A DNA stretch of 64,000 nt. It comes from Denitrovibrio acetiphilus DSM 12809 (GTDB lineage Bacteria; Chrysiogenota; Deferribacteres; Deferribacterales; Geovibrionaceae). A program made the translations under genes and the position numbers. The notes beneath the pieces are model-generated. The model had not been told where the DNA came from. It saw only the letters and a list, made by a program, of their open reading frames with translations, and made no database searches. Below are positions 1 to 64,000 of this stretch, one piece after another. The stretch covers positions 3,100,001 to 3,164,000 of the forward strand of contig NC_013943.1 in assembly GCF_000025725.1 (NCBI RefSeq). The letters are read 5' to 3'. The first letter of the stretch is position 1; every line of letters starts with the position of its first letter.

Positions 1-1
1 T

Positions 2-598
2 AAAAACGGCGTATCTGTTGATACCTCTATGGGGCTTACGCCTCTTGAGGGGGCTATGATGGGAACCAGGTGCGGCGATATCGACCCCGCTGTTCCGCTT
101 TTTATGCAGCAGCAGCTCGATGTTGATGCAAGAACTATGGATAATATTCTTAATAAAAAATCAGGCGTGCTCGGCATCACAGGACGATTTACCGACAGGC
201 GTGATGTTCTGATGTGTGATGATGTGGAATATAAGCACAGGTGTTCCCTCGCTGTTGATGTCGAGTCCTACAGGCTTCGTAAATATATCGGCTCTTACTA
301 TGCTGTTCTTGGCAGACTGGACGCAATTGTCTTCACCGCGGGTGTGGGCGAGAATGCAGGAGCAATACGTCAGATGGCGCTGGAGGGGCTTGAGCATATG
401 GGGATTGAAGTGGACAGGGAAAAGAATCTTGCAACTTTTTCCAAGCACGGTGAAACAGAAATTTCCACTCCGACTTCAAAAGTGAAAGTTTTTGTTATCC
501 CCACTAACGAAGAGATAGTGTTTATTGAGGATGTTGTAGCAATACTTAATGGTACCTACAGACCTCATACAGAATATCCTTATTCATTTGCTGAATAG
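2..598 (+). CDS. ackA: Acetate kinase, C-terminal half (truncated by window edge)
   Basis: The reading frame is already open at base 2, so this is the 3' end of a gene that starts outside the window. The visible 198 residues cover about half of a normal acetate kinase (around 400 residues). Family marks are the segment TSMGLTPLEGAMMGTRCGDIDPA-like near the start, the nucleotide-binding stretch FTAGVGENAG, and the C-terminal NEE of the active site. The enzyme interconverts acetyl phosphate plus ADP and acetate plus ATP in the cytoplasm, so it supports acetate fermentation or acetate activation. A terminator follows 30 bases downstream. The phosphotransacetylase partner is not visible. The first in-frame ATG at 29 is internal, not a start. 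Confidence 0.95.
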   Translation, partial: KNGVSVDTSMGLTPLEGAMMGTRCGDIDPAVPLFMQQQLDVDARTMDNILNKKSGVLGITGRFTDRRDVLMCDDVEYKHRCSLAVDVESYRLRKYIGSYYAVLGRLDAIVFTAGVGENAGAIRQMALEGLEHMGIEVDREKNLATFSKHGETEISTPTSKVKVFVIPTNEEIVFIEDVVAILNGTYRPHTEYPYSFAE

Positions 599-628
599 TT
601 GTAGTAATTTTTTTTAATATCACAAACG

Positions 629-659
629 CTCCGATGGTTTATGCTGTCGGAGTTTTTTT
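629..659 (+). terminator. Rho-independent terminator after ackA
   Basis: The arms CTCCGA (629-634) and TCGGAG (647-652) form a 6-bp stem with a 12-base loop, followed directly by seven T. It closes the acetate kinase transcript. The rest of the gap up to 788 contains a TATAAT at 701-706 but no matching -35, so I do not call a promoter for ruvB. Confidence 0.8.
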
Positions 660-788
660 GTGCCTGCAAGTGCTTAAGGAGGTTGAGCCCCGCAGAAGAA
701 TATAATAGTTCGGCTGGTAAACTAGACTGATATTGCCTCAGGTTTAAGAAACTGATATGATGCCGGATATCTATATGACGGGGGAGAG

Positions 789-1814
789 ATGGACAATATC
801 TTTACTGATGATAAACAGCCGGAAGATTTTCAGAACTCTTCTATCAGACCACAGGGTTTTGATGACTATGTGGGGCAGAAGAAGGTAAAGGAAAACCTGA
901 AGGTATTTGTTCAGGCTGCGAAACAGCGGGGGGAAGCCCTCGACCATTGCCTTTTCCACGGTCCTCCCGGTCTTGGGAAGACGACTCTGGCAAACATTAT
1001 ATCCCACGAGCTGGGTGTAAATATAAATTCAACAAGCGGTCCGGTTATAGACAAGGCGGGCGATCTGGCTGCCATACTCACTAACATTCAGGAGGGGGAT
1101 GTCCTCTTCATAGACGAGATACACAGACTTCATTCTAATGTGGAAGAGATACTTTACCCCGCTATGGAAGATTTTAAGCTGGATATCCTCATAGGGCAGG
1201 GACCAGCAGCGAGAACTGTTAAGATAGATCTGCCTCCGTTCACTCTCATAGGTGCTACCACAAGAGCCGGGCTCCTCACTTCTCCGCTCCGTGACAGATT
1301 CGGCATGATAATGCGCCTTGAGTTTTATGATGTGGATGAGCTTAAACATATCCTCCTGCGTGGAGCCGGAATCCTAGAGGCAGATATTGAAGATGCCGCC
1401 GCAGAAGAGATTGCAGGCAGAAGCAGAGGGACTCCCCGTATAGCACACAGGATACTCCGCCGTGTGCGTGATTTTGCAGATATACTTAATAACGGGCAGA
1501 TTACCCTAGACATGGCTCGCGAAAGCCTCAGGAGGCTGGAGATAGATACAGAAGGGCTGGATGCGTCCGACAGGAATCTGCTCCTGTCGATTATAGAAAA
1601 ATATGAAGGCGGTCCCGTTGGTGTGGATACTCTTGCGGCAACAATGAGCGAAGAGAGGGACACCATCGAGGATGTAATAGAGCCTTACCTTATATATCGG
1701 GGATTTGTGAAAAAAACCCCGCGGGGACGCATGGCGACAGCACATGCGTATGAGCACCTTAAGATGGCTGTACCCGGAAGGCTGACAGTTGCAGACTTTC
1801 TGGAAGAGGAATAG
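789..1814 (+). CDS. ruvB: Holliday junction DNA helicase RuvB
   Basis: AAA+ motor that drives branch migration of Holliday junctions together with RuvA and RuvC. The 341-residue length is normal. Visible motifs are Walker A GPPGLGKT (58-65), Walker [10 protein letters not shown] (107-115), the sensor-1 stretch GATTRAG, the arginine-finger region SPLRDRFG, and the C-terminal winged helix with [20 protein letters not shown] just before the ATG is a good ribosome binding site. radA starts three bases after the stop, so the two are likely co-transcribed. ruvA and ruvC are not adjacent in this window. Confidence 0.98.
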
Positions 1815-1816
1815 CC

Positions 1817-3154
1817 GTGGCTAAAAAGAAAGCTAAATACGTCTGCCAGTCCTGCGGGTATGTCAGCCCGGGCTGGATAGGCAAGTGCCCTGAGTGCAAT
1901 AGCTGGAGTAGCTTTGTTGAAGAAATCCAGGTGGATGCGGCAACTACAGCGATAGGAAAACGTATAGCTAAGGCTAAACCTGTTTCGCTGAAAGATGTCA
2001 AAGGGCTAGAAACCGAGCGCACCCCCACTGGGATGCCGGAACTTGATCAGGTTCTGGGCGGCGGGCTGGTAAAAGGCTCTGTCCTTCTTGTCGGTGGTGA
2101 GCCGGGAATAGGGAAGTCTACCATCATGCTTCAGTGCGCCGGTATACTTTCAAGGGACAGGCTGAAAGTGCTGTATGTCTCCGGTGAGGAATCTGCTGCA
2201 CAGCTCCGTTTGCGTTCTGACAGACTTGGCGTTTCTGAAAATGAAATAGATATCCTTTCCACTAACAGTCTCGAAGATGTTCTTCAGGCGTGTGAAGAGG
2301 AGAAGCCGGATTATATAATACTTGACTCGATCCAGACGATAGCATCGGATGATCTGAACTCTGCTGCGGGGACTGTAGGGCAGGTGAAACATGTCACCTA
2401 TCGCCTTGTGGAACTTGCCAAAAGCAGAGGGATAACCGTTATGATAGTCGGTCAGGTCACAAAGGACGGCTACATCGCAGGTCCGAAAGTTCTGGAGCAC
2501 CTCGTGGATACAGTGCTGTATTTCGAAGGGGACTACAGCAGGGGCGTGCGGATACTCCGGTCCGTAAAGAACAGATTTGGTCCCACAAATGAGGTCGGGC
2601 TCTTTGAGATGACAGATAAAGGTCTTCTGGAGCTTTCGAGCTACAGCTTTGTGGACGATAGAGCTGATAACTCTGCCGGGCGGGTTTTTGTTCCTGTTAT
2701 GGAGGGGACAAGGGCTTTTCTTATAGAGGTGCAGGCACTTGTAGCACCGACATTTTATCAGTTTCCCAAGCGTAATTGTATGGGGTTTGACCTTAACAGG
2801 CTGAACATGCTCCTTGCTGTTTTAGAAAAGAAGGGTGGTGTGAATCTTGCCGGAAGCGATATCTACATTAATGTTGCGGGCGGGATGAAGATCACTGAGA
2901 CCAGCGCAGACCTCGCTATATGCGCAGCTATCGTATCGTCTTTCAGAGACAGACCGATAGACCCTCATTCAACATTTATCGGTGAAGTGGGGCTGACAGG
3001 TGTTATACGTCCTGTGTCTAATATGGGCAGCAGACTGAGCGAAAGTTACAAGATGGGTATCAGAAAATATTATCTCCCTGAGAAAGTGGAGTTTGACAAA
3101 ACAATAGAAATTGGTTTATCTATTAATGTATCCAAATTTCTGGATATGTTTTAG
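1817..3154 (+). CDS. radA: DNA repair protein RadA
   Basis: RecA-related ATPase that helps process recombination intermediates. The start is GTG at 1817, two bases after the ruvB stop. It has an N-terminal four-cysteine zinc finger (Cys10, 13, 24, 27), Walker A GEPGIGKST (about 94-102), the RadA-specific KNRFG motif in SVKNRFGPTNEVG, and a C-terminal Lon-protease-like domain. Length 445 is typical. It lies between ruvB and fabI in one compact run; its stop TAG is part of the AGGAGG ribosome binding site of fabI. Confidence 0.97.
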   Translation: MAKKKAKYVCQSCGYVSPGWIGKCPECNSWSSFVEEIQVDAATTAIGKRIAKAKPVSLKDVKGLETERTPTGMPELDQVLGGGLVKGSVLLVGGEPGIGKSTIMLQCAGILSRDRLKVLYVSGEESAAQLRLRSDRLGVSENEIDILSTNSLEDVLQACEEEKPDYIILDSIQTIASDDLNSAAGTVGQVKHVTYRLVELAKSRGITVMIVGQVTKDGYIAGPKVLEHLVDTVLYFEGDYSRGVRILRSVKNRFGPTNEVGLFEMTDKGLLELSSYSFVDDRADNSAGRVFVPVMEGTRAFLIEVQALVAPTFYQFPKRNCMGFDLNRLNMLLAVLEKKGGVNLAGSDIYINVAGGMKITETSADLAICAAIVSSFRDRPIDPHSTFIGEVGLTGVIRPVSNMGSRLSESYKMGIRKYYLPEKVEFDKTIEIGLSINVSKFLDMF

Positions 3155-3162
3155 GAGGATTT

Positions 3163-3930
3163 ATGGGACTTCTTGATGGAAAAAAGGCGCTGATCTTCGG
3201 CGTTGCGAACAACAAAAGCATTGCCTATGCCATTGCTAAAAATTTTATTGAGCAGGGTGCAGAGGTTGCTTTCAGCTATGCCGGCGAAAAGCTCAAAACA
3301 AGAGTGGAAAAGGTCTCTGAGGAACTTGGAGGCAAATTTCTTGTCCCATGCGATGTTACCAGTGACCATGAGATAGAAGCATGCTTTGAAACTGTTAAAA
3401 AGGAGTGGGGAACATTTGATATCCTCGTGCACTCTGTTGCATATGCTCCAAGTGACGCGCTGAAAGGCAGATATGTCGACACACAGAGGGCACACTTTGC
3501 AATGGCTCTGGACATAAGCGTATATTCTCTGGTAGCTGTGGCTAAAGCCGCAGAACCTATTTTGAATGACGGCGGCAGTGTGATCACAATGTCATACCTC
3601 GGTGCTGAAAGGGTCATAAGAAATTATAATGTTATGGGGGTTGCAAAAGCAGCTCTGGAATCTACTGCGAAATATCTCGCTTTAGATATGGGTGAGAGGA
3701 AGATAAGAGTTAATGCTATTTCCGCAGGTCCTATTAAGACACTTGCGGCGGCAGGCATATCTGACTTTAAAAAGATTTTTAACCATATTGCGGAAAACGC
3801 ACCACTGCGTGACAACTGCACTCAGGACGATGTCGGGAGGACTGCGGTTTATCTCGCATCTGAACTTTCAACAGCAGTGACAGGGGAAGTTATCCATGTT
3901 GATAACGGCTACTCTATAATGGGATTGTAA
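3163..3930 (+). CDS. fabI: Enoyl-[acyl-carrier-protein] reductase (NADH), FabI type
   Basis: Catalyses the last reduction in each fatty acid elongation cycle. The protein (255 residues) is a short-chain dehydrogenase-fold protein with the divergent FabI glycine pattern GVANNKSIAYAIA near the N-terminus and a catalytic YNVMGVAK (Tyr-x6-Lys, with an earlier Tyr in SYLGAERV). The end VDNGYSIMGL is typical of FabI. AGGAGG lies six bases before the ATG. A strong terminator follows, so this is the last gene of the ruvB-radA-fabI run. Confidence 0.96.
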   Translation: MGLLDGKKALIFGVANNKSIAYAIAKNFIEQGAEVAFSYAGEKLKTRVEKVSEELGGKFLVPCDVTSDHEIEACFETVKKEWGTFDILVHSVAYAPSDALKGRYVDTQRAHFAMALDISVYSLVAVAKAAEPILNDGGSVITMSYLGAERVIRNYNVMGVAKAALESTAKYLALDMGERKIRVNAISAGPIKTLAAAGISDFKKIFNHIAENAPLRDNCTQDDVGRTAVYLASELSTAVTGEVIHVDNGYSIMGL

Positions 3931-3983
3931 TAAGTTATCCCGAAAAGTTTTTTGTCTGTTTGAAATTGAATTAAGAATAATGA

Positions 3984-4021
3984 AATCCCCGTTGTTGGTG
4001 ACAGCATCGGGGATTTTTTTA
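3984..4021 (+). terminator. Rho-independent terminator after fabI
   Basis: AATCCCCG (3984-3991) pairs with CGGGGATT (4008-4015) around a 16-base loop, and the T run continues to about 4020. It separates fabI from the convergent DUF2156 gene. Confidence 0.85.
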
Positions 4022-4031
4022 TCGCTTATTG

Positions 4032-4901
4032 TTATAAGGTATCTGTTTTTTTAAAGCTCATGCGGTATTTCTTTTCAAGCTGGTCAGGTATATAGCTTGT
4101 TTTTGCCATGCGGAGAGCGGTTTTACCAAGATCCTGTTCGAAATTAATGAATTCATATCTTTTGGGCAGGATGTTTGCAAAGTCGTTGTATAGGTACTGA
4201 TAGATACCTTTGTATGTTGTAAGCGCTTTCGCAAAGTGCAGAACATAGGTGTCGTCAGTAAGTTCTTCTCCTATGACAAATCCGCAAGGTTCACCGTCGA
4301 TATAGTATATTCCTCCGCAGACGCAAAGCTCATCATAAAGACGCAGTGCCTCACAGCAGGCGAAATAATCGGTATCTTCCTTGGTGAGTCCGGAGAGTTC
4401 CAGCCATTTTTCCAGAATATATTTGCAGTCGCCAAGGCGGTCTTTACTCATTTCGAACGCTTCTGCTTTATAGCTTTCGTTAAACTGTTTCAGCAGGTTG
4501 CGTTTCTTGTGAAGTTTACGCCCTTTGTAGGTGCTCATCTTTTCTGTTGTGTAGATGTAGTCGGTATCCCCATCACGAAAATCGTATTCGATGTCGTGAT
4601 CTTTGAAAAACTCAAGCCAGCTCTCATGCACCGGAAAGAAAAAATCACATTCTCCCTGGAGCTTGTGTAGTGTATCTAAACAGCAGGTTCTCATGTCTTT
4701 TGTAGGCATGATATATGTTTTGTTGTCGTATGTTTTTCCTCGTACGAACAGCTCCTTGTCGCATTCAAATACTTCGTAATGATGAGTATTTCTGAAAAGG
4801 AACAAGTTGGGAAAGCTGTATTCAGATATAGGTACACTGACAGATCTGAGCCTGTCTTTCAGCAATGTTTTGTGTGTTAATGAAATTGGTTCGTAGCTCA
4901 T
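4032..4901 (-). CDS. DUF2156 (phosphatidylglycerol lysyltransferase C-terminal-like) protein
   Basis: A 289-residue soluble protein whose opening (ISEYSFPNLFLFRNTHHYEVF) and later segment (IDGEPCGFVIGEEL..DTYVLHFAKA..YKGIYQYLYNDFA) match my memory of DUF2156 proteins, which have the GNAT-like fold seen in the catalytic part of MprF aminoacyl-phosphatidylglycerol synthases. No membrane segment is present, so lipid lysylation itself is not implied. It is a single gene, transcribed away from the haem operon and convergent with fabI. The function is unknown; an acyl- or aminoacyl-transferase is a reasonable inference. Confidence 0.75.
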   Translation of the reverse strand: MSYEPISLTHKTLLKDRLRSVSVPISEYSFPNLFLFRNTHHYEVFECDKELFVRGKTYDNKTYIMPTKDMRTCCLDTLHKLQGECDFFFPVHESWLEFFKDHDIEYDFRDGDTDYIYTTEKMSTYKGRKLHKKRNLLKQFNESYKAEAFEMSKDRLGDCKYILEKWLELSGLTKEDTDYFACCEALRLYDELCVCGGIYYIDGEPCGFVIGEELTDDTYVLHFAKALTTYKGIYQYLYNDFANILPKRYEFINFEQDLGKTALRMAKTSYIPDQLEKKYRMSFKKTDTL

Positions 4902-4940
4902 GTGAAGTTAAATTACCACATAAAGATATGAAAAGTCTAT

Positions 4941-4969
4941 TTAATATCTGTGGTATTATCGGTTTACAA
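4941..4969 (-). promoter_or_regulatory. Sigma-70 promoter for the DUF2156 gene
   Basis: Read on the minus strand: TTGTAA (4964-4969), 17-base spacer, TATTAA (4941-4946). It sits about 40 bases ahead of the start codon and is back to back with the haem-operon promoter. Confidence 0.5.
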
Positions 4970-4977
4970 AATTTATC

Positions 4978-5006
4978 TTCAAAAAACCTCTTTGGTTATA
5001 TATACT
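4978..5006 (+). promoter_or_regulatory. Sigma-70 promoter for the hem operon
   Basis: TTCAAA (4978-4983), 17-base spacer, TATACT (5001-5006). Predicted transcription start near 5013, giving a leader of roughly 48 nt before the ATG at 5061. No structured leader is evident. Confidence 0.5.
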
Positions 5007-5060
5007 TTAATATAGTTTGTAAATATGGCACGTTTGTGTCTGATGGAGAGTACATTTAAT

Positions 5061-5849
5061 ATGTATTTTGATTTAGCAATACTTGGCTGTGTCCTTGCGC
5101 TTTTGCATGTGACACTTTTCTTTTTTATGGGGCATAAAAGGCTGGAGACGATGACTACTGTTTTCGCTCTGATAGGTTTTGGTCTGAGTGTGCTGCAATA
5201 TGCTGCGCTTTACAAAATGCCGACGCCTCCTTATGCGAGCATGAGCGGGATCCTGCTTCTTCTGACTATGGCGCTTCTGATAGGATATATCGGAATGTAT
5301 TTCAAATACGGGCGTCCGTCTATAGGGCTTTTTGTTTTTCCGCTGGCTGTGATATTCCTTATGATATCCCGCTTTACATCAGGGATAGCTGTTGCGCATG
5401 AAGATATGGTGGTGACAGCATGGCTGTATATCCATTTGCCTTTTACGATAATGGGTACGGCATTCTTCATGTTGTCCACATTTACGGGGATTATGTATTT
5501 TATTCAGGAGCGGCAGCTTAAAAATAAGAATTTCGGGATAATATTCCAGAGATTTCCACCGCTTGACACTATAAATAAATTAAACAATACGACTCTGTAT
5601 ATCGGCTTTTACACGTTTACGATAGGGCTTCTTGCCGGACTTATCTGGATGTTTTATTCCAGCGGGCGTATAAATGTCTTTAGCCCGAAGCTGGTTTTTG
5701 CTATCATTACGTGGATAATTTACAGCAGTATAACATTTTACAAACAGTTCAGAGGGATGTCGCCGAAAGACACAGCGCTCTCTACTATAATAGGTTTTAT
5801 TTCGGTGCTTATTACCTACATAGGTGTGGCATTTTTTGTAATGGGATAA
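5061..5849 (+). CDS. HemX/CcsA-type cytochrome c assembly membrane protein
   Basis: Integral membrane protein of 262 residues with about eight hydrophobic segments, resembling the CcsA/HemX family (cytochrome c biogenesis, haem handling). The segment WLYIHLPFTIMGTAFFMLSTFTGIMYFIQERQLK is the family core, with a His after the WLYI. I start it at the ATG at 5061 because GGAGAG lies ten bases upstream; the frame is open further up to 5025 but that start has no binding site. Its place directly before hemA is the common bacterial arrangement and links it to haem supply for cytochromes. It could also modulate HemA levels, as reported for HemX in Bacillus. Confidence 0.85.
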   Translation: MYFDLAILGCVLALLHVTLFFFMGHKRLETMTTVFALIGFGLSVLQYAALYKMPTPPYASMSGILLLLTMALLIGYIGMYFKYGRPSIGLFVFPLAVIFLMISRFTSGIAVAHEDMVVTAWLYIHLPFTIMGTAFFMLSTFTGIMYFIQERQLKNKNFGIIFQRFPPLDTINKLNNTTLYIGFYTFTIGLLAGLIWMFYSSGRINVFSPKLVFAIITWIIYSSITFYKQFRGMSPKDTALSTIIGFISVLITYIGVAFFVMG

Positions 5850-5852
5850 CAG

Positions 5853-7115
5853 ATGCAATTAGCGGTACTTGGTTTAAATCATAACTCTGCACCCGTTGAG
5901 GTGCGTGAAAAGCTCGCCGTAGAAGGCGATGAGCTGGCACAGATATATAAAGAGGTCATGAAGAATGACCGTATATATGAAGCAATGATAATCTCTACCT
6001 GCAACAGGGTGGAGTATTATATTGTTACTGATGACTTTCTCTGCAATATTGAAAGTGTTGTGGATATCCTCTCTGACCATTGCGGTATGGATAGGTTCGA
6101 ACTGCGAAAGTATACTTATATCCACTGCGGAGAGGATTCTGTTCATCACATATTTCGTGTGGCATCCGGTCTTGACTCCCTTGTTATGGGAGAACCTCAG
6201 ATATTCGGACAGGTGAAGGACGCTTTTGAGGCTTCCCGTGAGTTTGGAGGTGCGAATACTTTCATTCGCAAGCTGGAAGAATTCACCATAAAGACCACTA
6301 AAAAAGTCCGTACAAATACCGGTATAGGCGAAAACCCTGTATCAGTGAGCTACGCTGCTGTTGAGCTTGCGGCGAAAATTTTCGGAAATCTGAACAGTCA
6401 CAATGCACTCATAATAGGTGCCGGTGAGATGTGTGAGCTTGCTGCAAAGCACCTTATGACTTCAGAGATCGGCGGTATTACTGTTACAAACAGAACTATG
6501 TCGAAAGCTGAAAAGCTTGCCTGCGAAGTGGGGGGCGACACCCTCCCTTTTGAGAGCTACAGAGAGAGTCTAGAGAAATATGATATCGTAATCAGCTCCA
6601 CAGGAGCCACTGAACTACTTGTTACTAAAAAAGATGCAGAGAAGGCTATGGCAGGGCGTAAGAAACGCCCGATGTTTTTTATAGACATAGCTGTTCCGCG
6701 CGATATTGACCCAGATATAAATGAAGTTGAAAATGTTTATGTTTACGACATTGACGACCTGAAGGCGGTTGTGGATGCGAACAAGAAACAGAGAGAGAAA
6801 GAAGCTGTAAAGGCTGAGGAATATATCACTCATGGGATGGAGGGCTTTTACGGCTGGCTGGAATCCATGAAGATTGTTCCGGTGATCAAGTCTTTCAGGC
6901 AGTCTTTTGAGGATATCAAAGAGGCAGAGATCAAACGCTTCTGTGATAAGAACAAGCCTTCAGAGGAAGAGGTAAGGAAAATGCAGTATCTGGTGAGTGC
7001 GTATATGAACAAAGTTCTGCATACTCCCCTTAAAAATCTTAAGAACAGAGCGTCAGAAGGTGGCAAATACTCACTGGATGAAGCTATGAAAATATTGTTT
7101 GAGTTAGAGGATTAG
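5853..7115 (+). CDS. hemA: Glutamyl-tRNA reductase
   Basis: Reduces glutamyl-tRNA to glutamate-1-semialdehyde with NADPH, the committed step of the C5 route to tetrapyrroles. The catalytic cysteine is Cys50 in IISTCNRVE. GSFSS-like and Rossmann-type glycine segments (ALIIGAGEMCELAAKHL) and the C-terminal dimerisation helices are present. Length 420 is normal. It begins three bases after the hemX-type gene and is followed five bases later by hemC. Confidence 0.97.
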   Translation: MQLAVLGLNHNSAPVEVREKLAVEGDELAQIYKEVMKNDRIYEAMIISTCNRVEYYIVTDDFLCNIESVVDILSDHCGMDRFELRKYTYIHCGEDSVHHIFRVASGLDSLVMGEPQIFGQVKDAFEASREFGGANTFIRKLEEFTIKTTKKVRTNTGIGENPVSVSYAAVELAAKIFGNLNSHNALIIGAGEMCELAAKHLMTSEIGGITVTNRTMSKAEKLACEVGGDTLPFESYRESLEKYDIVISSTGATELLVTKKDAEKAMAGRKKRPMFFIDIAVPRDIDPDINEVENVYVYDIDDLKAVVDANKKQREKEAVKAEEYITHGMEGFYGWLESMKIVPVIKSFRQSFEDIKEAEIKRFCDKNKPSEEEVRKMQYLVSAYMNKVLHTPLKNLKNRASEGGKYSLDEAMKILFELED

Positions 7116-7120
7116 ATATT

Positions 7121-8047
7121 ATGGAAAAAGTAGTTATAGCAACCCGTGGAAGCAATCTTGCCCTTTGGCAGGCATACTATACCAGAGACAGGCTCCAGAA
7201 AGAGCACGGTGTGGAAGTCGAGCTGAATATAATCAAAACCAAAGGGGATAAGATTCTCGATGTCCCTTTGGCAAAAATAGGCGGAAAAGGTCTTTTTGTC
7301 AAAGAGATAGAGCAGGCGCTTATAGACGGGAAAGCTGACATCGCTGTCCACAGCATGAAGGACGTTCCTATGGAAATGCCAGAAGGGCTGGAACTTTATG
7401 CCTCCCCTGAAGGGGCATCCCCCTATGACTGCTTTGTTTCTGTCAAATATAATGAAGTGGTGGAATTGCCGCAGGGGGCAGTTGTCGGGACTAGTAGTCT
7501 CAGGCGTAAGCTTCAGCTTCTTAAAATGCGCCCAGACCTCGTTATCAAAGATCTCCGGGGCAATGTAAACACCCGGCTTGCCAAGCTTGAGGCGGGCGAA
7601 TTTGACGGTATTGTGCTCGCGAAAGCCGGACTTGTTCGCCTGGAACTCGGACATGTTATAAAAGAAACTTTTACCGCAGACCAGATGCTCCCCGCTTGTT
7701 GTCAGGGCGCGCTGGGCTTTCAGATAAGAGCAAATGACACACGCATGAAAGAGCTGCTTAGGTTCATGAAAGACCCTGCCACAGAAACAAAAGTTTCGAT
7801 GGAGAGGGCGTTTCTCCGCAGGCTTGAAGGTGGCTGTCAGGCTCCTATCGCAGGGCACTCTGTGCTTACAGGCAGTAAAATATGTATGAAAGGGATTGTC
7901 GCCGCTCTGGACGGCAGGACTTTTATCGAGCAGTTTATAGAAGGGCATGCAGAGGACGCCGAAAAGCTTGGGCTTGAGCTTGCTGAAAGGGTACTGAATG
8001 CAGGAGCCAAAGATATTCTGGAAGAGATATACTCTCAGGCGGATTAA
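7121..8047 (+). CDS. hemC: Porphobilinogen deaminase (hydroxymethylbilane synthase)
   Basis: Joins four porphobilinogen units into hydroxymethylbilane. Cys239 in RLEGGCQAPIAGHS is the anchor for the dipyrromethane cofactor, and Asp81 in HSMKDVP is the catalytic aspartate. The arginine-rich binding segments GTSSLRRKLQ and DLRGNVNTRL are intact. Length 308 is typical. It sits between hemA and hemD with gaps of five bases on each side. Confidence 0.97.
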   Translation: MEKVVIATRGSNLALWQAYYTRDRLQKEHGVEVELNIIKTKGDKILDVPLAKIGGKGLFVKEIEQALIDGKADIAVHSMKDVPMEMPEGLELYASPEGASPYDCFVSVKYNEVVELPQGAVVGTSSLRRKLQLLKMRPDLVIKDLRGNVNTRLAKLEAGEFDGIVLAKAGLVRLELGHVIKETFTADQMLPACCQGALGFQIRANDTRMKELLRFMKDPATETKVSMERAFLRRLEGGCQAPIAGHSVLTGSKICMKGIVAALDGRTFIEQFIEGHAEDAEKLGLELAERVLNAGAKDILEEIYSQAD

Positions 8048-8052
8048 ACCCG

Positions 8053-8736
8053 ATGAATGTTCTCGTCACCCGTGAAGAGGAAAAATATCAGATTCTGGCT
8101 GAAAAAATGAAGGCATTCGGGCTGACACCGTTCAGCCTGCCGATGATAGAATGTTCCCCCGTGGGAGCTATTATCACTGGTGAGTATGATTATGCTGTTT
8201 TTACAAGCCTAAATTCTGCAAAATACTTTAAGCCGCACATTAGCAGAGTGACTATAAATAAAGTTGTCGCTGTGGGACCTTCCACTGCGGCTGCCCTGCT
8301 GGACATAGATATAAAAACCGATATTATGCCGGAAACGTTTTCGGCGGAAGGGATGAAAGAACTTTTTGCAACCGAGGATGTCGAAGGGAAGAAGTTCCTG
8401 TTTGCCGGAGCGAAAGTCCGTGCCGGAGATTTTCATGAATATCTCAGAGGTAGAGGTGCGGAACCTGTTATGGTCGCAACTTATCAGACTCAGCCGGTGA
8501 AATATCCCCCAGGCTACATCGAAGCTTTTCTGAAAGAAAATAAAATAGATATTGTGACCTTTGCATCTCCGTCGGCTGCCAGGGCGATGCTTGCTGATAT
8601 TCAGCACATTGATCAGCAGATAGTGTGCATTGGCAAGACCACAGCGGACGAGGTACGGTTTTTAGGGTATGACAGCAGATATCCTGATGATTATACCCTG
8701 GACTGGATGGTAAGATTAATAAAAGAACTCAGTTAA
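8053..8736 (+). CDS. hemD: Uroporphyrinogen-III synthase
   Basis: Closes and isomerises hydroxymethylbilane to uroporphyrinogen III. HemD proteins share little sequence; the call rests on an opening [10 protein letters not shown], the two-domain pattern with [15 protein letters not shown] and [15 protein letters not shown], the final [15 protein letters not shown], the length of 227, and its position between hemC and hemB. It is a stand-alone enzyme here, not fused to a methyltransferase. Confidence 0.9.
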
Positions 8737-8750
8737 TAAAGGAGACTAAG

Positions 8751-9728
8751 ATGGCTTTTCCTGTGGACAGACCCAGAAGACTCAGAAAGAACGAAACAAT
8801 GCGCCGGCTCGTAAGGGAAACAACCCTTTCAGCGTCTGATTTTATATTACCTCTTTTCGTATGTGAAGGGGAGGGGATAAATAAGCCTATCGGCTCTATG
8901 CCGGATGTTTCGCAGATGTCTGTGGATGTCTTGGTTGAAGAGTGTAAAGAGGTTGAGGCACTTGGTATCCCTGCTGTAATACTTTTTGGTATCCCTGCGT
9001 TTAAAGATGCTATGGGGTCGGAAGCATATAATGAAGACGGTATAGTACAGAAAGGTATCCGTGCAATAAAGAAAGAATGTAAGAAACTGCTCGTTATGAC
9101 AGATGTATGTATGTGCGAATACACAGAACACGGTCACTGCGGTATCCTGAAAGGTGAAGATGTTGATAATGACGAGACAGTTAAGCATCTTGCGCTTACT
9201 GCACTAACACACGTTAAGGCGGGAGCTGATATCGTTGCTCCCAGCGACATGATGGACGGGCGTGTTGACGCTATCAGAGAGATCCTCGATGATCACGGCT
9301 TTGACGATATTCCGATCATGAGCTATTCTGTCAAATACTGTTCAGCGTTTTACGGTCCTTTCCGTGAGGCAGCGGAGTCAACACCTCAGTTCGGAGACAG
9401 AAAGACTTATCAGATGGATCCTGCAAACAGACGTGAGGGGCTTAAAGAAGCTGAACAGGACATAGTGGAAGGAGCAGACATCATTATGGTCAAACCTGCG
9501 CTCCCTTACCTTGATCTGATAAGCGACCTTAAACAGAATTTTGACAGACCGGTTGCCGCCTATCACGTAAGCGGTGAATACAGCATGATAATGGCTGCGG
9601 ATAAGATGGGCTGGCTGGACGGACATAAAGCTATGATGGAATCCCTTGTATGCATCAAGCGTGCAGGCGCTGACATCATTTTTACCTACTATGCAAAACA
9701 GGCTGCTAAAGCCCTGAAAGAGGTTTAA
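8751..9728 (+). CDS. hemB: Delta-aminolevulinic acid dehydratase (porphobilinogen synthase)
   Basis: Condenses two 5-aminolevulinates into porphobilinogen. Cys120, Cys122 and Cys130 in [13 protein letters not shown] form the catalytic zinc site, so this is the zinc-dependent type. The two active-site lysines are in YSVKYCS and [18 protein letters not shown] precedes the ATG at a good distance. Length 325 is normal. The stop codon overlaps the start of the next gene (TAATG), pointing to translational coupling. Confidence 0.97.
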
Positions 9729-10459
9729 TGAGCAACGTACACGCCTACAGGTGGACAAGCAGCGGCTTGGTGCAGATAGATCATATTGATCATGTTAAGA
9801 GGAGTGATCTTGTCTCCATAGACAGGCAGATAGCTATGACTGAGGCTAACATCAAAGCTTTTGTCAGCGGTAAACCTGCCCTGAATATGCTTTTATGGGG
9901 CGAGAGGGGGCTTGGGAAGTCAACTATTGTTAAGCTTATGCTCCACGAGTACGCAGAGAACGGACTTGCTGCAATAGAGTTCCGTCACGAAGATGTGCTT
10001 TCAATATATGATCTTTATGCAGAAATCCGCAGGATGAAGAGTAGGTTTGTCATGATATATCTTGACGATATCTCTTTTGATTCCAGCGATACGCTGTACC
10101 GTATGTTTAAGTCAGTGCTGGAAGGTGGACTGGAAGAAGTTCCCAAAAACTGCATCTTTGTTGCCACGTCTAACAAAAGGCATATGGTAACAGAGCAGGC
10201 AGCGGATTCGGGCGATCTTTACGACAGAGATGATGCAAATGAAAAGACATCACTCTATGCCAGATTCGGGCTTGCTGTGGGTTTTTATCCTATAATTAAA
10301 AAAGACTATCTTAAGATTGTGGAAAACTACCTGAATATTTATGAAATACCGCTTTATGACGGCTGGGAGCAGGAAGCTGAAAATTATGCTATGGACAGAG
10401 GCGGACGAAGTGGTCGGATTGCTAAACAATTTGCGGTTTATAAGGGGATTTCTGTCTAA
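9728..10459 (+). CDS. DUF815 AAA+ ATPase
   Basis: A 243-residue ATPase of the DUF815 family: VSIDRQIAMTEANIKAF followed by LLWGERGLGKSTIVK (Walker A near 58-65), Walker B FVMIYLDDISFD, and the family-typical LEGGLEEVPKNCIFVATSNKRHM (sensor region). DUF815 proteins have no agreed function. Here the gene is fused translationally to hemB by a TAATG overlap, which is why a role connected with the haem operon is possible, though this may be mere co-location. An AT-rich hairpin (10460-10481) after the stop may act as a weak terminator. Confidence 0.85.
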   Translation: MSNVHAYRWTSSGLVQIDHIDHVKRSDLVSIDRQIAMTEANIKAFVSGKPALNMLLWGERGLGKSTIVKLMLHEYAENGLAAIEFRHEDVLSIYDLYAEIRRMKSRFVMIYLDDISFDSSDTLYRMFKSVLEGGLEEVPKNCIFVATSNKRHMVTEQAADSGDLYDRDDANEKTSLYARFGLAVGFYPIIKKDYLKIVENYLNIYEIPLYDGWEQEAENYAMDRGGRSGRIAKQFAVYKGISV

Positions 10460-10554
10460 AAAATTGATTTAAGTCAATTTTAAGTAATCAAATCAGGCGT
10501 TTTGTGAGGATGTGGATAAATAAACCTTGCGAATAGTATATAAATGGTTATCTA

Positions 10555-10571
10555 GGGGCTGTTCACATTTA
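10555..10571. repeat. IS left terminal inverted repeat
   Basis: GGGGCTGTTCACATTTA matches the complement of the right end over all 17 bases. Including the flanking CTA the identity extends to 20 bases because the target site CTAG is itself palindromic. Confidence 0.92.
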
Positions 10572-11332
10572 TTTTAACCATATGATTACAGCCACCAATG
10601 TTACCATTGCCTCATAGTTTCTTGCAAGTTTTTCATATCTTGTGGCAATTCGCCGGAATTCTTTCATTCGCTGAAAGAGCCTTTCAACCAGATTGCGCTC
10701 TTTATACAAATGCTTGTCATATTTCCGTTGTTCTAATCTATTACATTTAGGCGGGATAACTGCAACAGCACCAGCCTGTATTATTGAAGACACAAAAGCA
10801 TTGGAATCGTACCCTCTGTCAGCAATCACATAAGCAGGTGAAAATCCTGCGATGAGATTATCTGCCTGAGCGTATTCCGACTCCTGTCCTCCCGTAAGGA
10901 TAAACCTTACAGGGTTGCCATGTGAATCCACAGATGCATGAATCTTAGTACTCAGACCGCCTCTGGAACGCCCTTGGCATTCTTGGTTTTGGCAGTTTTT
11001 TTTGATGCACCATGTTGATGAACCCTTACAATACTGCCGTCTACCATAAGGTACTCAAGGTCTGCATCTCCAGACAGCTCTGCAAATACTTTCTGCCAAA
11101 CATCCTTTTTAGCCCATCTGTCATAACGTACGTATACACTATGCCATTTGCCAAAGCAGGGGTGCATGTCACGCCAAGGACTACCTGTTCTGGCTATCCA
11201 TAAGACTGCTTCTACAAAAAGACGGTTATCTTTAGCTGTTACTCCGCTGTCGCTCTTTTTTCCGGGGAGCATATCTTTGATGCGTTCCCATTGTTCATCT
11301 GATAATTGAGCTCTATACATAAAATACTCCAA
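10569..11332 (-). CDS. Full IS5-family DDE transposase by -1 frameshift (orfA-orfB)
   Basis: Shifting back one base at the A8 tract reads SKKNCQNQECQGRSRGG and continues into a second frame with the other catalytic residues: Asp in YVIADRGYDSNAF and Glu in ERNLVERLFQRMKEFRRIATRYEK (the DDE signature Y-x2-R-x3-E-x6-K region). The second frame alone has its first ATG at 10931, too late to include the RSRGG junction, which supports fusion rather than separate translation. The complete product would be about 253 residues, usual for this group. Confidence 0.85.
10952..11332 (-). CDS. IS5-family transposase, upstream frame (orfA)
   Basis: A 126-residue product carrying the N-terminal DUF4096-type domain (LSDEQWERIKDMLPGK, RLFVEAVLWIARTGSPWRDMHPCFGKW) and the first catalytic aspartate in LMVDGSIVRVHQHGAS. 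On its own it lacks the remaining catalytic residues. It ends shortly after an eight-A slip site, where a -1 shift joins it to the second frame. Confidence 0.9.
   Translation of the reverse strand: MEYFMYRAQLSDEQWERIKDMLPGKKSDSGVTAKDNRLFVEAVLWIARTGSPWRDMHPCFGKWHSVYVRYDRWAKKDVWQKVFAELSGDADLEYLMVDGSIVRVHQHGASKKTAKTKNAKGVPEAV
10996..11003 (-). other. Programmed -1 ribosomal frameshift site (A8)
   Basis: Eight A in a row on the coding strand, read as TCA AAA AAA ACT in the upstream frame and as TCA AAA AAA AAC after slippage. IS5/IS427-group elements commonly use such A tracts. The same tract could also allow transcriptional slippage. Confidence 0.75.
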
Positions 11333-11364
11333 TTATTTCATTGGAATATATATCGGCATTAATT

Positions 11365-11381
11365 TAAATGTGAACAGCCCC
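11365..11381. repeat. IS right terminal inverted repeat
   Basis: TAAATGTGAACAGCCCC is the exact complement of the left end. The transposase start lies 33 bases inside it, on the minus strand. Confidence 0.92.
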
Positions 11382-11433
11382 TAGTTAAGTAAATATACAA
11401 GAAGATATAAAATATTATTTGCAGGGTTCGATT

Positions 11434-14142
11434 ATGTACCAAATATACAAGGGCAAAAGCCTGGTTCCTATTATTATATTTTCAGCACTTGGTTTGCTGG
11501 GCAATATCCATAGCTATGAAATCTTTTTCAATGTCAATCTAACATTTGGAGGAGTATTCGCTGTTCTGGCAGTTATGCTGTTAGGGCGTGTCGGAGTTAT
11601 TGCTGCATTTGCAGCGAGTCTATATACCTTTTTTATATGGGGACATCCGTATGCAGTGATCATTTTCACCTGCGAAGGGCTCTTCCTGTCTGTCTATGGC
11701 AGGAGGTGGAATAATTTCGTTAAGGCAGATTTTATTTATTGGGTGTTTGTGGGCATTCCATTCATGTTCATCTTCTACTATTTTGCCATGGGGCTTAACT
11801 TATATATGGTTGAGCTTATAGTTATGAGGCAGAGCGTTAATGCTGTTCTGGCTGCATTTGCAGCGTCTGTTCTGTATGATATAGGAAGTTTTATAGTGCC
11901 GTCAGCGAAGAACGGAGAACCGAAATTTTCCTATCGACACATAGTCTTTCAGACAGTTTTGTCTATTATAATTGTTCCTATGGTTATTCTCTTAGCTATA
12001 AATGTTAATTCAGGCATGAAATATACCTCTGAAGGGCTTCAACGTGAACTGAATAACGCTACTCAGGCTGTGAGCACCGTTATTGATGATTTTCTGAGAG
12101 AAAATGTTAAGGTTATCAATCTTGCTGAACAGATTGTCAGAGATCGTGATGTCAGTCCGGATGGGCATGATTTTATGGAGAGCTCGTTAATCAAGCTAAT
12201 TCAGAAAAATGAGTATATGACAAGCATTAGCATAACAGATGAGACACTTCAGGAAGTGGGATATGTTCATCTCTCGAATAATAAGGATAATGTTAAGCCT
12301 CAGTCACTCGGTTTCATAGAGTTTGCTGATCCTGACTGGCGTGAAAAAGACCCATATTTTGCAGGAGTATTCACAGGGATAAGTGGAGGAAACCGTCAGG
12401 CTGCTATGTACATTGTGAAAAAACTGAAAGCATACAGCAGCAAGGAACCGATATATGTTATCGGTGCTCTTAACTTCGATACTTTCGAAGATAAAATAAG
12501 GCAGATGACAAAAGGTTCAGACGTTAAAATCACTTTGGTTGACAGAAACAGAAAGATAATGATGAGCACTGATAATGAGCTGATTTCAGGCAAAATTATG
12601 CTTGACAGGATGTCTCTTGGAAGTAATAGCGCTGTTAGCGAAGTGGTTGATCTGTGGGCTCCTGATGAAAATAATTATACTTCAGAAGTAGCAAGATGGA
12701 AAAAGTCACTGTTCACAAGGACAGTTTATTTTACTGATAATGCCGGATATTCCATGATCATTGATATGCCCCTTGGGAGATATGTTGATTTCATGAATAG
12801 CAGCGGTGTAAGATCACTGTCTGTCATATTTATAATAATCATTCTTTCAGTGTGTTTTGGCTGTATTATCAGTAATTTTCTGACAAAAGAGATGAGAAAC
12901 ATCAGTGCGGTTGCAATAGACCTGCCTCAGCGTGTTTCCGGCGGCGAGAAAGTCGAGTGGGATGAAACTATATTGTTTGAAGGGGCTGAAATTAAAAAAA
13001 GCTTTAAGATTATGAGCGAAGAACTCAGTAAAAAATTCAGAGAGCTTCAAACCCAGAAAGATGAGATAGAAACTCTGCTTTCTAATATCCCGATGTGTAT
13101 ATTGCTGAAAGATACTGATAACAATATAATAAAGGCGAATAATAAAGCAGCTGAAATTTTCGGGCTTAAAGCAGAAGAGCTAACAGGGAAACATCTGGGG
13201 TTGTTTCTGCCTGATGTTGGGTATTTTTATGAAGTTGATCAGGAAGTTATTGAAAAAAAAGAACCAATGATAAATGTACTGACAAAATATAACCCTGTAA
13301 ACGGCAGAGAATTTTTAGCAAGAACAAACCGTGTGCCTATATTTAATGATGCTGGTGATGTTGAGTCGATACTTGTTATTGTTAATGATATCACAGACGA
13401 GGTAAAAGCATCAGAAGAGAAAGAAAGGATGCTGGGGGCAATGAATAAGCAGGCAAGGATGGCGGAGCTGGGGGCGATGCTCAGCATTATCATACATCAG
13501 TGGAAACAGCCTCTGAATATAATATCGCTTGCATCACAGACGGTTCGTGATGACATACAGGATGATAGCTGGGATAAAGAAACGGTGAGTAACGATCTTG
13601 ATACTATATTACAGAATACTGAATTCCTGTCACAAACAATATCTGACTTTACAGGTTTTTTTAATAAATCAAAAAACACGTCTCTGTTTAATGTTAATTC
13701 TGTAATAAGTGAAGTTCAGCACCTGATAGATAAGCAGTTTATTAAGAATGGAATAATTGTAAATATCGATAATACCGATGCGTTTGAAATTAAAAGTCTG
13801 AAGAACGAGTTCAAGCAGGTTTGCCTGAATCTGTTTAATAATGCTAGCGATGCCATTGTGTCGAATAATGACGAAGAGAGAACCATAAAGGTGCGTTACC
13901 GTGTCGATGGTGATGAAGGGCAGATTATTTTTTCTGATACGGGCGGGGGGATAAGCTCTCAGCTTTTGCCTCATAAAATTTTTGATGCTTATGTCACAAC
14001 TAAAGGGGAGAATGGCTCAGGTATAGGACTATATATCTGCAAAAATATAATTGAGGACAATATGGGCGGGCACATAAGTGCTTCTAACGATGAGCAGGGT
14101 GCAGTGTTTGTTATTACGCTCCCTCTTAGCAGGTTCAGCTAG
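11434..14142 (+). CDS. Membrane sensor histidine kinase (multi-TM sensor, extracytoplasmic domain, PAS, kinase)
   Basis: A 902-residue kinase. The N-terminal 150 residues form about five membrane segments of an integral sensor (FGGVFAVLAVMLLGRVGVIAAFAASLYTFFIWG). A further membrane helix, a predicted periplasmic Cache-like domain and another helix follow, then a PAS domain (ETLLSNIPMCILLKDTDNNIIKAN), a phospho-acceptor helix with His in IIIHQWKQPLN (about residue 688), and an ATP-binding domain with NLFNNASDA, DTGGG and GSGIGLYICK. I prefer the ATG at 11434; a TTG at 11419 is an alternative. No response regulator lies nearby, so it is an orphan. The IS element ends 50 bases upstream and may have separated it from its promoter. 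Confidence 0.88.
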   Translation: MYQIYKGKSLVPIIIFSALGLLGNIHSYEIFFNVNLTFGGVFAVLAVMLLGRVGVIAAFAASLYTFFIWGHPYAVIIFTCEGLFLSVYGRRWNNFVKADFIYWVFVGIPFMFIFYYFAMGLNLYMVELIVMRQSVNAVLAAFAASVLYDIGSFIVPSAKNGEPKFSYRHIVFQTVLSIIIVPMVILLAINVNSGMKYTSEGLQRELNNATQAVSTVIDDFLRENVKVINLAEQIVRDRDVSPDGHDFMESSLIKLIQKNEYMTSISITDETLQEVGYVHLSNNKDNVKPQSLGFIEFADPDWREKDPYFAGVFTGISGGNRQAAMYIVKKLKAYSSKEPIYVIGALNFDTFEDKIRQMTKGSDVKITLVDRNRKIMMSTDNELISGKIMLDRMSLGSNSAVSEVVDLWAPDENNYTSEVARWKKSLFTRTVYFTDNAGYSMIIDMPLGRYVDFMNSSGVRSLSVIFIIIILSVCFGCIISNFLTKEMRNISAVAIDLPQRVSGGEKVEWDETILFEGAEIKKSFKIMSEELSKKFRELQTQKDEIETLLSNIPMCILLKDTDNNIIKANNKAAEIFGLKAEELTGKHLGLFLPDVGYFYEVDQEVIEKKEPMINVLTKYNPVNGREFLARTNRVPIFNDAGDVESILVIVNDITDEVKASEEKERMLGAMNKQARMAELGAMLSIIIHQWKQPLNIISLASQTVRDDIQDDSWDKETVSNDLDTILQNTEFLSQTISDFTGFFNKSKNTSLFNVNSVISEVQHLIDKQFIKNGIIVNIDNTDAFEIKSLKNEFKQVCLNLFNNASDAIVSNNDEERTIKVRYRVDGDEGQIIFSDTGGGISSQLLPHKIFDAYVTTKGENGSGIGLYICKNIIEDNMGGHISASNDEQGAVFVITLPLSRFS

Positions 14143-14243
14143 GACATATCACGAAATCATTACACGTATTCAATAGTAAAAAAGTTATCGGAAGGCACAA
14201 AATTATGAAGAGATCTAATCCCGAAATAAAGCATGACTGTGTA

Positions 14244-16121
14244 CTAGTCCGCTGATTTAAATGTAAGAGTGATTTTAGTTCCGTGTCTGTCAGAGCCGGA
14301 CTTCCGTAATGTTGAGCTTATCGAGATGCTGCCTCCGTATGCCTCCATAAATTTCTTTACCAGGGGCATACCGAACCCCGTACCTTTTTCTCCGTCGGTT
14401 CCTGGTCTTGTCGTTGGTTTTGAAGGGTCAAATATGTATTTGAGTATCTCCTCTGACATCCCCTGTCCATGGTCTATGACGTGCATGTAGACTTTTTCCC
14501 CGTCCTTCTGAGAAATTATCTCAACGGCACTCCCCTCCATAGAGAATTTGATAGAGTTAGTTATCAGGTTGCTCATTACAGAGTTGATTAAAGAAGCTTC
14601 TTCAGCCATAACATTATGATTTTTGTCAACATCAGAGGTTATTGTTATACCCTTATCTGTCAGTCTGTGCCGAAGCATCCTAAGAGACGTTTTAAGCGAG
14701 CTGCTCAGGTTAACAGGCTGAATAGACAGTTTTTGTTTTCCACTGTCGAGGGCACGCATGGTGCGTACCATTTGTATTATGTTTATGGCCTGTTCTAAGG
14801 ACTCTACTATAAGCTCTTTCCCTTCCGCATCCATCACCTCTGCCATTTCGTTTGGATCGTTGTAGTATTCCATCATGCCGATTACACAGCTGATAGGATT
14901 AAGCAGGTCGTGGCATAATATATGGACCAGCTCCTGTATTTCTGTGACGTTTTTTTGTAGTTCATCGCTTTTCTTGTTTAGTTCTGACACATATTCTTCG
15001 AGCATTTGCTTATATATATTGTCGCGGTATGTTGAGTTAAGTTTTATCACTGCGATGAAAAGACAAGCGATGAAAAATGCAATATTGGCAGAAATAAAAA
15101 TACTGTATGCAAATGTTGTAACGCGGGAATACCGCTCATCAAGGTAGCTTTGAGGGACGAACGTCACCAATTTCCATTCATAGCTGCCCGGCATATACTT
15201 GAGCTCTCTGGAGAGCGAAAGGTCGATTATTTCGGATTCAGCACTGGCTAGTGTGGGGACGGGGCGCAGAGTTGTGTGAAAGAAGAGCCCTTTGTCGGAT
15301 TGCATACTGCCCTGCTCGTTTAGGTAGATATGTCTCCATACATCAGGGTTTTTTTGCTGGAAGGACGAAGTATCCCCTTTCATGAAAGCAAATTCCTGTG
15401 ATTTGTCGTTAGAGATCAGCCATTGGGCATCTCTATTTAGCATCATGATTCGACCGTAAGAGATAGACTCGTAATCGCGTATCTCTTCCAGAAGCTGTTT
15501 TGCATTGTAATTAAACACAAATAGATTCTGCATTTCCCCATGTTCGTTATATATGGGCATTGTGAATCTTATAGTCGGCTTTTCAGGTTTTTCAATCTCT
15601 CCGTTTTCGACATTAAGGTCAAGATTAGAGATATAGACCGTATTCGGAGGGAGAGTCAGTGCTTTCTGGTAATAATACCGGTCTGATTTGTCCTGTAACA
15701 TGGCTTTGGGAACCAGAAACGGGTCACCGTTATTGTAATTGACCCTCGCAATTTCTTTGCCGTCAAGCCCGAGCATACGTATTTGATCATAAATACGTTT
15801 ATCCTTGATAAAATAATACAGCAGACTTTTTACTGATGTGAAGTTCAGTATAGGCTCATGGCAATAATCTTTGATAACTGCTGTTTCAGTAAGGAAATGG
15901 ATATCAGCAAATATTTCGCTAAAACCTGTGTCGGTCTTCTTTTTCTGAAGTTCCAATATAAGTTTTTGCGAATTAGAGATATTTTCCATATCCAGTCTTA
16001 TATACAGTGACAGGAAAAACAGTAACGCAACCAGTGACACCAGAAAAAATGGCGAAAATAGAAGCAGAGTCCTCAAAAGATATTTGTTCATTCCCGGTGA
16101 GCTGATTTTGTTCATAAACAT
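14244..16121 (-). CDS. Membrane sensor histidine kinase with periplasmic Cache-type domain
   Basis: A 625-residue kinase with one N-terminal membrane helix (LLLFSPFFLVSLVALLFFLSLYI), a long extracytoplasmic region (about residues 40-330) of double-Cache appearance (IRMLGLDGKEIARVNYNNGDPFLVP), a second membrane helix, a coiled coil and a phospho-acceptor helix with His in HILCHDLLNPIS. The ATP-binding domain has DHGQGM and GTGFGMPLVKKFMEAYGG. It converges on the kinase at 11434, with 100 bases between the two stops and no gene in them. The start is either ATG at 16121 or the one two codons later; only a weak GACGG precedes them. No partner regulator is visible. Confidence 0.88.
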   Translation of the reverse strand: MFMNKISSPGMNKYLLRTLLLFSPFFLVSLVALLFFLSLYIRLDMENISNSQKLILELQKKKTDTGFSEIFADIHFLTETAVIKDYCHEPILNFTSVKSLLYYFIKDKRIYDQIRMLGLDGKEIARVNYNNGDPFLVPKAMLQDKSDRYYYQKALTLPPNTVYISNLDLNVENGEIEKPEKPTIRFTMPIYNEHGEMQNLFVFNYNAKQLLEEIRDYESISYGRIMMLNRDAQWLISNDKSQEFAFMKGDTSSFQQKNPDVWRHIYLNEQGSMQSDKGLFFHTTLRPVPTLASAESEIIDLSLSRELKYMPGSYEWKLVTFVPQSYLDERYSRVTTFAYSIFISANIAFFIACLFIAVIKLNSTYRDNIYKQMLEEYVSELNKKSDELQKNVTEIQELVHILCHDLLNPISCVIGMMEYYNDPNEMAEVMDAEGKELIVESLEQAINIIQMVRTMRALDSGKQKLSIQPVNLSSSLKTSLRMLRHRLTDKGITITSDVDKNHNVMAEEASLINSVMSNLITNSIKFSMEGSAVEIISQKDGEKVYMHVIDHGQGMSEEILKYIFDPSKPTTRPGTDGEKGTGFGMPLVKKFMEAYGGSISISSTLRKSGSDRHGTKITLTFKSAD

Positions 16122-16176
16122 CCGTCACATATTGTTTAATACTTATTATTACCGCATAAACAGCGCTGCTGTAAAG

Positions 16177-16563
16177 TCAATTAGCCAGAAACTGCATAAC
16201 AAAGGTCATGTCGCCGCTTGCCAGAGGCTTTTTCAGTAGTGAAGTTACGCTGCACCATAATATTTTCTGGTGCTCAGTGAGAACTATCTCTCCATCTTCG
16301 TAGACAGCTTTGTAAAAGTAGAGATGAACGCATCTTTCAGGGGAGTTGTGTATGATGTCGCCGATAAGGTTTCCGGGGCAGATATTGATGCTGAGTTCTT
16401 CTTTTATCTCTCTGACCAGAGCCTGTTCGTGTGTTTCCCCCGGCTCAATTTTACCGCCGGGAAATTCCCATTGGCTGCCCAGATGGGCATGTTCAGGTCT
16501 TTGGGCTATAAGGAATTTTCCGTTCTTCTCTATTACAGCAGCTACAACCTCTATGGTATTGAT
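16177..16563 (-). CDS. MutT-like Nudix hydrolase with a non-canonical start codon
   Basis: The frame encodes 128 residues with a clear Nudix box, FPGGKIEPGETHEQALVREIKEELS, and the MutT-type lead AVIEKNGKFLIAQRPEHAHLGSQWEF. The likely role is cleaning oxidised nucleotides such as 8-oxo-dGTP. No ATG, GTG or TTG exists in frame between the upstream TGA and the first conserved residues. The best start is ATC at 16561-16563, five bases after TGAGGTG, giving M(I)NTIEVVAAVIEK, which fits the family N-terminus. The gene follows pgk and its terminator in the same direction, so it may be fed by read-through. Confidence 0.8.
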   Translation of the reverse strand: MNTIEVVAAVIEKNGKFLIAQRPEHAHLGSQWEFPGGKIEPGETHEQALVREIKEELSINICPGNLIGDIIHNSPERCVHLYFYKAVYEDGEIVLTEHQKILWCSVTSLLKKPLASGDMTFVMQFLAN

Positions 16564-16576
16564 ATGAGCACCTCAC

Positions 16577-16611
16577 AAAAAAGCCGGCAAAACTTATTAA
16601 AGAATGCCGGC
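16577..16611 (-). terminator. Rho-independent terminator after pgk
   Basis: On the minus strand GCCGGC (16606-16611) and GCCGGC (16583-16588) form a 6-bp stem followed by six T (16577-16582). The ribosome binding site of the Nudix gene begins right after the T tract, so the hairpin sits between gapA-pgk and that gene. Confidence 0.85.
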
Positions 16612-16641
16612 GTAGGTCTTTGTTTCGTTAATATTATTTGT

Positions 16642-17808
16642 TTACCCCAGAATCTCTATACCGGGGAGTTTGCCGAACTCGATATATTCAAGTGATGCAC
16701 CGCCGCCTGTGGATATGTGATCGATACTGTTTGCTACCCCTGCCTGATTCACAGCTGCAACAGAATCTCCCCCTCCCACAACGACAGTTGCGCTTCCGGC
16801 TCCGAGTGCTCTGGCAATTGCGAACGTTCCTTTGGAGTAGTCTGGATTTTCGAAAACGCCCATCGGACCATTCCATAGAACTGTTTTGCATTTGTTCAGT
16901 TCGCCAACATAAAGGTCAGTAGTGTTCGGGCCTATGTCCAGTGCCATAAAACCGTCTGGTATGTTCACGTCAGCGCACTCTACAGGGGCACCGTTGAACT
17001 CTATAGACACAACATGGTCAACAGGGAGGAATATCTCAACCTGTTTCCTTTTCGCTGTTTCGAAAACATCTGCGACTATATCCATCTGATCATTCTCAAC
17101 CATGGAATCGCCGATTGTCTTCCCCTGAAATTTCAGGAATGTATATGCCATTGCTCCGCCGATAAAAACTTTATCAGCAAGTTCCAGCAGTGACCTGATA
17201 ACACCTATTTTGTCTGAGACCTTTGCTCCGCCAACAATAGCACCGAATGGTCTTGCGGGGTTTTGCTGAAGACCTTCGAAATACTTGATCTCTTTTTCCA
17301 CAAGAAAGCCTGCTCCGCATTCTTTCATAAGTTCTGCCATGCCGTATGTGGATGCGTGTTTTCTGTGGCATGTTCCGAATGCGTCGTTAACATAAACATC
17401 TGCAAGGGACGCCAGCTCGGCGGCGAACTCCGGGAAGTTTTTTTCTTCACCTTTGTGGAAACGAAGGTTTTCAAGCAGGAGCACGTCACCATTTTCGAGT
17501 TTGGCAATTGCTTCCTTTGCTATTTCACCCACACAGTCTGAAGCAAATGCACACGGGAAAAATCCGTTACTGATATATTTAGCCACAGGCTCAAGGCTCA
17601 TCTCAGGCACAACCTCACCCTTAGGTCTGCCCAGATGGGACGCAAGGATAACTTTTGCCCCTTCTCTGACAGCGTAACGTATAGTCTTAAGAGCTTCAGC
17701 AATGCGGGTATCATCTTTTACTATTCCGTCTTTAATCGGCACGTTGAAGTCCACACGGATAAAGAGCCTTTTGCCTTTTATGTTAAGTTCTTTGATACTT
17801 TTCGCCAT
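16642..17808 (-). CDS. pgk: Phosphoglycerate kinase
   Basis: Transfers phosphate between 1,3-bisphosphoglycerate and ADP. The N-terminal LFIRVDFNVP signature, the substrate-binding ILASHLGRPKG, and the C-terminal nucleotide-binding LWNGPMGVFE, GGGDSVAAVN and STGGGASLEYIE are all intact. Length 388 is typical. It starts five bases after gapA on the same strand, so the two form one operon. Confidence 0.98.
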   Translation of the reverse strand: MAKSIKELNIKGKRLFIRVDFNVPIKDGIVKDDTRIAEALKTIRYAVREGAKVILASHLGRPKGEVVPEMSLEPVAKYISNGFFPCAFASDCVGEIAKEAIAKLENGDVLLLENLRFHKGEEKNFPEFAAELASLADVYVNDAFGTCHRKHASTYGMAELMKECGAGFLVEKEIKYFEGLQQNPARPFGAIVGGAKVSDKIGVIRSLLELADKVFIGGAMAYTFLKFQGKTIGDSMVENDQMDIVADVFETAKRKQVEIFLPVDHVVSIEFNGAPVECADVNIPDGFMALDIGPNTTDLYVGELNKCKTVLWNGPMGVFENPDYSKGTFAIARALGAGSATVVVGGGDSVAAVNQAGVANSIDHISTGGGASLEYIEFGKLPGIEILG

Positions 17809-17812
17809 ATTT

Positions 17813-18847
<1,035 letters not shown>

Positions 18848-18849
18848 CT

Positions 18850-18855
18850 ATTATA
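18850..18855 (-). promoter_or_regulatory. -10 element of the likely gapA-pgk promoter
   Basis: TATAAT on the minus strand in the 72-base gap before gapA. The position 17 bases further up reads TAGAAA, a poor -35, so the promoter may need an activator or be weak. Confidence 0.4.
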
Positions 18856-18886
18856 GCTGTAAATCGGGCGGGTTTCTATTAAATCT

Positions 18887-20098
18887 TTACGACTCTTCAG
18901 GCGGAGGTGAGATTTTCAGGTTGGCTCTGAGCTCTTTGATCTCTTCTGTAACGGTTTTCAAGACTATTTTAAGGTCATTATCATTTACGACATTTTTCTT
19001 GTTAACTGTGTTTATGAGCCTTTCAAGCTGATAGACAGTCTTTTTGCTGAGTTCGCTATACTTCTCCTGCTGAGTCTCAAGGGCGTGTTGAAAATTTTTC
19101 AGTGCAGTTGCAGAGCGTATGAGCTTGTTTTTGGAGTCTCTAGCATCCTGTCGAAGTCTGACGAGTTCGCTTACGTTGTTGTCAGAAATAAGTTTTTCAA
19201 GTGCTCTGCTCATCTTTTTATTTCTGGAAAAGACCTCATCATAGTTTTTGCTCAGATCCATATAGGCACGTTTCAGTTCGCCAATTTCGTTCATCTTGTC
19301 CACTTCGGCTTTTTGGATGTGTTTAACTTTTTCTTTATATTTTTCGATATGTTCAAGGTTTTTATAATTTTCCGATACATCGATCATAAATTCACCTATT
19401 TCGTCCATCTCGCCTGTGTGAGAGTAGATAGGGAACATGTGGTGTTCGAAATGAAGATGTTCGTCGTTAAAGTCCAGCTCAATAGTCTGCCCGCCGGTCT
19501 CTTCTCCTGAAAGTATCTCAGCCATTCGGCAGAATTCGCATGGTTCTGTGCGCCCGTGGATGGCTTCATAGCATGTCTTATTAAGTATAGAGGGGATGTC
19601 AGATATCCCGATAAGGTTTGCTAGCTCTTTGTTGACATTAATTATTTCATAATAAGGAGAAATACTGAAAAGGGGCATCACAAGGCCATCGATGAGTTTA
19701 AGCATTTTCTGTCTGGATTTCCTGAGTATCTGTACAGATTCATTTGCTTCATCAAGGTCAGCCTGAAGCTCTTTCTCAAAACTTCTCATTCTGCCGTCAA
19801 TGGATTTTGCCAGAGTGTTGAGTTTTCTGCGTTCTTTGTCGGTATTGAGCATTATGACAAATTTACTGCCGTATGCTTCTAGACGCAGAAAATAGAAATA
19901 CATGAATGTGTCGCCTTTTCTAAAAGACTGGTAAAATACTGAATCATCCAGAAGGTGTTCCTGCATGTTTGTCGGCACAGGCTTACTTTCCGGTCTGTCT
20001 GCGAGAAGCTGGTAGAATTCTCCGCTGTCCGGCAGATAAACATATACCGGGAAATTGCACTCAGCAAAAAGCGGGGCTATCTTTTCAATCATATTCAT
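18887..20098 (-). CDS. PAS-domain coiled-coil protein without an output domain
   Basis: A 403-residue soluble protein. Residues 1-130 form a domain of unknown kind ending in a coiled coil. A PAS domain follows (LIDGLVMPLFSISPYYEIINVNKELANLIGISD, then CYEAIHGRTEPCEFC with the paired cysteines often seen in PAS_4). The last 170 residues are almost entirely charged coiled coil. No kinase, cyclase, GGDEF, HD or DNA-binding domain is visible. It is the third gene after gpmI and comF. It may be a scaffold or partner for another signalling protein. Confidence 0.7.
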   Translation of the reverse strand: MNMIEKIAPLFAECNFPVYVYLPDSGEFYQLLADRPESKPVPTNMQEHLLDDSVFYQSFRKGDTFMYFYFLRLEAYGSKFVIMLNTDKERRKLNTLAKSIDGRMRSFEKELQADLDEANESVQILRKSRQKMLKLIDGLVMPLFSISPYYEIINVNKELANLIGISDIPSILNKTCYEAIHGRTEPCEFCRMAEILSGEETGGQTIELDFNDEHLHFEHHMFPIYSHTGEMDEIGEFMIDVSENYKNLEHIEKYKEKVKHIQKAEVDKMNEIGELKRAYMDLSKNYDEVFSRNKKMSRALEKLISDNNVSELVRLRQDARDSKNKLIRSATALKNFQHALETQQEKYSELSKKTVYQLERLINTVNKKNVVNDNDLKIVLKTVTEEIKELRANLKISPPPEES

Positions 20099-20126
20099 AA
20101 TAAATGCCTCGAAAGTTATTATAACC

Positions 20127-20786
20127 TTAAGTGTGTCCGCCTGTCAGTGCAAATACATCAACTTTTGATGCGCCTGAACATTTGAGTATACGGGAACACT
20201 CTTCTGTTGTTGAGCCAGTTGTAATAATGTCGTCTATCAGCAAAATACGCAGCCCGTCTACATCCCGGGCGCAACTGAACGCATTCATGACATTAACGTG
20301 TCTCTCGTTTTTCTTTAGTTTATACTGATATTCCGTTCTACGGGTTCTTGTCAATATTTTTGCATATTTTATATTTGTCAAATTCGCCATATGTTCGGCG
20401 AGTCCTTGCGCAGGGTGATTCAGTCTGCGCAGTTTTCGGGAGTAGTGGGAAGGAACATCGGAAATTATGTCATAGTCACCGATCATTTCGTTTTCCACTA
20501 GCTTTTTTAAAGTCTTTGCCCCTGTCACTCTGTAAGCGAATTTGATCTCTTTAATAAACTGCCTGATTGCCCCTTTGTATTTATAGGCAATTCGTATTCT
20601 GTCCCTGTATACGGCGCTCTTGCACATACCGCAGACTTTTGCAGGGATGTTTGAGGGGTAGCCGCAGCTTTCACATTCATGGGGGTGTTTTTCAAGTTCT
20701 TCTATACAGTCGTCGCATATGGGGAGTCCGTTTTCAGACCTGTACCCGCAGCCGATACATTTTAAGTAGAAGATCTCGCTCAGCAT
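20127..20786 (-). CDS. ComF-family phosphoribosyltransferase-like protein
   Basis: A 219-residue ComF/GntX protein: an N-terminal double zinc-ribbon (CIGCG, CDDC, CESCG, CGMC), the central YKYKGAIRQFIKEIKFAYR, and the phosphoribosyltransferase loop ILLIDDIITTGSTTEECSRIL at the C-terminus. In naturally competent bacteria ComF is needed for DNA uptake, but no other competence gene is near. It starts one base after the gpmI stop and likely shares its transcript. Confidence 0.9.
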   Translation of the reverse strand: MLSEIFYLKCIGCGYRSENGLPICDDCIEELEKHPHECESCGYPSNIPAKVCGMCKSAVYRDRIRIAYKYKGAIRQFIKEIKFAYRVTGAKTLKKLVENEMIGDYDIISDVPSHYSRKLRRLNHPAQGLAEHMANLTNIKYAKILTRTRRTEYQYKLKKNERHVNVMNAFSCARDVDGLRILLIDDIITTGSTTEECSRILKCSGASKVDVFALTGGHT

Positions 20787-20787
20787 A

Positions 20788-22308
20788 CTATTTCTTTAGC
20801 AGGCTGGTTCCTGTCATTTCCGCAGGCTGTTCTATCCCAAGCAGTTCAAGCATTGTCGGAGCTATGTCTGCCAGTTTCCCTGTCTTTTCAGTCAGTTCAC
20901 AGTTAAAATTATAAATTATGAAGGGGACAGGGTTTAGTGTGTGAGCAGTGTGAGGTTGATTATTTTCGTAGTCCCACATCTGCTCCGCATTACCATGATC
21001 TGCCGTTACAGCAAGTATTGCATTATGTTCATCTGCAAGCCTGATAACTTCACCGAGGCACTCATCAACAGCTTTACATGCACTGACAGCAGCATCAAGG
21101 ATTCCTGTGTGTCCAACCATGTCAGGATTTGCAAAGTTCATTATAGCGACGTCCACACTGCCGATCTCCTCTCTGAACCGCTCGATAACTTTGTATATGC
21201 TCATGGACGGTTTTTCGTCGTAAGTGGCGACTTCTTTAGGAGATTCAACCAGTGCACGGTGCTCACCCTCAAAAACTTTCTCCTCTCCGCCGTTAAAGAA
21301 ATATGTTACGTGGGCGTACTTTTCAGTTTCTGCAATGCGGAGCTGCTTCAGCCCATTTTTGCTGAGCACTTCGCCAAGTATATTTGTGAGAACCTGAGGC
21401 TGGAATGCCATCGGTGCTGTGAAACTGCTCTCATAAAATGTCATCGTCATGAAATCAATATCCGGAAGTGAACCACGGTCAAAGCCGTCAAAGTCAGGCA
21501 TTGTGAAAGCCTTAGTGAGCTGTCTGGCACGGTCGGCACGGAAGTTGAAAAAGAATACACCATCGCCGTCCTTAACACTGCCGTCAGCTCCTTTTATAAC
21601 TGTGGGTTTTATGAATTCATCATTTTCGCCTCTGGCATATCCGGCAGTAACAGCCTCTACAGCACTGTCTACTGAAAGCCCTATGCCGTTTCTGATTGCG
21701 TCATATGCAAGTTTTGTTCTATCCCAACGCTGGTCTCTGTCCATCGGATAATATCTGCCTGCGACAGTGGCAACCTCGCCGTAATTTATCTCTTTCATGA
21801 AGCTGACGAGCTCTTCCATATAGCCCTGTCCGCTCCTCGGCGGGGTGTCCCGTCCGTCCATAAATGCGTGTATGTAAGTGTTTTTAACACCTGAGTCTTT
21901 GGCAAAGCTGATGAGTCCCTTCAGATGTTTGATATGACTGTGAACGCCGCCGTCCGAGAGCAGACCGAAGAAGTGAACACTGCCGTCAGCATCCTTTACG
22001 CTGTCGAAGAATTTGTTTATATTTTCGTTGTTTCTTATTTCGCCGGAGTCTATTGATTTGGTTATCTTCAGAAAGTCCTGATAGACGATGCGTCCGGCTC
22101 CGATGTTTGTGTGGCCGACTTCGGAGTTTCCCATCTGTCCGGCAGGTAGCCCGACATCTTCTTCGCTGGCGTTGAGTTTAGTGTGGGGGTAGCTTGATAG
22201 CAGTTTATAGAAATTTGGCGCTCCGCTGATAGCGATAGCATTATTGTCTTTATCTTCTCTGATTCCCCACCCGTCGAGAATCAGTAATATCAGTTTCTGT
22301 CTGGACAT
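20788..22308 (-). CDS. gpmI: 2,3-bisphosphoglycerate-independent phosphoglycerate mutase
   Basis: Interconverts 3- and 2-phosphoglycerate using two Mn ions. The alkaline-phosphatase-like fold is marked by LLILDGWGIRE (metal-binding Asp12), the nucleophile Ser62 in QMGNSEVGHTNIGAGR, the substrate-binding HAFMDGRDTPP, and the C-terminal metal site ADHGNAEQM. Length 506 is normal. AGGTGAT precedes the ATG. Confidence 0.98.
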   Translation of the reverse strand: MSRQKLILLILDGWGIREDKDNNAIAISGAPNFYKLLSSYPHTKLNASEEDVGLPAGQMGNSEVGHTNIGAGRIVYQDFLKITKSIDSGEIRNNENINKFFDSVKDADGSVHFFGLLSDGGVHSHIKHLKGLISFAKDSGVKNTYIHAFMDGRDTPPRSGQGYMEELVSFMKEINYGEVATVAGRYYPMDRDQRWDRTKLAYDAIRNGIGLSVDSAVEAVTAGYARGENDEFIKPTVIKGADGSVKDGDGVFFFNFRADRARQLTKAFTMPDFDGFDRGSLPDIDFMTMTFYESSFTAPMAFQPQVLTNILGEVLSKNGLKQLRIAETEKYAHVTYFFNGGEEKVFEGEHRALVESPKEVATYDEKPSMSIYKVIERFREEIGSVDVAIMNFANPDMVGHTGILDAAVSACKAVDECLGEVIRLADEHNAILAVTADHGNAEQMWDYENNQPHTAHTLNPVPFIIYNFNCELTEKTGKLADIAPTMLELLGIEQPAEMTGTSLLKK

Positions 22309-22393
22309 ATCATCACCTGTAAATTAGTAGATGATAATATTCTAAACACTGGGTTGTGTTAAGGCAAGGGCAAAAGATTTTAAAAGCAGATAC

Positions 22394-22420
22394 AAAAAAA
22401 CCGGCGGTGGTTCCGCCGGC
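22394..22420 (-). terminator. Rho-independent terminator after dksA
   Basis: On the minus strand CCGGCGG (22413-22419) pairs with CCGCCGG (22401-22407) around a five-base loop, followed by seven T (22394-22400). It ends the transketolase-rlmB-rlmH-dksA run before gpmI. Confidence 0.9.
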
Positions 22421-22426
22421 TTTAAT

Positions 22427-22789
22427 TTACATCTTAATAAGACCTTTCTTTTCGAGCTCGGTTTTACACTCTGTGCAGTATCTGGCAAACGGAACATACT
22501 CAAGGCGCTTCTCCTCTATGTCCTCTTCGCATTCGATACATACACCGTATGAGCCTGCGTCAATGCGCTGAAGAGCCTGCTCAACAAGTCGGAGCTTCAA
22601 AGCATCTGTTTCAACACGTCCGAGCATGAGGTTTTTGTTATACAGATTATATGCTTCGTCAGCACTATCCTGCGACCCGTCACCGCCAAGTCCCATAGCA
22701 TCGTTATATCTGTCGTTCAGTTTTTGAATGAGGTCTCTCCTCATTTCGAGCAGTCTTTCCCTGTGGTAGATCATTTTTTCTTTTTCCAT
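22427..22789 (-). CDS. dksA: DksA/TraR-family transcription factor
   Basis: A 120-residue DksA-like protein: N-terminal coiled coil (KMIYHRERLLEMRRDLIQKLNDRY) and a C-terminal zinc finger of four cysteines (CIECEEDIEEKRLEYVPFARYCTEC). DksA binds RNA polymerase and works with ppGpp. I start at ATG 22789, behind an AAGGAGGGTGGT binding site; the frame is open further upstream but that part overlaps rlmH and is not conserved-looking. A second, smaller family member lies at 34608. Confidence 0.92.
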   Translation of the reverse strand: MEKEKMIYHRERLLEMRRDLIQKLNDRYNDAMGLGGDGSQDSADEAYNLYNKNLMLGRVETDALKLRLVEQALQRIDAGSYGVCIECEEDIEEKRLEYVPFARYCTECKTELEKKGLIKM

Positions 22790-22838
22790 ACCACCCTCCT
22801 TAAAGAGTGCGGACATAAGCCCGCCGCGCAGCTTAAAG

Positions 22839-23249
22839 CTACTTGTGGTAGGGGTGACCATTGATAATCGTCAGAGCCCTGTATATCTGCTCAGCCAGAA
22901 CAATCAGGCTGATTCTGTGTGCTAAGGTCATATCCGAAAGTGAAATAAATTCGCTTGCTCCGGATCTTACATCTTCTGGAAGCCCTTCAGCTTCGCCTAT
23001 GTAGAACGTGATGTCACCGTATGTCTCAACTCTTTTCCTGAGCCACTCCGCAAATTCCTCGCTGGAGAACTTCTTCCCCTTAGGGTCCATACCGACCAGA
23101 AGACCTTTTCCGAGGTCTTTTCTCTTTCTGCCCGTATCTTCTACAATCTCAACAGGCATGAATCCGGAAGACATTTTTACATATCTGTCCGCGAGGTTTT
23201 TTATCTCTGCTTCCTTCAGTCTGGAAGCCATTATTATTTTTAGCAGCAT
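22839..23249 (-). CDS. rlmH: 23S rRNA (pseudouridine1915-N3)-methyltransferase RlmH
   Basis: SPOUT-fold methyltransferase acting on helix 69 of 23S rRNA. The C-terminal knot motif FYIGEAEGLPEDV and SLSDMTLAHRISLIVLAEQIYRALTIINGHPYHK is diagnostic, with the invariant HPYHK end. Length 136 is typical for the family (about 155), slightly short at the N-terminus. The start is ATG at 23249; a TTG directly before it is an alternative. Confidence 0.93.
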   Translation of the reverse strand: MLLKIIMASRLKEAEIKNLADRYVKMSSGFMPVEIVEDTGRKRKDLGKGLLVGMDPKGKKFSSEEFAEWLRKRVETYGDITFYIGEAEGLPEDVRSGASEFISLSDMTLAHRISLIVLAEQIYRALTIINGHPYHK

Positions 23250-23320
23250 CAAGATTGCTCGTAAAATATAAAAAAGGAGTTATTCTGTCAACTCTTTTCG
23301 GTTAAAATACAGAAATTATC

Positions 23321-23998
23321 CTAATTAGCATACTCGTAAAGTATGACTGCGGCACTCTGAGATACATTCAGAGAGTCTATATCACCGTTCATAGGTATTT
23401 TGATATGAACATCTGCTGTATCGAGAAGAGCCGGTCGTATTCCTTTACCTTCGGAACCCATAATGATTATTGATTTTTCTGCAAATTCAACATCTTTGAG
23501 TTCCACTTTTCCGTTAACGTCAGCGGCATATGCAGTATACCCGTTTTCCTGAAGTTTTTTAAGTGCGGTCGCTGTGTTTACAGCTCCCACGATGTCTGTA
23601 TAAAATATAGTTCCGCTGGATGCCTTACAGACAGCGGATGTTATCGGAGCCTGCCTGTCAAGACCTACAAGGATAGTTTTGATTCCGAAGCAGTTCGCCG
23701 CACGGATGATAGCACCGTAATTCATCGGGTCGAATATCCTGTCCAGAAGGACAACAGAGCCTTTTTCAACTATTTCATCGAACGCTTTGTCAAATTTCTT
23801 AGGCAGCATATCTCTTATCTCAGCTGCAATCCCCTGTGCCTCTTTCCCGTAATAGTGTTCAAACTCTTTCGGTCCGTAGGTGCGGGTTTCGACATCATAT
23901 TTTGATGTATCGAATGTTGAGTTCACTTTGACAAAGAGTAGCTTTACTATCCCCAGTTTCAGTGCTTCTTCAACAGTGTTTCTTCCGTGTATAATCAT
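23321..23998 (-). CDS. rlmB: TrmH/RlmB-family RNA 2'-O-methyltransferase
   Basis: SpoU-type methyltransferase of 225 residues, with IHGRNTVEEAL at the start, the knot motifs DRIFDPMNYGAIIRAANCFG and IIMGSEGKGIRPALLDTADVHIKIPM, and SLNVSQSAAVILYE at the end. The RlmB type modifies G2251 of 23S rRNA; exact target here is inferred. Its ATG overlaps the transketolase stop (ATGA), so translation is likely coupled. Confidence 0.92.
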   Translation of the reverse strand: MIIHGRNTVEEALKLGIVKLLFVKVNSTFDTSKYDVETRTYGPKEFEHYYGKEAQGIAAEIRDMLPKKFDKAFDEIVEKGSVVLLDRIFDPMNYGAIIRAANCFGIKTILVGLDRQAPITSAVCKASSGTIFYTDIVGAVNTATALKKLQENGYTAYAADVNGKVELKDVEFAEKSIIIMGSEGKGIRPALLDTADVHIKIPMNGDIDSLNVSQSAAVILYEYAN

Positions 23999-25899
23999 TT
24001 AAGTTCGCTCTTTATCTCTTCTGCCACAGTTGCCGGATCTAGTCCTATCAGCTTAAGTATGTCGTCCGGTTTGCCGGAGTATGCGTATCCTCTCGCACCA
24101 AACCTCACAAGCCTTGTACCTGTGCCTTCGTCTGCAAATTTATTAGCAAGTGTGGCCGCCAGCCCTGTAAATTCATTATGATCTTCATAAACAAATACCG
24201 GCATGTTTTCATATTTTTCGAAAGCTTCCATGTCCGGGTGAAGGGGAGCTGAACAGTTAAGCACAGCCGCTTTGATTCCGTCTTTGGCGAGAATATCTGC
24301 AACCTGAAGAGCTCTTCCGGTCATTGCACCATATGTGGCTATGGCAAAATCACCTTCACGGAGAACGTCAACCTTGCCGTATTCAAATGTATAGTCTTTG
24401 CCGAATGCTGGTTTTGAACCTGACTCGTCAGCAATTGTATTTATCTTTGATCTGCCCATGGCAACCAGAAAGTTACCGGGGTTTTCAGCAGCGTAGCATA
24501 CAGCCTTATATGTCTGGTTCGGGTCAGCAGGAACAATGACTCTGTAGCCGAAGATGTTTCTCATTGCGCCTACATAGTCGAGACACTGATGTGTTTTCCC
24601 GTCTTCGCCAACGTCGATTCCGACATGGGTTGTGACAGTTTTTATGCCTGCACCGTTGAGGTCGTTGAGCCTCTGCTGATTATAAACTTCGTCAACACCG
24701 AAAACACCGAAATCAGCGAAGAAAGAAACAACGCCGTTGCAGCTTGCGGAGCCTGCGGTGGTTGCAGTATGGTGCTCCTGAATACCGGACTGGATAAAGT
24801 TTACAGGGAAGTCTTTTTCGACTTTATCTGTTTTAACAGATCCTGCAAGGTCGCAGTCGAAAACAGCAAATGGTGTCATGCCGTCTTCCTGAGAGTTTTT
24901 CACCAACTCATATATTGCATCGCCGAAAGCGGAACGGCAGTCAGTTTTGACATCGAGTCCGTATTCCTTGTTGGCATATTTAACTTTTACTTCCGGTGCG
25001 GAGATTTCGTGGTGAGAAGGGTCGTAAACGAAGTCAGCTCTGATCTTTTTATATTTATCTAAGTCGTTTTCAATACCGAGTTCTTTAAGAGCGTCGGCAA
25101 GCTGGTCTTCTGTCAGAGGTTTGCCGTGGTATCCGTGGATGTTCTCCATAAAGGAAACGCCTTTCCCCATGACAGTTTCAGCGAGAATAAGTACAGGCTG
25201 ATCAACTGTGTGGGCATATGCAATAGCGCCGTACAGTTTTTCGAAGTCGTGCCCGTCAACACAGATGACGTGCCAGCCGGCTGCTGCGTAGTCATCTTTA
25301 ATGTTCTGATACATGACTTCTTCTATGTTTCCGCTTATCTGGAGTTTGTTATAATCTATGAAAGCCGTAATATTTGTAAGGTCGTGTTGAACAGCAAATC
25401 TTCTTGCTTCAGATATCTGACCTTTCTGAGATTCGCCGTCACCCATAAAGCAGTAAACGTTGAAGTCCTCATCTCTGATCTTGCCTGCTATTGCAGCGCC
25501 ACATGCAGCAGAAAGCCCCTGTCCGAGGTTCCCTGTTGTCCACTCGACACCTTTTACCATCCTTTCAATGTGTCCTTCATAGATGCTTCCCGCAAGACGG
25601 AACTCGCCGATAGCCTGATCAATATCAAAAAACCCGTTTCTGCCAAGTGCAGAGTATACACATGGGGATACATGCCCGTTTGAGACAAAAACACGGTCTC
25701 TCGTGGTACTTTCCCAGTTTTCAGGGCTGATATTTGCGAATTTATATACTGTGAGTAGCATATCTATAGTGGACATGGAGCCGCCGGGGTGTCCGCTTGC
25801 TGCAAGAGATGTGCATTTGAGTATATCCCCTCTGCAAGTTGCTGCGAGCTTTTCCAGCTCTTGTTTGTCTGCCTGTGTGAATTTCCCGTCGAAAGTCAT
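23995..25899 (-). CDS. tkt: Transketolase
   Basis: Thiamine-diphosphate enzyme moving two-carbon ketol groups in the pentose phosphate pathway. The 634 residues hold the N-terminal TPP domain (SGHPGGSMSTIDML, cofactor motif MGDGESQKG...IDYNKL), the central pyrimidine-binding domain (FIQSGIQEHHTATTAGSAS) and the C-terminal domain. I place the start at ATG 25899, behind GAGGTAATCAG; the upstream 25 codons in frame do not look like transketolase. A consensus promoter and a structured 148-nt leader precede it. First gene of a four-gene run to dksA. Confidence 0.95.
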   Translation of the reverse strand: MTFDGKFTQADKQELEKLAATCRGDILKCTSLAASGHPGGSMSTIDMLLTVYKFANISPENWESTTRDRVFVSNGHVSPCVYSALGRNGFFDIDQAIGEFRLAGSIYEGHIERMVKGVEWTTGNLGQGLSAACGAAIAGKIRDEDFNVYCFMGDGESQKGQISEARRFAVQHDLTNITAFIDYNKLQISGNIEEVMYQNIKDDYAAAGWHVICVDGHDFEKLYGAIAYAHTVDQPVLILAETVMGKGVSFMENIHGYHGKPLTEDQLADALKELGIENDLDKYKKIRADFVYDPSHHEISAPEVKVKYANKEYGLDVKTDCRSAFGDAIYELVKNSQEDGMTPFAVFDCDLAGSVKTDKVEKDFPVNFIQSGIQEHHTATTAGSASCNGVVSFFADFGVFGVDEVYNQQRLNDLNGAGIKTVTTHVGIDVGEDGKTHQCLDYVGAMRNIFGYRVIVPADPNQTYKAVCYAAENPGNFLVAMGRSKINTIADESGSKPAFGKDYTFEYGKVDVLREGDFAIATYGAMTGRALQVADILAKDGIKAAVLNCSAPLHPDMEAFEKYENMPVFVYEDHNEFTGLAATLANKFADEGTGTRLVRFGARGYAYSGKPDDILKLIGLDPATVAEEIKSELK

Positions 25900-26047
25900 C
25901 TGATTACCTCTATATAGTTGTAAAACTTGATTTAATACGATTGCGCACCATAAAATAGTAAAGCGACCCCGCACTGTCAGAATGCTCTGTCAGGTTAAAG
26001 CCGGCTTCTTTCTCCCGACTATTATTATGACTCGGGGATTAAACGCT
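25900..26047 (-). promoter_or_regulatory. Structured 5' leader of transketolase (candidate cis-regulatory RNA)
   Basis: From the predicted transcription start (26047) to the ATG there are 148 nt without a gene. A closing helix can form between the first bases AGCG (26044-26047) plus CCCCG (26033-26037) and the distal CGGGG (25967-25971) plus CGCT (25962-25965). The same CCCCGA can instead pair locally with TCGGGA (26013-26018). The middle has the palindrome AAGCCGGCTT and two CTGACAG repeats. I do not recognise a known riboswitch class. Confidence 0.4.
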
Positions 26048-26053
26048 AGCAGG

Positions 26054-26082
26054 GTTATATAATGGATAGGGGAGGGTGTCAA
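26054..26082 (-). promoter_or_regulatory. Sigma-70 promoter for transketolase
   Basis: Minus strand: TTGACA (26077-26082), exactly 17 bases, TATAAC (26054-26059), eleven of twelve consensus bases. It is the strongest promoter on this strand in the window and drives the transketolase-rlmB-rlmH-dksA run. Confidence 0.75.
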
Positions 26083-26241
26083 TTCATTATGACCTTCTGT
26101 CTGGGTCTTTATTCAAGTTTATGCAGGGCGGAGCAGGAATATCTGTAAGAAATACATCACCGTAGGTGAAAGTAGCTTCAGAAGGGTACGATTAAAAGCA
26201 CACCGGGATTATTTTCACAATTTTAACATGATAATCTTACG

Positions 26242-26286
26242 AATCATACTCTATAGTATGGTTGTCCGGTATCGGGTAGTATGATT
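26242..26286. promoter_or_regulatory. Operator-like repeats upstream of the TetR gene
   Basis: CATACT (26245-26250) and AGTATG (26255-26260) make a perfect 6-bp inverted repeat with a 4-base spacer. A third half-site, AGTATGATT (26278-26286), is the exact complement of AATCATACT (26242-26250). Such sites next to a tetR gene usually serve autoregulation. The block ends 20 bases before the start codon, so a bound repressor would cover the tetR promoter or leader. Confidence 0.55.
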
Positions 26287-26306
26287 GTCTGGAGGTAAAT
26301 TTCGAC

Positions 26307-26891
26307 ATGAGCCGAGCAATTGAAAAATACGTAAGAAAACAGAACAAGATACTCGAAGCAGCAAGGACTCTTTTTCTGAGGGGCGGGTACCGACAGACGA
26401 GTATGGACAGTGTGGCAGAGGAGGCAGAGGTTACAAAGCAGACTGTATACAGATATTTCCCATCTAAAAAAGACCTCTTTGACGAAGTTCTGCGTTTTAA
26501 TGCCCCAAAGAATGATGAGTACATTTTTGGTGACGGGGACGTGATAAGTGAACTGATGGAGTTTTCCGGCGAGCTGCTCCGCCTGCTTCTGACAGAGGAG
26601 AGGCTGGGTCTTTACAGGCTGGTAATAGCGGAAAGCGTTTCGGACTCAAAGCTTGGTGAGGCTCTGAACGATCTCTCTCAGAGCAGAAGACGGGAGCGCC
26701 TCTCTGATTATATCTCTTCTAAGCTTTTTGCCGACAACGCTGAAAAGGATGCCGAGCTCCTCATCTCGATGCTGCTTAGCCTGCGCAACAAGGTTCTGAC
26801 AGGAGGTTCTGCAATGCCTGATGAGGTGGAGATCGCAGAGCACTGTTTCTATGTTGTTTCACTGTTCATAAACGGCAGACGGGCTGTCTGA
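26307..26891 (+). CDS. TetR/AcrR-family transcriptional regulator
   Basis: A 194-residue regulator. Residues 12-58 form the TetR helix-turn-helix (KILEAARTLFLRGGYRQTSMDSVAEEAEVTKQTVYRYFPSKKDLF-type segment), followed by a helical ligand and dimerisation domain with RLGLYRLVIAESVSDSKLG, as in the AcrR-like C-terminal family. GGAGGT lies twelve bases upstream. It is divergent from transketolase, with inverted repeats in between. The ligand and targets are unknown; the likeliest target is its own promoter. Confidence 0.92.
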   Translation: MSRAIEKYVRKQNKILEAARTLFLRGGYRQTSMDSVAEEAEVTKQTVYRYFPSKKDLFDEVLRFNAPKNDEYIFGDGDVISELMEFSGELLRLLLTEERLGLYRLVIAESVSDSKLGEALNDLSQSRRRERLSDYISSKLFADNAEKDAELLISMLLSLRNKVLTGGSAMPDEVEIAEHCFYVVSLFINGRRAV

Positions 26892-26941
26892 GTATATCAA
26901 TATCATTTGACCGTAAAGGTTTATCGGGGTATTTATAGTAT

Positions 26942-27607
26942 ATGAATATTATCAACAAATTTTTGGTGAGTACCTATGAGCGTGTTGCTTTCCAAAGCTA
27001 CACATTGTCAAAATTTGCCAAAGCAGACAAATATTTCCGTAAAATTATAGCCATAGAGCCAGACAGAGTGGGAACATGTTATAACCTTGGCATGGTTAAC
27101 CTCGCGCTGGGGAATTACGCTGAAGCTGAAAAATATGTCGGCAGGGAGCGTGCCCGCATAGGTGACACATACGAGATATGCCGTGCTATGGCGGACATTT
27201 ACTGGCACATGAAAAACAGAGAGAGCGCTTACCGTTTTTTTAAACTTTCAAAAGAAACAGCTATGTCTGACAAAGATAAAAACCTTATGACGAAAAAGAT
27301 GGGGATATGTGCCAGCGATAAAAGTTTTACTGATGCACTCGCCGCAGCGAAAATGTTCGAAGAAGCCGACAGGCTTATGTCGGAGAAGAAGTACGATCAA
27401 GCGGAAGAGCTTTATCTGGAGGGGCTTGAGAAAGACCCTTCAAACTTTCTGGCGATGAACAATCTCGGTGTGATAGCTATGAACATCAGAATGAACTATG
27501 ATAATGCTGAGAACTTCTTTCGCATGGGTGATGCTATATGTCACCTGAAAATGATAGAGGAAAACCTTGTAAGGCTTATGAAGCTGAGGAGTAAGACAGG
27601 AAGATGA
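26942..27607 (+). CDS. Tetratricopeptide-repeat protein
   Basis: A 221-residue helical protein with TPR-like units: AKADKYFRKIIAIEPDRVGTCYNLGMVNLALGNYAEAEKYV-like pairs near residues 25-65 and again near 135-185 (KYDQAEELYLEGLEKDPSNFLAMNNLGVIA). No signal peptide is seen, so it is probably cytoplasmic. Its stop overlaps the ATG of the glycerate kinase gene (ATGA). A specific partner cannot be named. Confidence 0.8.
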   Translation: MNIINKFLVSTYERVAFQSYTLSKFAKADKYFRKIIAIEPDRVGTCYNLGMVNLALGNYAEAEKYVGRERARIGDTYEICRAMADIYWHMKNRESAYRFFKLSKETAMSDKDKNLMTKKMGICASDKSFTDALAAAKMFEEADRLMSEKKYDQAEELYLEGLEKDPSNFLAMNNLGVIAMNIRMNYDNAENFFRMGDAICHLKMIEENLVRLMKLRSKTGR

Positions 27608-28926
27608 AAGACTACAGGGCAGATTTGGGGCGGATATTTATGTCTGCTGTGGAGTATGCCGACCCGGAGTATATGGTGCGTTCCCGTGTTCTCAATGACG
27701 ACGGGTGTATTCTGATAGACTCTGAATATGTTTGTGATCCGAAAAAGATTTATCTTTTCGCTTTTGGCAAAGCAGCGGTGGGCATGGCAAAAGGATTCAT
27801 GTCTGTTTGTGATGTTGACAGGGGTATTGTGGTTACAAACTCTGTAGAGAAATTTCCTGATAATATAAAAGTTATAAAGGCGGGGCATCCTCTCCCTGAC
27901 AAAGGCAGTATGGACGGAGCGGAAGCTATGCTTGACCTCGCCCGTATGGCTGACAACAGCACTCTCTGCGTTTTTCTTGTTTCTGGTGGCGGGTCGGCAC
28001 TTCTTTGCGCGCCTGCTTTCGGCATCACTCTGGAGGAAAAGGTCAGGACATTTGACCTGCTTATCCGTTCCGGTGCAGATATCGAAGATATCAATATCGT
28101 GCGCAGACACATTTCATATGTAAAAGGGGGCAGGCTGGCAGAGGCAGCCGCACCAGCGGTATGCGTTACCCTTGCTGTCTCGGATGTTCTCTCGGGGTCA
28201 CCGGAGGCTATTGCTTCCGGACCGACTTATTCCGACCATACCACATGGGCTGATGCGGCGGAGGTTATCGAAAGGTACCGTCTGTTTGATAAACTTCCGG
28301 TGAGAGTTGCAGAGGTTATACGCAGGGGAGAGCTGGGGGAAATGCCGGAGACAGTGAAGGAAAATATTAACCAATATAGATATCATACCCTTGCTTCAAA
28401 CATAGGAGCTTTGAAAGTTGCCGGAGATCAGGCGCACATGCTTGGATATAAAGTGCGGATGTACGGGCAGCTCGACTGCTGTGCGAGGGAGGCAGCAGAG
28501 ATTATGGCTGCAAGGGTTAACGAAAACCTTATAAATGCATCAGACACTCCCGTCTGTATGATATTCGGCGGTGAAGTGACGGTCAGCGTTCAGGGGAGCG
28601 GCAAAGGCGGGCGCTGTCAGCAGCTTGCACTGGAGTACCATCTTCAGGACAAACCGGCGGATACTTTCGTTCTGTGTGCCTCCACGGACGGAATGGATGG
28701 CAACACTGACGCTGCTGGAGCATTTGCTGACGGAAGCATCAGCCGTGACGGGGCAGAAGAGGCGGCATTCAATAATAACGCATACAATTTCTTTTCAAAT
28801 AATAGAAGCCTGTTGAAGACCGGTCTGACAGGGACAAATGTAAATGATCTGTATATGATAATTATCCCGCAGTTTGAGATGGAAGGGAGTTTGCAGGCAT
28901 TTGCTGAGGCAAAGTCATGTTACTGA
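27604..28926 (+). CDS. Glycerate 2-kinase (MOFRL family)
   Basis: Phosphorylates glycerate to 2-phosphoglycerate (GckA/TtuD type). The 440 residues show the DUF4147 N-terminal domain with FAFGKAAVGMA, AGHPLPDKGS, LVSGGGSALLCAP and VRRHISYVKGGRLA, and the C-terminal MOFRL domain with GGEVTVSVQGSGKGGRCQQLALE and STDGMDGNTDAAGAF. Its product feeds enolase in lower glycolysis. Translation is likely coupled to the TPR gene. It converges on the glycosyltransferase at 28943, with only 16 bases between the stops. Confidence 0.92.
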   Translation: MKDYRADLGRIFMSAVEYADPEYMVRSRVLNDDGCILIDSEYVCDPKKIYLFAFGKAAVGMAKGFMSVCDVDRGIVVTNSVEKFPDNIKVIKAGHPLPDKGSMDGAEAMLDLARMADNSTLCVFLVSGGGSALLCAPAFGITLEEKVRTFDLLIRSGADIEDINIVRRHISYVKGGRLAEAAAPAVCVTLAVSDVLSGSPEAIASGPTYSDHTTWADAAEVIERYRLFDKLPVRVAEVIRRGELGEMPETVKENINQYRYHTLASNIGALKVAGDQAHMLGYKVRMYGQLDCCAREAAEIMAARVNENLINASDTPVCMIFGGEVTVSVQGSGKGGRCQQLALEYHLQDKPADTFVLCASTDGMDGNTDAAGAFADGSISRDGAEEAAFNNNAYNFFSNNRSLLKTGLTGTNVNDLYMIIIPQFEMEGSLQAFAEAKSCY

Positions 28927-28942
28927 ACAGGCACCCTAGGTA

Positions 28943-29890
28943 TTAGGTTCCTATTAGTTTCTTAAGGTTGTCTAAAACCTTATCCGGCGTCAGATTTTTC
29001 ATGCAGCTGAAGTGGTTTTCCGGGCATTTGTCAAGTCCGTGCACATCGCAGGGACGGCAGTTGACTCTGTTGTCTTCGAGCATTATACAATTGTCAAAAG
29101 CGGGGTAAAAACCGAAGTGTTTTGTTGTGGAGCCGAAGATGCCTACTGTGGGCAGACCAAGACCTATGGCAGCATGCATAGGACCTGAGTCCGACGATAC
29201 CGCAGAGCCGCAGGATGCGATTATGTCCAGCATGTCAGCAAGTTTCTTTCTGCCGGTTTCGTCTACTATGCCGTCTGTTTCCGGAGCTTTTCCCATGCCT
29301 GCGAAGACTGGGGTAAGACCATTTTTTATCAATAATTCGGCAAGTTCTCTTGCGTATGGGTATGTTTTTGTATTTTTGCTGGCGAAAGGGTGTATGAAAA
29401 CACGTTTCTCATCACGCTCCACATGGCGGATAAGCACAGGTCGCAGTTCATCAATATCAGGCATCACAAGACCTAGCGGTGACAGCACCGGCTCAAGGTA
29501 TTTCTGGACAACATGCATATGAAGACGTGGATTGTCCTTGCCTTTTCTGACAAAATCTCTGCGTGCCTTTGAATCTTTTTTATAGTGGTGGTACTCTGCC
29601 TGCGAGTGAAATTTAAGGAAGACTGATCTCAGTTTCCGGTGCAGATCAAATATGTAATCGTGGTCTTCTGTTTCGTTCTGCACAACGTAAAGATATTCTT
29701 TGAGCCCTTTTGATCTGTCATAGTCGATGACGTTATGTACGAAGGGGAGGTTGTCAAATACGGGTGCATACTGTTTGTATGTCATCACGTCAATTTCGGC
29801 TTCAGGAAGCATTCTGCTGACGTAATTCATTATTCCGGTGGTTAGTATCACATCTCCGAAAGAGCTGAAACGGACGAAAAGAAGTTTCAT
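28943..29890 (-). CDS. Glycosyltransferase family 9 (heptosyltransferase-like), second of pair
   Basis: A 315-residue GT-B protein of the heptosyltransferase family: LLFVRFSSFGDVILTTGIMNYVSRMLPEAEIDV at the start, SDSGPMHAAIGLGLPTVGIFGSTTKHFGFYP in the C-terminal half, and a cysteine-rich end (CRPCDVHGLDKCPENHFSCM). Probably adds heptose or a related sugar to the lipopolysaccharide inner core. It begins directly after the stop of the neighbouring family member. Confidence 0.88.
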   Translation of the reverse strand: MKLLFVRFSSFGDVILTTGIMNYVSRMLPEAEIDVMTYKQYAPVFDNLPFVHNVIDYDRSKGLKEYLYVVQNETEDHDYIFDLHRKLRSVFLKFHSQAEYHHYKKDSKARRDFVRKGKDNPRLHMHVVQKYLEPVLSPLGLVMPDIDELRPVLIRHVERDEKRVFIHPFASKNTKTYPYARELAELLIKNGLTPVFAGMGKAPETDGIVDETGRKKLADMLDIIASCGSAVSSDSGPMHAAIGLGLPTVGIFGSTTKHFGFYPAFDNCIMLEDNRVNCRPCDVHGLDKCPENHFSCMKNLTPDKVLDNLKKLIGT

Positions 29891-30940
29891 TTATCCAACC
29901 GTTTCGGTTTTATATTTAGGTGTGCGGGGAGGTTCTTCCTCAGCAGAGACATCATCAAAAAGAGTCATAACATTTTCAGGGGTTATTTCGTTCATGCACT
30001 TAAAGTGACCCTTCGGGCATTTATTCCCGCCGTGTTTTCCGCATGGACGGCATGGGAGTCCTTCGATTTCAGCTATCAGCGATTTTTCATCGTATGGGTA
30101 AAACCCCAGCTCTTTCACCGTAGGTCCGAATATTGCGACGCAGGGGACATCGCAGGCAGTGGCTATGTGCATAGATCCGCTGTCGTTTGTTACCAGATAA
30201 GCAAAGTTAGATATCAGAGCAGGCAGTTCTTTCAGAGTGGTTTTGCCGCAGTAATTTATATGGTCGTATTTAGCACTTACAAGAAGTTTTTCAACATCTG
30301 CCCTGTCTGATTCAGCGCCTATAATGACAGGTGTGAAACCTCTGTCTTTCAGCATGTCTGCCACAGCAGCGAATTTTTCAGCAGGCCATTTCTTGGTTTC
30401 CCATACGCTGCCTGCGTTTATTCCCACAAGTTTACCTTTGAGCTCACTCCGGTATTGTGCAGCTTTCTTTTTATCCAGATAGACCTCAGGCATGATTATG
30501 TCAGGAGGAAATTCTCCGAAAACACGCTGAAAAAGGAGGAGGTATCTGTCAACCTCGTGGTATGTGAGGTCTTTCGCACAGCTCATTGTGTAGGCTGTTG
30601 AGAGCACACTTTCCACAAAGCCGACACGTTCGGGTATGTGGGATAAAAACATAAAGGCGCTTGTTCTGAAAGACATATGGGGAGAGAAGACCATGTCAAA
30701 GTTCATCTGTCTTATCTTTTGTGCAAATGAGTACAGTCCGCGGATGCCGCTCTCTGATCCTCTTTTGTCGAAGGTTATTACTTCGTCTATAAAATCGAGA
30801 TTTTTAAAGAGGTCTGCATTTTCAGGTCTGACACAAAATACTGTATAGCTCTCGGGTCTGTGCTGTTTGACTGCTTTGATAAGCGGGGTTGTCAGAATTG
30901 AGTCACCCATAAAAGACGGGTTAAAGAATAATATTTTCAA
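29891..30940 (-). CDS. Glycosyltransferase family 9 (heptosyltransferase-like), first of pair
   Basis: A 349-residue homologue of its neighbour: ILFFNPSFMGDSILTTPLIKAVKQ, GINAGSVWETKKWPAEKFA, TNDSGSMHIATACDVPCVAIFGPTVKELGFYP and the cysteine-rich CRPCGKHGGNKCPKGHFKCM. This order resembles WaaF-type ADP-heptose:LPS heptosyltransferase II. The start codon is TTG at 30940, behind GAGGATGG. A sigma-70-like promoter lies 26 bases upstream. The tandem pair suggests a short LPS core segment built by two related enzymes. Confidence 0.88.
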   Translation of the reverse strand: MKILFFNPSFMGDSILTTPLIKAVKQHRPESYTVFCVRPENADLFKNLDFIDEVITFDKRGSESGIRGLYSFAQKIRQMNFDMVFSPHMSFRTSAFMFLSHIPERVGFVESVLSTAYTMSCAKDLTYHEVDRYLLLFQRVFGEFPPDIIMPEVYLDKKKAAQYRSELKGKLVGINAGSVWETKKWPAEKFAAVADMLKDRGFTPVIIGAESDRADVEKLLVSAKYDHINYCGKTTLKELPALISNFAYLVTNDSGSMHIATACDVPCVAIFGPTVKELGFYPYDEKSLIAEIEGLPCRPCGKHGGNKCPKGHFKCMNEITPENVMTLFDDVSAEEEPPRTPKYKTETVG

Positions 30941-30965
30941 TGTGCCATCCTCATCCTTTTATGCG

Positions 30966-30993
30966 AATATAAACATATCCCCATTTTTGTCAA
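30966..30993 (-). promoter_or_regulatory. Sigma-70 promoter for the glycosyltransferase pair
   Basis: Minus strand: TTGACA (30988-30993), 16 bases, TATATT (30966-30971). Confidence 0.6.
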
Positions 30994-31096
30994 CTAACTT
31001 AGCACATTCGTTGAGAAACAACGAACTTTTTAAGCTTTAGATGGACAAGTCTGCTATGCCGGCATATGTTAGGCAATTATTTATTCTGAGGTAACA

Positions 31097-31960
31097 ATGG
31101 GATACTTTTTTGCTCTTATGGCGACACTATTCTGGTCAGGTAATGCCGTCGCAGCCCGCTTCCTTGCAGAGACCGTACCGCCGATAAGCATCTCTTTCTG
31201 GCGCTGGGCGGTGGCTCTTCTTATATGCTTTCCTGCGACATATCCGGCATTCAGAAGAAACTTACCTGCGGTTAAAGAACACTGGAAATATCTGACGTTG
31301 CTGGCGTTTCTCGGGGTTGCACTGTTTAATAATCTTCTGTATACGGCAGCCCAGACAACCACAGCATTTAACATCTCTGTGATCTCTACGATAACTCCCG
31401 TTGTGATCCTTATCTTTTCTCTTTTCGCAGGAGAAAGGCTGAGCAGGGTTAATATGACTGGATTTATTATTGCTGTGGTGGGGATAGCTTTTCTTATAAC
31501 GGACGGCAATCCTCTGCGTATTTTTCAGCTGAGGCTTGTTAAGGGGGACATTATAATGCTCGGTGCCTCTGCTATATTTGCAGGGTATACAGTGCTTATA
31601 AGAAAAAAACCTGTTGAGATTACTATTAATACCATGGTCTTTTTTACCTTTCATGCCGGTTTCCTCATGCTTCTTCCTTTTTATCTGTTCAGCGAATTTT
31701 TCATCGCTCCCACACCATTCGGGGGGAAGCAGGTTCTGGGATTTGTTTATATAGGTCTTTTTGCTTCGTTTGTGTCTTTTATGTGCTGGACAAGGGCTGT
31801 CACAATGATAGGTGCTGCACGTTCCGGTGCTGTTTACTACAGCATACCTGTTTTTGCCGGTCTGCTTGGGTATCTTATCCTCGGGGAAGAGATAGGTCTT
31901 TCGGACATGCTTAGCATGTGTCTGGTGGGATTCGGGGTTTATCTGACAGGGAAAAAGTAG
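31097..31960 (+). CDS. EamA/DMT-family membrane transporter
   Basis: A 287-residue protein with about ten membrane segments in two EamA repeats: MGYFFALMATLFWSGNAVAARFLAETVPPISISFWRW-like start, and a second repeat from DIIMLGASAIFAGYTVLIRKK to GYLILGEEIGLSDMLSMCLVGFGVYLTG. Family members export amino acids, nucleosides or other metabolites. The substrate here is unknown. GAGGTAAC sits just before the ATG. Confidence 0.9.
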   Translation: MGYFFALMATLFWSGNAVAARFLAETVPPISISFWRWAVALLICFPATYPAFRRNLPAVKEHWKYLTLLAFLGVALFNNLLYTAAQTTTAFNISVISTITPVVILIFSLFAGERLSRVNMTGFIIAVVGIAFLITDGNPLRIFQLRLVKGDIIMLGASAIFAGYTVLIRKKPVEITINTMVFFTFHAGFLMLLPFYLFSEFFIAPTPFGGKQVLGFVYIGLFASFVSFMCWTRAVTMIGAARSGAVYYSIPVFAGLLGYLILGEEIGLSDMLSMCLVGFGVYLTGKK

Positions 31961-32024
31961 TAGACTGCTGAGGTTCTCATGTGGAGATATTTACGTAGAA
32001 TGTGATTATTTCGGGAGAAATTCA

Positions 32025-32849
32025 GTGATTATAGAGCTTATTTGTCTGCTTGCGCTCGGGTTTATCTCTGCGGTATTGGCATATCTTCTCGGCATAGGGG
32101 GCGGGGCGCTTATCGTTCCTGTTCTGGTGGTCTTTTTCGGATATCCTGTTCACGAGGCAGTGGCTGTTTCGTTGGTTGTCGTTGTTGCGTCCAGCATAAG
32201 CATAACATCAGTTAATCTCTTGAAAAATATGGTGAATATCAAACTGGCTCTGTTTCTTGAGTCTGCGGCTATTCTGGGCGCTGTCGGAGGCGGTCTTGCC
32301 AGTGTTAATATAAGCGAACAGGTTCTTTCTGCTGTCTTTGCAGGAATAATGGCGATTACAGCGTATATAATGTGGAAAAAGGCAGAAGTTGATGTCTCCA
32401 GTGTAGACATCCCGTTAGATATGGGGGAATTCGACAGAGATTTTATGGATGCCGGCCGCGGGGAGCTTAGGTTTTATAAAGTGGAAAAACCTGAGCAGAC
32501 TATGTTTATAGTATTCCTTGCGGGGATAACATCCGGGATGCTTGGACTTGGCGGTGGTGTTTTTAAAGTCCCGGCTATGAATGTTATCTCCAGAGTACCC
32601 ATAAAAGCTGCAACCGCCACAAGCAATTTTATGATCTGTTTTACTGCCGCCGCCGGTTCTCTGCCGTATCTTATGAAAGGTTTTTTTCACCCTGCTGCTG
32701 CGGGGACGATGGTTTTGGGGGCATTTGCCGGGTCAAAGTTTGCAACGGGCAGACTGGCGAAAGTTGAGAGCAAGAGCATCAAGCTTCTGTTCATACTGTT
32801 TCTGCTCTTTGTTGCAGTTCAGATGGTGTATAAGGCGGTGACAGCATGA
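32025..32849 (+). CDS. TauE/SafE-family (DUF81) sulfite/organosulfonate exporter-like protein
   Basis: A 274-residue membrane protein with about eight helices. The glycine-rich motifs LGIGGGALIVPVLVVFFGYPVHEAVAVSLVVV and GMLGLGGGVFKVPAMNVISRVPIKAATATSNF are family hallmarks. The start is GTG at 32025, behind CGGGAGA. It overlaps the DUF1634 gene, a frequent neighbour of this family. The transported anion is unknown; sulfite, sulfoacetate and thiosulfate are known for relatives. Confidence 0.9.
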   Translation: MIIELICLLALGFISAVLAYLLGIGGGALIVPVLVVFFGYPVHEAVAVSLVVVVASSISITSVNLLKNMVNIKLALFLESAAILGAVGGGLASVNISEQVLSAVFAGIMAITAYIMWKKAEVDVSSVDIPLDMGEFDRDFMDAGRGELRFYKVEKPEQTMFIVFLAGITSGMLGLGGGVFKVPAMNVISRVPIKAATATSNFMICFTAAAGSLPYLMKGFFHPAAAGTMVLGAFAGSKFATGRLAKVESKSIKLLFILFLLFVAVQMVYKAVTA

Positions 32850-33154
32850 CAGTTGAAAATGGTGTTGCGAAAATAATGCGTGCCGGTCTCGTTTCCAGTC
32901 TCGTTTTTATGGTACTTGGTGTGATATTCTCGTTTTTCGGGATTTATACGGACGGTATCGAACTTACGCTGAAGAATCTGCTGACAGACGGTGCCGGGCT
33001 GATGTATCTGGGCACCTTTTGTATGATAGGCACACCAATAGCTGTACTGGTATATCTTTCAGTTTATTTTTTATATAAAAAACCTGCGAAATACGCATTT
33101 TACTGCATGGCTATGCTGGTATTTCTTTTTATAGTAATTTTAACGAGGGTATGA
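32846..33154 (+). CDS. DUF1634 small membrane protein
   Basis: A 102-residue protein with three hydrophobic helices (LVFMVLGVIFSFFGIY, TFCMIGTPIAVLVYLSVYFLY, YCMAMLVFLFIVIL) and the DUF1634 pattern in which LLTDGAGLMYLGTFCMIGTPIAVL is central. It overlaps the TauE/SafE gene by four bases, so it is probably an accessory of that exporter. Confidence 0.85.
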   Translation: MTVENGVAKIMRAGLVSSLVFMVLGVIFSFFGIYTDGIELTLKNLLTDGAGLMYLGTFCMIGTPIAVLVYLSVYFLYKKPAKYAFYCMAMLVFLFIVILTRV

Positions 33155-33155
33155 A

Positions 33156-33956
33156 ATGGAACAAACGGTAACATATGGTATCTCAAAACGCGCTTTTTAT
33201 ATCTCTCTTAACTGTCCTGTGGACGGGAATTTGTTTTGCGCAGAGATGATGGACGGTCTGTTCAGTGCCCTTACAGAGGCAGAAGGGGACAGAGAGGCGG
33301 ATTTAGTAATAATCAGAAGCGGGCAGGACGGCGTGTTCTCCGGCGGACATAACATAAACAAGCTGAACGGGCTGGATCATGTGGAAGCGAAACATTATAA
33401 CCTCCGTGGGCAGCGTATCATAAAGCTTATCCGCTCAATGAAGAAACCTGTTCTGGCTCTCGTGGATGGGGACTGTTTCGGACCTGCATTTGAGCTTATT
33501 CTTTCATGTGATATGGTTTTTGCCACAGAGCGGTCAAGGTTTGCATTTCCGGAAACAGAGCATGGGTTTATGCCAGGTTTCGGAGGTACACAGCTCGCCT
33601 CGAGAAAGATATACGAAACTTTTGTGAAATATCTTGTTTTTACAGGCGACAGCGTCTCTCCTGAAGAGCTTTTTGAAAAGGGGATAGTGACAAAAGTTTT
33701 TACAGACCACAGTGATATGGACATTAAAGCAAGTGAGTTTGCAGAGCTGATCTCAAAAAGAAGTTCGTTTGCTATAGGGCTTGCTAAAGAGACCATCAAC
33801 AATACTGTTGATATGGATTTTGACAAAGGGCTTCTCCTTGAGCAGAATGCATTCACTTTTTCCTTCAGCACTCACGACAAGCACGAGGGGACTAAAGCTT
33901 TTGGTGAGAAACGCGAGCCGGAGTTCAAAGACAGATGGGAAGATTATAGGTTCTGA
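33156..33956 (+). CDS. Enoyl-CoA hydratase/isomerase-family protein, catalytic residues present
   Basis: Crotonase-fold protein of 266 residues. The oxyanion-hole segment is VFSGGHNINKLN, and the active-site region reads DCFGPAFELILSCD and FAFPETEHGFMPGFGGTQ, which keeps both glutamates used by hydratases. Starts one base after the DUF1634 stop. Substrate unknown; no acyl-CoA ligase, dehydrogenase or thiolase lies nearby. Confidence 0.87.
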   Translation: MEQTVTYGISKRAFYISLNCPVDGNLFCAEMMDGLFSALTEAEGDREADLVIIRSGQDGVFSGGHNINKLNGLDHVEAKHYNLRGQRIIKLIRSMKKPVLALVDGDCFGPAFELILSCDMVFATERSRFAFPETEHGFMPGFGGTQLASRKIYETFVKYLVFTGDSVSPEELFEKGIVTKVFTDHSDMDIKASEFAELISKRSSFAIGLAKETINNTVDMDFDKGLLLEQNAFTFSFSTHDKHEGTKAFGEKREPEFKDRWEDYRF

Positions 33957-33957
33957 T

Positions 33958-34611
33958 ATGATAGATATAAAAGTTGAAGGGCTTACAGCCTATATTGATA
34001 TGCGACCCGCTGAAGGGCAGTTTACTCTGCTTGATGTGCATACCCTTAAAGAGCTTATCAGCGCTGTTCGTAAAGTTCAGGACAGCCCTGCAAAGGTCAT
34101 CCGTATATGCGGGCACAACAGATGTTTTGCTGTGGGGGCGGATATCAAAACCATGCACTCCTATTCAGGATTTGATGCCAAGTGGTTTTCGAGGCTGGGT
34201 AATACTTTTTTTGGGCTTTTGCGGACAGCTTCTCAGGTTGTGATAGCAGAGATTGATGGTTTTTGTATGGGGGGCGGTATGGACTTCGCCTCTGCCTGCG
34301 ATTTCCGCATTGCTACAAAGGTAAGTAAGTTTGCTCACCCCGGAGCAAAGCTGGGCATTATCACCGGGTTTGGTGGGACACAGTCTGTGCCCCGGATGAT
34401 AAAGAGCAGTGCAGCAGGTGAGTTTTTCCTCACTGGGGGCGTATTTGACGCAGAATATATGCACAGGGCAGGCTTTGTGACTTACATTGCAGAAAACAGA
34501 GATGATATGCACAAAATTGCAGAGAATCTCTGCGTGAAGATAAACAGAAAACAGCGCGGTCTTATAAGTAATTTCAAGAGCTCGCTGGATGTTTCAAAGG
34601 GGCTGATATGA
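33958..34611 (+). CDS. Enoyl-CoA hydratase/isomerase-family protein lacking the catalytic glutamates
   Basis: A shorter (217-residue) crotonase-fold protein one base after the previous gene. Its active-site region reads FCMGGGMDFASACD and FAHPGAKLGIITGFGGTQ: the first glutamate is replaced by aspartate and the second by glycine. It therefore should not work as a standard hydratase, but might be an isomerase, a decarboxylase or a partner subunit. I start at ATG 33958; the open frame upstream lies wholly within the preceding gene. The stop overlaps the next start (ATGA). Confidence 0.85.
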   Translation: MIDIKVEGLTAYIDMRPAEGQFTLLDVHTLKELISAVRKVQDSPAKVIRICGHNRCFAVGADIKTMHSYSGFDAKWFSRLGNTFFGLLRTASQVVIAEIDGFCMGGGMDFASACDFRIATKVSKFAHPGAKLGIITGFGGTQSVPRMIKSSAAGEFFLTGGVFDAEYMHRAGFVTYIAENRDDMHKIAENLCVKINRKQRGLISNFKSSLDVSKGLI

Positions 34612-34949
34612 CTGATGGACAGCTTGCCGAATATAAGATTATTGTCGAAAAGCAGATAGAAGAGCTGAAAGAAACTATAGCATCAATGGCGGAATCTGTT
34701 AGGCCCATTGAGCCTGACACTGCGATCGGCAGACTCAGCCGTATGGAGGCTATTCAGGCAAAGAGCATCAGTGAATCAAACCTGCGCAATAAGAGGATGC
34801 GTCTGCAAAGGCTTGAGGCGGCACTGCTTCGTATTGCAAGGGGTTCTTTCGGCTTATGTTCTGTATGTGAAGAGGATATCCCTGAAAAGAGACTTAAGAT
34901 TGCTCCTGAGAGCACAGTTTGCATGGATTGTATGAGGGAGCAGGGCTAA
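34608..34949 (+). CDS. Small DksA/TraR-type zinc-finger protein
   Basis: A 113-residue protein: helical N-terminus, then the TraR/DksA core IGRLSRMEAIQAKSISESNLRNKRMRLQRLEAALLRIARGSFGLCSVCEEDIPEKRLKIAPESTVCMDC-like end with four cysteines. It resembles short DksA homologues rather than full DksA. It is the last gene of the five-gene run beginning with the TauE/SafE exporter. Confidence 0.85.
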   Translation: MTDGQLAEYKIIVEKQIEELKETIASMAESVRPIEPDTAIGRLSRMEAIQAKSISESNLRNKRMRLQRLEAALLRIARGSFGLCSVCEEDIPEKRLKIAPESTVCMDCMREQG

Positions 34950-35851
34950 CCTGCAAAATGTATCACCACAGGCAGAGTAAAGGCTGATATTGCTGTACTG
35001 AGAAGTATCGCCGCAGCCAGAAGGTCAGCTTCGCGTCCGAACTTCACTGCATACATAAGAGGTAGCAGAGCAGACGGACCTGACGCCTGAACAAGAGCCA
35101 CAGAGTAAGGCAGCCCGTCAAAAGACATCATCATCAGAACACCCGCCATTATAAAAGGGGAAATCCCCAGCCTTATCAGGACAGAAGCCATTGCTGCCCC
35201 TATTATTTTTCTATTAAGCTTTATAGTTGTCATCTGAAGTCCGAGCACGAATATAAAGAACGGAAAGGTCGCCTGCCCTATAAAGCCTGTAAGCTTCATT
35301 ATCGTCTCCGGAACAGGTATATGCAGAGATGTGATTATTATTGCCAGAACTGTAGCAGGAAACATAGGTATGCGTATGACATCTTTTAGTGCACCGCTTA
35401 TAGTCGCCTCATTGCTGGAAAGATAGATTGCTACCGTTACAAGGGGCATGTTGAAAGCTACAAATGTCAGGATAGAAGGGCTCAACCCCGCGTCGCCGTA
35501 TGTGAAGTGTATGAGCGGGACTCCGAAGTTTCCTATATTTATCATAGAGACGCTCAGCATAAAGAGAATGATGTTATTTCTGGAGAGCCTCAGCACTCTG
35601 CCCGCAAAATATCCCAGAAGCATAAGCAGTGTTGTCATTATCAGCATAAGAAACAGGTATCTGCTCATAATCATGATACTGACATTCTCCTTCACCAGTC
35701 CGTAAAAGACCACTGAAGGAGAAAAAATGTATAAAGATATATCAACAAGCTGCTTAATGTCCGGTTTGAAAACTCTGTAATATATGTTTGCGATGCCCAG
35801 AATTATAAAGATGGGCAAAACCGACTGAGTCAGTAAAATTAAAAATCCCAT
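34946..35851 (-). CDS. AEC-family (auxin efflux carrier-like) transporter
   Basis: A 301-residue protein of about ten membrane segments with the AEC opening LTQSVLPIFIILGIANIYYRVFKPD, conserved NIGNFGVPLIHFTYGD in the first half, and LIRLGISPFIMAGV plus ASGPSALLPLMYAVKFGREADLLAAAILLST in the second. Prokaryotic relatives carry malate, malonate or similar anions. It converges with the DksA-like gene, the two stops overlapping by four bases. Confidence 0.88.
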   Translation of the reverse strand: MGFLILLTQSVLPIFIILGIANIYYRVFKPDIKQLVDISLYIFSPSVVFYGLVKENVSIMIMSRYLFLMLIMTTLLMLLGYFAGRVLRLSRNNIILFMLSVSMINIGNFGVPLIHFTYGDAGLSPSILTFVAFNMPLVTVAIYLSSNEATISGALKDVIRIPMFPATVLAIIITSLHIPVPETIMKLTGFIGQATFPFFIFVLGLQMTTIKLNRKIIGAAMASVLIRLGISPFIMAGVLMMMSFDGLPYSVALVQASGPSALLPLMYAVKFGREADLLAAAILLSTAISAFTLPVVIHFAG

Positions 35852-35912
35852 CAGCTAATTTAGTTAAATTGCATGGTAAAACGCAAGCAGTATTAATCAG
35901 AGCAGCAGATTG

Positions 35913-36251
35913 TTATTTTATCTCCTTCTCGTCCATGAACTGGATTATGAGAGAGATCTTTGACCCTGCCATTGTACCGCCGAGAGAAAATGCCACTGCA
36001 CAGGCTTCGACTATCTCTGCCCTTGTTGCACCCTCGGCGATAGCATGGGTAACCTGCCCGAGCATACAGCCTTCACACCCTGCCACAGCAGCGCCCACCA
36101 TACCCATAAGTCTTTTGTTCTTTGCGCTTATGATTCCCGGGGCGTAGGACTTTGTGTAGTGCTCCTGAAATATTTCATTTGTTTCGCCCACTTCACCCAG
36201 ATAATCCCAGAAACCTTTCCTCGTTGTTTCATATTTTTCTATTATGCTCAT
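35913..36251 (-). CDS. Carboxymuconolactone decarboxylase/AhpD-like protein
   Basis: A 112-residue all-helical protein of the CMD family, with the reactive pair CEGC in AAVAGCEGCMLGQVTHAIAEGATRAEIVEACAVAFSLGG. Many relatives are alkylhydroperoxidase-like thiol enzymes rather than true decarboxylases. AGGAGG precedes the ATG. It is divergent from a LysR regulator, which is therefore the likely controller. Confidence 0.85.
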   Translation of the reverse strand: MSIIEKYETTRKGFWDYLGEVGETNEIFQEHYTKSYAPGIISAKNKRLMGMVGAAVAGCEGCMLGQVTHAIAEGATRAEIVEACAVAFSLGGTMAGSKISLIIQFMDEKEIK

Positions 36252-36316
36252 GTCTGCCTCCTTTTATATTTATAAAAGGATAGTCCCGAAATAGTCATAA
36301 GTCTAATTAATGGTTT

Positions 36317-36345
36317 TTGACATAGCTATGAGTTTTTGTTATGGT
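36317..36345 (+). promoter_or_regulatory. Sigma-70 promoter for the LysR gene, overlapping a 10-bp palindrome
   Basis: TTGACA (36317-36322), 17 bases, TATGGT (36340-36345). The palindrome CATAGCTATG (36321-36330) lies in the spacer and could be a LysR binding site. Transcription would begin at about 36351-36353, i.e. at the start codon itself. Confidence 0.5.
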
Positions 36346-36350
36346 TGATT

Positions 36351-37196
36351 ATGGATCTGTCAATCGAGCTTTTGAAAACATTTATTGTTGTAGTCGAGGA
36401 GATGAATTTCACCCGTGCAGCAGAGAGGCTTTACAAAACCCAGTCTGCTGTCAGTCTGCAAATGAAGCGCCTAAGTGAAGAGGTGGGTGAGCCTCTCTTC
36501 TGCCGTAAAGGGAAAACGCTTGCTCTTACAGAGAAAGGTGAGAAACTCCGGATGTATGCGGTTCGCATCCTGAAATCTCACGAAGAGGCGTGTATTGGTC
36601 TCTCAGGAAGCGGAGTTGCAGGGAACATAACTCTCGGCATCTCTGATGAGTATACACCTATAATTTTTACAAAAATATTAGCCGGTTTTGCTGAAAGGTA
36701 TCCCAATGTCAGTGTAGGGGTTGTCTGTAAGCCCAGCCCCGAGCTTAAGAAACGTGTTGATGAAAATCTGCTTGATATTGCCATTCTTGCAGAGTATGAA
36801 TCAAGTGGTCTGCTGCTGAGATATGAACCCATGATGTGGATGGCTTCCAGAACATATGCTTATGACGGCGGAGTTGTGCAGCTGGCGGTATATCCTGACT
36901 ACTGCATTGCAAGGAACACCGGAATTGAGTACCTTGCAAAGGCTGGCGTCCCCTACCGTATAGCTTACGAGACAGAGAGCTCAAGGCTTCTGCGAAGCGC
37001 TGTTAAGTCAGGCATGGCTGTTTCCCCTGTGCTCAGCAGGGTATACAGAGATGATCATTACAGACAGCTGGGCTCAGAAGAGGGTTTTCCGGAGCTTCCG
37101 CATATCCCCGTTACTCTGCACAGGAGTAAAGATAGGAACGATGAGGTCGCAGAATACCTGCTTGAACATATAAAGAAAGTTTTCAGAGAGATCTGA
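36351..37196 (+). CDS. LysR-family transcriptional regulator
   Basis: A 281-residue regulator with an N-terminal winged helix (LLKTFIVVVEEMNFTRAAERLYKTQSAVSLQMKRLSEEVGEPLF) and a C-terminal effector-binding domain. I take the ATG at 36351, which gives the standard LysR N-terminus MDLSIELLKTF; an upstream TTG at 36336 is less likely. No ribosome binding site precedes this ATG. The divergent CMD-family gene is the probable target. Confidence 0.92.
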   Translation: MDLSIELLKTFIVVVEEMNFTRAAERLYKTQSAVSLQMKRLSEEVGEPLFCRKGKTLALTEKGEKLRMYAVRILKSHEEACIGLSGSGVAGNITLGISDEYTPIIFTKILAGFAERYPNVSVGVVCKPSPELKKRVDENLLDIAILAEYESSGLLLRYEPMMWMASRTYAYDGGVVQLAVYPDYCIARNTGIEYLAKAGVPYRIAYETESSRLLRSAVKSGMAVSPVLSRVYRDDHYRQLGSEEGFPELPHIPVTLHRSKDRNDEVAEYLLEHIKKVFREI

Positions 37197-37208
37197 TCGG
37201 AGAGATAA

Positions 37209-37667
37209 ATGAACGAGATAGAGAGAAAATTCATTGCAGACAAAACAAAGATGCCTGTGCCCAGTTCCAGTGTGGATATACGTCAGGGGTATGTTGCCCT
37301 CGATGAAAACGGCAGTGAAGTCCGCCTTCGTGAAAAGGGGGGGATGTATTATCTAACAGTAAAGTCCGGCGGAGATCTCGAGCGGATGGAATCTGAGATA
37401 CAGATATCAGAAGAAGAATTCGAAAAGCTGTGGATATTTACTGAAGGGCGCAGAGTTGAAAAGATCAGATATAAAATACCCCTCGAAGGTGGGCTTGTGT
37501 GTGAGCTTGACATTTTTTCCGGTGCTTTGAAAGGGCTTGTGACGGCAGAGGTGGAGTTTAAGGATTTAAGCACCGCGGAGAGCTTTGTCCCGCCTGTATG
37601 GTTTGGTGAAGAAGTGACTAGAGACAGCAGATATAAGAATAAAAATCTCGCTGTGAAGGGGTTGTAA
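37209..37667 (+). CDS. CYTH-domain (triphosphate tunnel) protein
   Basis: A 152-residue protein with the diagnostic ExExK at its start (NEIERKF, Glu3-Glu5-Lys7), followed by alternating charged strands (RLREKGGMYYLTVK, VEKIRYKIPLEGGLVCELDIFSG, TAEVEFKDL) typical of the tunnel fold. Such enzymes hydrolyse inorganic triphosphate, thiamine triphosphate or make cyclic AMP. It is followed directly by a Nudix gene, which suggests polyphosphate or phosphorylated-signal turnover. Confidence 0.88.
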   Translation: MNEIERKFIADKTKMPVPSSSVDIRQGYVALDENGSEVRLREKGGMYYLTVKSGGDLERMESEIQISEEEFEKLWIFTEGRRVEKIRYKIPLEGGLVCELDIFSGALKGLVTAEVEFKDLSTAESFVPPVWFGEEVTRDSRYKNKNLAVKGL

Positions 37668-38099
37668 ATGACTTTCAGTGCAGTACCCGAGTATTTCTAC
37701 AGGCAGTCAGGCGCTATCCCCTACAGGGTCAAAAATGGAGAACTTCAGGTTCTTCTTATTACCAGCAGAAAGAGTAGGAAATGGATAATCCCCAAAGGTG
37801 TTGTGGAACCATATATGACACCGCAGGAATCCGCAGCTCAGGAAGCATACGAAGAGGCGGGTGTTTTCGGCAGAGTGTGGGACGAGCCTGTAGGGGTTTA
37901 CGAGGTTGAAAAATGGGGCGGGCTGTGCACTGTGACTGTTTTCCCTATGCTGGTGACTAAAGTTTATGAAGACTGGATGGAAGGAAACTTCCGCAAACGT
38001 AAGTGGTTTAAAGCTGAAAAGGCAATTGACGCAGCCGGAAAGCAAAAGCTGAGAGCTCTGATAAAGAAATTCGTAAAAGAGTTCAGTGTTAAAATATAG
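37668..38099 (+). CDS. Nudix hydrolase (DIPP/diadenosine polyphosphate type)
   Basis: A 143-residue protein with a Nudix box GVVEPYMTPQESAAQEAYEEAGV, in which the usual first glutamate is methionine, as in the DIPP subfamily that acts on diphosphoinositol or polyphosphate. The opening IPYRVKNGELQVLLITSRKSRKWIIPKG is also DIPP-like. The ATG follows the CYTH stop with no gap, so the two are translated together. Confidence 0.88.
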   Translation: MTFSAVPEYFYRQSGAIPYRVKNGELQVLLITSRKSRKWIIPKGVVEPYMTPQESAAQEAYEEAGVFGRVWDEPVGVYEVEKWGGLCTVTVFPMLVTKVYEDWMEGNFRKRKWFKAEKAIDAAGKQKLRALIKKFVKEFSVKI

Positions 38100-38155
38100 G
38101 GAACATCATTCTTGTGTTTAGCCGAGTAGAGAAAGCCATAGCACAGAGCATGGTT

Positions 38156-39142
38156 CTATCCCATGTGGCTGTCGAGCTGAAATCTGTCGTGGGTAAGTGA
38201 ATTAAAGTATAACAGATCAAAGTCCTTCTCTTTTGTACTTAAAAAGCCTTTCAGTTCGTGAAGAGTGTTGAATTGCCTGTCAAACATGTACTGTTCGAGC
38301 TCTTCGAGGCAGGTACGGATTATCTCCGGTCCGTTTTTGTAAATACTGGAAACCATTTGTACAGCACCCGCGCCTGCGATTATGTGCTGGATGATCTCTC
38401 TTGATGTGTGTATTCCCGTATTGCCGCATATTTCAATATCAACCTGTTCGGAAACAAGATGCACCCACCGCAGAACCTTAAATGTCTCTTCAGGTGAACT
38501 GTAGTAGCTCGCAGGTTCGCACTCAAAAGTATTTGTGTTTATGCCAAGTTCAAAAAGTCTTGAGAATAGTGTGACCCCTTTTGCCCCTTCTTCTTTCAGC
38601 ATTTTAACAAGGTATGGAATCGAGCAGCAGTAAGGGGAAAGTTTGACAGAGAAAGGCAGGTCTGTGGTGTTTTTGACCGTATGTATTATCTGGAGCGTAT
38701 CTTTATATATATCAGCAGGGGACTTTGCGCCGTGCAGAGAGAGCATGTTGATGTTCAGCTCAAGTGCGTCAGCTCCGGCGTTGGCGATTCTCTCCGGATA
38801 CGTTTTCCACCATGCAGCTTTTTCGCAGCAGATGCTTGCTATTACGGGGATGTCAGTTGCCAGCTTTGCATCACGGATCAGCTGCAGGTATTCGGATATA
38901 CCGTAAAGCATGCCTGCATCGCTCATGTCGTAGTAGTAGGCTTCGGGGTGGTAGTTGCAGCACTGAGCGGAGTCTTTCAGGTTTCGCACTTCCTGTTCAA
39001 AGAGTGACTTGAGCACCACTGCCGCTGCACCGTTGTCTGCCAAGGCTTTTATCTTCTCCGGAGTGTCTGTGAGAGTACTGCTCCCTACGATGACGGGATT
39101 TTTAAGTGTCAGCCCCATAAAGCTGGTTCGGATATCAGACAT
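38156..39142 (-). CDS. Dihydroorotate dehydrogenase-like flavoprotein
   Basis: A 328-residue TIM-barrel FMN protein similar to class 1 dihydroorotate dehydrogenases: TSFMGLTLKNPVIVGSSTLTDTPEKIKALADNGAAAVVLKSL, ALELNINMLSLHG, FSVKLSPYCCSIPYLVKMLKE and GNTGIHTSREIIQHIIAGAGAVQMVSSIYKNG. This subgroup usually occurs outside pyrimidine operons and may act on another substrate. AAGGGGG lies before the ATG; a good sigma-70 promoter is upstream. No pyrimidine gene is adjacent. Confidence 0.85.
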   Translation of the reverse strand: MSDIRTSFMGLTLKNPVIVGSSTLTDTPEKIKALADNGAAAVVLKSLFEQEVRNLKDSAQCCNYHPEAYYYDMSDAGMLYGISEYLQLIRDAKLATDIPVIASICCEKAAWWKTYPERIANAGADALELNINMLSLHGAKSPADIYKDTLQIIHTVKNTTDLPFSVKLSPYCCSIPYLVKMLKEEGAKGVTLFSRLFELGINTNTFECEPASYYSSPEETFKVLRWVHLVSEQVDIEICGNTGIHTSREIIQHIIAGAGAVQMVSSIYKNGPEIIRTCLEELEQYMFDRQFNTLHELKGFLSTKEKDFDLLYFNSLTHDRFQLDSHMG

Positions 39143-39202
39143 GGCAGTCCCCCTTACTCTGTGTTCTGCGAGTGTTGAAACATATTAGCTCCATTAGAAA
39201 AT

Positions 39203-39231
39203 ATAATACATAACAAAACAATACTGTGCAA
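39203..39231 (-). promoter_or_regulatory. Sigma-70 promoter for the dihydroorotate dehydrogenase-like gene
   Basis: Minus strand: TTGCAC (39226-39231), 17 bases, TATTAT (39203-39208). About 60 bases ahead of the start codon. Confidence 0.6.
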
Positions 39232-39813
39232 TGCAAAAATAGCCTGAGTTGACACAGTGTTTTATTATTGCTTGAACTTCTTTCCCGTTTTGTTAATAAT
39301 AAAACATGTGTTCTGGTTGTTAATCGTTTTGTATAAGTAGTTTATATGCGGGCATGTGCTGGTGTGCTTCATAATATTGATGAATTAACTTAACTGTTAT
39401 TTTCAATAAGGTTTATTCATAGTTACAAGATTAATGTTTAATTACAAAACGTATTGATCGTGAGTTCATTATATATATTAATAACAAAGACAATTATAGT
39501 GTTTTTATATCCTTCTGTGTAGCAGACGGTTTCTTATTTTTGCTGTGACTATTGGATAACTTAATCAGATCAATGTATATAAATAATGTATGATCGGTAA
39601 TAAAAAAAAGCCGTAAAGAAAGGAATGTGAAATGGTGTATTTCGTAAATCAGTATCAGAGCTAAACCAGCCTTAGATAAAGCTTTAGGAGCGATTAACTG
39701 CAAAAGTTCACAGCTTCGACTGTCCAAGAGCAAAACCACTTACTTTAGGCATAGAATTTTATGAATAGGCAGTCTCACTGGATATTTTTTCTCCGTCATG
39801 CTATATTTTATGT
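39232..39813. other. AT-rich 580-bp gap before the sucrose operon
   Basis: No convincing gene. An 81-codon minus-strand frame (39494-39739) has an odd composition and no recognisable domain. The tract is rich in A and T, carries several runs such as ATATATATTAATAAC, and has no clear promoter that I would assign to the downstream fructokinase. It may hold the regulatory region of the sucrose operon or the remains of a decayed gene. Confidence 0.4.
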
Positions 39814-40713
39814 ATGAAATATCATGACAGAGAAATATTTGTTTTTGGTGAGGTGCTCTTTGACATATTCGATGGTGAGCGCAAACTCGGCGGAGCACCG
39901 TTCAACGTAGCTTATAATCTTCATATGCAAGGTCTTTTACCAAGGTTCATCTCCCGGGTGGGTGCAGATGAGCTGGGCAGTGATATCTTAAACTTTCTTA
40001 AAAGAAACGAAATGGCAGCAAACCTTGTGGGGGTGGACGACAGCCTTGACACAGGGCAGGTAATCGTTTCACTGAATGAAGGCGAGCCATCCTACGACAT
40101 ACGCAGGGATGTTGCCTATGATCACATCGAATGTGACGGGGTAGATTTCGCGGATACCTTTGTATATTACGGAACCCTTGCCAGCAGAAGCGAAAAGTCC
40201 CGCAACACCCTTTTTAACATCCTTAACTCAAAAGGTGTCAGGACATTTTATGATGTTAACCTTCGCAATGATAACTGGAGCATAGGGCTTGTTCGAGAAC
40301 TGGCACATTATGCCGACAGTATAAAGCTGAATATCGATGAATTGAATATTGTCGCCGGTGCTGTCTGCCCCAACGAAACCACAGAGGGGAAGTGCAGAGG
40401 ACTGATGAAAGCGTTTGACATCAGCGAAGTTTATGTAACCTGCGGTTCAGAAGGTGCTCTTCTCGTTGACAGAAATGGCATGATACTCAGTGAAGAATAT
40501 CCTGTGAAGCACCTGAAAGATACTGTGGGAGCCGGCGATGCGTTCAGCTCTGTAATAATAAAGGCTATACTGAGCGGACAGGACAGGCTGACAGCTTTAA
40601 ATACTGCGGCATATTATGCAGCACGTATATGTTCACTGCATGGTGCATTGACGGAAAATAAAGAATTTTATTCAGGTATAAAGGAGGATATAGATGCTGT
40701 CTTCAAAAAATGA
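39814..40713 (+). CDS. Fructokinase (PfkB family)
   Basis: A 299-residue sugar kinase: VFGEVLFDIFDGERKLGGAPFNVAYNLHMQG at the start and the ATP-binding/catalytic DTVGAGDAFSSVIIKAIL at the end, with an Asp that acts as the base. The family match and the following two genes favour fructose as substrate, giving fructose-6-phosphate. No ribosome binding site precedes the ATG at 39814, unlike the next two genes. It overlaps sucrose-phosphate synthase by 20 bases. Confidence 0.87.
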   Translation: MKYHDREIFVFGEVLFDIFDGERKLGGAPFNVAYNLHMQGLLPRFISRVGADELGSDILNFLKRNEMAANLVGVDDSLDTGQVIVSLNEGEPSYDIRRDVAYDHIECDGVDFADTFVYYGTLASRSEKSRNTLFNILNSKGVRTFYDVNLRNDNWSIGLVRELAHYADSIKLNIDELNIVAGAVCPNETTEGKCRGLMKAFDISEVYVTCGSEGALLVDRNGMILSEEYPVKHLKDTVGAGDAFSSVIIKAILSGQDRLTALNTAAYYAARICSLHGALTENKEFYSGIKEDIDAVFKK

Positions 40714-42823
40714 TGGGCTTTATGTAATGCTGATAAGTGTGCACGGGCTTATCAGGTGGGAAGAACCGGAGCTTGGGCGTGATTCCGACACGGGCGGGCA
40801 GGTCAAATATGTTCTGGAGCTGCTGGATAATCTTGCCAAGCATGAAAAAGTTGAAAGGGCAGAGCTGATCACCAGGCAGGTTTTTGACAGAAAGGTCAGT
40901 GCTGACTACTCTGTAAAGGTCGAAAAGACTGATTCAGGCGGGATACTCTCACGTATTCCTTTCGGACCGAACAGATATCTAAGAAAAGAAAGGCTCTGGC
41001 CGTATCTGGACACCCTTGTCGAAAATATATTGAGGCACATAAAGAAAATCGGACGTGTTCCGGACGTTATACATGCGCACTATGCCGATGCCGGATATGT
41101 CGGCTCGCAGCTTTCGCATTATATAGGAGTCCCTCTGATCTTTACAGGGCACTCGCTGGGGAATGACAAGATACGAACACTCCTTGAAAAAGGGATGACA
41201 TACGAGGAAGCGGAAAAGCTCTATAATATCACACGCAGAATAAAAGCGGAGGAGACGGCGCTTCGTTTTGCAAAAGCGGTGATAACCAGCACACGACACG
41301 AAGCAAAAACACAGTATGCAGACTATCGCAATTACAGACCGAAAAAGATACATGTTATGCCTCCCGGCGTTTATCTGGATAAGTTCTTTAAATACAAAGG
41401 TAATATAAAAAAGCTAAGTGTTTATGAGAAAGTGACCCGTTTTCTGGATAAGCCTGAAAAGCCACTTATCTTGTCACTCTCCCGGGCTGATGATAAAAAG
41501 AATATAACAACTTTGCTAGATGCATACGGGCAGAATGATGAGCTTCAGAAGGCTGCTAATATGCTTGTCGTTGCAGGGAACAGAGAAGACATAAACACTA
41601 TGCCTGCGGGTGCGAAGAAAGTGCTGACAGACATGCTGGTGAAGATTGATAAATATAACCTGTACGGCAAAATCGCATACCCGAAAACACACCACTCGGA
41701 ACAGGTAGTGGAGTTTTATCAGCTTGCGCAGGGGCTGAAGGGTGTTTTTGTTAACCCTGCACTGGTAGAACCTTTCGGGCTGACGATTTTAGAGGCGACA
41801 GCTTCAGGTCTTCCTGTTGTGGCGACTAACGACGGAGGTCCGACGGAGATACTGAAGAACTGCAAAAACGGACTGCTGGTTGACCCGACGGATTCGGATG
41901 CGATGGGGCAGGCTATTTTAACCGCTGTGACAGACTCCAAGCTGAACAAACAGTGGGCGGCGTCAGGCGTTGCAAATATCAACAAGTTCTACACATGGAA
42001 AGGTCATGTGGGGAAATACATAAAACTTGTTGAAAGGATCAAGAACAAAGACAGAAAAGGATATTATACTATGAAGAGTGCAAGCAGGATCACCGGAGTG
42101 AACAGGCTTCTGGTTACCGACATTGACAATACACTTCTCGGCTCTGAAGAGGCACTGGAACGTTTCAAAGAATTTTATAGCGAAAACAGCGGAAAGTTTG
42201 TTTTCTGTGTCGCCACAGGGCGGCATCTTAACAGTGCTAAGGAGGTTCTGAAAGAGAACGGTGTGCCTACGCCGGATATATTTATAACCTCTGTGGGGAG
42301 TGAGATTTATTATACCAGCGAACTGAAACGGGACAGCCTGTGGTCTGACCACATCGGTGTTGACTGGAAACCGAATGAGATAAAAAAACTGATGAAGGAT
42401 ATTGTGGGTGTTACCCCCCAGCCTGTGAACGGTATGAGGGATTTCAAGATTTCTTATTTCTATGACGAGCAGAAATTTATGGGGACAAGAAGACTCACCC
42501 GTATTTTTCAGGATGCAGATATAAAAGCGAAAATAATTATTTCCCATAACCAGTATCTCGACATTCTGCCTGTCCGTGCATCTAAGGGGCTGGCGGTTAA
42601 GGCTGTTGCCTTCCGGTGGGACATACCGTTTGAGAATATCCTTGTGGCGGGAGATTCAGGAAATGACACAGATATGCTGAACGGCTCCATATCAGGAGTT
42701 GTTGTTGGTAATTACAGCGAGGAGCTTGAAAAGCTCAAAGGGCGGGAAAATGTCTTCTTCAGCGAGGAAGAGTATGCAGACGGAATACTTGACGGAGTAA
42801 AACACTATGAATTTATCAAATAA
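40694..42823 (+). CDS. Sucrose-phosphate synthase fused to sucrose-6-phosphate phosphatase
   Basis: A 709-residue two-domain protein. Residues 1-460 are a GT-B glycosyltransferase of the sucrose-phosphate synthase family ([56 protein letters not shown]). Residues about 465-709 are a HAD phosphatase of the sucrose-6-phosphatase type ([47 protein letters not shown]). So one chain can make and dephosphorylate sucrose-6-phosphate from UDP-glucose and fructose-6-phosphate. AAGGAGGA lies before the ATG at 40694, within the 3' end of the fructokinase gene. The start of sucrose synthase overlaps its end by 17 bases. Confidence 0.93.
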
Positions 42824-45167
42824 AGAACTTGAAGGATTGGATGAGATCATATCAGACCATAGAGAAGATTTTTGTCCTTTTCTTGGCAGGATAGAGGAGG
42901 AGGACAAGCAGTTCTTTCTCAGCTCAGAAATGAAGGAGATGTATGCAGGGGATACAGTGCCGGATTTTATCGCATCACTTCAGGAAGCGGTGAAGATGCC
43001 GGGGCAGATATATTTCGCTACAAGAGCTTCAATAGGCGAATGGGCGTTTGTTACAGTTTTTACTGATACCCTTGATTATATGGAAGTTTCTCCAACGGAA
43101 TATCAGGAGGCGAAAGAGAAGACTGTTCTGGGCGAGAATGCTGCATGGATGCCCAGCGTTGACCTGAAGCCGTTTAACAGGGATTTTCCAAAGCCTTCCA
43201 GTGCAGATTTTATCGGTAAAGGGGTTGAGTTCCTGAACAGGCATCAGTCCAGCCGTATTTTTATGAACCCTGAAAAGGGGCTTAAGCAGCTTTTGGATTT
43301 CCTCCGTGTGCACAAATATGACGGCAGACAGTTAATGCTCAACAATCGTATAGACAGTGTGGATAAGTTGAAAAAAGCGCTGAAAAAGGCGCAGGCTCTC
43401 CTTAAGAATAAAAGTGATGAAACAGAGTGGGAAGAGGTTGAGTCTGATATGGCGCACCTCGGGTTTGAGCCCGGATGGGGTAAGAAGCTTGGCTATGTAA
43501 AAGAGTTTCTGGCTCTTCTGTCGGATATACTCGCTGCCCCCGAGCCTGTTGTGCTGGAGAAGTTTCTCGACAGGATACCTATGATCTTTTCGCTGGTTGT
43601 TCTTTCCCCTCATGGTTTTTTTGGTCAGGCAGGTGTGTTCGGCAAACCAGATACAGGCGGACAGGTCGTTTATATCCTTGATCAGGTCAAGGCTCTGGAG
43701 CATGAGCTGAAAAGTAGACTTGATGAAAAGGGGCTGGACATTACTCCGAAAATACTCGTAGTGACAAGGCTTATCCCAGAAGCTGAGGGTACAAACTGTG
43801 ATATGGAAGAAGAGCTTATAAGAGGCACAGATAATTGCCACATTGTGCGTGTTCCTTTCAGGGATGAGAGTGGAGAAGTGGTTCGTCAGTGGATATCCAG
43901 ATTTCGTATATGGCCTTACCTTGAGCGGTTTTCGACGGAGGCACAGAATATTATTCTTTCAAAGCTTCAGGGGAACCCCGACCTTATCATAGGCAACTAC
44001 TCTGACGGAAACCTTGTTGCTTCCCTTATCGCACAAAGGCTTGGGGTTACGCAGTGCACAATCGCCCATGCTCTGGAGAAAACGAAATATCTTTATTCTG
44101 ATCTATACTGGCAGGATAATAACGATAAATACCATTTTGCATGTCAATACACCGCTGACCTTATAAGTATGAATTATTCTGACTTTATAATTACCTCAAC
44201 ATATCAGGAGATAGCCGGAACAAACGACAGCGTCGGTCAGTATGAAAGTTATATGAACTACACACTGCCCGGACTTTACAGAGTGGTGAACGGGATAGAT
44301 GTTTTTGATCCGAAATTTAATGTGGTCTCCCCCGGCGCTGCTCCGGATATATTTTTCAGCTACAAAAGTAAGGACAGATTTCCCGAGCATATTGAAGAGA
44401 TAGAATCAATTCTTTTCGAAGATAATCTGGAAGGGAGCAGAGGCAGCCTTGCCGACCCTGATAAACCGCTGATATTTACTATGGCACGCCTTGATAAGAT
44501 CAAAAACCTGACAGGGCTTGTGCGCTGGTTCGGCGAGAATGAAGAACTTAGAAAAACAGCCAACCTGCTTGTTATCGGCGGCTTTGTGGATGAATCCCTG
44601 AGCAGTGACGATGAAGAACGTGAGCAGATACGCATTATGCATAGTGTCATTGACGAGCTTGGTCTTGATGGGAGCGTCCGCTGGGTGGGAGCACACCTCG
44701 GCAAAAGGATGACTGGTGAGTTTTATCGCTATGTTGCAGACAGAAAAGGTGTTTTTGTCCAGCCTGCTCTTTTTGAGGCATTCGGACTTACTATCATAGA
44801 GGCTATGAGTTCCGGTTTGCCAGTATTCGCAACGGTTTACGGTGGACCGTCAGAGATAATCGAAGACGGTAAATCAGGCTTTACACTTGACCCGAATAAA
44901 GGTGATGAGTGTGCCGAAAAGCTCCTTGAGTTCATACAGAAATGTCAGTCTGACCCCGGGCACTGGATAAAGATATCAGATAATGCCCTTAAGAGGGTTG
45001 AGGAACGTTATAACTGGCCGCTGTATGCTAAGCGGCTGATGACTTTCGCAAGGGTTTACGGCTTCTGGAAGTTTGTCACAAACCTTGAGCGTGAAGAGAC
45101 AGTCAGGTATCTTGAGATGCTCTACGGTATGGTTTATCGAAGGCTTGCCGACCCGAAAGAGTATTAA
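42807..45167 (+). CDS. Sucrose synthase
   Basis: A 786-residue GT-B enzyme that reversibly converts sucrose plus NDP into NDP-glucose plus fructose. The N-terminal 270 residues are the family-specific region, and the synthase core begins with [65 protein letters not shown] is the nucleotide-sugar site. Length (about 800) is normal. It is unusual outside plants and cyanobacteria, but known in a few other bacteria. Together with the two upstream genes it makes a complete sucrose cycle. Confidence 0.95.
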
Positions 45168-46672
45168 TCTGTAAGCATACGGTACTGAAGAGATTCGAGA
45201 AGGTGCTTTGGCTGGATGTCTGCGGCATCTTCCAGATCTGCAATAGTTCTGGAGGTCTTCAGCAGTTTGGAATAGGCACGGGCAGACAGAGAATATTTTT
45301 TCGCTGCTGTTTCTATGATCTTTTGCCCCTGTGCGTCAAGTTTGCAGTGTTTTTTCAGCTCCTTTTCAGTTAGTCTGCTGTTGAAAACACCTGAACGGGC
45401 ATTTTGGATTTCGTGTGCCTTTTTTACCCGCTCTCTTATATTTTCTGATGATTCGCCGTCAGACATACTTGAAAGGTCTTTGATATCAACAGAGTGGACT
45501 TCCACGTGAAGATCAATCCTGTCCATCAGGGGGCCGGAGAGTCTTGACCGGTATTTTTGTATTTGTGACTGGGTGCATGTGCACTCTTTATTTTTATCGC
45601 CTAGGTATCCGCAGGGGCATGGGTTCGCTGCCGCTGCCAGCATAAATTTTGCAGGGTAGGTAACAGTCCTTGCAGCTCTTGCTATGGTCACTTCGCCGTC
45701 TTCAAGAGGCTGACGCAGTGTTTCAAGCACTCCCCTGCTGAATTCCAGGAATTCATCGAGAAAGAGCACGCCGTTGGTGGCAAGGCTGACCTGCCCAGGT
45801 GTTGCTTTGGATGTACCGCCTATGAGGGCGACGTTGCTGCTCGTGTGGTGTGGTGCGAAAAAAGGGCGAGTGCTTTTCAGGTCTTTAGAGTTTCTTACAA
45901 GACCCGCCACGGAATGAATCTTTGTGGTTTCGATTGCTTCATCAAGTGACATGTCTGGCATTATGCCGGGCAGTCTGCGGGCAATCATCGTTTTTCCGCT
46001 TCCCGGTGCACCAATCATGAGCAGGTTGTGCATGCCCGCTGCTGCTATCTCCGCACAGCGTCTTGCCACAAGCTGACCTTTAACTTCTGCGAAATTTTCT
46101 TTGTAAAAGCTATTTTTCTTGAAAAGTTCTTTAATATCAACTTTATGAGGAGTGTAGCTGTCTGGTTCATTTATAAAATGCAGGACATTGTCCAGCGTTT
46201 CAAAAGGGTAGACCTCTATGCCGCTGACTATTGCGGCTTCATCAGCATTTTGTTTGGGCACTGCTATCTTTTTGAAACCGGCACCTTTAGCGCATAATGT
46301 TATAGACAGTATGCCGTTGACACCGCGCAGGCGTCCGTCCAGAGAAAGTTCGCCTGCGAATAGCACATCCTGAGCAGATCCAGTGAGGCATCCACCGGAA
46401 AGGGCAAGCCCCACGGCAACGGGCAGATCAAAATATGTTCCGTCCTTTTTAAAGTCGGCAGGGGCTAGGTTGATCGTTATAGGTTTTGCAAAGACGTTTA
46501 TATTAATATTTTTCAAAGCGGCACGCACTCTGTCACGGCTCTCCCTGACGGCGGCATCAGCCAGTCCGACCATGCTGAAAGAGGGGAGCCCCATAGAGCC
46601 GATATCTGTTTCAACCTCTACCAACTCCGCATCAATACCATTTACATGTGCGCTGAAAACTTTGGAAAACAT
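45164..46672 (-). CDS. YifB/ComM-family Mg-chelatase-like AAA+ ATPase
   Basis: A 502-residue protein: the N-terminal ChlI-like domain ([51 protein letters not shown]), Walker [24 protein letters not shown], Walker [12 protein letters not shown], the zinc-like cluster [18 protein letters not shown] and the Mg_chelatase C-terminal region. ComM homologues promote branch migration during natural transformation. The stop overlaps the end of sucrose synthase by four bases in convergent orientation. Confidence 0.94.
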
Positions 46673-46697
46673 TTATATGTCCAGTGTGTTTTTTTTG

Positions 46698-46726
46698 ATT
46701 ATAGATTAATGGGAATGATTTGTAAA
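46698..46726 (-). promoter_or_regulatory. Sigma-70 promoter for yifB
   Basis: Minus strand: TTTACA (46721-46726), 17 bases, TATAAT (46698-46703). Transcription would begin about 20 bases before the ATG at 46672. Confidence 0.7.
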
Positions 46727-46788
46727 TCAGCCCTTTTCAGTTTGTTTATTTGTGTGAAGAATATTTATGATAAATGTAAAAAAAACTA

Positions 46789-46818
46789 TTGCAGAAAAAT
46801 CTATGAGCGCAATATTAG
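46789..46818 (+). promoter_or_regulatory. Sigma-70-like promoter for the candidate small RNA
   Basis: TTGCAG (46789-46794), 18 bases, TATTAG (46813-46818). Predicted start at about 46825, which is the first base of a GC-rich stem. Confidence 0.45.
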
Positions 46819-46824
46819 ATATAA

Positions 46825-46973
46825 GGCTGCGGAAGAGAGAAGGAAGATTCTAAAGATTTCAGAGAACGAGAATTTGAGCCGCAGCAGGAGACGAGTCCAA
46901 TGGGTTTTGAAGAAGAATCGGAATTGTTTCAGTGAAAAGCCCTTCAGTAAAGTTACTGTGGGGCTTTTCCATT
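46825..46973 (+). ncRNA. Candidate small RNA of about 150 nt
   Basis: The transcript would begin with GGCTGCGG, whose GCTGCGG (46826-46832) pairs with CCGCAGC (46879-46885). Inside, ATTCT (46847-46851) pairs with AGAAT (46869-46873). It ends in a long terminator hairpin (46934-46969) followed by TTTT-rich sequence. Four GGA motifs occur along it, which would fit a CsrA-type binding RNA, but the number is small. It does not match any known RNA class that I recognise. A tiny frame with a ribosome binding site lies inside. Confidence 0.45.
46934..46972 (+). terminator. Long hairpin terminator (possibly bidirectional)
   Basis: GAAAAGCCC (46934-46942) pairs with GGGCTTTTC (46961-46969), and inside it CAGTAA and TTACTG form a second 6-bp helix with a two-base loop. 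The T run within the 3' arm makes it a plausible terminator on both strands. Confidence 0.65.
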
Positions 46974-46980
46974 TTATGCG

Positions 46981-47237
46981 GTCGAAGACAGAACACCACG
47001 CATTTCTGCGTGTATTAATAAGATAATAATAACTTTAGAGCTTATAAGTCATTGTGAGGAATGCAATGGCTAAGTAATCTCAGGATTAACTAACGAGTCC
47101 AGAAACTGCCACAGCCCTGCGGGCTTCGCAGTGACATATTTTGCATATGTTCTAGCTGTAACAACGAATTTGTAAATTCGTGTGTTAAGCATGTGCGAAG
47201 CAATAAAACCACGGGCTTACCAGTGGGAATCTATGTG
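46981..47237. repeat. Tandem hairpin-rich repeat, copy 1 (257 bp)
   Basis: First of two directly adjacent, nearly identical units. It contains several inverted repeats: CACGCA/TGCGTG (46997-47012), the GTCATTG...CAATGGC arm pair, CTGCG/CGCAG within GCCCTGCGGGCTTCGCAG, and ACGAATTT/AAATTCGT (47164-47181). Parts such as GTCATTGCGAG and CGAAGCAATCTC resemble palindromic repeats that I remember from many bacterial genomes. No protein frame runs through it. Confidence 0.9.
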
Positions 47238-47493
47238 GTCGAAGACAGAACACCACGCATTTCTGCGTGTATTAATGAGATAATAATAACTTTAGAGCTT
47301 ATAAGTCATTGCGAGAAATGTAATGACGAAGCAATCTCAGGATTAACTAACGAGTCCAGAGACTGCCACAGCCCTGCGGGCTTCGCAGTGACATATTTTG
47401 AATATGTTCTAGCTGTGACAACGAAGTTGTAACTTCGTACGCTAAGCATGTGCGAAGCAATAGAACCAAGGATTTCCCTGGGGAATCTATGAC
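47238..47493. repeat. Tandem hairpin-rich repeat, copy 2 (257 bp)
   Basis: Direct continuation of copy 1 with scattered differences. The same hairpins recur, and the stem ACGAAGTT/AACTTCGT (47421-47438) keeps perfect pairing although one pair differs from copy 1. The copy ends exactly at the stop codon of the histidine kinase on the other strand (47494-47496). Confidence 0.9.
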
Positions 47494-49308
47494 CTATTGC
47501 GGATGGGTGCAGAGAGTAAGCTTTATGTAAAAAATGACGCCGTCCCCGGTGTTTTCAAACCACATCTTCCCCCCCATATTTTCTATTATCTGTTTCGACA
47601 TATAAAGACCAATCCCAACCCCTTTACTTTCTGATTTCGTGCTGAAATATGGTTCAAAAATTCTCGGTGCGACATTTTCGGGTATCCCTCCTCCGTTGTC
47701 CCTGATAGATATGAGCGTTTCAGTGTCGTTGTGGTTGTTGATGTTTACCTCTATCAGCTTATCTTTTGTATTGTCTATTTCGTCCATAGCATCCATTGCG
47801 TTTTTAATAATGTTAAGTATTACATGTTTAAACTCGTTAGGGTATCCGTGAACACAATAGCTTGTGCAGCAGTCGAATGGATCCGTGTCTTTTTTTATGA
47901 GTCCATCAAGATCTTTCCCCATGCAGCCAAGGTGCAGTCTTATGCTGTGGTTTCTGAGCTGAGGAAACATCATTGTGGCTACATCATTTATTGTTTTGCA
48001 TACCTTAAAGCATTCAGAGCTCTTGTCAGGTTTGAAAAAGTTACTGAAGTCATTAATGGTGTCAGACATCTGCATAATGATTTCCATTGCTCCATGGGTG
48101 TCGTTGCGGAGGACATCTTCTGTGAGAGAGTTTGTTTCATATGCGTCTTCAATGTCCTGTATGATGAGCCCTACAGCGTTCAGAGGCTGTCTCCACTGGT
48201 GTGCAATAGCACCTATCATATCCCCCATGGATGCAAGCTTAGACTGCTGCATAAGGAGTCTTTCGTTTTCCAGCCGACGCGTTGTTTCTGCTGTAATTTC
48301 ATTTTCGAGGTCTTTGTTAGCGTGCTGGAGAGCTTCTTTAGCTTTTGTAAGTTCTTTGTTGAGTGCGAGAAGCTTTTTGTTATATTTAGATGTTAAAATG
48401 AATTTTCCTGCAATTACTGCTATTACGAGAAGGAAGCCGATGACTATTTTAATGATGAATCTATAATCGTGGCTTTTTTGATAATTTATTGATATCCACT
48501 TGTTCAGTATTCTGTGTCTTTCTTCTTTGCCGATGCTGCTCAGAGCTTTTTCCATTATGCCTAGAAGCAGAGGGTCATCTTTTATAACGCCTATCTTAAG
48601 TTCGAAGCCGAATTTTGCATCACCTGTAATTTTAAGGTTCAGAAGTCCCATCTGGCGGATATTATAAGACATTTCAAGCAATGATCCGGTAGTTGCAAAA
48701 GCCTTCCCTCTGCTGACCATCCTAAGTGCTTCCTTGATATTTGGTGCATATATACGGTTTATGTCCGGATGTTCGGAACGGATTATTTCATCCACCATAT
48801 ACCCTTCGACGATGACAAGTGTTTTTCCGCGCAGGTCACCCATGCCGTTTATAAATTTGTCCCTCTCTCTGGTCACAAAGACAGAAGGGGAGCTTATGTA
48901 TGACTTGGTAAAATTAAGGTACTTGTCCCTCTCGGGAGTTTTGTTTAGTATTGACAACAGGTCACACTTTCCGGCTTTTGCATTTGCAATAGTTTCCGAC
49001 CATGTTGATGTGTGTAAAATGTTGTATTTCAGTCCTGTCAGGTGGCTGATGATTTTATGGTAATCCGCAGCTATGCCTATATAGTCGCCGTTATCTTCAA
49101 ATTTTTCGTATGGCATCCAGTTAGGATCAGTACACAGAATCAATTCTTTTTTCTTTTTAATATATTCGATTTCTTCTGTGGTTAGCTGTACTTCACTGTT
49201 CGGCATGTCTATATGCAGATAAATGTCATGATCAGTTTCGTTTGAGTATGATGAAGAGTAAAAAACGAATACAACAACAAGAGTAAAGATTATTCTGCAA
49301 ATTATCAT
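47494..49308 (-). CDS. Periplasmic-binding-domain sensor histidine kinase
   Basis: A 604-residue kinase with an N-terminal signal/anchor, one extracytoplasmic SBP_bac_3 domain (about residues 45-270; LILCTDPNWMPYEKFEDNGDYIGIAADYHKIIS), a membrane helix (FIIKIVIGFLLVIAVIAGKFIL), a coiled coil, a His in IGAIAHQWRQPLN and an ATP-binding domain (NIIKNAMDAMDEI, DNGGGIP, GVGIGLYMSKQIIENMGG). Such domains bind amino acids or similar solutes. No response regulator is adjacent. It is divergent from a gene with a sigma-54 promoter, and its activator could be its partner. Confidence 0.9.
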   Translation of the reverse strand: MIICRIIFTLVVVFVFYSSSYSNETDHDIYLHIDMPNSEVQLTTEEIEYIKKKKELILCTDPNWMPYEKFEDNGDYIGIAADYHKIISHLTGLKYNILHTSTWSETIANAKAGKCDLLSILNKTPERDKYLNFTKSYISSPSVFVTRERDKFINGMGDLRGKTLVIVEGYMVDEIIRSEHPDINRIYAPNIKEALRMVSRGKAFATTGSLLEMSYNIRQMGLLNLKITGDAKFGFELKIGVIKDDPLLLGIMEKALSSIGKEERHRILNKWISINYQKSHDYRFIIKIVIGFLLVIAVIAGKFILTSKYNKKLLALNKELTKAKEALQHANKDLENEITAETTRRLENERLLMQQSKLASMGDMIGAIAHQWRQPLNAVGLIIQDIEDAYETNSLTEDVLRNDTHGAMEIIMQMSDTINDFSNFFKPDKSSECFKVCKTINDVATMMFPQLRNHSIRLHLGCMGKDLDGLIKKDTDPFDCCTSYCVHGYPNEFKHVILNIIKNAMDAMDEIDNTKDKLIEVNINNHNDTETLISIRDNGGGIPENVAPRIFEPYFSTKSESKGVGIGLYMSKQIIENMGGKMWFENTGDGVIFYIKLTLCTHPQ

Positions 49309-49380
49309 AGAGTGATTATAGCTCTTATTTTATTTCTTCGCATTAAAATCAGAAATACTGTGCAAAATATTCACTATGAT

Positions 49381-49410
49381 CTGTAATAATTACACAGTCT
49401 ATTATTACAG
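49381..49410. promoter_or_regulatory. 30-bp palindrome upstream of the sigma-54 promoter
   Basis: CTGTAATAAT (49381-49390), 10-base spacer TACACAGTCT, ATTATTACAG (49401-49410). The two 10-bp arms are perfectly complementary. It lies about 52 bases upstream of the -24 element, the usual region for a sigma-54 activator to bind. Confidence 0.6.
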
Positions 49411-49462
49411 AACTTCAGTCATGGTGTTGGTAATAAAAGGTATTTGCGTCAAAGTCTTTTTT

Positions 49463-49478
49463 GGCACAGGTTGTGCAT
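49463..49478 (+). promoter_or_regulatory. Sigma-54 (RpoN) promoter
   Basis: TGGCACAGGTTGTGCA: the -24 GG and -12 GC are at the invariant ten-base spacing, and all but two of the fixed consensus bases match. Transcription should start near 49490, about 30 bases ahead of the ATG at 49519. Confidence 0.7.
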
Positions 49479-49518
49479 ATGTATAAGCATAACGAAATAG
49501 AAAACGGAGGAAAGTATA

Positions 49519-49920
49519 ATGAAAAGAACAGCAGCAATTATCGCAATAGTGGCTCTTACAGCAGTATCAGCAATGGCTTATCAAGGTGGATTCAGAGGAC
49601 AGGGCGGCGGTTCATATGGCGGTCACGGATACGGAATGATGGGCGGCGGTTTCGGCGGCATGGGTGCAGGAGCACCGTGTTACGGTCTGAATGGTCAGCC
49701 GGCTAATCCTGTAGACGATGCAGGGGCTAAAACTATTGTTCAGGATTATCTTGATGCGAACCTCAAAGGTTTTACAATAGCTGATATAGTTAAGTTTGAA
49801 ACACCAAGAGGCGGCATGTACACAGTTGAAGTAAAAGACAATAACGGGAACCTTTTTGTTTTTCGTGTAAATCCTTTTGGAAGACTTATGGGACCAATCC
49901 CAGCTAAAACAGTCAAGTAA
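49519..49920 (+). CDS. Glycine-rich exported protein, sigma-54 controlled
   Basis: A 133-residue protein. Residues 1-20 are a classical signal peptide (MKRTAAIIAIVALTAVSAMA). Residues 21-53 are a Gly/Tyr/Met/Phe-rich stretch (GGFRGQGGGSYGGHGYGMMGGGFGGM). Residues 64-133 form a small alpha-beta domain (AKTIVQDYLDANLKGFTIADIV.. MYTVEVKDNNGNLFVFRVNPFGRLMGP) of PepSY-like appearance. Function unknown; envelope or metal-related by analogy with such Gly/Met/His-rich proteins. CGGAGGAAAG precedes the ATG. It has its own promoter and terminator, so it is a single-gene transcript. Confidence 0.75.
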   Translation: MKRTAAIIAIVALTAVSAMAYQGGFRGQGGGSYGGHGYGMMGGGFGGMGAGAPCYGLNGQPANPVDDAGAKTIVQDYLDANLKGFTIADIVKFETPRGGMYTVEVKDNNGNLFVFRVNPFGRLMGPIPAKTVK

Positions 49921-49950
49921 CAGACATCAATCCCCCCTGATGTAACATTT

Positions 49951-49977
49951 AAGCCGGAGATTTCTCCGGCTTTTTTT
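49951..49977 (+). terminator. Rho-independent terminator after the glycine-rich protein
   Basis: AAGCCGGAGA (49951-49960) pairs with TCTCCGGCTT (49963-49972), with only a two-base loop, followed by a run of T to 49977. Confidence 0.9.
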
Positions 49978-50013
49978 GTTGAAATATGCTATACAGGTTT
50001 TGAGGAGTTAACT

Positions 50014-50217
50014 ATGCATGGCTTACACTATCCGGCTGGCGGACTTACAGGGCTTATGATATTGATTGTCCTTATAATAGTTGCTTACAGGATTATTAAA
50101 GGGAACCCTTCAGAGAAGCCAGACAAAACCGCCAGAGAGATTCTTGACGAACGCTACGCCAGAGGCGAAATAGATGCGCAGCAGTATAAAGAACAAAAGA
50201 AAAATATTTCAGAATAA
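50014..50217 (+). CDS. SHOCT-domain small membrane protein
   Basis: A 67-residue protein with one membrane helix (GLTGLMILIVLIIVAYRII) and a C-terminal SHOCT motif (AREILDERYARGEIDAQQYKEQKK). SHOCT proteins may mediate oligomerisation. The DUF3108 gene starts inside it, overlapping by 44 bases. GAGGAGT precedes the ATG. Confidence 0.85.
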   Translation: MHGLHYPAGGLTGLMILIVLIIVAYRIIKGNPSEKPDKTAREILDERYARGEIDAQQYKEQKKNISE

Positions 50218-51007
50218 ATTCTGCCTGACGGTCATAGTTTTGTCTATGATCAGCCTGAACATCGCTTATGCAGAATCATTAAAGGTTTGTTACGAGGCAT
50301 CCCTGCTGTTTAAAGTAGGTGAGTCGTGTATTGAGTATCAGTTGTCTGAAGGTGACATACTTAAGCTGGAAAGCAAACAGCACACGACCGGGATTGTAGA
50401 TGCCGCAAGCCACCTTGAGCAGAGGGTTACTGCGGACATAGCTCTAAACCCGCTGGTCAGCAGATATCTGTACTTTTACGAAAAAAATAAACGCAAGAGC
50501 ATGACACACCATTATATGTTTCAGGAAAGGCTGATCTATTCCGGCAACAGTTTTCGTTACAAAGACCACAGATACAAAAACGCCAGAAAAACTTTTGACA
50601 AAGAAGGCGTTTTAGACCCTGCCGCTGCTGTTATGTATTTTCAGCTGAATATGAACGCAGGCGAAGGAAGCCTTAAGACATTTTTCGAAGGGAAATACAT
50701 CGACATTACTTACAGTGAGGAAGGTCATGAAGAGATAACGTTTAATGGTGAGAAATACGGATGTTCGGTCATAGATTTTGTAGTGCCTGTTTCGACCTCA
50801 AGCCTTGTCACCCCCACTGGGGTATGGCGCATTTATATTGATGACGAAACCGGAATCATCATGAGGCTGGAGCTTAAGTTTCCTCTCGGGAGTGCGAAGC
50901 TCAAACCTGTTTCGATAACAGGTGACATGGAAATCCTTAAAAAGTATATCGCCCGACCATCAAAGACCGGGCTTATAAATGTAGTAGAATCCACCGTTCG
51001 GGATTAA
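50174..51007 (+). CDS. DUF3108-family exported protein
   Basis: A 277-residue protein with an N-terminal signal peptide (KFCLTVIVLSMISLNIAYA) and the DUF3108 pattern: E-L/I-rich beta strands, FQERLIYSGNSFRYKDHRYKNARKTFDKEGVLDPAAAVMYFQLN (the family core, in which a loss-of-sugar-like linker leads to DPAAAVMYF), and VWRIYIDDETGIIMRLEL near the end. Likely periplasmic, function unknown. The start at 50174 lies inside the SHOCT gene. Its 3' end overlaps sppA by 48 bases in convergent orientation. Confidence 0.75.
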   Translation: MRSSIKNKRKIFQNKFCLTVIVLSMISLNIAYAESLKVCYEASLLFKVGESCIEYQLSEGDILKLESKQHTTGIVDAASHLEQRVTADIALNPLVSRYLYFYEKNKRKSMTHHYMFQERLIYSGNSFRYKDHRYKNARKTFDKEGVLDPAAAVMYFQLNMNAGEGSLKTFFEGKYIDITYSEEGHEEITFNGEKYGCSVIDFVVPVSTSSLVTPTGVWRIYIDDETGIIMRLELKFPLGSAKLKPVSITGDMEILKKYIARPSKTGLINVVESTVRD

Positions 51008-51826
51008 TTCTGACCTGAGAACAGCTGCTTTGGTGAAAAGCTGGCTTAGCAGTGACTCGTCTTTATCATACAGCTCTTTAACTTCGAGATCCTGTATGCC
51101 CAGCTCATTTTTCATATCCACAACGGCTTCTTCTCTGGTGCCTATTTTGTCTATAAGTTTTAACTCAACAGCCTGACGTCCGCTGAATACACGTCCGTCT
51201 GCAAGGTCTCTTAATTTGTCTTCGCTGATGCTGCGTCTTTTAAGTACGTCACGGAGGAATTGTTCATAAAATTCACTTATCATTGCCTGCATATATTCTT
51301 TTTCAGAGTATGAAAGGTCTCTTGTAGGTGAGGGTACATCTTTAAGCTTTCCGCTTTTGAAAACGACACTTTTGATACCTATCTTGCTCATAAGCTCTTC
51401 AACATTTGAATACTGCATTATAACGCCGATGCTGCCTGTAGTGGTGCTTTCAAGAGCATAAACCTCGTCCGCTGCAACAGCTATATAATATCCGCCGGAC
51501 GCTGCGACTGATTCCATGACTGCATACACGGGCTTTTTCATCTTCATTATACGGTTATAGATAACCTGCGTTGGTGCAATCACTCCCCCAGGGGAGTTTA
51601 TCTCAAGGATAATTCCTTTTACTTTTTCGTTTGCATCCAGTTTTTTCAGCTTTTTGTCCAGGTCTTTTGTGTCAATAATGACACCTTCAAGGCGGAGGAC
51701 AGCTATGCTGTTAGACATTATAACGTCTTCGCCCTCTCCGGACATAACGACAATTATGCGGAGAACCACTGCGATTACAACAACTACTATTATTGCTTTA
51801 GAAAGAAATTTAAGGATTTTTTTCAT
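50960..51826 (-). CDS. sppA: Signal peptide peptidase SppA (short, single-domain form)
   Basis: A 288-residue membrane-anchored serine protease that degrades cleaved signal peptides. One N-terminal membrane helix (AIIVVVVIAVVLRIIVVM), then the ClpP-fold domain: GIILEINSPGGVIAPTQVIYNRI, the nucleophile in SVAASGGYYIAVAAD, and the basic residue in VFKSGKLKDVPSPTRDLSYSEKE. The C-terminal end is shared with the convergent DUF3108 gene. The gene follows a calcium antiporter on the same strand. Confidence 0.93.
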   Translation of the reverse strand: MKKILKFLSKAIIVVVVIAVVLRIIVVMSGEGEDVIMSNSIAVLRLEGVIIDTKDLDKKLKKLDANEKVKGIILEINSPGGVIAPTQVIYNRIMKMKKPVYAVMESVAASGGYYIAVAADEVYALESTTTGSIGVIMQYSNVEELMSKIGIKSVVFKSGKLKDVPSPTRDLSYSEKEYMQAMISEFYEQFLRDVLKRRSISEDKLRDLADGRVFSGRQAVELKLIDKIGTREEAVVDMKNELGIQDLEVKELYDKDESLLSQLFTKAAVLRSELIPNGGFYYIYKPGL

Positions 51827-51827
51827 A

Positions 51828-52793
51828 TTATCTCACCATATATAAATAAACGCTGTACACCATGTAGAGTACCACTAATGAGTACGAATGGAAAGCAACG
51901 CCAAAGATTCTGATGCGGAAGTTTCGCTCTCTGATTCCTATTATCGGTATAAGAATAGCTATTGTGGCGAAAATTGCGGCGACAATGTGCCCTTTTGCCA
52001 CATAATTAAATATCGGTCCTTTGACATATATAATATCTGCAACTGGTATGATTGCCATGTTGAAGAGGTTGGAACCGAAAAGGTTCCCCATAGCCATGTT
52101 TACTGAGCCGACTCTGATTGCCCCATAACATGCGGCGACCTCCGGCAGAGATGTTACTACCGCCAGAAAGAATGACCCGACAAAGCTGTCACCCAGCCCC
52201 GTCTGGAAAGCGATGGCATCTGCCGTTTTGCTCATCAGTAGCCCAGCAAATACTATGGCAAGAGCCGCGATGCCCATTCTCCACGAGACACCTGCAAGAG
52301 TCATGTCCGTATCATCGTCATCATCGTCATCTTTTTCAAGCACCTTATAGGAGATATAGGATGAATAAAGAAAGAGTACGATGATGATAAGTGTTACAAC
52401 AGATATCGGTCCGATATATATTTTGATGTAAAAACCGAGCACAGAAAGAACTGTGACTAAACATGCATATAAAGCTGTCAGGATGTTTGATTCACTGATT
52501 CCATCATAAACGTCAGTTTTGCGGAACACTGCATCCAGAAGAAATATAGTAAACATGTTAAACATGTTGGATCCGTAAACGTTGCCAAATGCAAGGTTTG
52601 GCGAGTCTACCAATGTCAGCGCGCCGATTGTGGAGATAAGCTCCGGCAAAGAGGTGAATAAAGCCAGAAGCGTTATGCCTATGAAGCTTCTGCCAAGACC
52701 AGTAACGGCGGCCAGAGCATCACCATACTCTGATAGTTTTACTCCGGCGCCGACTACAATCGCTGCAGATAGCGTAAAAAGGATATAATCCAA
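51828..52793 (-). CDS. Calcium/sodium antiporter (CaCA family, YrbG-like)
   Basis: A 321-residue protein with about ten membrane helices and the two inverted alpha repeats of the family: GLGRSFIGITLLALFTSLPELISTIGAL and GLGDSFVGSFFLAVVTSLPEVAACYGAI. An acidic cytoplasmic loop (DDDDDDTD near residue 158) may bind metal or regulate. Transport of calcium against sodium is inferred. sppA starts one base downstream of its stop, so the two share a transcript. Confidence 0.9.
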   Translation of the reverse strand: MDYILFTLSAAIVVGAGVKLSEYGDALAAVTGLGRSFIGITLLALFTSLPELISTIGALTLVDSPNLAFGNVYGSNMFNMFTIFLLDAVFRKTDVYDGISESNILTALYACLVTVLSVLGFYIKIYIGPISVVTLIIIVLFLYSSYISYKVLEKDDDDDDDTDMTLAGVSWRMGIAALAIVFAGLLMSKTADAIAFQTGLGDSFVGSFFLAVVTSLPEVAACYGAIRVGSVNMAMGNLFGSNLFNMAIIPVADIIYVKGPIFNYVAKGHIVAAIFATIAILIPIIGIRERNFRIRIFGVAFHSYSLVVLYMVYSVYLYMVR

Positions 52794-52827
52794 TTAACTA
52801 TCCCTATAAAGATGTGCTAATGCACAA

Positions 52828-55359
52828 TTATTCTACGTCCAGTTTGCCTTTAAGGATGTTTCCGAGGCTGAATGTACTGTCATCAGACTGAGCGAGTTTT
52901 TTGAGGTATTCTTTAACCTCACGTTTCTCGGAGTCCTGCATGTATCTTCTGATCGAGAGGAGGATTTTCTTCTCTCTCGCATCATTGCGGAAAACAACAG
53001 CTTTGATAGTATCGCCTACAGCGAATTTATCTGTTGGGTCAACTTTTTCAACATCAAGTTCGTTATCAGGTATGAAACCGATGAGATCTCTTGGGAGTTC
53101 GACTTCAAGACCTTCTTTGGAGACAGCGAGTACTTTGACTTCTACAACTTTTCCGTTCGGCAGAAGTTTCCCTATCTCTCTCCATGGGTTTGTTTCAAGC
53201 TGTTTAACGCCGAGGCTGATTCTCTCTTTTTCTGCATCGATCTTGAGAACTTTTGCTTCAATTTCGTCCCCTTCTTTGTAAAGTTCGTCAAGGTTTTCAG
53301 GTTCGTCTGTCCAGCTTATGTCTTTCTTACGAATGAGACCGTCCAGAAATTCGCCGAAGTCAACGAAAATACCGAAATCTGTGATTGATTTGATAGTACC
53401 TTTGATGGCAGAGCCTTCAGGGTGTTTGGTTTTCAGTGTTACCCATGGGTTTTCCTGAATTGACTTAAGGGAGACAATAAGTTTTTTCTTTTCATCGTCG
53501 ATACCGATGATTTTACCTTCGACAGCGTCCTTAGGTTCGATAGCGATGCGTGCGTTTTTAAGCCATGAAATTTCTTCCAGAGGGATAAAGCCGTCTATAC
53601 CTTGCTCGATCTCCATTACAAAGCCTTTGTTTTTTCTGGCTACAACAGTACCTGCGACAGTTCCGCCTTCAGGATATTTGTCGTATGCGGAATCCCATGG
53701 GTCTTCCTGCATTTGTTTGAGTCCGACTTCGAGTTTTTCTTCTTCGAAATCGATGTTGAGGATTTTAACTTCGAGTTCGTCGCCCTCTTCGATGTATTGG
53801 TTAGGGTGTTTCACAACGCCCCATGCTATATTGTTTTTGCGGAGAAAGCCGTCAACAGCACCAAAGTTCATGAATGCACCGTAATGTTTGATGGTTTTGA
53901 CGGAACCTTTGAGGATTTGCCCCTCTTCTATCTGACTGAAGAATTCTTTCTTCTCTTTTTCTATGGACTGGATCATCTGAAGCTTTCTGGAAGCAAGAAA
54001 TGACCTCTGTTTTTTATTTGCTTTAAGAACTTTGACTTCATAAATGTTGCCCACATATTCTTGCGGCTCCATAGTGCTGTTTTTGAAGTCTATGTGGTTT
54101 TCAGGGATGAAACACTCGATTTCTCCGCACTTACCTGTGAAGCCTTTGTCCACAACAGAAGTAACTTTGATCTCTACCGGTGTTTCCTCTTCAAGCGCTT
54201 TTTCCACTTCGATCCAGTCTGCTTCTTTTTCGATAGCTTTTCTGGATAGCTTAACATAACCGCCGCCGCCTGCTATGCCGAGGAAGAGAACATCTACTTC
54301 GTCACCGACTTTGATAGTTATTTCGCCATCTTTCATGAATTCTGCGCTGGGCACAACACCTTCTGTTTTGAAGCCGATGTTAACGAGTACATCGTTTTCA
54401 TTTATTTGTGCCACTGTTCCCTGCACGATAGAGTTTTTCTCCGGCTGCTGGAAAGACTCCTCAAGCATAGCCTCGAAATCTTCCATCTGCATGTTGTCTC
54501 CATCGTTGTTGTTAATACTACTCATACTGACCTCTTTTAAAAATTCTATAACTTCTTCTACCAGATAACCGGGGGTACTGGCTCCAGCTGTGATGCCAAC
54601 CTTCCGGCAACCGTCGAATATTTCTTTTTTCAGTTCTTCTTTCGTTTCTATATGATGTGTGTTAGCACATATATTTTTACATATTTCATACAGACGGGTT
54701 GTGTTTCCACTGTTTCTCCCGCCGATTACAACCATGATATCAACTTTTTTAGCTAAATCAATAGCAGAAGCCTGTCTTAGGCTGGTGGCATTACAGATTG
54801 TATTTTTAATAATAAGCTTGTCACACTTAGTTTTAAGTATTTCTGCTATTTTGTCAAATGATTCCGAGTTTTGAGTTGTCTGAGCCACAAGAGCATAGCA
54901 GTTTTCGTCGGGCAGAACGCTTGCCTCCCCGACATCAGAGACGATAACATATCTGGAATCAATAAAGCTGACAATGCTTTTCACTTCCGGATGATTCTTC
55001 TCACCGTAGACAACAACGACAGCACCTTCGTTACCAAGTTTTTTTGCACTGTTCTGAGCTTTTTTTACAAAAGGGCAGGTGGCATCCACGACATTGACTT
55101 TACGGCTGGCAAGAGTGGCGTAGGTTTCTTTTGTAACACCGTGGGATCTGACCACGACTGTATTGTCTTCGTTGACCTCTTCAGGGTTATAGCACACTCC
55201 GATACCGTTTTCGGCAAATTTACTTACTATCTGCGGATTATGGATGATGGGCCCCAGGGTATAGACTCCGGTAAACTGTTTAGACGTGTCTTCAACGAGA
55301 CTGACTGCTCTTTCCACTCCGAAACAGAACCCGGCGTGGTCAGCTATGAAAATTTCCAC
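52828..55359 (-). CDS. ispH: Fusion of IspH (HMB-PP reductase) and ribosomal protein S1
   Basis: An 843-residue two-part protein. Residues 1-280 are 4-hydroxy-3-methylbut-2-enyl diphosphate reductase, the last MEP-pathway enzyme, with the three [4Fe-4S] cysteines in GFCFGV, VDATCPFV and NTICNAT, and the end GITAGASTPGYLVEEVI. The remainder holds six S1 domains (for example TVAQINENDVLVNIGFKTEGVVPSAEF and GTIKSITDFGIFVDFGEFLDGLIRKKDIS), the full S1 complement. I start at GTG 55359, behind AGGAG. Such fusions are known from Clostridia. No separate rpsA or ispH is seen in the window. Confidence 0.93.
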   Translation of the reverse strand: MEIFIADHAGFCFGVERAVSLVEDTSKQFTGVYTLGPIIHNPQIVSKFAENGIGVCYNPEEVNEDNTVVVRSHGVTKETYATLASRKVNVVDATCPFVKKAQNSAKKLGNEGAVVVVYGEKNHPEVKSIVSFIDSRYVIVSDVGEASVLPDENCYALVAQTTQNSESFDKIAEILKTKCDKLIIKNTICNATSLRQASAIDLAKKVDIMVVIGGRNSGNTTRLYEICKNICANTHHIETKEELKKEIFDGCRKVGITAGASTPGYLVEEVIEFLKEVSMSSINNNDGDNMQMEDFEAMLEESFQQPEKNSIVQGTVAQINENDVLVNIGFKTEGVVPSAEFMKDGEITIKVGDEVDVLFLGIAGGGGYVKLSRKAIEKEADWIEVEKALEEETPVEIKVTSVVDKGFTGKCGEIECFIPENHIDFKNSTMEPQEYVGNIYEVKVLKANKKQRSFLASRKLQMIQSIEKEKKEFFSQIEEGQILKGSVKTIKHYGAFMNFGAVDGFLRKNNIAWGVVKHPNQYIEEGDELEVKILNIDFEEEKLEVGLKQMQEDPWDSAYDKYPEGGTVAGTVVARKNKGFVMEIEQGIDGFIPLEEISWLKNARIAIEPKDAVEGKIIGIDDEKKKLIVSLKSIQENPWVTLKTKHPEGSAIKGTIKSITDFGIFVDFGEFLDGLIRKKDISWTDEPENLDELYKEGDEIEAKVLKIDAEKERISLGVKQLETNPWREIGKLLPNGKVVEVKVLAVSKEGLEVELPRDLIGFIPDNELDVEKVDPTDKFAVGDTIKAVVFRNDAREKKILLSIRRYMQDSEKREVKEYLKKLAQSDDSTFSLGNILKGKLDVE

Positions 55360-55540
55360 TATTGCTCCTGCCATAAAAATATGGGCAACCGAATTGTTTT
55401 AGAAGAGATTATGTGACATAATTTCCACCGCCCCTCTTCAGGCAGGACTATTCACCTGCGTTCAGGCATAAAGTTTCCGCAGAGCATAAAACAGCACTGC
55501 TGTAACTTAAAGCAATCAGAACCTGAGCGGTTAGAACAAA

Positions 55541-56188
55541 TCAGTTAGTTGTCTTAGCGGCTATTATTGATATAACTTCTTCTATTGTCAAGTGGGTTGT
55601 GTCGATTTCAATGGCATCGTCAGCTTTTTTGAGGGGTGCGTGCTCTCTTTCGGAGTCCTTGCGGTCTCTTTCGTCTATTTCACGCACAAGTTCATTTATG
55701 CTCATTTCGATACCTTGCGCTTCATAATCTTTCATCCTGCGTTTTGCACGTTCGAGAGAAGAAGCAGAGAGGTAAAATTTATAATCAGCATTGGGAAAGA
55801 CGCAGGTTCCTATGTCTCTGCCGTCCATAATAACGGAATCTGTTTCTGACATTTGCCGGAGCTGGTTTGTGACGGCTTCTCTTATCTCCGGCATGGCGGC
55901 GACGCTGCTTACAGCTTCCGCAACCTGCGGTGTACGGATCTTTCCGCTTACATTTTCTGTTTTGTCATTTATGGTGAGGTTAAGGGAGCCGTCTTTGCTG
56001 AACGCCATTTTCGCATTGCGCACAGTTCGGATCAGCTCTTCATCTGACATCTTATGTGTCAGTTTTATGTATGCACAGGTTCTGTAGAGAGCACCGGAAT
56101 CAAGGAAAGTAATGCCGAGTCTTTTGGCTACTTCTTTGCTGACTGTGCTTTTTCCGCTTCCTGCGGGGCCGTCCACTGCGATTATCAT
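55541..56188 (-). CDS. cmk: Cytidylate kinase
   Basis: Phosphorylates CMP and dCMP to the diphosphates. DGPAGSGKSTVSKEVAKRLGITFLDSGALYRT is the P-loop and substrate start, and MDGRDIGTCVFPNADYKFYLSAS the second signature. Length 215 is normal. It starts at the base after the aroA stop. cmk beside aroA and rpsA is a common arrangement. About 180 bases separate it from the ispH-S1 fusion, with no clear gene. Confidence 0.96.
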   Translation of the reverse strand: MIIAVDGPAGSGKSTVSKEVAKRLGITFLDSGALYRTCAYIKLTHKMSDEELIRTVRNAKMAFSKDGSLNLTINDKTENVSGKIRTPQVAEAVSSVAAMPEIREAVTNQLRQMSETDSVIMDGRDIGTCVFPNADYKFYLSASSLERAKRRMKDYEAQGIEMSINELVREIDERDRKDSEREHAPLKKADDAIEIDTTHLTIEEVISIIAAKTTN

Positions 56189-57469
56189 TTACTGCTCCAG
56201 GCTTTCAAATGTTTCTATGAAGGTCGGGAATGATACATCCACACACTGCATATCGTCAACAGTGATGTTCCCGCCAAATCTTTTCGCAAGCATGATTGCT
56301 ATCATAGCCATTCTGTGGTCATCGAAAGCCTTAAGCTCTGCTTTGTCATTTACTGATTTGATAGGGTAAACTTTCATGCCGTCTTCGTATTCTTCAACCT
56401 CTGCGCCAAGCTGGCGAAGGTTGTATAATGTTGCCTCTATCCTGTCTGACTCCTTAACGCGGAGTTCTTTTGCATTTCTTATCGTAACCGGAGAGTTAGC
56501 GAACAGTCCGAGCGTTGCCACCATAGGCAGTTCGTCTATCATATTTGCGACTATGTCGCCGTCTATGGTGCATCCTTCAAAGGACTGGGATTTGATGCAG
56601 ATATCGCCGAGTTTCTCTGCCCCGCCACGTTCACTGTCTATTTCGTATTTTACACCCATTTGTGTGAGAACATTCAGCATCCCGCTCCTTGTAGGGTTAA
56701 GACCGACATTTTCAAGTATCAGCTCAGAGTTGTCGAACATTAAAGTTCCACCTAGGAAAAAAGCAGCGGATGAAAAATCTCCAGGAACGACGACATCAAT
56801 GCTGCGAAGGTCAGCAGCCCCTTCAACAGATATCTTAAGACCATCAACAGTAAGATTTGCACCGAGTGCAGAGAGCATTATTTCTGTATGGTTTCTGGTG
56901 ACAGCCTTCTCCGTATATGTTGTAACCCCTTCTGTCTGCACACCAGCAAGCAGGATTGCACTTTTTACCTGTGCACTTTTTGTTGAGGCTGTAAGTTCAA
57001 CAGGGTTTGTTACAGACGGGAGGATAGTGAGGGGGAGTTTGCTCCCGTTGTCTCTGGCCGCAAATTTCGCACCCATCTCTGTCAGGGGGAGTATGACCCT
57101 GTCCATGGGGCGTTTACGCATAGAGTTGTCTCCGGTGAGCACGTAATATTTATTAGTAGGGGCGAAAACACCAGTGAGGAGTCTCGCTGAGGTACCGGAG
57201 TTCATACAGTCGATAACATCTGACGGTTCTTTGAAATTCTGATATCCGTCTGATGTAATTACGAAACCATTAACAGTCTCTTCGAACTGAACTCCGACAG
57301 CCCGCATGGCAGCCATTGTTGCTTTCGTGTCTGCTGAAAGAAGCGGATCTATGACGCGCCCACGCCCTTTTGCCATGGAGAGGAGCATGAACGATCTGTG
57401 ACTGATGGATTTATCAGAAGGGACTCTGACAGTCCCCTTTATGCTTTTAACTTTTTTAAATTTCTTCAT
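56189..57469 (-). CDS. aroA: 3-phosphoshikimate 1-carboxyvinyltransferase (EPSP synthase)
   Basis: Adds enolpyruvyl to shikimate-3-phosphate, step six of the shikimate pathway. The signatures are the SDKSISHR start (KGTVRVPSDKSISHRSFML), DCMNSGTSARLLTGVFA, and RVKESDRIEATLYNLRQLGAEVEE. Length 426 is typical. Its start overlaps the tyrA stop by four bases. Confidence 0.97.
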   Translation of the reverse strand: MKKFKKVKSIKGTVRVPSDKSISHRSFMLLSMAKGRGRVIDPLLSADTKATMAAMRAVGVQFEETVNGFVITSDGYQNFKEPSDVIDCMNSGTSARLLTGVFAPTNKYYVLTGDNSMRKRPMDRVILPLTEMGAKFAARDNGSKLPLTILPSVTNPVELTASTKSAQVKSAILLAGVQTEGVTTYTEKAVTRNHTEIMLSALGANLTVDGLKISVEGAADLRSIDVVVPGDFSSAAFFLGGTLMFDNSELILENVGLNPTRSGMLNVLTQMGVKYEIDSERGGAEKLGDICIKSQSFEGCTIDGDIVANMIDELPMVATLGLFANSPVTIRNAKELRVKESDRIEATLYNLRQLGAEVEEYEDGMKVYPIKSVNDKAELKAFDDHRMAMIAIMLAKRFGGNITVDDMQCVDVSFPTFIETFESLEQ

Positions 57470-58293
57470 GAAAGTCTTCTCCTGAGTTCTGCTGCATGCT
57501 CTATCATCTGGTACATTGCTTTTTCGTCCGAGTTCTGTATGGCATTTTTCCAGCGTTCCATCTCTGCAATGTAGCTGTCTATGAGATCGATCATGTTTTT
57601 GTCGTTTTCAAGAAAGATGTCTGTCCACATCCTCGGGTCGCTTGCGGCTATCCGTGAGAAATCCTTAAAACCAGCGCCGGTATAGTTGAGAGCGTCTATG
57701 TCTACAGCGGAGACTGTCTGAACCATAGCGAAGGCTGTTATGTGAGGCAGATGGCTCACCAGACCAAATGTTCTGTCGTGTTGTTCCGGTTCCATTATGG
57801 TTACTTTCATTCCGGCAGCTTCATGAAGTTCCCGCAGAGCCTGCGTGTCGAACTCCGGTGAAAGAGGTGTTAATATGTGGTATGCACCTTTGAAAAGTCC
57901 GGCTTCTGCGTTAGTAAAACCAGACACCTCTTTGCCTGCGATCGGGTGACCTCCGCAGAAGGTTATTCCCGCCTGTTTTGCTGCACCTGCGACATCAGCT
58001 TTGGTGCTGCTGGCATCGGTAACGGGCTTTGTGAACTTTCTTCTGCCAAGTTCTGTTATAAACTCACATGCCGACCTAACAGGCAGGCATATGTATAGCA
58101 GGTCGAAATCCAGAGACAAGAGCTCGTCTATATCGTCTGTGGCATATTCGAAAAGCCCGGTTTTAACAGCCTTTGCGAGAGTGTCAGTATTCAGGTCATA
58201 TGCAGAGAGCTTGACGCCTCTTTCGGCGAAAGAGAGGGCGAGTGAACCGCCTATCAGTCCCAGCCCTGCAAATGCTATATGTTTGAACATCAT
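57466..58293 (-). CDS. tyrA: Prephenate dehydrogenase (TyrA type)
   Basis: Oxidatively decarboxylates prephenate towards tyrosine. An NAD-binding start IAFAGLGLIGGSLALSF, HPIAGKEVSGFTNAEAGLFKGAYHILTP, and the catalytic His in LVSHLPHITAFAM. At 275 residues it is the short form without an ACT domain, so feedback control must lie elsewhere. Overlaps aroF by four bases upstream and aroA by four downstream. Confidence 0.95.
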   Translation of the reverse strand: MMFKHIAFAGLGLIGGSLALSFAERGVKLSAYDLNTDTLAKAVKTGLFEYATDDIDELLSLDFDLLYICLPVRSACEFITELGRRKFTKPVTDASSTKADVAGAAKQAGITFCGGHPIAGKEVSGFTNAEAGLFKGAYHILTPLSPEFDTQALRELHEAAGMKVTIMEPEQHDRTFGLVSHLPHITAFAMVQTVSAVDIDALNYTGAGFKDFSRIAASDPRMWTDIFLENDKNMIDLIDSYIAEMERWKNAIQNSDEKAMYQMIEHAAELRRRLS

Positions 58294-59309
58294 TTGTTCA
58301 GAGTCTTACCTATGGTTTGTGCGATAATGTCTATACGCTTCATAAGGATGTCGAAATCATCAGGAAGTATGGACTGATCACCGTCACTCATAGCCTCTTC
58401 GGGGCAGTTGTGTACTTCTACGATAATACCGTCAGCGCCAGCGGCAACAGCCGCCTGTGACATCGGCAGAATACAGTCTCTGCGTCCTGTGCCGTGGCTT
58501 GGGTCTGCAACTACTGGGAGGTGGGTCAGGCTTTTCAGAACAGGTATGGCGGACAGGTCGAGAGTGTTTCTTGTCTCTGTCTCGAATGTTCTGATACCCC
58601 TTTCACAAAGTATAATTTCGTTATTTCCGCCTGCTGCCACATACTCAGCAGCCATAAGCAGTTCTTTCATTGTGGCGCAGAGTCCGCGTTTCAGCATGAC
58701 AGGTTTTCTGAGTTCGCCAAGATCACGCAGAAGTCTGAAGTTCTGCATGTTTCTTGCACCTATCTGTATAATGTCGGTGTATTTACATATAAGGTCTATG
58801 TCTCTCGGATCCATAAGCTCAGTTATGACGAGCATTCCGTGAGCATCAGCAGCCTCACGCAGATATTTAAGCCCTTCTTCTCCGAGTCCCTGAAAGGCGT
58901 ATGGAGATGTTCTAGGTTTGAAAGCTCCGCCGCGGAGTATCTTTGCTCCCGCTTTGCTGGCACGCCCTGCTATTTCAAATAACATGTCCCGACCTTCAAC
59001 AGAGCACGGACCAGCCATTACTACAACGTTACCACCGCCCAGTTTGATGCCTTTGACATCTATTACTGTGTCTTCCTTGCGGAAGTCTTTACTCACGAGC
59101 TTATAAGGTTTGACGATAGGGACGACCTTTTCCACGCCGGGGAAAGATGATAGTGGCTTGTCTCGCAGAGTTGATTCGTCACCGATAGCGCCCATGATAG
59201 TTGTTTCCACACCCTCAGACAGGTGTACTTTAAAACCATAGCTCTCCAGTTTTTTCTGGACGTTTGCGATATTTTCTTTCTCTGTACCTTTTTTAAATAC
59301 AATAATCAT
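58290..59309 (-). CDS. aroF: DAHP synthase (type I-beta, with N-terminal regulatory domain)
   Basis: First enzyme of the shikimate pathway, joining phosphoenolpyruvate and erythrose-4-phosphate. Residues 1-70 are a small ferredoxin-like domain (MIIVFKKGTEKENIANVQKKLESYGFKV) often binding aromatic amino acids; the barrel starts at VVMAGPCSVEGRDMLFEIA, with GAKILRGGAFKPRTSPYAFQG, VMLKRGLCATMKELLMAAEY and VADPSHGTGRRD. Length 339 is as for the Thermotoga-type enzyme. 48 bases separate it from hisC. Confidence 0.95.
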   Translation of the reverse strand: MIIVFKKGTEKENIANVQKKLESYGFKVHLSEGVETTIMGAIGDESTLRDKPLSSFPGVEKVVPIVKPYKLVSKDFRKEDTVIDVKGIKLGGGNVVVMAGPCSVEGRDMLFEIAGRASKAGAKILRGGAFKPRTSPYAFQGLGEEGLKYLREAADAHGMLVITELMDPRDIDLICKYTDIIQIGARNMQNFRLLRDLGELRKPVMLKRGLCATMKELLMAAEYVAAGGNNEIILCERGIRTFETETRNTLDLSAIPVLKSLTHLPVVADPSHGTGRRDCILPMSQAAVAAGADGIIVEVHNCPEEAMSDGDQSILPDDFDILMKRIDIIAQTIGKTLNK

Positions 59310-59357
59310 TTAGTGATCCTTAAATTGCCCGCCTGAAAAAGCAGGATTCTGATGCCC

Positions 59358-60449
59358 TTAGAGGACTTCTTTCAGTTTTTCAATAAATATTGCGTTCTCT
59401 TCCATTGTTCCGATTGAAACACGGATCCACTCAGCGAGTCCTGAGCCGAAGAAACGTACAATTACTCCCTGTTTAAGAAGGTTGTCAAATACCTTTTCGC
59501 CGTTGCCGACATTAACAAGGATGAAATTTGCCTGAGTAGGCACATACTTAAGACCGAGCTTTTCGAATTCGCTGTAGAGGAATTCTTTTCCTCTCTGGTT
59601 TTCTGCAAGAACAGCTTTCAGGTGAGTTTGGTCTTTTATAGCAGCTTCGGCAGCGACCTGCGCAGCCATATTAGTATTAAAAGGCTGGCGAACACGGTTC
59701 ATCATGTCGATAGCCTCTTCACAGGCTATTACAAACCCTGCACGCAGAGCTGCCAGCCCGTATGCTTTGGAGAATGTTCTCATGAGGAACATGTTTTTAT
59801 ATTTGTCCAGCATCTTCAGAGTGTCAGGGAAATCAGGTGCATCGGCGTATTCGATATATGCCTCATCCATGACAACTATTACATCCTCAGGAACTTTCTG
59901 CATAAATGCCTCAAGCTCTTCCGCAGTGAAATATTCGCCTGTGGGGTTGTTAGGATTAGCGAGGAATACCATGCGTGTTTTATCAGTTATGGCGTTAGCC
60001 AGAGCCTCAAAGTCGCATTTGAATGCATCATTAACAGGAACCCATTTGCAGGATTTACCCGCTGCCTGGGATATTATCCCATAGACAGAGAAAGATGGCG
60101 AAGGGCTGAGAACACATTCGTCTTCTGCTAGAAATGTGCGTATAGCAAGTTCTATTATTTCGTTAGAGCCTGTGCCGAAAAGGAGTCTGTCGCCGGATAT
60201 GCCGTAGTGCTCGGAAACAGCTTTACGAAGATAAAATGCGTCACCCAGAGGGTATCTGGATATCTCCGGCATAAATTCGTTAAGCGCTGCGATAACCTTT
60301 GGCGAACAGCCGAGAGGGTTTTCGTTGGATGCGAGTTTTACAGAGTTCGTAACTCCCAGTTCACGTTCCAGCTCTTTTACCGGTTTACCTGGTTTGTAAG
60401 GTGTCAACGCTGAAATACTTTGACCTGCGAGTTTAGAGTAATCTATCAT
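59358..60449 (-). CDS. hisC: Histidinol-phosphate/aromatic aminotransferase
   Basis: A 363-residue PLP aminotransferase: KLASNENPLGCSPK at the start, VFLANPNNPTGEYF, and Lys228 in RTFSKAYGLAALRAGF as the cofactor anchor. It is HisC-like in sequence, but stands in an aromatic operon between pheA and aroF, so transamination of prephenate, phenylpyruvate or 4-hydroxyphenylpyruvate is likely, perhaps besides histidinol phosphate. Its start overlaps the pheA stop by four bases. Confidence 0.93.
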   Translation of the reverse strand: MIDYSKLAGQSISALTPYKPGKPVKELERELGVTNSVKLASNENPLGCSPKVIAALNEFMPEISRYPLGDAFYLRKAVSEHYGISGDRLLFGTGSNEIIELAIRTFLAEDECVLSPSPSFSVYGIISQAAGKSCKWVPVNDAFKCDFEALANAITDKTRMVFLANPNNPTGEYFTAEELEAFMQKVPEDVIVVMDEAYIEYADAPDFPDTLKMLDKYKNMFLMRTFSKAYGLAALRAGFVIACEEAIDMMNRVRQPFNTNMAAQVAAEAAIKDQTHLKAVLAENQRGKEFLYSEFEKLGLKYVPTQANFILVNVGNGEKVFDNLLKQGVIVRFFGSGLAEWIRVSIGTMEENAIFIEKLKEVL

Positions 60450-61516
60450 TTTTCCCCCTTAGGATATGAACCGAGAACTTTAACAAATGCAGTATGCTCT
60501 ATCAGTTCGTTCAGGGCTTCTGCAATCGGTTCGTCGTCTTTATGTCCGTCCAGATCAACGAAAAACACGTATTCCCACGCTTTTTGACGTGATGGACGGG
60601 ATTCTATTTTAGTCATATTAATATTTTTTCTGGCAAATATAGAAAGAACTTCGTAAAGAGAGCCGGCTTTATGGGCGGCAGCAAATACTATAGATGTTTT
60701 GTCGTTGCCGGTGGGAAGAGGTTCAAAGTCTCCTATAATAAGGAAACGTGTGTAATTGCTGGAGTTGTCCTCTATGCTTCTTTCCACAAAGCGCAGCGAG
60801 TATTTAAGCACTGCCATTTCGCTTGCGATAGCTGCCGTAGAATCGTCACGGGATGCCATCTCTGCTGCTTTTGCAGTGGATTCAACCTCTTGGACAGGGA
60901 TGTTCGGGCAGTTTTCTGCAAGCCATTTCCGACACTGACCAATGGCCTGAATATGGGAGTATATGTGTTTGATATCCCCAATGTCGCCGGATCTGTTCAT
61001 CAGGTTATGTGTGACTTCAAGGAATATCTCACCGCTTATTTTTAGGTGGCTGGTTACAAAGGTGTCCAGCGTGTGGTTTACCACCCCTTCCAGCGAGTTC
61101 TCCACAGGGACTATCCCAAACCCCATGCGACCCCTTTCCACATTATCGAAAACTTCTGGAATAGTACGCACAGGCACAAGCTCTGCGGAAAGTCCGAATT
61201 GTTTCAACGCTGCTAGGTTTGTGAAGGTTCCCTCAGGACCGAGGTAGCCGACCTTTTGCACTTCCTCAAGAGAGAGGGAGGCGGATATTATTTCGCGAAA
61301 GACAGCCTTAAGTGCATCATTTGGGAAGGGACCGCTATTTATGCTTGTAAGTCTTTCGAATATCTTTTTCTCTCTGGATGGCACATAAAGAGGAGCACCT
61401 TCGGCTTTTTTTATTTCGCCGATGGACATAGCCTCTTTTGCACGCTTGTTGAGGAGTTCCAGTATCTCTTTGTCGATGGTATCGATATTTATTCTGTGAG
61501 TATCTAGTTCTTTCAT
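60446..61516 (-). CDS. pheA: Bifunctional chorismate mutase/prephenate dehydratase
   Basis: Residues 1-85 form the chorismate mutase helices (NIDTIDKEILELLNKRAKEAMSIGEIKK), residues 95-275 the prephenate dehydratase (VGYLGPEGTFTNLAALKQFG), and the end an ACT domain with HKAGSLYEVLSIF and KIESRPSRQKAWEYVFFVDLDGH for phenylalanine feedback. I place the start at ATG 61516, where the mutase homology begins; the frame continues another 12 codons upstream to a TTG. No good ribosome binding site is visible at either. First gene of the aromatic operon. Confidence 0.93.
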   Translation of the reverse strand: MKELDTHRINIDTIDKEILELLNKRAKEAMSIGEIKKAEGAPLYVPSREKKIFERLTSINSGPFPNDALKAVFREIISASLSLEEVQKVGYLGPEGTFTNLAALKQFGLSAELVPVRTIPEVFDNVERGRMGFGIVPVENSLEGVVNHTLDTFVTSHLKISGEIFLEVTHNLMNRSGDIGDIKHIYSHIQAIGQCRKWLAENCPNIPVQEVESTAKAAEMASRDDSTAAIASEMAVLKYSLRFVERSIEDNSSNYTRFLIIGDFEPLPTGNDKTSIVFAAAHKAGSLYEVLSIFARKNINMTKIESRPSRQKAWEYVFFVDLDGHKDDEPIAEALNELIEHTAFVKVLGSYPKGEK

Positions 61517-61604
61517 GAACGATAAGATATCAAAGAAATCACCCACTGGCAAGCAGTACAGTTGCTCTCCAGCGAAAAAAGTTTAATGTCACATCGATTC
61601 GATA

Positions 61605-61610
61605 ATTATA
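61605..61610 (-). promoter_or_regulatory. -10 element of the likely pheA operon promoter
   Basis: Perfect TATAAT on the minus strand. The -35 region 17 bases further up reads TTATAG, which is weak. Transcription would begin near 61598, about 80 bases ahead of pheA. Confidence 0.4.
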
Positions 61611-61740
61611 TTAGATTTAGTTTATGTCTATAACTAAAGGTGCAGTTTATTAGGGTGAGATTCTATCCGTAATAAGGCATAAGCAGCTTTTGTCAGAGGT
61701 GTTGTTTTATGCATTACAGAAAAAAATTATCCACTGCATG

Positions 61741-61769
61741 TTGACATTATTTAAGAAGATAATTATAAT
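61741..61769 (+). promoter_or_regulatory. Perfect consensus sigma-70 promoter for the small paralogue pair
   Basis: TTGACA (61741-61746), exactly 17 bases, TATAAT (61764-61769): twelve of twelve consensus bases. Transcription would start near 61776, leaving about 20 nt before the ATG with GAGG at 61784-61787 as binding site. Confidence 0.85.
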
Positions 61770-61795
61770 CCTATTATCAGGCTGAGGTTGGTTTT

Positions 61796-62029
61796 ATGAG
61801 AGACAAAGCACTGGCAATGCTCAAGAGAAAGATTTATCTGGCAGACATATGCGATGAGCTCACCTGCGAAGAAGAGGCTGAGCTTGCAGAGCTGGACAAA
61901 GATTTTGAAAATATAAAATCCGCCCTTAACGAAGACGACAAGAATTGGCTCTATGATGGATTTGCAGTCTGGTATGACAAATTTATGGACATGGAAACAA
62001 AGATGTTCATAAAACCGAGAGGAGGCTGA
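61796..62029 (+). CDS. Small acidic protein of unknown function, paralogue 1
   Basis: A 77-residue protein, not recognised. It starts MRDKALAMLKRKIY and ends WLYDGFAVWYDKFMDMETKMFIKPRGG, and is related to the next gene over its whole length. Charged helices with two aromatic clusters near the C-terminus (NWLYDGFAVWY) and no signal peptide or membrane helix. It may be cytoplasmic and highly expressed. GAGG binding site eight bases ahead. Confidence 0.75.
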   Translation: MRDKALAMLKRKIYLADICDELTCEEEAELAELDKDFENIKSALNEDDKNWLYDGFAVWYDKFMDMETKMFIKPRGG

Positions 62030-62030
62030 T

Positions 62031-62264
62031 ATGAAAGAGAAAGCTCTTGAAATGCGAAAGGAAATACTCCCCATGAAAGATGTTTATGAACAGCTTACAC
62101 TTGACGAAAGAGAAGAGCTTGCGCTGAAACAGGAAGAGCACGACAAGCTTTATGCCCGGCTCTCCGATGCTGATAAAAGCTGGTATGAAGACAACTTTGC
62201 AGCTTGGTATACAAGGTATCTTGAGGTAGAAACCAAGATATTCATTAAACCCTGCGAAGGCTAA
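62031..62264 (+). CDS. Small acidic protein of unknown function, paralogue 2
   Basis: A 77-residue protein with the same length and pattern as its neighbour: MKEKALEMRKEIL at the start, SWYEDNFAAWYTRYLEVETKIFIKPCEG at the end. Shared positions include W-Y-x2-x-F-A-x-W-Y, ETK-FIKP and the run of acidic residues in the middle (TLDEREELALKQEEHDKLY). AGGAGG stands before its ATG. A tandem duplication is the simplest explanation. Confidence 0.75.
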   Translation: MKEKALEMRKEILPMKDVYEQLTLDEREELALKQEEHDKLYARLSDADKSWYEDNFAAWYTRYLEVETKIFIKPCEG

Positions 62265-62349
62265 ACATAAAACACAGACGGCTTGATCTGTTTCAGGCAG
62301 GTGAGAGCTTGACGACAGTTGTGCATCTCCGTGAGACTTGAAATGCCGT

Positions 62350-63087
62350 TTAATAATAAACTTTTTTTAGGTAAAGCCCTGCGGCGTGTGCTGTGGGGCC
62401 CGCTTTTGACCGGTCTCTCCCTTCGATGGCCTCTTTTATGTACTCATCTCCGTAACCCTTACGCAAAGCTTCCACCACTGTTCCGGCTATTATTCTTACC
62501 ATGTTGTGCAGAAACCCGTTACCGTTTATCTCTATGCAGATAACCTTGTCTTCCCTGTAGCATCTTATGTTGTTGATTCTTCTGACATTGTTCTCACGCA
62601 GGCTCGTTTGTACGCAGAATGAAGTGAAGTCGTGTTCGCCTTCGAAATATTTCAGCAGTTCACACATCCTTTTATAGTTAAGCTCGTCTTTAACCCACCA
62701 TGTCCGCCCCGCAAGCATTGCAGAACGCACCCTCGAAGGAAAAATCCTGTACAGGTAAGTTTTGCTGACAGCGTTAAGCTGGGCGTGAAAATCTTCAGGG
62801 ACGTCTTCAACAGAACTGATAGAAATATCTTCCGGCAGCATACTGTTAAGTCCCATGTGGACATTTTCAGGGGGGATATATCTTTCGGTTCTGAAGTTTG
62901 CGACCTGTCCCAGTGCGTGCACACCGGAATCTGTTCTGCCGGAGCCTATCACTGTAACTTTGGTTTTATACATTTTGCTCAGTGCCTTATGGAGTTCTTC
63001 CTGTACGGTGCGTCCGTTCGGCTGAACCTGCCATCCGGCAAAGTCTGTGCCGACGTATTCTACTATTAGCTTTTTATTATACAGCAT
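62350..63087 (-). CDS. truA: tRNA pseudouridine38-40 synthase
   Basis: Isomerises uridines 38-40 in the anticodon arm. Catalytic Asp53 in GSGRTDSGVHALGQVANF, VEYVGTDFAGWQVQPNGRTVQEEL at the start, and GNGFLHNMVRIIAGTVVEALRKG near the end. Length 245 is normal. It overlaps the end of the ecfT gene by eleven bases. No terminator was identified after it; the 80 bases up to the small paralogues hold nothing I recognise. Confidence 0.96.
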   Translation of the reverse strand: MLYNKKLIVEYVGTDFAGWQVQPNGRTVQEELHKALSKMYKTKVTVIGSGRTDSGVHALGQVANFRTERYIPPENVHMGLNSMLPEDISISSVEDVPEDFHAQLNAVSKTYLYRIFPSRVRSAMLAGRTWWVKDELNYKRMCELLKYFEGEHDFTSFCVQTSLRENNVRRINNIRCYREDKVICIEINGNGFLHNMVRIIAGTVVEALRKGYGDEYIKEAIEGRDRSKAGPTAHAAGLYLKKVYY

Positions 63088-63766
63088 AGACTATCACGCA
63101 AGCGACAGATAAAAGCGCTGCCAGCCCTTCGGCGGTTCTGATGCGGGGGAGTGGGGGAGTGTCGTATTTGCCGGCAAGTACATCATCGGCAACAACAGCA
63201 GATTGATGTGTGACCCCTTCTGCCACGGGTTTTATGTATAGTTCAGGTTTCAGCAGGGCTTTGAACGGCATGTTTCTGTACTCAGGCATATTTTTAATGT
63301 GTCTGGCTGTGTCTCGTGACTGGGCAATGAAGACAGGTATGAATTCCATAGCAACCATGAGGACAGTTTTCAGGTTAATGGCATGTTTCCCCCGAAAAGG
63401 GTACATTATTACCGCCACCAGTGTTTTCGGGTCTGTTGTCAGAGTCAGGAGTATTGAGAACATAATTATCAGTGCAAACCTGTAAGTGAGACTGATAGAA
63501 AGTTCCACCCCGCCGCCAAAAATAAGGTTTATGAGAAAAGTTGATATAAGTATAAGCGCAAAAGGTTTAACTTTCTTTATAATCTGCTTTGTATCAGCTT
63601 TAGTCAGGGCAGCAATCCCAAAAAATAAAAAAGTAAAAAACAAATAAGAGATGAAATCGGCGGAGACCGCAGCTCCCTGTATTACAGCCAGGAAGATAAC
63701 CAGTCTGACAGCGGGATGTATCTGTTGTATATAATGCCCCGCAGGGGCGTATCCGCCGCCGTCCAT
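63077..63766 (-). CDS. EcfT/CbiQ-family transporter transmembrane subunit
   Basis: A 229-residue protein with about five membrane helices, IQQIHPAVRLVIFLAVIQGAAVSADFISYLFF near the start and the cytoplasmic coupling motif AQSRDTARHIKNMPEYRNMPFKALL typical of EcfT/CbiQ. These subunits join a substrate-specific S protein and ATPases in vitamin or metal uptake. Neither the ATPase nor the S protein is adjacent, so it may use shared components encoded elsewhere. Lies between tatA and truA. Confidence 0.85.
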   Translation of the reverse strand: MDGGGYAPAGHYIQQIHPAVRLVIFLAVIQGAAVSADFISYLFFTFLFFGIAALTKADTKQIIKKVKPFALILISTFLINLIFGGGVELSISLTYRFALIIMFSILLTLTTDPKTLVAVIMYPFRGKHAINLKTVLMVAMEFIPVFIAQSRDTARHIKNMPEYRNMPFKALLKPELYIKPVAEGVTHQSAVVADDVLAGKYDTPPLPRIRTAEGLAALLSVACVIVYAV

Positions 63767-63773
63767 ATCAGGC

Positions 63774-63989
63774 TTACGCCTCTTTATTGTTTTCTTCGCT
63801 CTCTGTGAGTTTTTTCTTATCTTCTTCCGGTGTGATGTCTACTGCTTCTTCTGCGTCTTTTGCCGCTTTTTTAAAGTTCTTGATAGCTTTGCCCATTCCC
63901 TCGCCAATCTGCGGGAGTTTGCCTGCACCGAAGAGTACAACAGCTATAAGAAGAATAATGATGATTTCCTGTGATCCAAGACCAAACAT
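63774..63989 (-). CDS. tatA: Sec-independent protein translocase TatA/TatE
   Basis: A 71-residue pore-forming subunit of the twin-arginine exporter. FGLGSQEIIIILLIAVVLFGAGKLPQIGEGMGKAIKNFKKA has the short membrane helix, the FG hinge and the amphipathic helix. The tail is acidic. CGGAGG lies before the ATG at the window end. It overlaps nothing and is seven bases ahead of the ecfT gene. Confidence 0.96.
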   Translation of the reverse strand: MFGLGSQEIIIILLIAVVLFGAGKLPQIGEGMGKAIKNFKKAAKDAEEAVDITPEEDKKKLTESEENNKEA

Positions 63990-64000
63990 GGTAACCTCCG

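Follow-up and report, generated by a model that had tools for sequence, protein, structure and literature searches.

A tandem repeat in the genome of Denitrovibrio acetiphilus DSM 12809 very probably consists of two adjoining non-autonomous IS200/IS605 elements of the PATE type, mobilised in trans by the TnpA protein encoded at G000:C1:1041761-1042317. The repeat lies in a 64,000-nucleotide stretch (contig NC_013943.1, positions 3,100,001 to 3,164,000), and we use the term window for the whole of this stretch. An earlier note, made from the letters of the window, had described the repeat and had taken it for a structure kept by selection.

The tandem pair and its dispersed copies

A repeat search of the window returned two adjoining copies with 252 nt in register at 91% and a period of 257, and by blastn copy 1 and copy 2 are 91.05% identical over 257; the two adjacent copies of the earlier note are thus borne out. 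Comparison of flanks gives the element borders listed in Table 1. The start given before (46981) is 3 nt off by this measure. Copy 2 does adjoin the histidine kinase gene, as had been remarked, ending 3 nt before its stop codon (CTA at 47494-47496, minus strand) rather than at it. Both copies fold better than all 200 of their dinucleotide shuffles (z -4.2 and -4.4), so their hairpins are not there by chance.

Table 1. Features of the tandem pair and its surroundings; positions are those of the window
Feature	Position	Strand	Remark
Host intrinsic terminator	46934..46969	+	Inverted repeat; 17-bp stem, 2-nt loop, then CATTTTAT; upstream MFE -22.2
TTTAT, left target/cleavage pentanucleotide	46973..46977	+	Outside the element; found at nearly all insertion sites
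Copy 1, non-autonomous IS200-type element	46978..47234	+	257 bp
Left subterminal hairpin (IPL), copy 1	46996..47013	+	CCACGCATTTCTGCGTGT; guide-like ACAGAACA immediately 5'; covaries in related IS elements
Passenger of copy 1	47048..47135	+	Inverted pair of REP-like repeat GTCAYTGCGA...GCARTCTC
Cited stem, copy 1	47164..47181	+	ACGAATTTGTAAATTCGT; both sides differ from family consensus
Right subterminal hairpin (IPR), copy 1	47209..47226	+	Covaries in related IS elements
TCTAT, right cleavage site of copy 1	47230..47234	+	Occupies the target-pentanucleotide position for copy 2
Copy 2 of the element	47235..47490	+	256 bp
IPL, copy 2	47253..47270	+	
Passenger of copy 2	47305..47392	+	REP-like inverted pair
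Cited stem, copy 2	47421..47438	+	ACGAAGTTGTAACTTCGT; family consensus state
IPR, copy 2	47466..47481	+	Partly decayed
TCTAT, right cleavage site of copy 2	47486..47490	+	
Histidine kinase gene	47494..49308	-	Neighbour outside the element; stop 3 nt away

The genome, one contig of 3,222,077 bp, was searched for further units, a check that the earlier note had proposed. There are 40-44 matches to the unit and ∼40 near-full-length copies, and pattern and end searches extend the set to ∼50 independent loci if shortened forms are included and each tandem pair is taken once. No full-length unit was found in 20 related genomes; one relative (G006) has a lone left end, behind a terminator. The same-genus genomes G001 and G002 carry neither element copies nor this TnpA. 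At the locus homologous to the window they have the terminator with its hairpin and lack the element, and the terminator is an insertion target older than the element.

Full left ends start with GCGGTCGAAGACAGAACACCACGC or a variant, right after TTTAT or a near variant. Intact right ends have a hairpin followed by GAATCTAT and close with TCTAT or a near variant. Most copies have both TTTAT ahead of the element and TCTAT at its end, and hairpins (IPL and IPR) lie near both ends in the copy alignment. Terminal inverted repeats are absent, neither end (GCGGTCGAAG, GGAATCTAT) being an inverted copy of the other, and the flanks of the ∼50 loci show no visible target duplication; on both counts we rejected a classical MITE. 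The sequences show that the copies share their ends, hairpins and fixed cut-site sequences, and inserted without duplicating the target.

The copy tree is star-like with terminal branches near 0.06, as expected if a single burst gave way to neutral decay. Since the copies resemble one another at 81-91%, the burst is old; the present TnpA may therefore not have made it. Some copies are shortened. Three 123-bp forms (G000:C1 2765225-2765360, 2149514-2149649 and 1781645-1781785) stand at different terminators with the same internal deletion, which fits deletion between two GAAGCAAT repeats; they may be either independent deletions or a shorter form that is itself mobile. Nine further copies (G000:C1 1486, 1480656, 1711383, 1758997, 2132455, 2136064, 2143355, 2185850 and 2252741) lack the first 27 bp. 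Each starts at the very base that follows the TTTAT inside the left hairpin, is preceded by a host site of TTTAT/TCTAT type, and can be explained either by deletion or slippage between two TTTATGCG repeats or by cutting at that internal TTTAT instead of the usual site.

How the tandem pair formed admits two answers. Copies 1 and 2 are sisters in the copy tree (support 99/98), and the members of a second tandem pair, at 2625177-2625658, also group together, weakly. Such grouping speaks for unequal exchange or replication slippage of one copy, an origin that we regard as possible, if somewhat doubtful, for the pair; the alternative is insertion at the right end of an existing copy. Against exchange or slippage, the junctions fall exactly at the element borders (TCTAT|G), as insertion predicts, and slippage would need repeats at the borders, which have only TAT in common. 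The position of the junction, exactly at a right end, fits right-end targeting.

Probable partner transposase and covariation

The sole Y1 transposase gene of the genome is the one named at the outset. It is flanked by the first 48 bp and the last 58 bp of the unit, the complete IS being 557 bp; a second, truncated relict of this IS lies at 405962. TnpA scores 110.5 bits with the IS200 model NF033573, above its cut-off of 55, and 21.2 bits with the RAYT model, far below the cut-off of 80. The search for a RAYT-type mobiliser advised in the earlier note thus produced an IS200-like transposase and no RAYT, and a suggestion made before, of a palindromic DNA element moved by a REP/IS200-like transposase, came close. 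By sequence TnpA can be aligned with TnpA proteins of known structure, from IS608 and ISDra2-type elements, including the motif DHLHM (DHxH) and the C-terminal tyrosine of NYVELQ. This TnpA probably mobilises the copies.

Among 84,980 genomes scanned, those of Emcibacter and other Alphaproteobacteria, Zixibacteria, Burkholderiales, Bacteroidetes and Alteromonas yielded relatives of TnpA at 65-81% identity, and the ends of these related IS elements are nearly identical to those in D. acetiphilus. Fourteen Vibrio plasmids, which probably belong to the shrimp-disease type, carry relatives of 71% identity. Viral contigs gave no TnpA. Y1 proteins of 31% identity or weaker occur in other families only, and with neither copies nor TnpA in same-genus genomes we rejected transposition within the genus.

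The two stems on which the earlier note had built its argument have exactly the letters claimed for them, and the difference between a T-A pair in one and a G-C pair in the other is present. The note concluded from this compensatory change that a folded RNA or palindrome is under selection, in other words that the copies are a structured RNA or palindromic regulatory DNA, retained for what the fold does in place. Besides the double change, the strong folding of both copies speaks for such a function, as do some invariant interior columns. Covariation over all copies, which the note had named as the way to check its reading, gave the result that it had named as contrary. Among 32 copies, with shuffle and slide controls, stem cells pair in 88.3% of cases observed and 88.3% shuffled, pairs changed on both sides number 5 with 5.3 expected from shuffling, and 171 of 500 shuffles reach the covariation score. 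At the cited pair (columns 196-203), 22 copies have GC, 1 has GU and 1, copy 1 itself, has UA; in the other 8 the pair is broken. Both-side changes are entirely absent from the long-range stem, and the RNAalifold covariation term is about zero. The star tree with its similar terminal branches, the absence of copies at the homologous place in the same-genus genomes and the lack of any Rfam match up to E = 1 also weigh against a structured RNA, and the last of these led us to reject a known RNA family. We consider selection for the fold very improbable. The T-A/G-C change is not evidence of a selected RNA; the copies decay as neutral DNA does, and two repeat copies can come to show an apparent compensatory pair with no RNA-level selection at work.

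Real covariation is restricted to the end hairpins, and is found between IS lineages. Among the related IS elements the left hairpin varies as CCACGG-C/G/T-TTTA-G/C/A-CCGTGG, and the right hairpin similarly. The covariation score is 0.242 for the left hairpin (0.076 shuffled) and 0.269 for the right (0.085 shuffled), values reached by 0 of 500 shuffles in each case, although the sequences are few and related, so that these shuffle counts are not probabilities. The signal vanishes when partner columns are slid. This is as expected for DNA hairpins recognised by a transposase.

Insertion behind terminators and replication

The insertion points are preceded by terminator-like hairpins with T-runs. 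At 34 of the 49 readable insertion sites in D. acetiphilus (69%) the upstream sequence folds at or below -10 kcal/mol. The controls came from the window together with sampled stretches of ∼390 kb, in which a simple ORF rule defined the genes; such a fold was present at 54 of 403 intergenic TTTAT (13%; p 3e-16) and at 13 of 85 TTTAT that follow a same-strand stop codon by no more than 150 nt (15%; p 4e-10). Fifteen D. acetiphilus sites have no stable upstream hairpin by the energy rule, that of the tnpA copy among them (-3.2). Insertions of close relatives in Alteromonas have 12 distinct readable targets, all 12 of them classical terminators whose T-run ends in TTTAT at the cut (TTTAC in one), while 10 of 139 control TTTAT sites in Alteromonas reach -13 kcal/mol. 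One more copy, on an A. macleodii plasmid, likewise lies behind a hairpin. In Alteromonas lipolytica, 14 left ends fit a 36-nt pattern without mismatch, so its insertions probably happened recently and have undergone little filtering by selection.

The association with terminators might instead be one of survivorship, the element inserting 3' of any TTTAT and selection removing the copies in genes and promoters. D. acetiphilus has a genome that is 93% coding (PMC3035293) and its old copies have had time for filtering; part of the enrichment there could reflect selection against harmful sites and not targeting. Survivorship is nevertheless unlikely to account for the association, since even among gene-downstream TTTAT hairpins are far rarer than at insertion sites (15% against 69%) and the A. 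lipolytica burst looks recent, yet its readable targets are all terminators.

Orientation is linked to replication. The top strand of the element lies on the predicted lagging-strand template at 45 of 50 loci, where hairpin-preceded intergenic TTTAT would lead one to expect 64% (55 of 86; p 3e-5), with replichore borders taken from sampled GC skew that is near zero in several samples. The skew puts the terminus near 1.4 Mb and the origin near 3.05 Mb, and of the five discordant loci, two are close to the terminus border.

These observations can be assembled into a mechanism, in which we infer guide pairing, terminator mimicry and tandem formation at the right end. TnpA would bind both subterminal hairpins where the lagging-strand template is single-stranded at the replication fork. 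AGA triplets just 5' of the hairpins would pair with TTTAT at the left and TCTAT at the right: the triplet stands before both hairpins in D. acetiphilus and in most relatives, and is complementary to the TCT of TCTAT and, with one G-T, to the TTT of TTTAT. The element would be excised as a circle and joined 3' of another TTTAT, without target duplication. Its preferred target would be the TTTAT with which an intrinsic terminator's T-run closes. In the element's own right end a hairpin is followed by 8 nt and TCTAT, so a terminator, with its hairpin, 8-9 nt and TTTAT, may pass as a surrogate right end. The right end of an existing copy might also serve as a target, giving tandem copies. The cut falls after the T-run, so that the terminator would be left intact and the insertion should be harmless. 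The spacing from hairpin to cut at insertion sites is about that of control terminators, and is for this reason no test of mimicry.

More generally, we put at even odds the proposal that this IS200 TnpA subgroup, found across phyla, has gained structure-guided targeting, a terminator (hairpin, 8-9 nt, TTTAT) acting as stand-in right end so that the IS and its derivatives insert behind terminators as a safe harbour. Short targets like TTTAT occur thousands of times per genome, and this group is mostly found behind terminators. If true, group IIC introns would have a counterpart among DNA transposons; confirmation would mean that single-stranded DNA transposons can follow a safe-site strategy, and would offer a testable example of a target recognised by the shape of a hairpin together with guide pairing. 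We found no report of terminator targeting by IS200/IS605 elements in the open-access literature, outside which most subscription journals lie. Relative to the literature found, this targeting by a whole TnpA subgroup is new, as is the REP-like passenger described below, with priority not established for either.

G001 and G002 conserve the intergenic stretch at 46800-46969 of the window (...GCAGGAGACGAGTCCAATGGGTT...), before the target terminator, and two other genomes (G005 and G007) have a related form upstream of comM. The stretch gave no Rfam match and could be a small RNA gene. In G002 (L132, reverse complement, ∼3150-3640) comM is separated from a related terminator region by a long series of short, degenerate tandem units (GATTCAGACTCAGATCCGGTTTCAGTTTCCGAAGA).

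Known systems and the REP-like passenger

The copies are best read as non-autonomous IS200/IS605 elements of the PATE type, and their features fit the definition published for these palindrome-associated transposable elements, known from Haloquadratum (PMC3119063). Our element and the Haloquadratum PATEs both have subterminal palindromes of IS605 type, no terminal inverted repeats and no target duplication (PMC3119063), both are too short for a transposase, and both show internal deletions mediated by repeats. Unlike the PATEs of Haloquadratum, the present element lives in a bacterium, forms one main sequence family, shares its ends with a partner TnpA gene of its genome, has terminators as targets and carries a REP-like passenger. 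With IS608 and ISDra2 it shares TnpA homology and subterminal hairpins (PMC5934647, PMC6006769, PMC7290912). Those elements have guide tetranucleotides 5' of their hairpins, insert 3' of a short fixed sequence and show a lagging-strand bias (PMC5934647, PMC6006769, PMC7290912), and the latter two traits recur here. Their targets are TTAC or TTGAT where ours is TTTAT, and their hairpins are irregular where ours are perfect; also unlike them, the present element has no tnpB seen between its ends and has its targets behind terminator hairpins. Group IIC introns insert directly behind the stem-loops of Rho-independent terminators, using short pairing and the hairpin (PMC7923331), and our element also lands behind terminators. 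They are, however, RNA retroelements with a reverse transcriptase, whereas this is a DNA element that would be moved by a Y1 transposase; a group IIC intron was rejected, the 257 bp having no reverse transcriptase frame and no Rfam match. REPINs and RAYTs resemble the present system in combining Y1-type enzymes with palindromic non-autonomous DNA (PMC3116915, PMC8266576), and differ in that the transposase is of another subfamily and the mobile ends here are not REP sequences.

REP-like sequence is nonetheless on board, as an inverted pair (GTCAYTGCGA...GCARTCTC) between the IS-derived ends. The pair, and the independent dispersal of this repeat in related genomes (G005, G006 and G009), give some reason to think of REP-like inverted pairs moved by a domesticated RAYT. 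That origin is very improbable. TnpA scores far below the RAYT cut-off and above that for IS200, the mobile ends are the IS ends and not the REP-like pair, and all 21 exact matches to the repeat in D. acetiphilus lie inside element copies. With the only Y1 protein in the genome at 21.2 bits against the 80 required, a RAYT transposase was rejected. The IS200-derived element appears instead, from its sequence, to have swapped tnpA for a copy of another repeat.

Our literature search found no paper on bacterial repeats with this interior motif. In G005, G006, G007 and G009 the repeat takes the form GTCAYTGCGAN(stem-loop)GGCARTCTC, with varied inner stems that look paired (e.g. L032:1501-1534 and L037:1501-1535). 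Its Y and R positions change together, ATTGC occurring with GCAAT and ACTGC with GCAGT, and the dispersed repeat looks like a separate, covarying family of palindromic repeats.
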